IMG/VR virus record: IMGVR_UViG_3300030117_001122
Location: 1-31,805 of that record
Source of the DNA: a virus
Reading direction: 5' to 3' (one strand)
Length of the DNA stretch: 31,805 bases
Made by a program: the position numbers and the translations under genes. Shown here piece after piece: positions 1-31,805 of the stretch. Under the pieces are notes generated by a model. That model had not been told where the DNA came from. It saw nothing but the letters and a program-made list of their open reading frames with translations, and searched no databases. Numbering within the stretch: position 1 is the stretch's first letter; each line of letters starts with the position of its first letter.

Positions 1-57
1 AAACCTTTAGTCACTCAAATGCCAAGTTCAGTACCAACAAGATGGGTTCACAAATAA
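1..57 (+). CDS. terL: Terminase large subunit, 3' end (partial, duplicate of the copy at the right edge)
   Basis: Frame 1 reads the last 18 residues of the terminase (ending TRWVHK) and a TAA at 55-57. The full gene lies at the right end of the window. One base separates its stop from the portal ATG, the usual terL-portal order. It is a fragment only because the circular map was opened here. Confidence 0.95.
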   Translation, partial: KPLVTQMPSSVPTRWVHK

Positions 58-99
58 TATGGCTTATACAAGAGATGATGCTTACGAAACACATAAAGA
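1..99. repeat. Left copy of 99-bp terminal direct repeat
   Basis: These 99 bases are identical to 31707-31805. The repeat covers the last 57 bases of terL, its stop codon, and the first codons of the portal gene, so it is coding sequence present once in the real genome. The simplest reading is an assembler overlap on a circular or circularly permuted molecule; an odd length of 99 is a common k-mer size. The unique genome is 31,706 bp. Confidence 0.97.
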
Positions 100-1468
100 T
101 TACAAAGAAAACGTAAATCTTTGGGAATATTTTATAAGATCATACAATGGCGGTTATGATTATACTATCGGTCAATATTTGAACAGATACAATCTTGAAC
201 TAGATAACGAATATAATCAAAGACTCGGTAACACACCATGCGATAACCATTGTAAAAATATAATTCAAATTTATTCATCTTTTTTATTTAGAGTAAAAGC
301 TTCAAGAGATTTTGGTTCTATGGCTGATGAGCCTAGTTTAGAATCATTCTTAAAAGATGCAGACTTAGAGGGTAACAACTTTAACTCTGTAATGAAACAG
401 GCTCAAAACTATGCGGCTATCTATGGTCATACTTTTTTAGTATTAGATAAACCAGCTATACAAACTAGAACAAGAGCAGAAGAACTTAATCAAGAAATAA
501 GACCATATATTTCAATCGTTACACCTGAGAATGTTTTAGATTGGAATTTCAAAAGAGAAGTAAATGGTAAATATTATTTAGACTATCTAAAAGTTAGAGA
601 AGAAGTAGATAAAGATGGCGGTACATATTTTAGGTTATGGTTTCCTGATCGAATAGAAACAATTTATTCAAAAGATGATAGATCAGACCCAACCACAATA
701 GATACTGTCGATAATCTGATTGGCAAAATACCAGCAGTTATTTTATACAATTCCAAATCGCACAAAAGGGGGATTGGTCAATCAGACCTACAAGACATAG
801 CTGATTTGCAAAAAAGTATATACAATGAATTATCTGAGATTGAACAATTAATTAGATTAACAAACCACCCATCATTAGTAAAAACTCCAAGTGTCAATGC
901 AAGTGCTGGTGCTGGTGCAGTTATTGAAATGCCAGATGAAATGGACTCAAACCTAAAACCATATTTACTTCAACCATCAGGTCAAAATCTAAATGGTCTG
1001 ATGGACTCAATAAATCACAAAGTAGATGCAATAAATAGGATTGCACATACAGGAGCAGTAAGAACTACAAAACAACAAGTATCATCTGGAATAGCTTTGC
1101 AAACAGAGTTTGAATTACTTAATGCAAGACTATCAGAAAAAGCAGACAATTTAGAAATAGCAGAAGAACAATTATTTAGATGTTATGCTATGTTCCAAAA
1201 TACAACATTTGATGGTGAAATAAATTACCCAGATAGTTTTAATATTAGAGATTATGCTTCTGATTTGATTTACTTCCAACAAGCAAAAGCTATGTCTATT
1301 GGTTCACCTACATTTAACAAAGAAGTAGATAAAGAGATTGCAAGAGCAGTTGTAGATGATGATGAAAAACTAAATGAAATATTTGACGAGATAGATTCAC
1401 AAGCAGAAGTTGGTCAATTTACACAAGATGAAGTACAAGAAGAAACAGTAGAAGAAGAAGCAGTATAG
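59..1468 (+). CDS. Portal protein
   Basis: The 469-residue product should form the dodecameric ring at the capsid vertex through which DNA is packaged and ejected. Support comes from its place directly after terL and before the MuF head protein, from a length usual for portals, and from an alpha-helical body: the residue 330-385 stretch (IAHTGAVRT..., QVSSGIALQTEFELLNARLS) resembles the long stem/clip helices of marine siphophage portals. The C-terminus (about residues 430-469) is strongly acidic and glutamate-rich. Translation is probably coupled to terL, whose stop is one base upstream. The family assignment is by context and pattern, not by a search. Confidence 0.85.
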   Translation: MAYTRDDAYETHKDYKENVNLWEYFIRSYNGGYDYTIGQYLNRYNLELDNEYNQRLGNTPCDNHCKNIIQIYSSFLFRVKASRDFGSMADEPSLESFLKDADLEGNNFNSVMKQAQNYAAIYGHTFLVLDKPAIQTRTRAEELNQEIRPYISIVTPENVLDWNFKREVNGKYYLDYLKVREEVDKDGGTYFRLWFPDRIETIYSKDDRSDPTTIDTVDNLIGKIPAVILYNSKSHKRGIGQSDLQDIADLQKSIYNELSEIEQLIRLTNHPSLVKTPSVNASAGAGAVIEMPDEMDSNLKPYLLQPSGQNLNGLMDSINHKVDAINRIAHTGAVRTTKQQVSSGIALQTEFELLNARLSEKADNLEIAEEQLFRCYAMFQNTTFDGEINYPDSFNIRDYASDLIYFQQAKAMSIGSPTFNKEVDKEIARAVVDDDEKLNEIFDEIDSQAEVGQFTQDEVQEETVEEEAV

Positions 1469-1472
1469 ATGA

Positions 1473-3347
1473 ATGTCAGATATAGTAAAAGACCTAACAG
1501 AATACAGAATTAGAGGTATTGAAAAAGCTGAGATTGAATTTTACGAAGCACTTACAAGAACATTAGATAGAATAGAAGATCAAGTTATCTCATTAGCAAG
1601 TAAAGAACTACCTACACAAGCTGGACAACTTATGCAGTTGCAAAGTGCTGTAGCTTTACGACCAAAAATAAAATCAATATTAGATAAGGAATATCTACCT
1701 TTCGCAGACAGAGTTGTAAGAAAAGGATTTGGAGAACAAGCAAAAAGAGTTGAAAGACAATTTAAAACTCTTGGTATTATTCCACCAGAATTTCAAGAAC
1801 TTACTAAATCAGATTTATCTCTTATTAAAAATTTAAAACAACAATATTTCACACAATTTAAAGATGTTTCAAATAACTTTACAAGAATATTATCAGATAA
1901 AGTTTATCAAAATACATTAGTTGGTAATTCGTTTGTAGAACTTGAAGAAGAATTAAGACAATCCATAAATGGTATATATTCAACTTCAAATGACCCAGCA
2001 GTAAATAGATTAGTAAATTATGTAAAAAGAAATCAAGATAATCCATTATTGAAAGCAAGAGTAGATTCAGCAATAAAATTATTACAAAGCAAATATGCAA
2101 GAACAAGAACAGGAGAGAACATGAGAAGATATGCTGGTCAGATACTTAATGATTCTCTTAGAGATTTTGATGCCGCACTAAATTTAAATAAAGCTAAAGA
2201 TGCTGGATTAAAGTTTGTAAAATATTATGGTGATGTAATAGGAACGACCAGAGATTTATGTAGAAGAATGATAAATGGAGATTTGAATAAAAGAAAAAAT
2301 GGAGTTTTTTCAATAGACGAAATAAAACAAATCTGGAGAAGCAGAACATGGTCAGGTAAAAAATCTGGTAATCCATTAACAGTTAGAGGTGGATATAATT
2401 GCAGACATCAATTTAGTTATGTAAATCCTGATTGGTATGAGGAAGATGGCGAAGAATCTGAGATACTAAAACCAATAAAAAAACCAACAATATCGAAAAC
2501 TGTTTTAGCTACTTCATTAGCTAGACAAATAAAAATAAAAGATATGAAGATTGAAAAAACATCTATTAACCAAACAAATCTACAAAGAACAATATCTGAA
2601 AGTGCGAAAGATAAAAGATATTTAACTTATACACGATTTGGACAAACACTTCCTTTATCAAGGTATAATACAAGCGGAGTAGGAACAGTAAATTTAAGAG
2701 GAATGTCTGATAAAGCAAGTTCAATGATAGCAACAGTTGTAAAAGAGTTAAACGAGTTAGCAGATAAATATAATGTTCCAAGAATTAGAGAGATAACTGC
2801 ATCAAGAAGAATGAGAGCAATAGCTTCAATGGGTGATGGAATGATGAATGTAAATCCAAAATATTTTGAAAATGTTTTAAATGCTAAAGTTGCTACAAAT
2901 ATGATTAAAGAAGATAATTTATCAAACTTTAAATTAGGAACTGATGTTTCAAAAGAAATAGTAAAATATCCAAGAAGATTAACATTAGAGGAATATAGAA
3001 GAATAAAAGCGACACATCTTAGACCACATAATGCTTTTAACTATTTTACAGATGAATTGGATAAAGTAAGAAATATCTTGTACCACGAATTTGGACATCA
3101 AATACATCAAATGAGATTTATCGAAAAAGCAGATGTAATTAAAGAGTATCTTGAATCACAATACACTTTTGTGTCACCTATAGAAAAAAAATTGGCTTCT
3201 ATTAGAATAAAAGGTACAAGTTCAACAAGATATTCAGAAACAAACACAAAAGAATGGTTTGCAGAGAATTTTTCTTTATATGCTATGGACAAAAAGGATT
3301 TAGTTGACCCTAATTTTATTAAATTTTTTGAAAGTGAGGTAATGTAA
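1473..3347 (+). CDS. MuF-like minor head protein fused to a zincin-like (HExxH) domain
   Basis: This 624-residue protein has two recognisable parts. Residues about 130-320 look like the Mu gpF/SPP1 gp7 head-morphogenesis domain, ending in the typical cysteine/histidine signature (TTRDLCRRM near 258, GGYNCRH near 306). After a linker, residues about 380-624 hold a zincin-type motif, HEFGHQIH at 538-545, with downstream glutamates E594 and E598 (KEWFAENF) as candidate third zinc ligands. Plain MuF proteins are much shorter, so this is a fusion. MuF proteins enter the capsid through the portal, and some carry enzymatic or toxin domains at the C-terminus. The domain may process virion proteins or be an injected effector. 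The gene starts four bases after the portal stop. Confidence 0.82.
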   Translation: MSDIVKDLTEYRIRGIEKAEIEFYEALTRTLDRIEDQVISLASKELPTQAGQLMQLQSAVALRPKIKSILDKEYLPFADRVVRKGFGEQAKRVERQFKTLGIIPPEFQELTKSDLSLIKNLKQQYFTQFKDVSNNFTRILSDKVYQNTLVGNSFVELEEELRQSINGIYSTSNDPAVNRLVNYVKRNQDNPLLKARVDSAIKLLQSKYARTRTGENMRRYAGQILNDSLRDFDAALNLNKAKDAGLKFVKYYGDVIGTTRDLCRRMINGDLNKRKNGVFSIDEIKQIWRSRTWSGKKSGNPLTVRGGYNCRHQFSYVNPDWYEEDGEESEILKPIKKPTISKTVLATSLARQIKIKDMKIEKTSINQTNLQRTISESAKDKRYLTYTRFGQTLPLSRYNTSGVGTVNLRGMSDKASSMIATVVKELNELADKYNVPRIREITASRRMRAIASMGDGMMNVNPKYFENVLNAKVATNMIKEDNLSNFKLGTDVSKEIVKYPRRLTLEEYRRIKATHLRPHNAFNYFTDELDKVRNILYHEFGHQIHQMRFIEKADVIKEYLESQYTFVSPIEKKLASIRIKGTSSTRYSETNTKEWFAENFSLYAMDKKDLVDPNFIKFFESEVM

Positions 3348-3559
3348 TGACAACACAATTATTAGCAGAAGCACAAGAAATAGTTGATAAAAAAGATTTA
3401 TCTGTTGATGACTACAATAGATTTTTAGAAATAGGTAATCTTATTGAAGATAATGAACTATTGTTTTTTTATGATAATTTAGATGAAGCATTTTCATTAA
3501 GACTACCTGAGATAGCAGAAAAAGTGGGAAGTTATTCGTTTGTTCAAGAGCAATTTTGA
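3347..3559 (+). CDS. Small acidic protein of unknown function
   Basis: A 70-residue acidic protein without cysteines or membrane segments. Its ATG overlaps the last base of the preceding stop (TAATG), indicating translational coupling to the MuF-zincin gene. Position suggests a partner of that protein, for example a cofactor or an inhibitor keeping the zincin domain silent before packaging, but no motif supports this. I do not recognise the family. Confidence 0.75.
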   Translation: MTTQLLAEAQEIVDKKDLSVDDYNRFLEIGNLIEDNELLFFYDNLDEAFSLRLPEIAEKVGSYSFVQEQF

Positions 3560-3582
3560 CAATTTGATTTTTTGTTGATAAA
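3556..3582 (+). promoter_or_regulatory. Candidate promoter for the scaffold-capsid genes
   Basis: A perfect -35 hexamer TTGACA (3556-3561) is followed after 15 bases by GATAAA (3577-3582), four of six matches to TATAAT. The short spacer makes it imperfect. It lies just before the scaffold and capsid genes, and the hairpin after the capsid gene could close that transcript. Confidence 0.4.
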
Positions 3583-3588
3583 TCAACA
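3573..3588 (+). other. Short hairpin ahead of the scaffold gene
   Basis: TGTTGA and TCAACA form a six-base-pair stem with a TAAA loop, 21 bases before the scaffold ATG. If transcription starts upstream it may stabilise the 5' end of the message. It overlaps the candidate -10 element, so it could also be a protein-binding site. Confidence 0.35.
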
Positions 3589-3609
3589 GTATTAACAATA
3601 GGAGAAAAT

Positions 3610-4314
3610 ATGTCAGAAGACAAACAGGTTAATCAACCGCAAAATGATGTTCAGGAAGCTGAAGTTAAACAAACTCAAACTGACGAAAAACCAACAGCAA
3701 GTTTCAATCAAGAAGATGTTGATAGAATAGTCAAACAAAGACTTGAAGCTGAAAAAGCAAAACATCAAAGAATGTTAGATGAAACAAAGAAAAAAGAAGA
3801 AGAAATCTTAAAAGAAAAGCAAATACAAGAAGCTAAAACAAAAGCTGATCTTGAAAATCTTATGAAAGCTAGAATAGCTGAAAAAGACAAAGAGTTAGCT
3901 GATTGGAAAAGCAAAGTAAAAACTATCAATGTAGATAATAGTATTTTATCATTGGCTTCAAAGAACAATGCTATAGCACCAGATCAAGTAGTTTCTTTAT
4001 TAAAAAACGAAGTAAATTATAATGATGATGGTAGAGTAGAAATACTTGATAATAATAAGAACATAAGATACAACCCAAAAGGTGAACTACTTACTATTGA
4101 AGATCGAGTAAAAGAGTTTTTAGATGCTAACCCACATTTCCGAAAAGGGTCTTTGTCTGGAACAGGTAGCCAGAGTAGTGTCGAGGGTAAAACTGTAAAA
4201 CCATTTAACATTCAGGACTTAGACATGAGCAAGGCGGAAGATCGTCAAAAGTATGCAGAGTATCGCAAACAAAGAGATTCCAGACCTACTCAAATAAATT
4301 TAACAAACAAATAA
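3610..4314 (+). CDS. Capsid scaffolding protein (DUF4355-like)
   Basis: This 234-residue, highly charged helical protein has the pattern of DUF4355-type phage scaffolds: a disordered N-terminus rich in Gln, Glu and Lys, the motif FNQEDVDRIVKQRLEAEK at about residues 33-50, a long coiled coil to about residue 100, and a basic C-terminal tail. It precedes the major capsid gene, the usual arrangement. The protein would direct assembly of the coat subunits into the procapsid and then leave. It starts after a good SD (aggagaaaat). No protease gene is apparent nearby, so scaffold may exit intact. Confidence 0.85.
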   Translation: MSEDKQVNQPQNDVQEAEVKQTQTDEKPTASFNQEDVDRIVKQRLEAEKAKHQRMLDETKKKEEEILKEKQIQEAKTKADLENLMKARIAEKDKELADWKSKVKTINVDNSILSLASKNNAIAPDQVVSLLKNEVNYNDDGRVEILDNNKNIRYNPKGELLTIEDRVKEFLDANPHFRKGSLSGTGSQSSVEGKTVKPFNIQDLDMSKAEDRQKYAEYRKQRDSRPTQINLTNK

Positions 4315-4330
4315 ATAGAGGAAAAACAAA

Positions 4331-5188
4331 ATGGCAAACGAAAGCACAAGTTCTACACTCTCGGAATTATACACAGAGATTGTAGCAGAGGCATTATTCG
4401 TAGCTAGTGAGCAATCAATTATGCGACCGCTAGTACGAAACTATGCAGTAACAGGTGGCGGAAAGTCAGTTGAAGTTCCAATTTACTCTGCTGTATCTGC
4501 GGCGGCTGTATCGGAAGCATCTGATTTATCTAACACAGCAATCAATCCAACTTCAGTAACAATCACTTGTTCTGAAAATGGAATAATGACAACTTTAACT
4601 GATCTAGGAAGAAATGCGGCTCCAAGAAATGTAGCGGCTGATATTGGTAGATTATTTGGAGAAGCGATTGCAAAAAAAATAGACACAGACTTAACAGCTT
4701 TATTCGGTGGTTTCTCAACAACTGTCGGTTCAGCTTCTACAGCTATGTCTGCGGCATTGATATTCCAAGCAGTAGCTAAATTAAGAGCGGCTGGTGTTTC
4801 AGGAGATGGTCTTAATGCTGTAATCCACCCACAAGTAGCATTTGATTTAAAATCAGGTCTTACAAATACATTTGCTAACCCTAATCCTGGTGTTGGTAAT
4901 GAGATTCTAAGATCAAGCTTAGTAGGTCAAATCGCTGGTGTAAATATATTTGAAACTTCAAATATGGCGGACTCATCAGGTAATAATCCAGGTACTACAG
5001 GAGATTACAAAGGTGCAGTATTTAATCAAGATGCTTTAGGACTAGCTATGATGCAAGACTTAAAAATCGAAACTCAAAGAGATGCTTCTCTAAGAGCAGA
5101 CGAGATTGTTGCAACAGCAGTTTATGGTGTCGGTGAATTAAATGATGCTAATGGTGTTGAAGTCGAGTCAGACTCATCAATCCAATAA
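4331..5188 (+). CDS. Major capsid protein
   Basis: The 285-residue product is placed directly after the scaffold and has the composition of an HK97-fold coat protein: few charges, many Ala, Ser, Thr and Gly, with a stretch near residues 155-170 (GDGLNAVIHPQVAFDLKSG) that resembles the P-domain segment of marine phage coat proteins. The N-terminus (ELYTEIVAEALFVASE) looks like the amphipathic N-arm helix of the short coat proteins that need no prohead protease. SD is agagga. A GC-rich hairpin follows within 10 bases of the stop, in keeping with a strongly expressed gene. Confidence 0.88.
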   Translation: MANESTSSTLSELYTEIVAEALFVASEQSIMRPLVRNYAVTGGGKSVEVPIYSAVSAAAVSEASDLSNTAINPTSVTITCSENGIMTTLTDLGRNAAPRNVAADIGRLFGEAIAKKIDTDLTALFGGFSTTVGSASTAMSAALIFQAVAKLRAAGVSGDGLNAVIHPQVAFDLKSGLTNTFANPNPGVGNEILRSSLVGQIAGVNIFETSNMADSSGNNPGTTGDYKGAVFNQDALGLAMMQDLKIETQRDASLRADEIVATAVYGVGELNDANGVEVESDSSIQ

Positions 5189-5197
5189 TAGGATAAC

Positions 5198-5223
5198 TAT
5201 AAGGGCGAGAAATCGCCCTTATA
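5198..5223 (+). terminator. Strong hairpin after the capsid gene, probable partial terminator or mRNA stabiliser
   Basis: An 11-base-pair perfect stem (5198-5208 with 5213-5223), core AAGGGCGA/TCGCCCTT, closes on a GAAA tetraloop. It is among the most GC-rich elements in an AT-rich genome. A proper U-tract is missing (the following bases are ttaacta), so it may act as an inefficient terminator or block 3' exonucleases. Confidence 0.7.
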
Positions 5224-5241
5224 TTAACTAGGAGAAAAATT

Positions 5242-5451
5242 ATGGAAGAAATGATTAAACTTACAAATGGAAAGAAAACTATAATTAGATCAAAAATTCA
5301 ATACGAAGCAAATGTAGCACACTTTAAAATGAGAGGATTTACTCCTTTAGACGAAGTAAAAAAAGAAATTAAAAAGGCGACTTTAAAAGATATTGCTGAT
5401 AAAGTTGTGCAACTCAAACCAAAGAAAAAAAAAGCGAGGAAGAAAAAATGA
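5242..5451 (+). CDS. Small basic protein with KKKK/RKKK C-terminus
   Basis: A 69-residue protein beginning EEMIKLTNGKKTIIRSK and ending in a run of lysines and arginines (about residues 58-69). The start has a good SD (aggagaaaaatt). It sits between capsid and connector genes, where small head proteins are often found. The basic tail could bind packaged DNA or the negatively charged capsid interior. I do not recognise the family. Confidence 0.75.
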   Translation: MEEMIKLTNGKKTIIRSKIQYEANVAHFKMRGFTPLDEVKKEIKKATLKDIADKVVQLKPKKKKARKKK

Positions 5452-5549
5452 AAAACTATAAAAAATATTGGAAAATTGTAAAAGATAATCCAAAAGTTGC
5501 TATGGGTGTTATCATAGTTCTTGCGATAATTATTTCATGGGTATCGTAA
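5448..5549 (+). CDS. 33-residue single-pass membrane protein
   Basis: An ATGA overlap with the preceding gene starts this short frame: a basic N-terminus (KNYKKYWKIVKDNPK) followed by a hydrophobic segment (about residues 18-33, VAMGVIIVLAIIISWVS). One base separates its stop from the next ATG, so it fits tightly into the gene string. A micro-membrane protein among head genes is unusual. It could be an injected or lysis-related peptide; no function is assigned. Confidence 0.6.
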   Translation: MKNYKKYWKIVKDNPKVAMGVIIVLAIIISWVS

Positions 5550-5550
5550 T

Positions 5551-6036
5551 ATGGCAAACTTTACAGGTGCAAATGTAATAACAGCTAGTGATGTAACTAA
5601 ATATCAACCAGATGTTTTTGATTTTGGTATTGCATCAGGCTCTACAGAAGCAACAAATTATTTTGCACAAACTACAAATGATATTTTAAGACAGCTTAGA
5701 ATAGAATGGTTTCCAACTTACAAAACAAATGTCTATACAGATATTACAGTTTTAAATACTGTAGAGATGGAAAACACAAAAGTAAATTTAGATCAGTTTG
5801 AGAGGGCTGGTGTATATTTATTTCTTGGTAGATTTCTTTTACCAGCATTAACAAAATTTAGACCTGAAGCTGACAAAGATAGATTTGAAAGAATGGGTGA
5901 ATATTATATGTCAGAATATAACAAAGAGTTCAGAGCAATACTTGAAGATGGTGTTGAATATGACTCTACAGCAGATGGCTCTATAGTTTCAAATGAAAGA
6001 GAACCTTTACATGGTTTAAGAAGATTGAATAGATAA
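5551..6036 (+). CDS. Putative head-tail connector (adaptor) protein
   Basis: The 161-residue protein lies where siphophages encode the adaptor that docks under the portal (HK97 gp6 / SPP1 gp15 position). Its helix-rich middle (residues 75-130, including LDQFERAGVYLFLGRFLLPA) and length suit that role, but no diagnostic motif is visible. Its stop overlaps the next gene's start (TAATGG). Confidence 0.6.
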   Translation: MANFTGANVITASDVTKYQPDVFDFGIASGSTEATNYFAQTTNDILRQLRIEWFPTYKTNVYTDITVLNTVEMENTKVNLDQFERAGVYLFLGRFLLPALTKFRPEADKDRFERMGEYYMSEYNKEFRAILEDGVEYDSTADGSIVSNEREPLHGLRRLNR

Positions 6037-6512
6037 TGGCTGTCAATCTAAATATCAAAACAAACTCTAAAGAAATTTCTGCAAAATTTAAAAAGTTTGG
6101 TTCTGTATTACCAAGAATAATTGATAAAGGTGTAAAACAAGCTGGTTTTCAATTAGTTGATAGAATTAGAAGCCAAACACAAAAAGGTATTGATTTTAAA
6201 GATAGAAGATTTGCACCATATTCAGAGGGCTATATTAAAAGATTGCAGAGTGAAGATAGACCAACAGCAGTAGATTTAATTTATGATAATAGAATGTTGG
6301 GTGCTTTAACTCCATCAATGGTTAAGAAAACAGGAAAGCATAAAGTAACATTAGCTTTTACAAGAAAAGAGGAAATTGATAAGGCTTTTTTTAATCAAGT
6401 AACCAATGAACCACAAAGAGAATTTTTTGGCTTTAATACTAAAACAGAAAAGATTATAAACAAAGCCTTTAATAAATTTGTCGAAAAAGAATTACGAAAC
6501 TTTAAATTATGA
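6036..6512 (+). CDS. Phage virion morphogenesis protein (Mu gpG / HK97 gp10-like tail completion)
   Basis: This 158-residue protein has features of the phage virion morphogenesis family: an N-terminal helix ending in QLVDRIRSQTQKGIDFKDRRF, the FAPYSEGYIKRLQ motif near residues 61-73, an LIYDNRMLGALT segment near 81-92, and QREFFGF near 127-133. Members join heads to tails or complete tails. It overlaps the downstream gene by four bases (ATGA-type), as expected in this tightly coupled neck-gene run. Confidence 0.8.
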   Translation: MAVNLNIKTNSKEISAKFKKFGSVLPRIIDKGVKQAGFQLVDRIRSQTQKGIDFKDRRFAPYSEGYIKRLQSEDRPTAVDLIYDNRMLGALTPSMVKKTGKHKVTLAFTRKEEIDKAFFNQVTNEPQREFFGFNTKTEKIINKAFNKFVEKELRNFKL

Positions 6513-6946
6513 GTACAAGAGAAAATATTGCATCAAATATATTATCTACCATTTCTGGTATATCTAGCCCAAGTATAAAAAAAGCTACAAGGCAACCATT
6601 TCAATTAGATGAATTATCTGACAAACAATATCCAGCAGTTATAGTTCAAACATCAGAAGAAACTAGAGAAGATCAAGAAATAGGTTCAGGTGCAAAAACA
6701 AGGATTGGTACGATAGACTTTTTAGTTCTTGGATTTGTAAAAGGTGCAGAAGTTAATATTGATACAAAAAGGAATCAGTTAATAACAGCTATTGAAACAG
6801 AACTAGAATCTGATATTACTCGATCAGGTAATGCACTTGATACAGAAGTTATTCAGGTTGAAACTGACGAGGGAACATTATTTCCGATAGGTGGTATTAG
6901 AATGACGATTAGGTGTATTTACGAATTTGAAGCTGGTACACCATAG
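6509..6946 (+). CDS. Putative tail terminator protein
   Basis: A 145-residue protein between the morphogenesis and tail tube genes, the usual place of the gpU/gp17-type tail terminator that caps the tail and joins the neck. The sequence has the expected flow: an N-terminal helix (residues 1-20), YPAVIVQTSEE strand near 41-51, a long middle helix (NQLITAIETELESD) and a C-terminal strand ending YEFEAGTP. The last piece, together with length and order, is typical, but the assignment remains context-driven. Confidence 0.65.
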   Translation: MSTRENIASNILSTISGISSPSIKKATRQPFQLDELSDKQYPAVIVQTSEETREDQEIGSGAKTRIGTIDFLVLGFVKGAEVNIDTKRNQLITAIETELESDITRSGNALDTEVIQVETDEGTLFPIGGIRMTIRCIYEFEAGTP

Positions 6947-6954
6947 GAGATAAT

Positions 6955-7155
6955 ATGAACAAAGATAAAATAATAGACAAGATAGAAAAGAAAATAGATA
7001 GCATTGAAAAGTTACATGACAAGGAATCATTGATGTGTGAAGAAGTCAAAGATTTACTTGCAGAACTTAGAGATGAAGAAGATGACTCATTTGAAGATGA
7101 TGAAGAATTTGAAGATGACGAACAAGAAGAAATTGACGAAGAAGAAGAAAACTAA
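6955..7155 (+). CDS. Small highly acidic protein
   Basis: A 66-residue protein with a charged helical N-terminus (NKDKIIDKIEKKIDSIEKLH) and a C-terminal half (residues 42-66) almost entirely Asp and Glu. A good SD (aggagata) precedes it. Acidic proteins in tail modules may act as assembly helpers or DNA mimics; neither can be shown here. It is probably real, given codon usage, tight spacing and SD. Confidence 0.65.
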   Translation: MNKDKIIDKIEKKIDSIEKLHDKESLMCEEVKDLLAELRDEEDDSFEDDEEFEDDEQEEIDEEEEN

Positions 7156-7185
7156 TATAACAATTTAATCAAAGGAGAATAAAAA

Positions 7186-7572
7186 ATGGCAGTACATCAT
7201 GGTAAAGAGGGTGAAGTAACAGTAGGTGGTTCAGCAGTTGGTGAACTTGTTTCATTCACTTTAGAAACTACAGGAGATGTTGTTGAAAGTACAAAAATGG
7301 CTGATGCCGCTAAAACTTTTGTTGCTGGTAGAACATCATTCTCTGGTACTTTAGAAATGCACTTTGACGAAGCAGATAGTGTTCAAACACAATTAACTGC
7401 TGGTGCAAGTATAACTTTTAAATTATTACCAGAGGGCGGTTCAACAGGTGACAGAAAATTTGAGGGTGCAAGTGTTATTACAGGAATGTCAGTATCACAA
7501 CCTTTAGATGGAATAGTTGCTAGATCAGTTACTTTTCAAGGAACAGGTGCTTTAACAATAGGAACTGAATAA
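7186..7572 (+). CDS. Major tail tube protein
   Basis: This 128-residue beta-rich protein sits before the tail chaperone and tape measure, the fixed position of the tail tube gene. Motifs common to short siphophage tube proteins are visible: the opening HHGKEGEVTVGGSAVGELVSF, the KMADAAKTFVAGRTSFSGTLE segment near residues 44-64, and the closing PLDGIVARSVTFQGTGAL. It has a strong SD (aaaggagaataaaaa), in keeping with high copy number. It should polymerise as hexamer rings around the tape measure. Confidence 0.85.
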   Translation: MAVHHGKEGEVTVGGSAVGELVSFTLETTGDVVESTKMADAAKTFVAGRTSFSGTLEMHFDEADSVQTQLTAGASITFKLLPEGGSTGDRKFEGASVITGMSVSQPLDGIVARSVTFQGTGALTIGTE

Positions 7573-7581
7573 TATTAATTT

Positions 7582-7923
7582 ATGTCAATAATAGACAGAG
7601 CCAAATCTCATTTTGAGAGCATAGGTGTCCAATCTATTGAAGTTCCAGAATGGAAAGATGAAGATGGCAAAGCAAGTGTCATCTATTGGAATCCTATAAA
7701 TCTATTTGAAAAGAATAAGCTATTTAAAAAATCAGAAAATCTATCTGATGTAAGTATCTTAGCTGACATAGTGGTTATGAAAGCTTTAGACAAAGATGGT
7801 AAAAAGATTTTTAAATTAGATGATAAAATGGATTTGATGACCAAAGTAGATTCAGATGTGTTATCGAGGATAGCTACAGCTATGATACAAGTTGCTACTC
7901 CTGAAGAAGTAAAAAAAAACTAA
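7582..7923 (+). CDS. Tail assembly chaperone, short form (gpG-like)
   Basis: The 113-residue zero-frame product ends ...EEVKKN at a TAA directly after a nine-A run. It corresponds to lambda gpG: located between tail tube and tape measure, acidic and helical. The short form would be the major product and would coat the tape measure during tail assembly. The last two sense codons belong to the slippery site that gives the longer form. Confidence 0.83.
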   Translation: MSIIDRAKSHFESIGVQSIEVPEWKDEDGKASVIYWNPINLFEKNKLFKKSENLSDVSILADIVVMKALDKDGKKIFKLDDKMDLMTKVDSDVLSRIATAMIQVATPEEVKKN

Positions 7924-8087
7924 TATTTAATCCTGAATTAAAAAATTTACTTATAGTCGCTGATAGGTTAAACATAACTTTATCTGAACTTCTAAAAATG
8001 GAAGTTTGGGAATATAATCATTGGGTAGCTTATTTTATGCTTCAAAAAGACGAGCAAGAAAAATCTACACCAAAAGGTAAATACTAA
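7582..8087 (+). CDS. Tail assembly chaperone, long form by -1 frameshift (gpGT-like)
   Basis: A -1 slip at A_AAA_AAC (7914-7920) joins the 113-residue short form to 55 more codons (CTA at 7920 to TAA at 8085-8087), giving 168 residues. The extension reads LIFNPELKNLLIVADRLN... and contains LLKMEVWEYNHWVAYF, close to the 'L...leW.aYf' pattern of gpT-like extensions. It has no plausible start codon or SD of its own and ends on the tape-measure ATG (TAATG), so expression by frameshift is the best reading. Known long forms bind the tail tube and recruit it to the tape measure. Confidence 0.82.
7914..7942 (+). other. Programmed -1 frameshift site with downstream hairpin
   Basis: A_AAA_AAC at 7914-7920 has the canonical X_XXY_YYZ phasing relative to the zero frame, whose stop (7921-7923) follows at once. 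After a five-base spacer, TTTAAT (7926-7931) and ATTAAA (7937-7942) can pair with a CCTGA loop, a weak all-AT stem. The run of nine A is also a place where sequencing errors could occur. Confidence 0.75.
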
Positions 8088-10123
8088 TGGCTCAAAATCT
8101 AAAGATAAATATTCTTGCACAAGATAAAACAAAACAAGCTTTAAATTCTGTTAAAGGTGGACTTGCAAGAGTAAAGTCTGCTGTATTTAGTTTGCAAACA
8201 GCTTTTGTAGGTTTAGGTGCTGGATTAGTAATTAAAAATTTAGTTGGTACAGGTAGAGAGCTAGAAAACCTAAGAGTAAGATTAAAGTTTTTACTTAAAA
8301 ATACAAACGAGGGTGCAAAAGCTTTTGACAACATGGTCAAGTTTGCATCTAAAGTACCTTTTTCATTAGAAGAAATACAATCAGGTTCAGGAATACTAGC
8401 AACAGTTACAGATAATGCAGATGATCTTCAAAAGATGTTGGAGATTACAGGAAATGTTGCGGCAACCACAGGATTAGATTTTAGAACTGCGGCTGAACAA
8501 ATACAAAGATCGTTTAGTGCTGGTATTGGTGCGGCTGATCTTTTTAGAGAAAAAGGTGTAAGAAATATGCTCGGCTTCAAAGCTGGAGCAACAGTTTCCA
8601 TAGAAGATACAGTAGCGGCTTTTGAAAGAGTATTTGGTAGAGGTGGTAGATTTGGTAATTCAACAGATGAACTAGCAAAAACATTTGAGGGTACTCTCTC
8701 AATGATTGGCGATAAAATATTTAACTTTAAAAAAGTTTTACTTGAAGCTGGTTTCTTTGAAGAACTTAAAAAACAATTTGGAGATTTAGATAAGTTTTTA
8801 GCAGATAACGCAGAAGAATTAGACAAGATAGCAACAACTGTTGGAAAAAATTTAGCACAAGGTTTGGCTGGTGCAGTTGAAATAGGTAGAAGTTTAATTC
8901 CAACATTAAAAAAAATAGGAGAGGGATTAGTAAGTATTAAAGATGGGTTTATGTCCTTACCTGAATTTGTAAGAGAAGCTGGAATTATTGCGGCTTTTTT
9001 ATTTGGAAAAAAAGGTATTGCGGCTGTAGCTGGTATAAGTTTTCTAATAGATAAAGTAAATGATTTTGTAAAAAATACAAAAATTGAAACAGGTCTTTTT
9101 GATCTTAATAATATGGAAGATGTAAAATTAAGATTAGAAGCGGTAAATGAATTGTTAAAAAAACAAAAACAAATGCAAGCAGAAACTCAGATTCTTTCTG
9201 GTGGTAAAGTTGAAATAGCAAAAGGAGAATTAATTCTTAAAGATGAATTATTTGATGGTCTTAGAAAAGAAAGAGATGAACTTTTAAAAATTTTAATGAA
9301 TCAAAAAGAAATAACACAAGAAAAAAAATTTCAAATAACAGAAGTTAAAAATATACATGAAGCACACATAAGCACATTAAAAGTAGAAAAAGAAAAAACT
9401 AAAGAAATTAAAAAACAAAAACAAGAAATAAAAAATATACACGAAGCACATTTAAGACATAAAAAAAATGTTGAAGCAGAAAATTCTTTAAGAATTGAAA
9501 TCCATGAAAGAATAAAACAACAAAATGAAGAATTTAGTTTAGCTAATGAAATGGCAAATGGAATTTTAAATGCAACACAATCATTTTCAAGGGTTTTAGC
9601 AGAATCACTTATTTTAGGAAAAGATTTAGTAAAAAACTTTAAAGAATTAGCACAAAGAATATTAGTTGATATTCTTGCAACAACTATAAATATTATTATT
9701 TCAAGAAAAATTGAAGATATTTTATTAGATAAAGGAATAATAAAAGAGAGAACAAGATTAAATTTAATGCAACAACAAGAATCGTCATTACAAAGACAAA
9801 TAGCACTTCAAGCTATTGCTAGTGTAGGTTCATTTTTTGGAATACCATTTAAAAATAAAGGTGGCTCTGTTAGAAAAGGTCAGCCTGTTGTAGTTGGTGA
9901 TAGTGCTTCAGGAAAAGGTGGTGAATTATTTGTGCCTAATTCATCTGGTCAGATCATTCCAAATTCAAGACTTGATTCTATGGGTGGTGGAGTAAATGTT
10001 AATTTTAATATAAGTACAGTTGATGCTTCAGGTTTTGAAGAATTACTTGTAAGATCAAGAGGAACAATAACACAATTAATAAACAACGCAGTAAATGAAA
10101 AAGGGAGAAGTAGTATAATCTAA
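8087..10123 (+). CDS. Tail tape measure protein
   Basis: The largest helical protein of the tail block (678 residues) follows the tail chaperone directly. The N-terminus (residues 1-250) has the usual TMP pattern, including FASKVPFSLEEIQSGS and KTFEGTLSMIGDKIFNF, then a hydrophobic segment at about 293-330 (EAGIIAAFLFGKKGIAAVAG), a lysine/glutamate coiled coil at about 340-500 with the heptapeptide KNIHEAH at 421-427 and again at 449-455, and a Gly-rich C-terminus (KGGSVRKGQPVVVGD). By the common 0.15 nm per residue rule the tail would be near 100 nm. Its stop overlaps the next start. Confidence 0.88.
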   Translation: MAQNLKINILAQDKTKQALNSVKGGLARVKSAVFSLQTAFVGLGAGLVIKNLVGTGRELENLRVRLKFLLKNTNEGAKAFDNMVKFASKVPFSLEEIQSGSGILATVTDNADDLQKMLEITGNVAATTGLDFRTAAEQIQRSFSAGIGAADLFREKGVRNMLGFKAGATVSIEDTVAAFERVFGRGGRFGNSTDELAKTFEGTLSMIGDKIFNFKKVLLEAGFFEELKKQFGDLDKFLADNAEELDKIATTVGKNLAQGLAGAVEIGRSLIPTLKKIGEGLVSIKDGFMSLPEFVREAGIIAAFLFGKKGIAAVAGISFLIDKVNDFVKNTKIETGLFDLNNMEDVKLRLEAVNELLKKQKQMQAETQILSGGKVEIAKGELILKDELFDGLRKERDELLKILMNQKEITQEKKFQITEVKNIHEAHISTLKVEKEKTKEIKKQKQEIKNIHEAHLRHKKNVEAENSLRIEIHERIKQQNEEFSLANEMANGILNATQSFSRVLAESLILGKDLVKNFKELAQRILVDILATTINIIISRKIEDILLDKGIIKERTRLNLMQQQESSLQRQIALQAIASVGSFFGIPFKNKGGSVRKGQPVVVGDSASGKGGELFVPNSSGQIIPNSRLDSMGGGVNVNFNISTVDASGFEELLVRSRGTITQLINNAVNEKGRSSII

Positions 10124-10743
10124 TGGCTGGTGCATTTCCAATATCTTCTGCTGGTTTTTCGACTCTTGGTATTCGTAGCATACAGAATACAATTATTTCA
10201 AAATCACAATCAGGTAAGAAACTTGCAAGACAAATAGATGGTCAAAGATTTGCTTTTACTGCACAAATAATTACAGGAAAAAGGTCTGACATTTATGGCG
10301 AACTTATGGCATTTATTATCAAACAAAGATCACAAAAAGAAAACTTTACAATAATACCGCCAGAAATAGAAGATGCTAGAGGAGTTGAAACAGGAACACT
10401 TGCTGTTAATGGAAGTCACACAGTTGGAGATACTACTATTGCTATTGATGGATTTGCGGCTGACACAGCAAACAGATTGAGGGCTGGTGATTTTATAAAA
10501 TTTAATGGACACACAAAAGTCTATATGGTTGTTGCAGATGTAACAAGTTCTTCAGGTGCGGCTACTGTCACAATAGAACCACCATTAACTACAGCGTTGT
10601 CAGATGACGAAACTGTACTTTATGACAATATTCCTTTTACAGTGCATCTTACAAATGATGTTCAAGAGTTTGGTGCTGTAAGTGCTGACAAAGATGGGAA
10701 TGTTCTTTATCAATTTGAATTAGATGTAGAAGAAGCTTTGTAA
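10123..10743 (+). CDS. Distal tail / minor tail protein
   Basis: A 206-residue protein directly after the tape measure, the position of distal tail or gpM-like proteins. The N-terminal half (residues 1-95) carries PISSAGFSTLGIRSIQNTIIS and a KLARQIDGQRFAF segment typical of marine siphophage minor tail proteins. The middle (about 100-160) resembles a beta-barrel insertion with a VGDTTIAIDGF stretch, and the C-terminus returns to the core (QFELDVEEAL). It would form the ring connecting tail tube and tip. Confidence 0.7.
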   Translation: MAGAFPISSAGFSTLGIRSIQNTIISKSQSGKKLARQIDGQRFAFTAQIITGKRSDIYGELMAFIIKQRSQKENFTIIPPEIEDARGVETGTLAVNGSHTVGDTTIAIDGFAADTANRLRAGDFIKFNGHTKVYMVVADVTSSSGAATVTIEPPLTTALSDDETVLYDNIPFTVHLTNDVQEFGAVSADKDGNVLYQFELDVEEAL

Positions 10744-10967
10744 TGAAGTATAAAGTCACTTATTGGCTTAATGCTGATTTTACTGCTGAAGAAATTATTG
10801 ACGAAGAAAATATTAATTTTAAAACAAATGATCTTGGACAATATAATCAGCCTACCAAAAATGCTAAATATAAGGTATTAGATACTATTAAAATAAACAG
10901 AACAAGTTACGAGAAATATGACGAGAAGCCTAACATCATCAATAAAGACAGAACTAGCGACAAATGA
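10743..10967 (+). CDS. Small protein of unknown function in the tail tip module
   Basis: A 74-residue protein starting on the preceding stop (TAATG). It is rich in Asn, Lys and Asp and has no clear motif. Its last 50 bases overlap the next gene in another frame, more than elsewhere in this genome, so either this C-terminus or the next gene's start may be misjudged. The frame has ordinary phage codon use and is probably translated. Confidence 0.6.
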   Translation: MKYKVTYWLNADFTAEEIIDEENINFKTNDLGQYNQPTKNAKYKVLDTIKINRTSYEKYDEKPNIINKDRTSDK

Positions 10968-11484
10968 TATTAGACCTGTCCACCTTATCACTATTGGGTT
11001 CGGTACTCCTGTTAATATTACTGATTGTTCTTTTTCACTAACATCATCAGTTTCAGGAAGTTCAGTTACATATAATGCAAGTGATTTTATTATGGGTGTT
11101 TCTGATTTTACAGAAGAAACAGATGTAAATTTATCTCCAATATCAATAACACTTTCAGGTGCAGATCAAACATTTATTTCAACAGTTTTAAATGAAAATA
11201 TTATTACAGATACAGTTACAATATTTAGAGGATTTTTAGATGATAATAGTGCTTTGATAGCTGACCCTTTTTTACTTTACAAAGGCACTATAGATAATTT
11301 TGCAATACAAGAAACAGATACAGCTAGTTCAGTAAGTTTAGATATTGTTTCTCATTGGGCTGACTTTGAAAAAAAATCAGGTCGTAAAACTAACAACACA
11401 TCACAACAAAGATTTTTTAGTACAGATGTTGGTATGGATTTTTCAAGTCAAACAGTACAAGATATTAAATGGGGTAGAGCATAA
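10918..11484 (+). CDS. Minor tail protein (DUF2163-like, baseplate hub position)
   Basis: This 188-residue protein begins with a helical RSLTSSIKTELATNDIRPVHLITIGF stretch, a pattern seen at the N-terminus of DUF2163/BR0599-type tail proteins of siphophages and gene transfer agents. The rest is beta-rich (NLSPISITLSGADQTFI) and ends in a segment that could contact the J-like protein. In those systems it is the hub protein next to the tail tip. Its stop overlaps the J-like gene's ATG. Confidence 0.65.
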   Translation: MTRSLTSSIKTELATNDIRPVHLITIGFGTPVNITDCSFSLTSSVSGSSVTYNASDFIMGVSDFTEETDVNLSPISITLSGADQTFISTVLNENIITDTVTIFRGFLDDNSALIADPFLLYKGTIDNFAIQETDTASSVSLDIVSHWADFEKKSGRKTNNTSQQRFFSTDVGMDFSSQTVQDIKWGRA

Positions 11485-14336
11485 TGGGATTGAAAAAAGT
11501 ATTTAAAGCAATAACAAGACCTGTAAAAAAAGTATTCAAAGCTTTTACAAAAATTGTAATGAAAGCCATATCATGGTTAATACCAACACCTGATATACCT
11601 GATTTTGGTGTAGGTGAATTTGATGATTTTGAACGAGGAATATTACTTAATAAACAAAGTAATGATGCTGCTATTCCTGTTGTTTATGGTGAAAGACTAA
11701 TTGGTGGTGTTCGAGTTTTTTTAGAGAGTTCTGGAACAGATAACGAGTTTTTATATATGGCTCTTGTTATGTGTGAGGGTGAAATAAACTCAATACAAGA
11801 AATAAGAGTTGATGACAAAGTAGTAACATTTAGTGGTTCTCTTACAGATAATACACAAAGAACAGTAGCGAGTTCAGATAGTAATTTTTATAAAGATGGT
11901 GTTAGTTACATCACAATCGAGCCACATTTTGGTACAGATAGTCAAAGTGCATCTAGTCTGTTATCAACATTATCAAGTTGGACAAGTAATCATAAATTAT
12001 CTGGTATTGCTTATCTTGCTTTAAAGTTTAAATGGAATCAAGATATTTTTGGTTCAATCCCAAAAGTACAAGCTAAGATACAAGGAAAAAAAATAGTTAC
12101 ATTAAATTCTAGTTTAGTTGAATCAAGTGCAACATATTCTACAAATCCAGCATTTTGTATTTTAGATTATCTTAGAAATGAAAGATATGGAAAAGGAATA
12201 CCAACTGCTGATATTGATCTACAAAGTTTTTATGATGCTTCACAAGTTTGTGTTACTCAGGTTACTCCCTTTTCAGGTGGCTCACAAATAAATCTTTTTG
12301 ACACAAATGCAGTTTTAGATACATCAAAAAAAGTCATTTCTAACCTGAGAGAGTTAATTACAGGGTGCAGAGGTTTTTTACCTTATGCTGGTGGTAAATA
12401 TAAATTAGTTATTGAAACAACAGGTTCAGCTTCAATTACACTTACTGAAGATGATATTATTGGTGGTTACAGTTTATCTTCTCCAAGTAAAAATGATAGA
12501 TACAATAGGGTTATAGTTTCTTTTATAAATCCAGATAGAAACTTCCAAGCAGATGAAGTTCAGTTTCCACCTATTGATGACTCAGGATTAGATGTTGCAG
12601 ATAGACACGCAACTCTTAAAACTGCTGATGGTGGTTTTTTGCTAGAGGGTAGATTTTCCATGAAGTCATTGACTTCACCCTACCAGAGTGAGGAGATGGC
12701 TGAAATAATTCTCAGAAGATCAAGAGAAGCTTTACAGTTATCAATTAATGTAGGCTTTGATGCTTATGATTTAGTTATTGGAGATATAGTAAATATAACT
12801 CATGCTTCACTAGGTTTTTCAGCAAAACCATTTAGGGTTATGTCTTTGACTTTTAATGAAGATTTTACGATAGAATTAAATTTAGTAGAATATCAAGGAA
12901 GTCATTATACATTTGCACCAAAAGCACAACAAACAACAACACCATCTACAAATCTTCCAAATCCATTTGTAATACAGCCACCAGCAAGTGTTACTTTATC
13001 AGATACTCTAGTTGAGTATAATGATGGAACAGTTATTGTTGCATTAGATGTAACTATCGGTGCTTCTCCTGATAGTTTTGTAGATTTCTACCAAGTAGAA
13101 TATAAATTAAGTACAGATTCAAATTTTATAATAGGTTCAAGAGGTTCATCATTAAATCATAGAATATTAAATGTAATTGACCAAAAAGTGTATGATGTAA
13201 GAGTAAAAGCTGTAAATACACAAGGAGTTAGTTCATCTTTTGTAACAGCACAAAGAACTATTGTAGGTGCGATTGCACCACCATCAGATGTTGAAAACTT
13301 TACTTGTAATGTTTCAGGGCAAGATGCACATTTATCTTATGATGCTGTACCAGATTTAGATTTAGCATTTTATCAAATAAGATTTTCTTCAAAAACTGAT
13401 GGAACTGCTGAGTGGTTAAACTCTGTTAATCTTGTAACAAAAGTATCAAGACCAGCAACTTCAATTACTGTACCAGCAAGAGTAGGAACTTACCTGATAA
13501 AAGCTGTAGATAAATTAGGTAACTTTAGTTCAAATGCAACAGCAGTAATATCAACTGTTGCTGGATTACAAAACTTTAATACTGTTACTACTATTAACGA
13601 ACACCCTACATTTTCTGGAACTAAAAATGATGTCGTTATATCAGATGATGCAATAATACTAGACTCAAGTGAATTGTTTGATTCTGCCTCTGGATTGTTC
13701 GATGCAGAAACCACAAGATTTTTTGATTCAGGTGTATCTAATGCAGACTTTAAATCTACAGGAAACTATGAGTTTGCTAATGTAGTTGATATTGGTGCAA
13801 AACATACTGTTAGAGTAACAGCATCATTAACACAAACAGCTAGAAATCCTGATGATTTATTTGATAATCGTTCGGGGGATTTCGACAGCGGAAAATCGAA
13901 TTTTGACGGAGATGCACCAGCAAACTCAGATGCACATTTAGAAATTGCTACATCAGATGATAATGTTACTTTTACATCTTTTCAAACATTTGTCATAGGA
14001 AACTACACAGCTAGATTTTTGAAATTTAGACTCGTTTTAACTTCAAGCGATTTAGCTTCTACTGCTGTTGTATCAGAAGCCACAGTTACAGTTGATATGC
14101 CTGATAGAATACAAAGCGATAATGATATTGTTTCAGGAACATCAACAAAAACTGTTACATTTTCTTCACCATTTAAGAGTACAAGTTACGCAGTAGGTAT
14201 AACAATGGAAGATGCTAATACAGGAGATTTCTTTACAGTTTCAAATAAAACTGTTAATAGTTTTGACGTTTTGTTTAAAAATTCAAGTGGTTCAAATATT
14301 TCAAGAACTTTTGATTTTATTGCAAAAGGATTTTAA
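11484..14336 (+). CDS. Tail tip attachment protein (lambda gpJ-like) with fibronectin III-like region
   Basis: A 950-residue protein. It starts with a basic amphipathic stretch (residues 1-35, repeated KKVFKA), then the gpJ-type core: GILLNKQSNDAAIPVVYGER near 53-72 and the closing AKPFRVMSLTFNEDFTIELNLVEY segment near 445-470, as in the phage-tail_3 (PF13550) domain. Residues about 490-690 read as two fibronectin III-like domains (YQVEYKLS, VRVKAVNTQG). The C-terminal third is a beta-rich binding region with two LFDxxSGxFD motifs about 61 residues apart. It should form the tail tip and contact the host receptor. Confidence 0.82.
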   Translation: MGLKKVFKAITRPVKKVFKAFTKIVMKAISWLIPTPDIPDFGVGEFDDFERGILLNKQSNDAAIPVVYGERLIGGVRVFLESSGTDNEFLYMALVMCEGEINSIQEIRVDDKVVTFSGSLTDNTQRTVASSDSNFYKDGVSYITIEPHFGTDSQSASSLLSTLSSWTSNHKLSGIAYLALKFKWNQDIFGSIPKVQAKIQGKKIVTLNSSLVESSATYSTNPAFCILDYLRNERYGKGIPTADIDLQSFYDASQVCVTQVTPFSGGSQINLFDTNAVLDTSKKVISNLRELITGCRGFLPYAGGKYKLVIETTGSASITLTEDDIIGGYSLSSPSKNDRYNRVIVSFINPDRNFQADEVQFPPIDDSGLDVADRHATLKTADGGFLLEGRFSMKSLTSPYQSEEMAEIILRRSREALQLSINVGFDAYDLVIGDIVNITHASLGFSAKPFRVMSLTFNEDFTIELNLVEYQGSHYTFAPKAQQTTTPSTNLPNPFVIQPPASVTLSDTLVEYNDGTVIVALDVTIGASPDSFVDFYQVEYKLSTDSNFIIGSRGSSLNHRILNVIDQKVYDVRVKAVNTQGVSSSFVTAQRTIVGAIAPPSDVENFTCNVSGQDAHLSYDAVPDLDLAFYQIRFSSKTDGTAEWLNSVNLVTKVSRPATSITVPARVGTYLIKAVDKLGNFSSNATAVISTVAGLQNFNTVTTINEHPTFSGTKNDVVISDDAIILDSSELFDSASGLFDAETTRFFDSGVSNADFKSTGNYEFANVVDIGAKHTVRVTASLTQTARNPDDLFDNRSGDFDSGKSNFDGDAPANSDAHLEIATSDDNVTFTSFQTFVIGNYTARFLKFRLVLTSSDLASTAVVSEATVTVDMPDRIQSDNDIVSGTSTKTVTFSSPFKSTSYAVGITMEDANTGDFFTVSNKTVNSFDVLFKNSSGSNISRTFDFIAKGF

Positions 14337-14353
14337 AAGGAGTATAAATTGAT

Positions 14354-15205
14354 ATGTCACAAGCTTCAGATTTCACAATTTCAAATCAGTCTTTTCCAAA
14401 TTTCAGGACTGATCTCAATACAGTTTTAGGAGCAATAAATTCTTCTAACTCAGGTACATCAAGACCTAGTTCTGCAACAACAGGCACATTCTGGCTTGAT
14501 ACTTCTAGTTCAGGGTCAAATTTATTAATACTTAAATTTTTTGATGGTTCAGATGATATTACATTTGCTACATTCAATACATCATCAAATACAGTTGATG
14601 TTTCTGACTCAGCTTCAGACCTTGTAGGAGATACAACTCCACAATTAGGCGGTAATTTAGACACAAATTCATCTAATATTCAATTTGATGATGCACACGG
14701 AATAACTGATGATTCAGATAATGAACAACTTATATTTCAAAAAACATCAAGTGCAGTTAATTTCTTAGAAATTACAAATCAAGCAACAGGAAGCAACCCT
14801 AGTTTATCTGCAAATGGAAGTGATACAAATGTCGGTTTAGAATTTTCTACAAAAGGAACAGGAGCAATAAAATTTAATGATCTAGCTTATGTACCACAAC
14901 AAGCATTAACTTCTTCATCAAATGCTGTTGCATGGGATACACAAGCAAAGCCAAACGCATATCACCTAACAACAGAAAATACTACTTTTGCGGCTCCAAC
15001 TAATTCTGTTGAGGGTTCATTTATTTGTCTTGAAATAAATTATAATGGTTCACACACGATTGCTTTCAACACAGCTTTTGAATTTGCGGCATCAACAGCA
15101 CCAACATTTACTTCAACAGATGGTAAAACAGATATTTTAGTTTTTAAATATAATGGTTCTGTCTGGCAAGAGGTAGGAAGAACACTTAATTTAAGTGAGA
15201 GTTAA
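14354..15205 (+). CDS. Tail fibre protein, first of the fibre cluster
   Basis: The 283-residue protein is low in charge and rich in Ser, Asn and Thr, like tail fibre shafts. Recognisable segments include SATTGTFWLDTSSSGSNLLILK (residues about 39-60) and DTTPQLGGNLDTNS (about 96-109), often seen in marine phage fibres, followed by a C-terminal beta domain (FICLEINYNGSHTIAFN). SD is aaaggag. It probably attaches to the J-like protein. Confidence 0.72.
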   Translation: MSQASDFTISNQSFPNFRTDLNTVLGAINSSNSGTSRPSSATTGTFWLDTSSSGSNLLILKFFDGSDDITFATFNTSSNTVDVSDSASDLVGDTTPQLGGNLDTNSSNIQFDDAHGITDDSDNEQLIFQKTSSAVNFLEITNQATGSNPSLSANGSDTNVGLEFSTKGTGAIKFNDLAYVPQQALTSSSNAVAWDTQAKPNAYHLTTENTTFAAPTNSVEGSFICLEINYNGSHTIAFNTAFEFAASTAPTFTSTDGKTDILVFKYNGSVWQEVGRTLNLSES

Positions 15206-15208
15206 AAT

Positions 15209-15820
15209 ATGTACGCATTAGTTAAAGACGATAATATTGAAAAAATAATTAATAATCCAAAAGCTATGATTATTGATGATGTGCAATATCCAGCAAAGAT
15301 TTTTCAATTATGGTCGTCTTCTGAATTAAATGCAATAGGTATATATGAAGTTATAACTGATACATCTAATTTTAAAGATGAATATTATTACATAAATACT
15401 AATGAACAATTTGATTATTCAGACAATCAAGTTACAAGATCATGGGGTACTGCTACACCAAAAAGATTAGAAGATGAAGATGCTGTAGATAAAAATGGCG
15501 ATCCTGTTTTAGATGATGATGGCAACCAAATAATTAATTATGGCTTAAAAACTGAAAAGAAAAGAATCGTAAAACAACAAGCATCAGGATTACTTGCACC
15601 TACAGATTGGTATGTAGTAAAAGCAACAGAAGTTGCAGAATATAATGTTCCTGAAAACATCACATCATTTAGAGCAGAAGTAAGAGCAAAATCAAATGAG
15701 ATGGAAACTCAAATAGATGCTTGTACTACTGTTGATGAACTTAAAGAATTATATGAATACACAAGACAAGAAGATGGAACAATAACAAGACCTTTAGCAG
15801 AATTTCCTAAGGAGATTTAA
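15209..15820 (+). CDS. Putative tail fibre assembly or fibre-associated protein
   Basis: The 203-residue protein has a C-terminal part (residues about 135-203) with LLAPTDWYVVKATEVAEYNVPENI and FRAEVRAKSNEMETQID, matching the 'tDWyv.r..E....vP....yR...R' pattern of tail fibre assembly chaperones. The middle (residues about 85-125) holds a charged insert (DEDAVDKNGDPVLDDDGNQI). It lies between two fibre genes. Its stop overlaps the ATG of the adhesin gene, so the two are likely made together. Confidence 0.65.
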   Translation: MYALVKDDNIEKIINNPKAMIIDDVQYPAKIFQLWSSSELNAIGIYEVITDTSNFKDEYYYINTNEQFDYSDNQVTRSWGTATPKRLEDEDAVDKNGDPVLDDDGNQIINYGLKTEKKRIVKQQASGLLAPTDWYVVKATEVAEYNVPENITSFRAEVRAKSNEMETQIDACTTVDELKELYEYTRQEDGTITRPLAEFPKEI

Positions 15821-17262
15821 TGTTACCAACTATTTCAACAGGAAACGTAGCATCTGCACTAGCTGGAGAATATGAAGTAGCTAACTCATTAAGATTTAAT
15901 AGTGGAAGTAGTGATTATTTAAGCAGAACTTATAGTAGTGATGGAAATCAAAAAACTTGGACTTTTAGTGCTTGGTTAAAAAGATCATATTTAGGTAGCA
16001 CAGGAAATTTAATATTTTCTTATCAAGACCCATCATCAACTGCAAGATCAGATATTAGTTGGGCAAATGATAAATTGTATGTTAGTTGGAATCCAACAGG
16101 GAGTAGTTGGTTTTATGCAAATAGTAGTCCTACAAGAATGTTTAGAGATGTTTCAGCTTGGTATCATCTTGTTGTTGCCTGTGATACAACACAAGCTACA
16201 GACACAAACAGATTAAAAATTTATATAAATGGTGTGCAAGTTGGGTCAGATACACATAATACTTATCCATCTCAAGACCAAGATACAGGATTTAATAAAA
16301 CAGGGTATGTTCATGAAATAGGTAGGTATGCTCATTCTGGTAGTCCACATTTTGATGGCTATATGGCAGAAGTAGTTATGATTGATGGCACAGCACTAGA
16401 CCCAACATCATTTGGAGAGTTTGATTCTGATAGTCCTAATATATGGAAACCAATAGATGTATCAGGTTTAACATTTGGTACAAATGGATTTTATTTAGAC
16501 TTTGAAAACTCTAGTAGTCTAGGTGCAGATGTATCAGGACAAGGAAATAACTTTACTGTAAATAATTTAACATCTATTGATCAAACTACTGATACTTGTA
16601 CTAATAATTTTGCAACTATGAATCCTTTAGCACCAGCAAATATTTCATCTGCAACTGAGGGTAATTTAAAAATATTACAAAGTTCATCTGGTGGTTCTGT
16701 TATTTCTACATTTGGTTTTAGTAGTGGAAAATGGTATTGGGAAGTTAAATTAGATAGCCAGGTTAATTATACACAATTAGCTGGAGTTATAAAAGAAAGC
16801 AAAATGGAATCAGCACTTTTAACAAGTTTTAATGTGGGTGCTAATGATGGTGGTTGGGGATATTTTTTACAGGGTAATACAGATAATGGAAAAGCATTTC
16901 ATAATAATAGTGCAAGTTCGGTTTATACAACAATGTCTGCTGGAAATATTTTAAGTATCGCTGTAGATTCAGATAATGGAAAAATTTATTTTGCTGTAAA
17001 TGGCACTTATGTAAATTCAGGTGATCCAGCAAATGGCACAGGAGCAGTTTATACTAATTTACCAACAGGAGAAAATTTATTTCCAGCTATAACTAATTAT
17101 GTTGGTTCAGGAAGCACAGCTACTATGCTTATGAATTTTGGCAATCCACCATTTAGTATTTCATCAGGCAACGCAGATGCGAATGGTCATGGTAATTTTG
17201 AATATTCAGTACCATCAGGTTATTTTACACTTAACACAAAAAACCTAGCGGAGTTTGGATAA
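15820..17262 (+). CDS. LamG plus SPRY-type adhesin (fibre tip)
   Basis: A 480-residue beta-rich protein with two carbohydrate- or protein-binding domains. Residues about 22-200 match the concanavalin A-like/LamG pattern (WTFSAWLKRS near 47-56, WYHLVVACDTT near 108-118, LKIYINGVQVG near 128-138). Residues about 285-460 match SPRY/B30.2 features: KWYWEVKLDS, GWGYFLQGNTDN, LSIAVDSDNGKIYFAVNG. Such proteins are common in marine phage fibre cassettes and probably bind surface glycans or proteins. Tight spacing (stop/start overlap) joins it to the next fibre gene. Confidence 0.8.
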   Translation: MLPTISTGNVASALAGEYEVANSLRFNSGSSDYLSRTYSSDGNQKTWTFSAWLKRSYLGSTGNLIFSYQDPSSTARSDISWANDKLYVSWNPTGSSWFYANSSPTRMFRDVSAWYHLVVACDTTQATDTNRLKIYINGVQVGSDTHNTYPSQDQDTGFNKTGYVHEIGRYAHSGSPHFDGYMAEVVMIDGTALDPTSFGEFDSDSPNIWKPIDVSGLTFGTNGFYLDFENSSSLGADVSGQGNNFTVNNLTSIDQTTDTCTNNFATMNPLAPANISSATEGNLKILQSSSGGSVISTFGFSSGKWYWEVKLDSQVNYTQLAGVIKESKMESALLTSFNVGANDGGWGYFLQGNTDNGKAFHNNSASSVYTTMSAGNILSIAVDSDNGKIYFAVNGTYVNSGDPANGTGAVYTNLPTGENLFPAITNYVGSGSTATMLMNFGNPPFSISSGNADANGHGNFEYSVPSGYFTLNTKNLAEFG

Positions 17263-18668
17263 TGGCTTACAGTACAATAGATAAACCAACAGATTATTTT
17301 AACACTGTTTTATATACAGGAAATGGAAATACAAATCTTGCTATAACAGGAGTAGGATTTCAACCTGATTGGGTTTGGATAAAAGCAAGAACTACAAGTG
17401 ACTATAATCACATGTTGTTAGATTCTGTTAGAGGTGCAACAAAGTATGTAAAATCTGACGCAAATAGTGCAGAAAATACTATAGCAGAAACTTTGAAAAG
17501 TTTTGATTCCGATGGATTTACACTTGGAAATTCAGCCTATACAGTAAATGATAATGCAGTACCTTTTGCATCATGGAATTGGTTATCTGGCGGCACAGCA
17601 CCAGCTATAACATATTCAGTAAAAGTAGTTTCAGATAGTGGAAACAAATATAGATTTGATGACTTTGGAACAAGTGCTGTAACCTTAGATTTACAAGAGG
17701 GTGGCACATACACATTCGATCAATCCGATAGTTCTAATTCTGGACACCCATTAAGATTTTATACAGCATCAGATAAATCAGGTGGAGAGTACACTACTGG
17801 AGTAACAACATCTGGAACTGCTGGGAGTTCTGGTGCAAAAACTGTAATTACAGTAGCCGCATCTGCACCAACTTTATATTATCAATGCTCAAATCATGCT
17901 GGTATGGGTGGACAAGCAAATACAAACTCTACATTTGGCTCATCAAATTTTTCAGGCAGTATTCAATCAACTGTATCTGCTGGGAGTACGCAAGGAATGA
18001 GTATTGTGTCTTATACTGGAAATGGTACAAGCAATGATTCTGCAACTATAGGACATGGTTTGGGTGTTACTTTAGATGCAATTATTATCAAAGGCAGATC
18101 TCATACTGCAAATTGGATATATGGCACATCTGCTCTTGGATATAATAGTAGATTACAATTAAATAATAATGTTGCAAAAGCTGATGGAACTTATGCTTTT
18201 GGTGTATCAGGTGTAACACCATCTTCTACTACATTCACAGTATCAGCATCTAGTGGTGATGACCATACAAATGCAAGTTCAAATACTTATGTTGCTTACT
18301 GCTTCGCAGAGAAAAAAGGCTACTCAAAATTTGGAAAGTACATAGGAAATGGCGACGCAAATGGTGCATTTATTTATACAGGATTTGCTCCAGCTTTTGT
18401 TTTAATCAAAAGAGATGGTAGTGGAGAAAATTGGACTATTAGAGATAACAAAAGAGATGGTTTTAATGTCACTAATAAAACACTTCAACCTAACTCCTCT
18501 AATGCAGAACAATCAAGTAGTGATTATGATATGGATTTATTGTCAAATGGTTTTAAATTAAGAGCCGCTTCTGGACATTCTAATTCTTCTGGTCAAACTA
18601 ATATTTTTATGGCTTTCGCAGAATCACCATTTGTAAATTCTAATGGAATACCAACAAACGCAAGATAG
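17262..18668 (+). CDS. Tail fibre protein with inserted cupredoxin-like domain
   Basis: The 468-residue protein has two copies of a repeated domain (beginning DYFNTVLYTGNGN near residue 11 and MSIVSYTGNGTSND near 247, plus a third shorter KFGKYIGNGDANG near 358) that marine phage adhesins carry, with segments such as GFQPDWVWIKARTT. Between the copies, residues about 118-220 look like a small cupredoxin: a beta segment VTLDLQEGGTYTFDQSD, then GHPLRF with H162, then YYQCSNHAGM with C209, H212, M215. These are the four ligands of a type 1 copper centre in the right order. It may bind copper in the virion or use the fold only as a binding module. Confidence 0.78.
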   Translation: MAYSTIDKPTDYFNTVLYTGNGNTNLAITGVGFQPDWVWIKARTTSDYNHMLLDSVRGATKYVKSDANSAENTIAETLKSFDSDGFTLGNSAYTVNDNAVPFASWNWLSGGTAPAITYSVKVVSDSGNKYRFDDFGTSAVTLDLQEGGTYTFDQSDSSNSGHPLRFYTASDKSGGEYTTGVTTSGTAGSSGAKTVITVAASAPTLYYQCSNHAGMGGQANTNSTFGSSNFSGSIQSTVSAGSTQGMSIVSYTGNGTSNDSATIGHGLGVTLDAIIIKGRSHTANWIYGTSALGYNSRLQLNNNVAKADGTYAFGVSGVTPSSTTFTVSASSGDDHTNASSNTYVAYCFAEKKGYSKFGKYIGNGDANGAFIYTGFAPAFVLIKRDGSGENWTIRDNKRDGFNVTNKTLQPNSSNAEQSSSDYDMDLLSNGFKLRAASGHSNSSGQTNIFMAFAESPFVNSNGIPTNAR

Positions 18669-18677
18669 GAATTAAAT

Positions 18678-19160
18678 ATGCAATTATCAAAACATTTTAA
18701 ATTAGAAGAATTTGAAAAGTCATCTACAGCTATTCGACATGGGTTAGAAAATAAAGCTGGTAGTGGAGAGATAAAAAATCTTACTGATTTATGTTATGCA
18801 GTATTAGAACCTGTAAGAGCAAAGTTTGAAAAACCAATAATTATTACTTCAGGCTATCGTACAGAAGCTTTGTGTGAAATTTTGAAATCAAGTAAATCCA
18901 GCCAACATACTAAAGGAGAAGCTGTTGATTTTGAAATAGCTGGTATATCTAATCTAAAAGTAGCTTTATGGATTCAAAATAATTGTGACTTTGACCAACT
19001 TATATTAGAATTTTGGAAAGAGGGTGAGCCGAATAGTGGTTGGGTTCATTGTTCCTATAAAGAGGGTTCTAATAGAAAACAAGTTTTGACTTATTCTGGT
19101 GGAGAGTTTAAAAATGGACTACCTGATGCTAAATGGTCAGATGGTAAATTAAAAAACTAG
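18678..19160 (+). CDS. Endolysin, M15-family peptidase
   Basis: A 160-residue peptidase of the D-Ala-D-Ala carboxypeptidase/L-Ala-D-Glu endopeptidase type (Peptidase_M15_3-like). Zinc ligands are visible: H77 and D84 in SSQHTKGEAVDF (the SxHxxGxAxD motif) and H124 in GWVHCSY. ITSGYRTEALCEIL near 56-69 is the usual preceding motif. It would cut peptidoglycan stem peptides at lysis. No signal peptide is seen, so it needs a holin to reach the periplasm; holin-like genes lie 0.9 and 2 kb downstream. Confidence 0.9.
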   Translation: MQLSKHFKLEEFEKSSTAIRHGLENKAGSGEIKNLTDLCYAVLEPVRAKFEKPIIITSGYRTEALCEILKSSKSSQHTKGEAVDFEIAGISNLKVALWIQNNCDFDQLILEFWKEGEPNSGWVHCSYKEGSNRKQVLTYSGGEFKNGLPDAKWSDGKLKN

Positions 19161-19168
19161 GAGAAAAG

Positions 19169-19267
19169 ATGGCACTAACAAAAAAACAAAAGAAACTTCC
19201 AATGGCTTTACAAAAAGCTATACTGAAGAAACAAAAACAAACTAAGAAACCAAAAAGGAGAAAATAA
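19169..19267 (+). CDS. 32-residue lysine-rich micro-protein
   Basis: This short frame starts MALTKKQKKLPMALQKAI after a good SD (aggagaaaag) and ends KKPKRRK. It opens a run of six consecutive, very basic small genes. Exact neighbour spacing and its own SD argue that it is translated. A cationic amphipathic helix is likely; the function is unknown. Confidence 0.65.
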   Translation: MALTKKQKKLPMALQKAILKKQKQTKKPKRRK

Positions 19268-19268
19268 T

Positions 19269-19364
19269 ATGCCCTATCATACAGGAAAAGGTTCTCATGG
19301 CGGAATGAAGAAAAAGAAGAAGAAAAAAGCTAAGAAACCAAAAATGAAAACAAGTAGAAGATAA
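19269..19364 (+). CDS. 31-residue lysine-rich micro-protein (PYHTGKG type)
   Basis: It begins MPYHTGKGSHGGMKKKKK, a glycine/histidine head and a polylysine body, one base after the preceding stop. The SD is aaggag inside the previous gene's end. The stop overlaps the next ATG (TAATG). The head-plus-polylysine pattern looks like one I recall from other marine phages, but I cannot verify that here. Confidence 0.65.
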   Translation: MPYHTGKGSHGGMKKKKKKKAKKPKMKTSRR

Positions 19365-19546
19365 TGGTTAAAGTAGCATCTATAAAAAACATAATCAAAG
19401 ATTTAAAACCAAGACAACAAAGGACTATGCGGAACCATGCAAGACACCATAGTCTAAAACACATGAGATCAATGGCAAGATCAATGAAAAGAGGTGCTAC
19501 TTTTGCTTCAGCCCATACAAGGGCTATGAGGAGTGTAGGAAAATGA
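19364..19546 (+). CDS. 60-residue basic helical protein (RQQRTMRNHARHHS type)
   Basis: It contains LKPRQQRTMRNHARHHSLKH (residues 14-33) and MKRGATFASAHTRAMRSVGK at its end. The pattern of spaced Arg, His and Met residues looks like a conserved phage family, but I know no function. Basic helices with many histidines suggest nucleic-acid or metal binding. Start and stop both overlap neighbours by a few bases. Confidence 0.75.
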   Translation: MVKVASIKNIIKDLKPRQQRTMRNHARHHSLKHMRSMARSMKRGATFASAHTRAMRSVGK

Positions 19547-19656
19547 GTGGATTTACAACATCAGTTACATTAAAAGAAATGATAAACAAATTTCCAATGC
19601 GAAAGAGAAGAAGAAATGTCAAAAAAAAGAAAAAGAAGAAAAGTACCAAAAGATAA
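19543..19656 (+). CDS. 37-residue basic micro-protein
   Basis: It starts at an ATGA overlap: SGFTTSVTLKEMINKFPMRK, followed by a KKKKKKK body and a TAA. Its 3' part overlaps the next gene's 5' end by 41 bases in another frame. That overlap and its size make it less certain than its neighbours, but composition and coupling match them. Confidence 0.45.
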   Translation: MSGFTTSVTLKEMINKFPMRKRRRNVKKKKKKKSTKR

Positions 19657-19801
19657 AGATAGTGGTTTGCCTAAAAAATATCTTTCAGGTTTAAAAGGAA
19701 GTAAAAGATCAGCTAGAGCAAGTCTTTTAAAAACAATGTCATCTTTATATAAATCAGGTGCTAGAATACCAGCATCAATGTTCAAAGCGAGAAGAAAATA
19801 A
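19616..19801 (+). CDS. 61-residue basic protein (VPKDKxxGLPKKYLSG type, DUF5872-like)
   Basis: The sequence KVPKDKDSGLPKKYLSGLKG (residues 9-28) matches my memory of the DUF5872 pattern, shared by phages and some giant viruses; function unknown. The C-terminus is a second helix (ASLLKTMSSLYKSGARIPAS). Its SD is the purine run agagaagaa. The stop overlaps the next ATG. Confidence 0.75.
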   Translation: MSKKRKRRKVPKDKDSGLPKKYLSGLKGSKRSARASLLKTMSSLYKSGARIPASMFKARRK

Positions 19802-20046
19802 TGGCTGTAAGAAGAAGACCACTATCTGCAAAAGTAATTTCAACACTTAGAGCAAAAGCTAAGAATAGAAAAAATATAACTTTAGGTATGCTTAAAAAGG
19901 TCTATCGTAGAGGCCAAGGGGCATTTTTGAGTCAGGGATCAAGACCTCGTACTTCTATGGCTAGTTGGAGTATGGGGCGTGTAAATTCCTTTTTGCGAGG
20001 AAGCAGAAAACATGATACAGACCTTAGAAAAAAACGAAAGAAGTAA
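19801..20046 (+). CDS. 81-residue basic protein (RRGQGAF...SMGRVNSFLRG type, DUF5824-like)
   Basis: Residues 35-68 read VYRRGQGAFLSQGSRPRT, then WSMGRVNSFLRG, the pattern of a phage and giant-virus family of unknown role (DUF5824-like by memory). The neighbour on the left is also of a type shared with giant viruses. The protein is rich in Arg and Lys along its length. It directly abuts the next gene. Confidence 0.75.
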   Translation: MAVRRRPLSAKVISTLRAKAKNRKNITLGMLKKVYRRGQGAFLSQGSRPRTSMASWSMGRVNSFLRGSRKHDTDLRKKRKK

Positions 20047-20232
20047 ATGAAAACTAATAAAGAAAAATTTGTAGAGATTGATGGTAGAATAAAATTAGTA
20101 AATCAAAAAATAGATTTAATAATTAAGAACCATCTACATCACATGAAAAAAGATATTGATAGAATTTTATATAGTCTTGGAGCAATCGGACTTCTAGTTT
20201 TAGGACAACTTCTTTACTTACTCACCAAATAG
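20047..20232 (+). CDS. Small membrane protein, XhlA/holin-like
   Basis: The 61-residue protein has a charged amphipathic N-terminal helix (residues 1-38, with DGRIKLVNQKIDLIIK) and one C-terminal membrane segment (about 41-60, LYSLGAIGLLVLGQLLYLL). This is the plan of XhlA/BhlA-type proteins that assist holins. Near the endolysin gene, a role in lysis is reasonable; a virion or injection role cannot be excluded. It starts directly after the preceding stop. Confidence 0.6.
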   Translation: MKTNKEKFVEIDGRIKLVNQKIDLIIKNHLHHMKKDIDRILYSLGAIGLLVLGQLLYLLTK

Positions 20233-20235
20233 TTG

Positions 20236-20258
20236 TATAGGTCAGTATATGACCTATA
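20236..20258 (+). promoter_or_regulatory. Hairpin covering the start of the metallophosphoesterase gene
   Basis: TATAGGTCA (20236-20244) and TGACCTATA (20250-20258) form a perfect nine-base-pair stem with a five-base loop GTATA. The ATG (20249-20251) lies at the loop/stem junction, and the only SD-like bases (AGG, 20239-20241) are in the left arm. The structure should reduce translation unless opened by ribosomes or a protein. It could instead be a DNA operator. Confidence 0.55.
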
Positions 20259-20950
20259 AGAGAATACTTGTAATATCTGATATGCACATTCCATATCATC
20301 ACAAAGACTCAATACAATTTTTAAAAGAAATCAAAAAACAATATAAACCAGATTTTGTAGTAAATATTGGTGATCTATTAGATTTTCATGCAATCAATAT
20401 GCACACACACGACCCAGATTTATATTCTGCTGGACATGAATTAAAACAATCAAAAAAATATGTTAGAGAACTAGAGTCTATATACCCAAAAATGGTTGAA
20501 GTAGAATCTAATCATTCAAGCTTAGTTTATAGACGAGCATTAAAATATGGAATGAGTAAAGAGTTTTTAAAAGATTATGGTGATTTTTTAGGAACTAAAA
20601 AGTGGAAATGGGTAGATGATTTGACAATAGATTTACCTAATAAACAAAGATGTTTTTTTACACATGGAAGAAGTGCAGATGTTTTGAAAGTATCTCAAAC
20701 TATGGGTATGTCAGCAGTTCAGGGTCATTATCATACTAAGTTTGTTATATCTTGGTGGGCTAATCCTGATAATCTATTTTTTGCTATGAATGTAGGTTGT
20801 TTAATAAATCAAAAATCATTAGCTTTTGCTTATGCTAAAAACTTTAAAACAAGGTTTATTTTAGGTTGTGGTATTATTATTGATGGAATACCAAGACTAT
20901 TGCCAATGGTATTGAATAACAAGGGTAGTTGGATTAAAAAGCTTGTATGA
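20249..20950 (+). CDS. Calcineurin-like metallophosphoesterase
   Basis: The 233-residue protein shows all usual motifs of the family: D11-x-H13 (SDMHIPYHH), G-D42 (NIGDLLDFH), N88-H89 (ESNHSS), H139 (FFTHGRS) and G-H160-x-H162 (GHYH). These ligands bind two metal ions and cleave phosphoesters. Phage relatives may act on DNA ends, cyclic nucleotides or phosphoproteins; the substrate is not predictable. The gene lies in the late block near lysis genes rather than with replication genes. A hairpin covers its start, and its end overlaps the next gene by four bases. Confidence 0.88.
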   Translation: MTYKRILVISDMHIPYHHKDSIQFLKEIKKQYKPDFVVNIGDLLDFHAINMHTHDPDLYSAGHELKQSKKYVRELESIYPKMVEVESNHSSLVYRRALKYGMSKEFLKDYGDFLGTKKWKWVDDLTIDLPNKQRCFFTHGRSADVLKVSQTMGMSAVQGHYHTKFVISWWANPDNLFFAMNVGCLINQKSLAFAYAKNFKTRFILGCGIIIDGIPRLLPMVLNNKGSWIKKLV

Positions 20951-21195
20951 AGAACAAAAAGGGTACTTTAAAGGCTCATAGAAGCGATTTAAGGGCTACT
21001 GATAGACAAATAGGTGGTAAGCACTATCAACTACCAATATCACCTTTAAAATTCATTTTAGCTAATAATTTAAACTTTGTAGATGGTAATATTGTAAAAT
21101 ATGCAGTTCGTAAGAAAAAAGGAGAGTCTTTAAAAACTCGGTACGAAAAAATAAAGCATTATTGCGATCTTGGAATAGAATTGATAAAAGAATAG
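20947..21195 (+). CDS. DUF3310 protein
   Basis: The 82-residue protein has the DUF3310 pattern: IGGKHYQLPISPLKFILANN (residues 22-41), then GNIVKYAVRKK (47-57) and a closing helix with YEKIKHYCDLGIELI. The family is widespread in phages, often labelled nucleotide kinase-like, and its function remains unsettled. It starts in an ATGA overlap with the metallophosphoesterase, so the two may work together in nucleotide handling. Confidence 0.85.
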   Translation: MKNKKGTLKAHRSDLRATDRQIGGKHYQLPISPLKFILANNLNFVDGNIVKYAVRKKKGESLKTRYEKIKHYCDLGIELIKE

Positions 21196-21196
21196 T

Positions 21197-21562
21197 ATGT
21201 GGTTATCTTTACTTAAAAATCCTTTAACAAAAATGATTGCTAATAAAGCAATAGATCATTTCAAGCATAAAGCAGAAAAAGTTAAAACTATCAGAGAAGC
21301 AGAATTACAAGCTTGTAAAGAAGTAGATGTTCAAAGAATAAAGTCACAAGATAAAAGTTGGAAAGATGAAATATTAATGGTATGGCTTATTGCTATGCTA
21401 TCAACAGGTTGGTTTGACGAAACTAGAGATAACTTTGAGGAATGGGTGAGAATTATAAATGATTTACCTGATAGTGTTTGGTACTTAGTTATAATAGTTT
21501 TTACTGCAACATTTTCTACTAAAATGACAGATAAAGTTCTAAATCGAAATAAAAAAAAATAA
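21197..21562 (+). CDS. Putative holin (GTA/3TM holin-like)
   Basis: This 121-residue protein has a charged N-terminal helix (residues 15-55), then SWKDEILMVWLIAMLSTGWF with a membrane segment at about 59-73, and a second at about 95-108 (WYLVIIVFTATFS), followed by a basic tail. The SWKDE sequence before the first membrane segment is typical of the gene-transfer-agent/3TM holin group. It would permeabilise the inner membrane and release the M15 endolysin. Confidence 0.72.
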   Translation: MWLSLLKNPLTKMIANKAIDHFKHKAEKVKTIREAELQACKEVDVQRIKSQDKSWKDEILMVWLIAMLSTGWFDETRDNFEEWVRIINDLPDSVWYLVIIVFTATFSTKMTDKVLNRNKKK

Positions 21563-21597
21563 TATAAATTTACATCAAACATCTGTATTAAGAATCT

Positions 21598-21834
21598 ATG
21601 AGGATAGATGCGGTAATTATAGATGCAGAGTTTAGAATGGAATCAGCTTATTCAGAGTATGGTCACTATATCTGTTTGAGATTTGTAGATGAAAGCCCAG
21701 CTTTAAATAAACTAAAAGGTTTTATACAAGAACTTTCACAATTTGATGATGTAAAGCTTGTAGATTATAATTACGATATTGAAACAATAAATGAGTTTTC
21801 TAATTTAGATGGCTTTGATATTGTTAAGCATTAG
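21598..21834 (+). CDS. Last rightward gene, unknown function
   Basis: A 78-residue acidic protein without Cys clusters or membrane segments (starts MRIDAVIIDAEFRMESAY). No clear SD precedes it (the gap reads aagaatct). It ends with TAG at 21832-21834, overlapping the stop codon of the convergent leftward block. It has predicted alternating strands and helices but no family that I recognise. Confidence 0.65.
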   Translation: MRIDAVIIDAEFRMESAYSEYGHYICLRFVDESPALNKLKGFIQELSQFDDVKLVDYNYDIETINEFSNLDGFDIVKH

Positions 21835-21863
21835 CCCTCTTGTCTGTTTGCTAACTTAATATC
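21817..21863. other. Imperfect inverted repeat at the convergent junction, possible bidirectional terminator
   Basis: GATATT-GTTA-(A)-GCA (21817-21830) can pair with TGC-TAAC-(TT)-AATATC (21849-21863) around an 18-base loop: 13 pairs with two bulges. It spans the overlapping stop codons of the two converging blocks. It lacks a GC-rich stem and U-tracts, so it is a weak candidate, but no other terminator-like structure is apparent there. Confidence 0.35.
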
Positions 21864-22175
21864 TGTTTTTATTTCTGTTTGTTTCATAGAAGAATATCTA
21901 TCAAGATTATTATATTTTAGTTTAGCTTTTAATAATAACTTAGATGCAAGAGCATAAGCTTTTACAATTTCTTGATACTCAGGTCTGTTTCTTGCTCTGT
22001 TTTCTGCTTTTTTATCTGTAACTTTTTCTGTACCAGATTGTTCTTCTGTCATAAGTTTTGACAGTAAAGCTTTTTTGCCCTCGTCTAATATTATTTCTTT
22101 TTCTTGGCAATCAGCCCATTCTTCAGCCGCCTTGTCCATTTGAATATAAGCTTCTCTACTATTAAGGGTGTTCAT
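21831..22175 (-). CDS. Coiled-coil phage protein of a recombination-module type
   Basis: A 114-residue helical, charged protein with a middle TEKVTDKKAENRARNRPEYQEI and a last part LKYNNLDRYSSMKQTEIK. The order 'helix - variable - ExxARxxxEY - helix - LR..e...S...E' matches unnamed proteins that accompany phage ssDNA-annealing and exonuclease modules. That fits its location after the SSB-like and nuclease genes. Its start overlaps the previous gene's end by 14 bases. No catalytic residue is seen. Confidence 0.72.
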   Translation of the reverse strand: MNTLNSREAYIQMDKAAEEWADCQEKEIILDEGKKALLSKLMTEEQSGTEKVTDKKAENRARNRPEYQEIVKAYALASKLLLKAKLKYNNLDRYSSMKQTEIKTDIKLANRQEG

Positions 22176-22416
22176 ACATTAATTTATTTATTTTTTCTAA
22201 TTCTTCTATTTCTTCTCTAAGCTTACCATTGAGTTTTCGGTGATCTTCATTAACTTCTTTTAAATCTTTTATCTCTTTGTCTTTGAGATTAAGTATTTTT
22301 TGTAAAGCTAATAATTCTTCTTTTTGAGTCGCAATAGTAAGCCCAGCTTTTCTGCATTGAGATTGCAAATACTCTTTTTGTTTCTGCAAATCTTCTTGTG
22401 ATCTATATACTTTCAT
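22162..22416 (-). CDS. Small coiled-coil protein
   Basis: The 84-residue product is nearly one continuous coiled coil (residues 5-78, e.g. LNLKDKEIKDLKEVNEDH) with few hydrophobic core interruptions. There is no strong SD; its ATG lies three bases after the previous stop, so translation is probably coupled. It is likely an oligomeric partner or anti-regulator; unidentified. Confidence 0.7.
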   Translation of the reverse strand: MKVYRSQEDLQKQKEYLQSQCRKAGLTIATQKEELLALQKILNLKDKEIKDLKEVNEDHRKLNGKLREEIEELEKINKLMYEHP

Positions 22417-22419
22417 AAT

Positions 22420-22875
22420 TTAAAATGGAATATCATCATCAAGATCATTCATCTCAATAGGTTTTGCGTGTTCAGGTGCAGATGGTCTAGCTTCTGTCAT
22501 TGGCATCTCTTTGTATCTTGGAACAGACTCAGCTATAGGCTTCATGCCATCTATATTAGGTTGCGGTTTAAATGGTTTTATCATTATAAAACTTAAAATC
22601 ATTTCCAAATTACTTTTATCATATTTGTTAGGTTTTTCAATTTCTTGTGTCTTTGCAAACCATTTACCTCTATATCCCTCGTTATGAAACTTCTGAACTT
22701 CTGGTGTACTATACCAATCATTTATCTGAGATAATGAGTATTTTTTCTTGGTTAAGCTACAAGTAAAAAGCGATTTTGCATCAGCTTTATACTCATATTT
22801 AGGTGCTTTATTACCTGTACTTTTTAAATACATAGTCAAAGCACAAAATGGTGTTTTCTTTTGTTGTTGGTACAT
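22420..22875 (-). CDS. Putative ssDNA-binding protein with SSB-type acidic tip
   Basis: The 151-residue protein ends LDDDIPF, essentially the C-terminal tip of bacterial SSB that docks PriA, RecO, exonuclease I and other partners. Before it is a proline-rich, flexible linker (residues about 103-143), again as in SSB. The N-terminal 100 residues, with Tyr/Trp/Phe-rich segments (YSLSQINDWYS, YRGKWFAKT), do not read as a standard OB fold, so it may be a divergent SSB. The PD-(D/E)XK nuclease gene two positions upstream supports a DNA-metabolism role. SD is aaggaga. Confidence 0.65.
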   Translation of the reverse strand: MYQQQKKTPFCALTMYLKSTGNKAPKYEYKADAKSLFTCSLTKKKYSLSQINDWYSTPEVQKFHNEGYRGKWFAKTQEIEKPNKYDKSNLEMILSFIMIKPFKPQPNIDGMKPIAESVPRYKEMPMTEARPSAPEHAKPIEMNDLDDDIPF

Positions 22876-23096
22876 TAGTTCTCCTTTTTTATTAAATTGA
22901 TTTCAAGATCATCTACATCATCAGGATTTGATATATCCCAAAACAAATCTCCATGAATTAAATTTCCTCTTTGATGTTGAGTAATTATCATTTCAACAAG
23001 ATGTTCTATGTGTTCTCTTTTAGATGTATCTATTTTTCCCTCTAAATCTATTGCATTTTTAGATGGACTTGTTTGTACTCTTACTGTTATTGTCAT
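22875..23096 (-). CDS. Small protein between nuclease and SSB-like genes, unknown
   Basis: A 73-residue protein with an opening strand (TITVRVQTSPSKNAID) and acidic C-terminal half (NPDDVDDLEINL). Good SD (aaggagaaata). Start and stop are fused to the neighbours by one-base overlaps, so it is part of the nuclease/SSB unit. No recognisable motif. Confidence 0.7.
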   Translation of the reverse strand: MTITVRVQTSPSKNAIDLEGKIDTSKREHIEHLVEMIITQHQRGNLIHGDLFWDISNPDDVDDLEINLIKKEN

Positions 23097-23878
23097 TATT
23101 TCTCCTTAGGGTAAGTTGTAATTGATTTGTCTTGTGTTTTTAGTAACTCATTTGAATTCCATTGATGTACTAAACCTAGAAATGTTTTAAAATGTGTTTT
23201 ATTCCATGTTATATCTTTTATTTCTATGTTACCGCCATTTTTTGGTATTCGTATTATTTTCATTGATTTAATTTTTTCACCTGTTTCTTCTTCAAAAGCA
23301 AACTTGTAAGCCATTGGTTGATAAATATAATTATCATAAATAGCTTTACTTGTTTTCCAATCTATTAAAGTTAATTCGTTTGATTTTTTTGTAGTACAGA
23401 TTAAATCTAAAGTACCAGCATAATTATACTTTTTAGAATATATTTTTTTTTCAATATAAATTGGTTTTATACCTATATGCTCATCAAACTTTCTTAATTT
23501 ATCAAACATTGGCTTTATGATATTATCTTTTGGTTCTATGAATGGTTTTCCTAATTTCCATTTTTCATACAACTCATGCAAATCAGAACCAATATCACCA
23601 GCAGTTTCTTTAATTCTATCGTTTTCTAATTTGGCTTCTTTTTTAAATTTTTTTAAATTTAAACTAGATATTTCATTACCTTTTTCTAAATGGGATAATA
23701 CTAATTCTGCATATCTATCCATTGGAGTATCAATCAACCATTTTAGTAAATGAAAACCTTTTGGTAATAAATTTGATAAACCTGTAACACTAGGCACAAT
23801 TTTGCCATTTACTTTATAACAATGACTTTCTTCTTCATACTCTAATGTTGCGTGTTTTAATTTATATTCGTGAAACAT
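23096..23878 (-). CDS. PD-(D/E)XK nuclease (RecB/exonuclease-like)
   Basis: The 260-residue protein carries a complete PD-(D/E)XK core: GSDLHELYEKW with H101, then E143 (YIEKKIYS), D158 (YAGTLDLI), D173-x-K175 (LIDWKTSKA) and Q187 (YIYQPMAY). This is the arrangement of RecB-like and phage exonuclease/Cas4-like nucleases. With the SSB-like neighbour it suggests recombination or end processing. A start at 23884 (two residues longer) is possible, but the SD agagagagga directly abuts it, while it sits six bases before the ATG at 23878; I chose the latter. The gene overlaps the XRE gene slightly. Confidence 0.85.
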   Translation of the reverse strand: MFHEYKLKHATLEYEEESHCYKVNGKIVPSVTGLSNLLPKGFHLLKWLIDTPMDRYAELVLSHLEKGNEISSLNLKKFKKEAKLENDRIKETAGDIGSDLHELYEKWKLGKPFIEPKDNIIKPMFDKLRKFDEHIGIKPIYIEKKIYSKKYNYAGTLDLICTTKKSNELTLIDWKTSKAIYDNYIYQPMAYKFAFEEETGEKIKSMKIIRIPKNGGNIEIKDITWNKTHFKTFLGLVHQWNSNELLKTQDKSITTYPKEK

Positions 23879-24221
23879 ATCCATTCCTCTCTCTCTTTAA
23901 AAATTTATAATTGTTCTCTATAAGTGGTTTTACAAAGTAATCAGTTTCACATTCAAACAATTCGCAAAGCTTTAACTCATTCCATTTTGGACAAGCATTT
24001 GCACCTTTTTCATATTTCTGTATTTGTTGAAATGTAACATTAACTGCTTTTGCAACTCTAGTCTGTGTATATCCTCTCATAAGTCTAATCTTCTTTAGCT
24101 GACAGCCATACACTTTTCTAAAGACTTTTTCATTTTGTTCGTCTGATATTCCGAACTGATTTAGATAAGATGGTATAATACCATTGATCTCTTGTATCTT
24201 ATCTTCATTTTTTATTATCAT
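23862..24221 (-). CDS. XRE-family transcriptional regulator
   Basis: A 119-residue protein with a Cro/cI-type helix-turn-helix at residues 41-95: QLKKIRLMRGYTQTRVAKAV then NVTFQQIQKYEKGANACP. The recognition-helix phrase (TFQQIQKYEKG.N) is characteristic of alphaproteobacterial XRE regulators, a hint for the host. The gene lies in the leftward block, which it might autoregulate through the switch region at 26577-26896. There is no integrase, so it need not mean lysogeny. It overlaps the next gene by up to 17 bases. Confidence 0.87.
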   Translation of the reverse strand: MIIKNEDKIQEINGIIPSYLNQFGISDEQNEKVFRKVYGCQLKKIRLMRGYTQTRVAKAVNVTFQQIQKYEKGANACPKWNELKLCELFECETDYFVKPLIENNYKFLKRERNGYVSRI

Positions 24222-24411
24222 AAAATGACCATTCCTTTTTCTCTCTATCGGTTAATCTATTAAATTGATCTTTCCAACAAGTACGACAGAGTAATGACTC
24301 ATTGAAAAGAGTTTTACCAGAAAACCAAGCTAACTTATCTGCATCATCTTTAAAACATCTTGCACATCTAAAGCTTAGTTTGATAATTTTTGCTGTAGGT
24401 TTAGTCATCAT
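24205..24411 (-). CDS. Small zinc-ribbon protein
   Basis: The 68-residue protein has two CxxC knuckles, C16/C19 (RCARC) and C42/C45 (CRTC), 22 residues apart, the layout of a zinc ribbon. The C-terminus is charged (LTDREKKEW). It may bind nucleic acid or a host protein such as RNA polymerase. Start is at ATGATG with an AAAAGG SD; the ATG overlaps the upstream gene's end and its 3' end overlaps the XRE gene. Confidence 0.75.
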   Translation of the reverse strand: MMTKPTAKIIKLSFRCARCFKDDADKLAWFSGKTLFNESLLCRTCWKDQFNRLTDREKKEWSFYDNKK

Positions 24412-24532
24412 TAAGAGCCTTTTCTAATAAAGAATTAGCATAAAAATTAACTAATTCTTCTTTTGACATTGAATTAGCTTCTTCAATATATTTATTTCTT
24501 AATTCTCTTATTTCATCTGCATCTTCAAACAT
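24401..24532 (-). CDS. 43-residue acidic helical micro-protein
   Basis: ATG at 24532 with a good SD (gattaggagagtt) opens MFEDADEIRELRNKY..., and the frame ends at TAA (24401-24403), overlapping the zinc-ribbon start by 11 bases. It fills an otherwise empty 130-base gap. One acidic helix is expected; the function is unknown. Confidence 0.65.
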   Translation of the reverse strand: MFEDADEIRELRNKYIEEANSMSKEELVNFYANSLLEKALNDD

Positions 24533-24539
24533 AACTCTC

Positions 24540-24848
24540 CTAATCTAATATCGAATGTCCACGATTTTTAAGACATTCTCTATTTATTTTTTTTGATTTT
24601 AATTCATCAGCTTTGACAAAGCCAACAGTTCCTAATTCTACATATTTAGCAAAAGCAAACCTTGTGTAATCAAACACTAAATTTACATTTTCTTTTACCA
24701 ATTCTTCACATAGAATTTGATCGTTTGTTAAATCTTCTGCTCTTGAATAGTCAAAAGTACCTGAACGACCTTTAGTATCAACAACCATTTTAGGAACACA
24801 AGCTTGTAAAAGACATACAAGTAGGGCTAAAAAAAGTATCTTTTTCAT
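24540..24848 (-). CDS. Predicted lipoprotein
   Basis: The 102-residue precursor has a textbook lipoprotein signal: basic MKK, hydrophobic ILFLALLVC and lipobox LLQAC with the acylated cysteine at C17. The mature part starts VPKMVVDTKGRSGTFDYSRA and ends ECLKNRGHSILD. There is no Asp at +2 (it is Val), so outer-membrane sorting is expected. Expression from the early block, away from lysis genes, suggests modification of the host surface, such as superinfection exclusion; a spanin role is less likely. Its leader shares 14 bases (TAGAGAGAGGATAT) with that of the gene at 26897. Confidence 0.8.
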   Translation of the reverse strand: MKKILFLALLVCLLQACVPKMVVDTKGRSGTFDYSRAEDLTNDQILCEELVKENVNLVFDYTRFAFAKYVELGTVGFVKADELKSKKINRECLKNRGHSILD

Positions 24849-24872
24849 ATCTATATATCCTCTCTCTACAGA

Positions 24873-25148
24873 CTAATTGGGTGATACTTTATCTGATGTA
24901 TCTTCCAAGCCATCTGCTTTTTTCTTTCCTGTAGCTTTTTCAGTTTTTCTGACAAAGTTTTTTCTTGCAAAATTGCTTTGTCGTACTTTGCTTGAAGCTT
25001 TGGGAGTGCCTTTTGCATTAGCTTTCTCCTTTTTTATTATTGTTACTACTTCATCTAAAGTAGTATTTGGGTGAAATATTATACCCAAATTTTTCTTAAT
25101 ATCTTCCATCAAATCATAAGATGGTGTTTTAAATATTAATTTATTCAT
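24873..25148 (-). CDS. Basic protein of unknown function
   Basis: A 91-residue protein: an N-terminal ordered part (NKLIFKTPSYDLMEDIKKNL) and a Lys-rich, low-complexity C-terminus (KKEKANAKGTPKASSKVRQS...). An upstream ATG at 25160 would add four residues but lies inside the preceding gene and has no SD; the ATG at 25148 has GGGG eleven to eight bases before it. It could bind DNA. Unrecognised. Confidence 0.65.
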   Translation of the reverse strand: MNKLIFKTPSYDLMEDIKKNLGIIFHPNTTLDEVVTIIKKEKANAKGTPKASSKVRQSNFARKNFVRKTEKATGKKKADGLEDTSDKVSPN

Positions 25149-25150
25149 AA

Positions 25151-25384
25151 TCAACCCCATAATTTAAAGTGTTCGTGAACAAGTTTTTTTTCATTTAATC
25201 TCCATTCTTTTTTGTATCTTCGATTTTTCCACCCCTCTAAAAGATCAATAGTCGCAAAATAGTTTCTGCCTTTTGGCAAAGTACCATTATTAATTTGTGT
25301 TAAAAAACATTGAAGTCTTACTTTTCCTGTTCTTTTATAAAGGGTGTCGTAATAATAAATTGCAGAATCAACTTTATCGGTCAT
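25151..25384 (-). CDS. Small basic protein of unknown function
   Basis: A 77-residue protein rich in Tyr, Lys and Arg (VDSAIYYYDTLYKRTGKVRL, ATIDLLEGWKNRRYKKEW). It starts within the stop of the previous gene (four-base overlap), so it is probably translationally coupled. It may be a small host-takeover factor. No motif known to me. Confidence 0.65.
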   Translation of the reverse strand: MTDKVDSAIYYYDTLYKRTGKVRLQCFLTQINNGTLPKGRNYFATIDLLEGWKNRRYKKEWRLNEKKLVHEHFKLWG

Positions 25385-25764
25385 TTTTGATTTCCAATTA
25401 TATTGTTTTCTTTAACTACTATTTGACCTGTACTTCTGTCTTTAGGATAGTAGCCATCTTGATTTATATTGTTTTGCCATCTTGATAATCTCTCAAACAA
25501 TACTTCATCAAAATTTTGCCAAGTAAAGTAATTGGTAGGTAGTAGTTCTCTATCTACATTAAGTTCAATAGGCTTTGCACCTAAACCTGAAACAATTACT
25601 CCATATTTTCTTTTTGGATTATTCAAATCTGTAACTTGATATTTTACTGTTACAAAATATTCTTTTGAATAATATTTGTTTGGTCTTTTATCTCCAATGC
25701 TTGTGACCTTTATTAAATAGTTACCTGATTTAAGTTCAGATAATCTTTCGTTTGTATTATACAT
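25381..25764 (-). CDS. Protein of unknown function, beta-rich
   Basis: The 127-residue protein alternates strands (SGNYLIKVTSIGDKRPNKYY, EYFVTVKYQVTDL) in a way that would suit an OB or beta-barrel fold, and precedes DNA-metabolism genes. It might be a nucleic-acid-binding protein, but that is only a shape argument. It has a strong SD (aaaggagagagcaa). Confidence 0.65.
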   Translation of the reverse strand: MYNTNERLSELKSGNYLIKVTSIGDKRPNKYYSKEYFVTVKYQVTDLNNPKRKYGVIVSGLGAKPIELNVDRELLPTNYFTWQNFDEVLFERLSRWQNNINQDGYYPKDRSTGQIVVKENNIIGNQK

Positions 25765-25776
25765 TTGCTCTCTCCT

Positions 25777-26121
25777 TTAATCTGCTCTTGATGTCATGTA
25801 AGCTTTGAATCCAGCATCTCTAAAAACTTTTGCATAAGCTTTAGCACCTTCTTCCTTACAATCCATTGATTGACCATGATGATCTGCTGGATTACCTAAG
25901 TACAATCCTTTTGGATAGTGTTTTCTAAAACCAAGTTCTCTAAGTTCCATTCCAACTTTTGAGTTTGATCTTACATCAAAAATTACTACTCCAGCAAATC
26001 CACAATACATTGGCTCACCATATTTATTGCCACCTGTATTTTTATTCCAATCTTCTAAAAATTCTTTCAATGCTTTTTTAGAAGCTTCTATACCTTTTTC
26101 GTGTAGTGATATTATATTCAT
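25777..26121 (-). CDS. Conserved-looking phage protein of unknown function
   Basis: A 114-residue alpha/beta protein with YCGFAGVVIFDVRSNSK (residues about 39-55), a KHYPKGLYLGNPADHHGQS segment, and an AFKAYMTSRAD ending. The order 'GFA.V...vr......L...G..k......G......g......A.v....G......SR.D' matches unnamed small proteins carried by diverse phages. The function is not known. Strong SD (aaaggagagagcata). Confidence 0.72.
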   Translation of the reverse strand: MNIISLHEKGIEASKKALKEFLEDWNKNTGGNKYGEPMYCGFAGVVIFDVRSNSKVGMELRELGFRKHYPKGLYLGNPADHHGQSMDCKEEGAKAYAKVFRDAGFKAYMTSRAD

Positions 26122-26576
26122 TATGCTCTCTCCTTTGTGTAAAATAAATGTTTATCTTCTACTTTGTCCTCAAACAAATTAAACAAAGTTTGCCCACCAT
26201 GATTTTTGTAAGAAATAAAAAAATCATTATTATAAAAGTCTAAAGGAACAACTTTATCTTTTAACATTATTGATATTGTTTCAGGATAAAAACCATGAAT
26301 AAAATTGTAATCATGTTTGTCATAGTTTCTTTTTCTTGAAACAACTTTAACACCCAAAGCTTTTAAAGATTTAATTTTTAAAGTTAATAATTTTTCTTTT
26401 TTTAACTTTAATTTAAGTTGCTTTAGTTTTTCTTGATTAAAGATTTCTGACTCAATAGCTTTTGAAACTTTATTAAGCATCTCACCTTTTAAGTTCAGAT
26501 CGTTATTGTTATCTATAAAAGAATTTAGATTAGTAATTTTATTTTCTACTTCTTTTATTTCATTATATGTTTTCAT
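26121..26576 (-). CDS. First leftward gene, coiled-coil protein of unknown function
   Basis: The 151-residue product begins KTYNEIKEVENKITNLNSF, has a Lys/Leu-rich helix at about residues 45-75, and a C-terminal mixed part (HDYNFIHGFYPETISIML). A longer frame opens at 26636 but has no SD, while the ATG at 26576 has an ideal one (aaaggagagaaat), so I start there. As the promoter-proximal gene it is likely an immediate-early factor. Confidence 0.7.
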   Translation of the reverse strand: MKTYNEIKEVENKITNLNSFIDNNNDLNLKGEMLNKVSKAIESEIFNQEKLKQLKLKLKKEKLLTLKIKSLKALGVKVVSRKRNYDKHDYNFIHGFYPETISIMLKDKVVPLDFYNNDFFISYKNHGGQTLFNLFEDKVEDKHLFYTKERA

Positions 26577-26625
26577 ATTTCTCTCCTTTAGGTTAATTGT
26601 TTTTTTTATATTTAACATATATCGT

Positions 26626-26655
26626 ATTATGTTCATATTTTGAGTTGTATTACAA
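26626..26655 (-). promoter_or_regulatory. Candidate leftward promoter, gene-proximal
   Basis: Read leftward, TTGTAA (26655-26650) and CATAAT (26631-26626) are 18 bases apart, with four and five matches to consensus. The -35 overlaps the TTGTATTACAA palindrome, so a repressor bound there would block it. It would give a short leader of about 40 bases before the first leftward gene. Confidence 0.4.
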
Positions 26656-26721
26656 GCCCTTATTTTATGGCTTAAAACCTAGCTTTTTTAACATCTTATA
26701 CAACTATAGCTATTAATTTGC

Positions 26722-26750
26722 ATCATAAAAGCAAATCAGTTACAAATCAA
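26722..26750 (-). promoter_or_regulatory. Candidate leftward promoter, distal
   Basis: Read leftward, TTGATT (26750-26745) and TATGAT (26727-26722) are 17 bases apart, the optimal spacing, with four and five consensus matches. The resulting leader would be about 140 bases. It and the proximal site may both be used, or one may be chance in AT-rich DNA. Confidence 0.4.
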
Positions 26751-26752
26751 AA

Positions 26753-26831
26753 TAAGATATGAAAAAATTTATTATTTATGTTAAGAGAGATTATTGCTCC
26801 CAAGCAATATAAGTATTAAATTCATATCTTA
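26753..26831. repeat. Long inverted repeat enclosing a hairpin
   Basis: TAAGATATGAA (26753-26763) is the exact reverse complement of TTCATATCTTA (26821-26831). The 57 bases between contain a seven-base-pair stem TATTGCT/AGCAATA with loop CCCA (26792-26798 with 26803-26809). Such nested symmetry suits a pair of operator sites or an origin element recognised by the initiator encoded about 600 bases downstream. Confidence 0.55.
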
Positions 26832-26845
26832 CTTAGGTTAATTAA

Positions 26846-26888
26846 GGTAGCGGACTACTCTCTCTGTCCGCTATCTTTTAGAGAGAGG
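26846..26888 (+). promoter_or_regulatory. Leader hairpin whose loop matches the downstream SD (possible pseudoknot switch)
   Basis: GG-TAGCGGAC (26846-26855) pairs with GTCCGCTA-TC (26866-26875), ten pairs including one G-T. The loop contains CTCTCTCT (26858-26865), the exact complement of AGAGAGAG (26880-26887), which is the SD of the ATG at 26897. Pairing of both would form an H-type pseudoknot hiding the SD. The T-rich TCTTTTA after the stem also makes it a possible weak attenuator. Confidence 0.55.
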
Positions 26889-26896
26889 ATATAGAA

Positions 26897-27196
26897 ATGA
26901 AACAATTAGAGTTGGAGTACCCAGCACATAATTATACTGAAACAAGCAAGTCAGCATACAACAAACAAAAGCCAAAATTAAAAACTAAAAGAGAAAAGGT
27001 TTTGGAATTTGTAAAATCGCAATCATCAACTAATTATCAAATCGCAGATGAATTAGAGATGCCATTATCTAGTGTATGTGCTAGAGTTCGAGAGTTACAA
27101 CTTTTAGAACTTATTGAAGATAGTGGACATAGACGAGAAACACCTTATGGAAAAACAGCGATAGTATGGCAAACAAAAAAGAACGAGAATACATGA
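26897..27196 (+). CDS. Winged-helix DNA-binding regulator
   Basis: The 99-residue protein has a basic N-terminal arm (residues 1-32) and a winged helix at about 33-95: KREKVLEFVKSQSSTNYQIADELEMP, then SSVCARVRELQLLELIED, and a wing YGKTAIVWQ. Small phage proteins of this plan regulate early genes. As first gene of the rightward block, behind a structured leader, it may control the switch between blocks or its own RNA. Its end overlaps the next gene. Confidence 0.82.
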   Translation: MKQLELEYPAHNYTETSKSAYNKQKPKLKTKREKVLEFVKSQSSTNYQIADELEMPLSSVCARVRELQLLELIEDSGHRRETPYGKTAIVWQTKKNENT

Positions 27197-27435
27197 GTAA
27201 GGTTGCAAGTCTTGGCTGTTGGATTTGTGAAGCACCAGCTAATGTTCATCACATCAGACCAAAAGGTTTAGGTATGGGTATAAGATCATCTCATTATGAT
27301 ACAATTCCATTGTGTCACTTTCATCATCAAGGTCAGGGTGGGATACATCATAATAAAAAAATCTTTGAAGAAAAATATGGTACTGAATTAGAAATATTAG
27401 CCAAAGTAAAAGAGAGGATAAAAAATGAGTCGTAA
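27166..27435 (+). CDS. HNH-type nuclease, Ref-like
   Basis: An 89-residue protein with C18xxC21 (LGCWICEA), H28-H29 (VHHIRPKG), C50xxH53-H54 (IPLCHFHH) and GIHH ending at residue 62. This is the pattern of P1 Ref/RecA-dependent nuclease-type HNH proteins. In P1, Ref cuts at RecA-made displacement loops. Relatives usually have MxxxExxxMxxVAxLGC at the start, which the ATG at 27166 supplies; a shorter start at 27193 (MSKVASL) gives a four-base overlap instead of 31. Confidence 0.8.
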   Translation: MANKKEREYMSKVASLGCWICEAPANVHHIRPKGLGMGIRSSHYDTIPLCHFHHQGQGGIHHNKKIFEEKYGTELEILAKVKERIKNES

Positions 27436-27997
27436 ATCAGGTTATTTTATTTGTTACAGAAATATATGGCAACACCCTGTATTCAAAAATTTATTACAAG
27501 CTAGTTGCTGGATTTATATGATTAGTTCTGCAAGTCATCAGGATAAAGATTTAACATTTTTAGATAATAAAATTTTTGTTCGTAGAGGAGAAATGATTAT
27601 GCCATTAAGAGTTACAGCTAAAAGATTTAAAATGACATATTCTGAAATGAGAACTTTTATACTAAGGCTAGTACGCAGAAAAATGATAACCACAAGGGTC
27701 GCCCACTTGCAACCCACAGCCGATCACAAGAATAGAAAAGTTACTCTCATTAACATTATAAATTACGACAAATTTCAATATGTTGATAAACAGAAATCAC
27801 ATACAGATCACACTTCGCAAGATATACTAAATAACAATCTAATTGAACATACTAAATTAGGGTCTAGCAAAGATAACATTGTTAATAGTGAATATAAAAT
27901 CGTGTCCGAGTGGGGTCAGTATAATATAATTATGAAAGATGGCAAAAAATACAAAAAGCACAAATGGAAGAATGAGCCAATAACAGAATATTTATAA
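27425..27997 (+). CDS. Putative replication initiator (lambda O-like winged-helix protein)
   Basis: The 190-residue protein opens SGYFICYRNIWQHPVFKNLL, matching the N-terminal domain of many phage replication proteins (a 'G...l.R.i..hp.f....' winged helix), continuing GEMIMPLRVTAKRFKMT, with basic helix RTFILRLVRRKMI near 79-91. The C-terminus (residues 115-190) is polar and probably recruits host replication proteins. No helicase or primase gene exists in the window, so it should load host DnaB. The switch region with inverted repeats is the likely origin. Confidence 0.68.
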   Translation: MSRKSGYFICYRNIWQHPVFKNLLQASCWIYMISSASHQDKDLTFLDNKIFVRRGEMIMPLRVTAKRFKMTYSEMRTFILRLVRRKMITTRVAHLQPTADHKNRKVTLINIINYDKFQYVDKQKSHTDHTSQDILNNNLIEHTKLGSSKDNIVNSEYKIVSEWGQYNIIMKDGKKYKKHKWKNEPITEYL

Positions 27998-28128
27998 TGA
28001 AAATACTGCGATTATTTAAGTATGTTAGAAAAAGATTGATTAAACTTTCACTTGAAAATAAAATGCTAAAAGTTCAGCTTGAATATTATAGGGCTGTTGT
28101 AGAATCTATAGAAAAACGAAAGCATTAA
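27997..28128 (+). CDS. 43-residue basic coiled-coil micro-protein
   Basis: A frame starting in the preceding stop (TAATG): KILRLFKYVRKRLIKLSLEN, then KMLKVQLEYYRAVVESIEK. It is one amphipathic basic helix. The next ATG follows its TAA with no gap, so it belongs to a coupled series. Possibly a partner of the initiator; unknown. Confidence 0.6.
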   Translation: MKILRLFKYVRKRLIKLSLENKMLKVQLEYYRAVVESIEKRKH

Positions 28129-28407
28129 ATGGTCAGAAAAAAGTCAAAATACAGACATATTTCAATAGGTAAGAAAAAATATTATTTCTACAAAATTGTT
28201 TGGTACGATATTTTAGCAGATGGTTCTCATGCTACTGCAACTGAATTTGATAATATGAAACCAGCTTTGATGACTACAATGGGTTATATTTACAAAAAAA
28301 ATAAAAAATGCGTCTGGTCATTTGCTAGTTATGATGAAGAAACCTTTAGTGATCGAAATGTCTTTCCTATTGGTTGCATAAAAGAGTTAAAAAAGATAGA
28401 GATATAG
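28129..28407 (+). CDS. Conserved-looking phage protein of unknown function
   Basis: A 92-residue alpha/beta protein: KKKYYFYKIVWYDILADGSH at about residues 15-34, EFDNMKPALMTTMGYIYKK, and an ending with FPIGCIKELKKIEI. The 'Y.I.W.Di......s' and 'd....iP.g.i..i..l' patterns are seen in small proteins of many phages and bacteria, of unknown function. It abuts the previous stop without a gap. Confidence 0.7.
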   Translation: MVRKKSKYRHISIGKKKYYFYKIVWYDILADGSHATATEFDNMKPALMTTMGYIYKKNKKCVWSFASYDEETFSDRNVFPIGCIKELKKIEI

Positions 28408-28411
28408 CAAT

Positions 28412-28798
28412 ATGAAATCCGACATAAACAAGGCAGAAAAGAAGAAACAATTAGGCAGACCACATAAAGCTATTGATGAAAAAATATTAGCAAATTTAAG
28501 CCAGATTGGCTGTACTCAGGAAGAAATAGGAAGCATTGTAGGAATATCTGCTAGAACTTTACAAAGAAGATTTGCCGATTTATTAGAAGTTAATAAAAAC
28601 AAAGGTAAAGCTAGTTTAAGAAAAAGAATGTACGAAAAAGCTATGAAAGGTAACGATAAGCTTTTGATCTGGTTAAGTAAGCAATACCTGAATATGTCTG
28701 ATCGAATACACAACACCAACACTACAGAACCTTTACCATTAATTATTGAAGCTAAAGCTGAAGAAGTAAAAGATTTAAATGGCAAAAAAAAAGGGTAA
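28412..28798 (+). CDS. Putative terminase small subunit (HTH protein)
   Basis: The 128-residue protein begins with a basic segment including LGRPHKAIDEK, then a helix-turn-helix (CTQEEIGSIVGISARTLQRRF, residues 34-54), a basic helix (KGKASLRKRMYEKAMKGNDK) and LIWLSKQYLNMSD. This order is typical of TerS-like proteins of marine phages; TerS binds the pac/cos DNA and hands it to TerL. Seven small genes separate it from terL, an unusual distance, so a regulatory role is an alternative. Confidence 0.72.
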   Translation: MKSDINKAEKKKQLGRPHKAIDEKILANLSQIGCTQEEIGSIVGISARTLQRRFADLLEVNKNKGKASLRKRMYEKAMKGNDKLLIWLSKQYLNMSDRIHNTNTTEPLPLIIEAKAEEVKDLNGKKKG

Positions 28799-28928
28799 TC
28801 TTTATGGTAAAGTCATAGAATATACTCGTACAGAGAATGGCACATCTATTGGCAGACGACCCAAGTTTAGTTCAATGAATCGCAATAAACGCAGATCGTA
28901 TAAAAAATATCGAGGACAAGGTAAATGA
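28779..28928 (+). CDS. 49-residue basic protein
   Basis: It starts within the preceding gene (20-base overlap) with AKKKGNLYGKVIEYTRTENG and ends SMNRNKRRSYKKYRGQGK. A 'RRPKFSSMNRNKRRSYKKYRGQG' type tail recurs in marine phages by memory. It ends in an ATGA overlap with the next gene. It may bind nucleic acid. Confidence 0.62.
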   Translation: MAKKKGNLYGKVIEYTRTENGTSIGRRPKFSSMNRNKRRSYKKYRGQGK

Positions 28929-29128
28929 AAAGATCAAACTTCTATCCTAATGGTGAGTTTATACCTTACCAAATGCCACAAGATTTTAGACCATCACAAG
29001 GTAGAGGTTCTTGTGGTAACTGCGGAATGTTTTCTGAAAGAAGAATGTTTTGCGGTGTATTCAGGACTCAGGGAGTCAAAGATACTTATGTCTGCAACAA
29101 ATGGCGACCAAGACATTTTAGAAGATAA
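28925..29128 (+). CDS. Small four-cysteine protein (zinc or Fe-S)
   Basis: The 67-residue protein has C30xxC33, C43 and C57 (GSCGNCGMF, MFCGVF, TYVCNKWRP), a spacing similar to high-potential iron-sulphur proteins (C-x2-C-x9-C-x13-C here), although zinc is also possible. An N-terminal Pro/Phe-rich tail precedes it (FYPNGEFIPYQMPQDFRP). The 'C..CG.F....C..F...V...YVCN.W.P' pattern looks like a recurring family of small phage proteins. Function unknown. Confidence 0.72.
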   Translation: MKRSNFYPNGEFIPYQMPQDFRPSQGRGSCGNCGMFSERRMFCGVFRTQGVKDTYVCNKWRPRHFRR

Positions 29129-29337
29129 TGGAACTTATTATTATGAATGATGGTGTTTATACTCTTGTTCAGGTAACAAAAGAAATGTTGAGCCACATAA
29201 AGATTGTAGCAGATGTAGATTGTTTTTCTTTATGCGATATTATTAGATTAGAATTTACAAACTACTTAGACTATCCAATAAATCTACATCAGATGAAAGA
29301 TGGTTCAGGTTATCTTTTTGGGTGCATTTGTAGATGA
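29128..29337 (+). CDS. Small protein of unknown function
   Basis: A 69-residue protein starting on the previous stop (TAATG). Hydrophobic segments (ELIIMNDGVYTLVQVT, DYPINLHQ) and three Cys (C32, C36, C66 region) are visible, but not as a clear metal site or membrane span. Unidentified. Confidence 0.62.
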   Translation: MELIIMNDGVYTLVQVTKEMLSHIKIVADVDCFSLCDIIRLEFTNYLDYPINLHQMKDGSGYLFGCICR

Positions 29338-29356
29338 TAAGTGATATTGACAAAGA

Positions 29357-29629
29357 ATGTCACTACATGGAAATAGAAAACTAAACAAACCTTTTAGAAC
29401 ACCATCAGCTTCAAAGAAGTTCGGAGTTTATGTAAGAAATAAGAAATCAGGTAGAATTCAGATTGTTAGATTTGGTGCAAAAGGTATGCCAATCAGAAAA
29501 AACAATCCAACAAGACAAAGAATGTTTTTTGCTAGATTTAGACCTATCTTAGCAAAAGTAAAAGGACAGAAAACTTTAAGCCCAGCTTATTGGGCTATCC
29601 AATCATGGAAAAAAGGATTTAAAATATGA
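29357..29629 (+). CDS. Conserved-looking basic phage protein
   Basis: The 90-residue protein has ASKKFGVYVRNKKSGRIQIV at about residues 18-37, FGAKGMPIRKNNPTRQRMFF, and YWAIQSWKKG near the end. The pattern 'KKF.VYV....G....V.FG...M.I....P.R...F.aR........a.YW....W' recurs in diverse phages; no function is known to me. It resembles a zinc-binding version that has C in place of some residues here, so this copy may have lost the metal site. Confidence 0.72.
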   Translation: MSLHGNRKLNKPFRTPSASKKFGVYVRNKKSGRIQIVRFGAKGMPIRKNNPTRQRMFFARFRPILAKVKGQKTLSPAYWAIQSWKKGFKI

Positions 29630-29991
29630 GCAAAAAAGATGACACAATCAGAGTAAGTTCTGAGTCTAAATTACAGCTACCTCTTGCTAATTTAATTGGG
29701 ATAATTCTTGTAGTTAGTGGAGCAGTTTTTGGTTATTCCAATCTTACAGGAAGAATAACAGCTTTAGAAACACAAGATCAGTTAATGTCTAGCGACCTTT
29801 TAAAAAAAGCAGAACAAGAGCCTAAGAATCTTGAGATGCTGATGCTCATTGAACATTTGGCGACTCAATTAGAGTCTGTAGAAGAAGAAATAGAAGCAAG
29901 TAGATACAACAAAGTCAATATAGATCATTTAAAAGAACAAGTTGATATTATAAATAAACAAATAGAAAAATTAAGAAATGGGAGTCACTAA
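29626..29991 (+). CDS. Membrane-anchored coiled-coil protein
   Basis: The 121-residue protein has one membrane helix at about residues 19-37 (PLANLIGIILVVSGAVFGY) followed by coiled coil (residues 42-118, GRITALETQDQLMSS...). The topology resembles Rz-type spanins or phage structural/entry proteins, but its position just upstream of terL is away from the endolysin. It starts in an ATGA overlap and ends on the next ATG. Confidence 0.68.
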   Translation: MSKKDDTIRVSSESKLQLPLANLIGIILVVSGAVFGYSNLTGRITALETQDQLMSSDLLKKAEQEPKNLEMLMLIEHLATQLESVEEEIEASRYNKVNIDHLKEQVDIINKQIEKLRNGSH

Positions 29992-30206
29992 TGGTTGAAG
30001 TTGTTTTTGCTCTTTTGCTGATTGTTGATAACGAAATAAAAGAACACAGAATACAAGATAGTTTGAGTAAATGTTTGAAAGCAAAAAGATATGCTATGCG
30101 AGATAAATCTTCAAACGATAGAGTAACGTATCAATGTATAAAATCAAAAGCTAACATAGAAATTTACATGGGAGAAAAGAAGATAACTTCTTTAATATTA
30201 GAATAA
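29991..30206 (+). CDS. Small probably exported two-cysteine protein
   Basis: The 71-residue protein begins with a short hydrophobic stretch (VVFALLLIV, residues 4-12) that might act as a signal anchor, then EHRIQDSLSKCLKAKRYAMR with C28 and TYQCIKSKA with C49. Two Cys suggest a disulphide in the periplasm. It pairs with the similar protein at 30329. Unknown function. Confidence 0.6.
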   Translation: MVEVVFALLLIVDNEIKEHRIQDSLSKCLKAKRYAMRDKSSNDRVTYQCIKSKANIEIYMGEKKITSLILE

Positions 30207-30209
30207 TTT

Positions 30210-30332
30210 ATGAGTATAACAATGATTGATTGGATTATAGCAAGTATTGAAAAGGTAACTAGAAGCATATTTCATTGGTGCTGGAGAGTACAAACTCATA
30301 GGAAATACAATGCAAAGAAGAAAAAAAAATGA
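30210..30332 (+). CDS. 40-residue basic micro-protein
   Basis: ATG at 30210 lies three bases after the preceding stop. The product starts SITMIDWIIASIEKVTRSIF and ends in five lysines, an amphipathic aromatic helix and basic tail. It ends in an ATGA overlap with the next gene, consistent with a real coupled frame. Confidence 0.6.
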   Translation: MSITMIDWIIASIEKVTRSIFHWCWRVQTHRKYNAKKKKK

Positions 30333-30586
30333 GTTTTATTTTAAGCATGATGATGTGTTCTGTAATAGATGGTGAAACTAAATGTATTCCACCACACACT
30401 TTTGAAGTGAAATATCCTGATGCTTATGAATGTATGCTAGATGGCTACAATGAGTCTTATAATAAAATTGTAGAACTAGGTAGAGAAGATGTTAATAAAT
30501 ACAACATCTATATAAAATTTGGTTGCTATGAAGATAACTCTAACAAAACCTCAACATCATATATCGTCATCAAAGAAAAGATTTAG
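30329..30586 (+). CDS. Small probably exported four-cysteine protein
   Basis: The 85-residue protein has a short hydrophobic start (SFILSMMMCSV) and four Cys (C10, C19, C35, C66) with an acidic middle (YPDAYECMLDGYNESY). Two disulphides in an oxidising compartment are plausible. Its 3' end overlaps terL by 59 bases from the ATG I chose. It and the protein at 29991 look like diverged relatives (both have a 'CL..kR/CM..gY' helix). Confidence 0.6.
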   Translation: MSFILSMMMCSVIDGETKCIPPHTFEVKYPDAYECMLDGYNESYNKIVELGREDVNKYNIYIKFGCYEDNSNKTSTSYIVIKEKI

Positions 30587-31763
30587 AGTTTTAATATCAG
30601 GTAGAAGATTTGGTAAAACATATCTTGCTATAACTGAAATGATGAAATATGCGGCTCTACCAAATCAAAAAATCTGGTATGTTGCACCAACTCTTAAAAT
30701 GGCAAAAGACATTTGCTGGTCAAACCTGAAAGAGATACTTAATAAATTTAATTGGATAGAAGATATAAACGAAACAACACTTACAATAACAATACGAAAA
30801 ACAAAAAGCACCATATCACTAAAGTCTGCTGATTTACCAGATACACTTAGAGGAACAGGATTAAATTTTTTAATATTAGATGAGTTTGCTGACATAGACA
30901 AAAGAGCATGGTTTGAAGTTCTTAGAGCATCAGTATCAGATACATTAGGAAATGTTTTTATGTGCGGAACTCCTAAAGGTTATGGTAATTGGTCTTATGA
31001 GATGTATCTAAAAGGCAAACAAGACCCTGAATGGGATAGCTTTCAATACACTACATTAGATGGTGGAATGGTTACACCAAAAGAAATAAATCAAGCTAAA
31101 CAAGACTTAGATCAAAGAACTTTCAGGCAAGAGTTTGAGGGAACATTTGAAAATTATGCTGGTGCTATCTACTATAACTTTCACCCTGTTGAGTCTGTTG
31201 TTCACAAAAAATTAGATTGGACAAAACCTTTACATATTGGAATGGACTTCAACATAGACCCAATGTCAGCTTGTGTTGCACAAATAGAAAAAGAAAAAAT
31301 ATATTTAGTTGACGAGATAGTAATTTATTCAAGTAATACTGACGAAATGGTGCAAGAGATAAGAGATAGATATGGAACAAAGATACCTATATTTATCTAT
31401 CCTGACCCAGCTTCAAGACAAAGAAAAACTTCTGCTGGTGGAAGAACAGATTTATCTATTTTACAAAATGGTGGATTTACAGTTAAGGTAAAACATAGAC
31501 ACCCAGCAGTTCGAGATAGAATAAATGCTGTCAATTCCAAACTAAAAGATTCAAAAGGAATAAGGCATATTTTTGTTTCCAATTCTTGCAAATATCTTAT
31601 AAAAGGATTACAAAGACAAACGTACAAGGAAGATACAAATATTCCTGACAAAGAAGATGGATTTGACCACATGAATGACGCATTAGGATACATGATTGAT
31701 TATATAAAACCTTTAGTCACTCAAATGCCAAGTTCAGTACCAACAAGATGGGTTCACAAATAA
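30528..31763 (+). CDS. terL: Terminase large subunit
   Basis: The 411-residue motor protein cuts and pumps DNA into the prohead. ATPase: Walker A SGRRFGKT (residues 24-31), Walker B LNFLILDE with D118-E119, coupling motif CGTPKG near 146-151. Nuclease: D240 (GMDFNIDP), D262 (LVDEIVIY), D293 (IYPDPA), D384 (DHMNDALGY), the acidic cluster of the RNase H fold. A TTG at 30519 would add three residues, but the ATG is preferred; neither has a clear SD, so it may be coupled to the gene it overlaps. The last 57 bases are duplicated at the window start. Confidence 0.95.
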   Translation: MKITLTKPQHHISSSKKRFRVLISGRRFGKTYLAITEMMKYAALPNQKIWYVAPTLKMAKDICWSNLKEILNKFNWIEDINETTLTITIRKTKSTISLKSADLPDTLRGTGLNFLILDEFADIDKRAWFEVLRASVSDTLGNVFMCGTPKGYGNWSYEMYLKGKQDPEWDSFQYTTLDGGMVTPKEINQAKQDLDQRTFRQEFEGTFENYAGAIYYNFHPVESVVHKKLDWTKPLHIGMDFNIDPMSACVAQIEKEKIYLVDEIVIYSSNTDEMVQEIRDRYGTKIPIFIYPDPASRQRKTSAGGRTDLSILQNGGFTVKVKHRHPAVRDRINAVNSKLKDSKGIRHIFVSNSCKYLIKGLQRQTYKEDTNIPDKEDGFDHMNDALGYMIDYIKPLVTQMPSSVPTRWVHK

Positions 31764-31805
31764 TATGGCTTATACAAGAGATGATGCTTACGAAACACAT
31801 AAAGA
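31707..31805. repeat. Right copy of 99-bp terminal direct repeat
   Basis: Identical to 1-99. It holds the terL end and the first 15 codons of the portal gene with no mismatch. Joining the two copies restores an intact terL-portal junction, so the window should be read as circular. Confidence 0.97.
31765..31805 (+). CDS. Portal protein, 5' end (partial, duplicate of the copy at the left edge)
   Basis: ATG at 31765 opens the portal frame (AYTRDDAYETHK) and runs off the window. It duplicates the first codons of the complete portal gene at the left edge and arises from the circular overlap. Confidence 0.95.
   Translation, partial: MAYTRDDAYETHK

Follow-up and report, generated by a model that had tools for sequence, protein, structure and literature searches.

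The tail-fibre/adhesin gene at positions 17262..18668 (+ strand; 468 residues) of a 31,805-base virus record, the whole stretch of DNA analysed here and called the window, raises the question of whether a copper protein has been built into a phage fibre. The original prediction had noticed there a segment, flanked by repeated copies of an adhesin domain of marine phages, with four potential type 1 copper ligands in plastocyanin order. It had proposed either that the virion may carry copper or that the fold had been borrowed to bind a host protein, and had judged a redox or receptor role unusual for a phage fibre.

A cassette inserted between the DUF7483 repeats of a SAR11 phage fibre

The nearest isolates of the record are the Pelagibacter phages HTVC202P, HTVC026P, HTVC112P and HTVC111P (77-82% identity over 17-29% of a 25-kb query), and the record is a SAR11 phage of the HTVC026P/HTVC202P/HTVC111P type. 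SAR11 hosts are the commonest bacteria of the ocean. The fibre gene is the final structural gene ahead of the endolysin: the gene of a lambda-J-like central fibre lies upstream (11484-14336), that of a LamG/SPRY protein directly precedes it (15820-17262) and an M15-peptidase endolysin gene follows it (18678-19160). The adjoining 480-residue LamG/SPRY protein, which combines a LamG-like lectin fold with a SPRY domain, is probably a second adhesin. In related pelagiphages, a gene resembling RTX toxin-activating lysine-acyltransferases adjoins the tail-fibre gene (L082 12472-12885, L083 11287-11673 and L084 11569-11976) and its product may perhaps acylate a tail protein; HTVC202P has no such annotation.

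The flanks of the fibre protein match PHROG tail-fibre/virion families and correspond to two parts of Pfam DUF7483 (PF24299; 354 bits for a cut-off of 27), in agreement with the proposed location of the segment between adhesin repeats. HMMs of both flanks delineate three repeats, at residues ~1-115, 223-350 and 340-456. Repeat 1 (residues 1-115; 17262..17606, + strand) is thus followed by the cassette (residues 116-222; 17607..17927, + strand), as delimited by AlphaFold2, Foldseek against the PDB, hhalign and its presence or absence among DUF7483 fibres, and then by repeats 2 and 3 (residues 223-468; 17928..18665, + strand). Homologues free of the insert pass straight from repeat 1 to repeat 2, and the junction is clean in the comparison of DUF7483 ORFs. 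Among the single-gene DUF7483 ORFs of the sampled contigs, 51 have the cassette (median 472 residues) and 80 do not (median 355 residues). The AlphaFold2 model of the full-length protein (pLDDT 88, pTM 0.89) gave no Foldseek match in the PDB below an E-value of 1e-3. From the position of the gene and its architecture we infer an adhesion role, the 468-residue protein being probably involved in host contact.

Predicted fold of the cassette

A model of the cassette was built with AlphaFold2 using 70 sequences from the window and IMG/VR. It is all beta, with eight strands, a mean pLDDT of 92 and a pTM of 0.86. His162 lies just before strand 4, Cys209 ends strand 7, and His212 and Met215 are in the loop leading to strand 8. 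This is the cupredoxin arrangement, as found in plastocyanin, with a histidine before strand 4 and the Cys-His-Met cluster in the strand 7-8 loop. A fold holding His162 far from this cluster would have spoken against the original prediction; the model places both at the strand positions that they occupy in cupredoxins. Judged by strand order, the predicted ligand positions agree with a single type 1 copper site.

The first 19 fold matches of the cassette in the PDB (Foldseek) are cupredoxin-fold copper proteins throughout, as are 44 of the 50 best; the others among these 50 are mostly Ig-like domains, the background expected for a sandwich. Best matched are the type 1 domains of copper nitrite reductases and multicopper oxidases (E-value of 6.5e-4 for a three-domain copper nitrite reductase), and rusticyanin is also present. 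TM-scores to PDB cupredoxins are moderate (~0.4-0.6; 0.55-0.59 for pseudoazurin). In the BFVD collection, the 'beta-sandwich proteins' A0A481Z6J5, A0A481YVH3 and A0A481Z7Q7 of giant viruses (Pithovirus, Marseillevirus) give TM-scores of 0.63-0.72 to the predicted fold.

Profile comparisons lead to the same family. A profile of 33 homologues searched against PDB sequences is headed by copper nitrite reductase (E-value of 4e-4), pseudoazurin, amicyanin and plastocyanin, the matches after the best one lying at 0.02-0.2. Using hhalign, the cassette profile aligned with seven genuine cupredoxins from marine genomes at 95% probability (E-value of 3e-8), first histidine with first histidine and Cys/His with Cys/His. 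A single-sequence phmmer search of the PDB with the cassette returned nothing decisive. The cassette has no Pfam model above its cut-off, Copper-bind (PF00127) reaching 13.6 bits for a curated cut-off of 21.2; this model does detect ordinary cupredoxins in marine genomes in which a cassette-type domain is present as well. By prediction and profile similarity, the cassette is therefore a cupredoxin fold.

Amicyanin, pseudoazurin and plastocyanin, all of the PF00127 family, are among the first matches by fold and by profile, and the cassette shares with them the eight-strand sandwich, the H...C-x2-H-xn-M placement and a tyrosine two positions before the cysteine. It differs from them by a proline in place of the asparagine, a long loop, TxGTxGxxGA, that joins strands 5 and 6, and its sub-cut-off score. 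Moreover, PF00127 proteins are secreted electron carriers, whereas the cassette lies within a virion fibre. Compared with copper nitrite reductases and multicopper oxidases, it has neither type 2/3 copper ligands nor a second catalytic domain.

A rival reading is that the putative blue copper site of the fibre exchanges electrons with a component of the host surface or detoxifies oxidants. A complete ligand set with a loop of amicyanin length would indeed give a redox-active site. However, a second redox centre or partner was looked for in the 468-residue protein and not found, the DUF7483 setting is structural and many family members belong to baseplates or fibres; we hold a redox role to be very unlikely. 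Among the window proteins that were scanned, there was no methylamine dehydrogenase, the partner of amicyanin.

The four ligand positions and their conservation

All four residues of the original prediction are present: His162 in the GHPLRF motif of the loop before strand 4 (17745..17747), Cys209 at the end of strand 7 (17886..17888), and His212 (17895..17897) and the axial-ligand position Met215 (17904..17906) in the strand 7-8 loop, all on the + strand. The cassette thus has the His, Cys, His and axial Met set of type 1 (blue) copper proteins, with all but the first in the strand 7-8 loop. The plastocyanin order put forward for them is right as regards the four ligands but not the loop: plastocyanin proper has C-x2-H-x4-M and a His-Asn motif, whereas the cassette has C-x2-H-x2-M and a proline after the first histidine, where asparagine is usual in both plastocyanin and amicyanin. 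The loop matches that of amicyanin in length only, and we make no claim of descent from it. The His-Pro pair recalls the HPxH motif of multicopper oxidases.

Among the 33 homologues, which are diverse (30-93% identity), only six alignment columns show no variation (F, H, Y, C, H and M), the four ligands being among them. In order to avoid ascertainment bias in the ligand counts, further domains were fetched with a search pattern free of the ligands, and all 73 had the four residues. Over the whole set of distinct related domains, 199 of 205 have the complete set. The invariance of the ligands at 30-60% identity, together with the ligand-free search, rules out a chance motif.

When the set is reduced to representatives below 60% identity, all four ligands are found in 31 of 37; the other six have each lost at least two, and no representative has lost just one. 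Column shuffling never reproduced this concerted loss (p ~1e-5, or p ~4e-5 when only the two full-length degenerate copies are considered), although both p values are indicative only, since the sequences are related and not phylogenetically independent. As the losses always affect at least two ligands jointly, the four residues behave as a single site. The prediction would have been weakened by homologues in which they are not conserved together; in these domains they stay or disappear as a group.

Both complete degenerate copies come from cyanophages. In PSS2 (L296, 1492-1830), a stand-alone relative of 112 residues reads D/A/T/M at the four positions and has lost three of the four ligands; it would serve as a natural copper-free control. 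The baseplate wedge protein gp7 of P-HM2 (L295, ORF residues 397-632) contains a tandem cupredoxin-like pair, of which copy 1 has an incomplete site (K/D/H/T) and the adjoining copy 2 is intact. The existence of a few copies devoid of the site indicates that the fold can persist without copper.

Could the fold then have been borrowed without its metal, as a protein-binding adhesin in the manner of ephrins or phytocyanin-like proteins, with H-C-H-M retained for packing or by descent? Ephrins and phytocyanin-like proteins do use the cupredoxin fold at cell surfaces for surface contact, and the PSS2 and P-HM2 copies show that ligand-free versions occur in phages. Yet ephrins have no copper ligands, whereas few residues of the cassette domain are conserved as well as its ligands, and buried packing would not demand Cys, His and Met specifically. 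As the ligands are the best-kept residues, we consider a borrowed fold alone improbable. Even less probable, in our opinion, is a site that holds zinc, iron or nickel in vivo: His/Cys sites can bind zinc, and zinc and copper are both scarce in seawater, but the canonical ligand set for copper in a cupredoxin fold is His-Cys-His-Met, and methionine is a poor zinc ligand.

Selection on the insert

Across 37 full-length fibres, the median pN of the insert is 0.12, compared with 0.36 and 0.39 for the two flanks, while pS is similar (0.51 for the insert, 0.53 and 0.57 for the flanks). A pN three times lower at similar pS points to strong purifying selection on the insert. The equal pS of insert and flanks in this main sample rules out recent horizontal copying as the sole cause of insert conservation. 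In a second sample of nine fibres, comprising that of the window and others retrieved with only the C-terminal flank as query, pN is again lower in the insert (0.10 versus 0.34 for the flank), but pS is also lowered (0.37 versus 0.50-0.52 in the flank of the same proteins), so that some recombination is likely. The insert is thus under strong purifying selection, with some recombination, within a DUF7483 surface that changes fast.

Distribution in phages and cells

Using as the tblastn query a relative of the cassette domain from a SAR116 metagenome bin, we found the module in 211 of 50,697 phage records in GenBank, all of them either marine environmental phages or phages of marine picocyanobacteria, SAR11 or OM43-type hosts. 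IMG/VR stretches that contain it number at least 585, and a divergent cupredoxin subtype is present in 38 cyanophage and marine-virus records; a search of plasmids gave no match. The module is carried by tail fibres, baseplate wedge subunits (P-HM2 gp7) and baseplate-fibre connectors, and viral structure predictions (BFVD) place it in P-SSM2, S-TIM5, S-RIM14 and others. Far from being unusual for a phage fibre, as had been supposed, the module is common in marine phage virion proteins. The divergent subtype also occurs in cyanophage proteins annotated as subtilisin-like or S8 peptidases (Synechococcus phage S-H9-1, H47/H48; BFVD A0A0E3F583).

A cupredoxin encoded by marine phages is already known in the soluble plastocyanin of cyanophages (petE), an auxiliary photosynthesis gene (PMC3037559). 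Unlike petE, the cassette is part of structural proteins and is also found in phages of non-photosynthetic hosts; its architecture and PF00127 score rule out a soluble plastocyanin of this kind.

A scan of prokaryote genomes with a single-sequence query identified 26 loci with the module. Some of them clearly lie on viral contigs within bins or single cells, for example L199, which is built like the virion proteins of cyanophages. Other loci are chromosomal. In SAR116, the module protein has an EF-Tu-type GTPase and an rRNA methylase as neighbours; in Marine Group II archaea, collagen-repeat proteins with the module adjoin fatty-acid and glycosyltransferase genes; DUF4214 proteins of Prochlorococcus lie next to gamma-glutamyltranspeptidase; and in Bacteroidetes a Big/FG-GAP protein of 3,861 residues is encoded on a 1.06-Mb contig. 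The cellular proteins carry RTX, collagen, DUF4214, Big and FG-GAP modules along with the cupredoxin-like one, which, like the tail-fibre and baseplate proteins, points to an extracellular setting. In the Marine Group II archaea (L193 3794-4801 and L195 4987-6264), collagen triple-helix repeats are joined to the cupredoxin domain in a layout resembling that of phage fibres.

We may wonder at this stage whether virion copper acts as a Trojan horse, recognized by copper-uptake or copper-binding proteins on the host surface. The module is in host-contact proteins and, in the phage collection, its carriers are confined to phages of open-ocean hosts. There is also a precedent, termed the 'Ferrojan Horse', in the HxH tail fibres of T4 (gp37) and alterophage R22Y, for which metal (iron) has been proposed or seen, with a possible ecological consequence (PMC11705849). 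However, the module also occurs in host-type cellular proteins and it is common to phages of very different hosts; this role therefore seems to us as improbable as the metal-free adhesin. The site itself is of another kind: gp37 and R22Y have octahedral HxH iron sites in fibrous trimers, whereas the 468-residue protein has no HxH (its histidines are at positions 50, 162, 212, 265, 281, 335 and 439), which rules out an HxH iron fibre.

Possible role of the putative copper site

The reading that we favour, and that we regard as fairly probable, is that of a genuine cupredoxin cassette with a complete type 1-like copper site, in which the metal is mainly structural and the module is a contact or docking element on the fibre. 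Four points speak against copper: the proline in place of asparagine after the first histidine, the Copper-bind score below its cut-off, the moderate TM-scores and the degenerate copies. The structural part of the original interpretation nevertheless holds, unlike the rarity in phage fibres, and the proposal that the virion may carry copper is strengthened by the predicted fold and the conservation of the ligands.

We infer copper binding, a structural role of the metal and a part of the module in adhesion, and the following mechanism can be proposed. Once the virion is assembled or the host lysed, the exposed module would acquire Cu(I)/Cu(II), the copper being bound when the protein has left the copper-poor cytoplasm. 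The metal would pin the strand-4 loop onto the strand 7-8 loop and so stiffen, in the extracellular medium, a small beta-sandwich that has no disulphides. In this rigid state, the module could make conserved contacts, or serve for docking, at or close to the surface of the host, while the surrounding DUF7483 repeats vary.

Implications for marine phages

In the literature searched, subscription papers being outside its scope, we found no description of a cupredoxin in phage virions, nor are copper proteins of any kind known there as virion components, and the domain appears to be undescribed in print. On the predicted structure and the ligand conservation, both fold and site are real and well supported: the cassette represents a known fold, in a variant associated with the ocean and in a place where it was not expected. 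The finding gives a function-bearing name to a domain whose annotation has been no more than hypothetical or tail fibre, and reveals that surface proteins of host-type cells and archaea contain this module too.

A broader view, which we put forward as speculative and rather unlikely, is that the virions of marine tailed phages are widespread copper-metalloprotein particles. A hitherto unnamed, ocean-restricted cupredoxin family would form type 1 copper sites in their tail fibres and baseplates, would be shared with surface adhesins of hosts and archaea, and would couple attachment to seawater copper, for example by docking that depends on copper or by way of the sites where hosts take copper up. 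Should the site be loaded, a large class of phages, among them phages of Prochlorococcus, Synechococcus, SAR11 and OM43 hosts, would carry metal on their host-contact proteins, with a bearing on attachment, on virion stability and on the organic copper ligands of seawater. This would parallel the iron-based 'Ferrojan Horse' idea, with a better-defined site. That hundreds of marine phages share the module, as do some microbes of the sea, suggests that copper may be present in virus particles.
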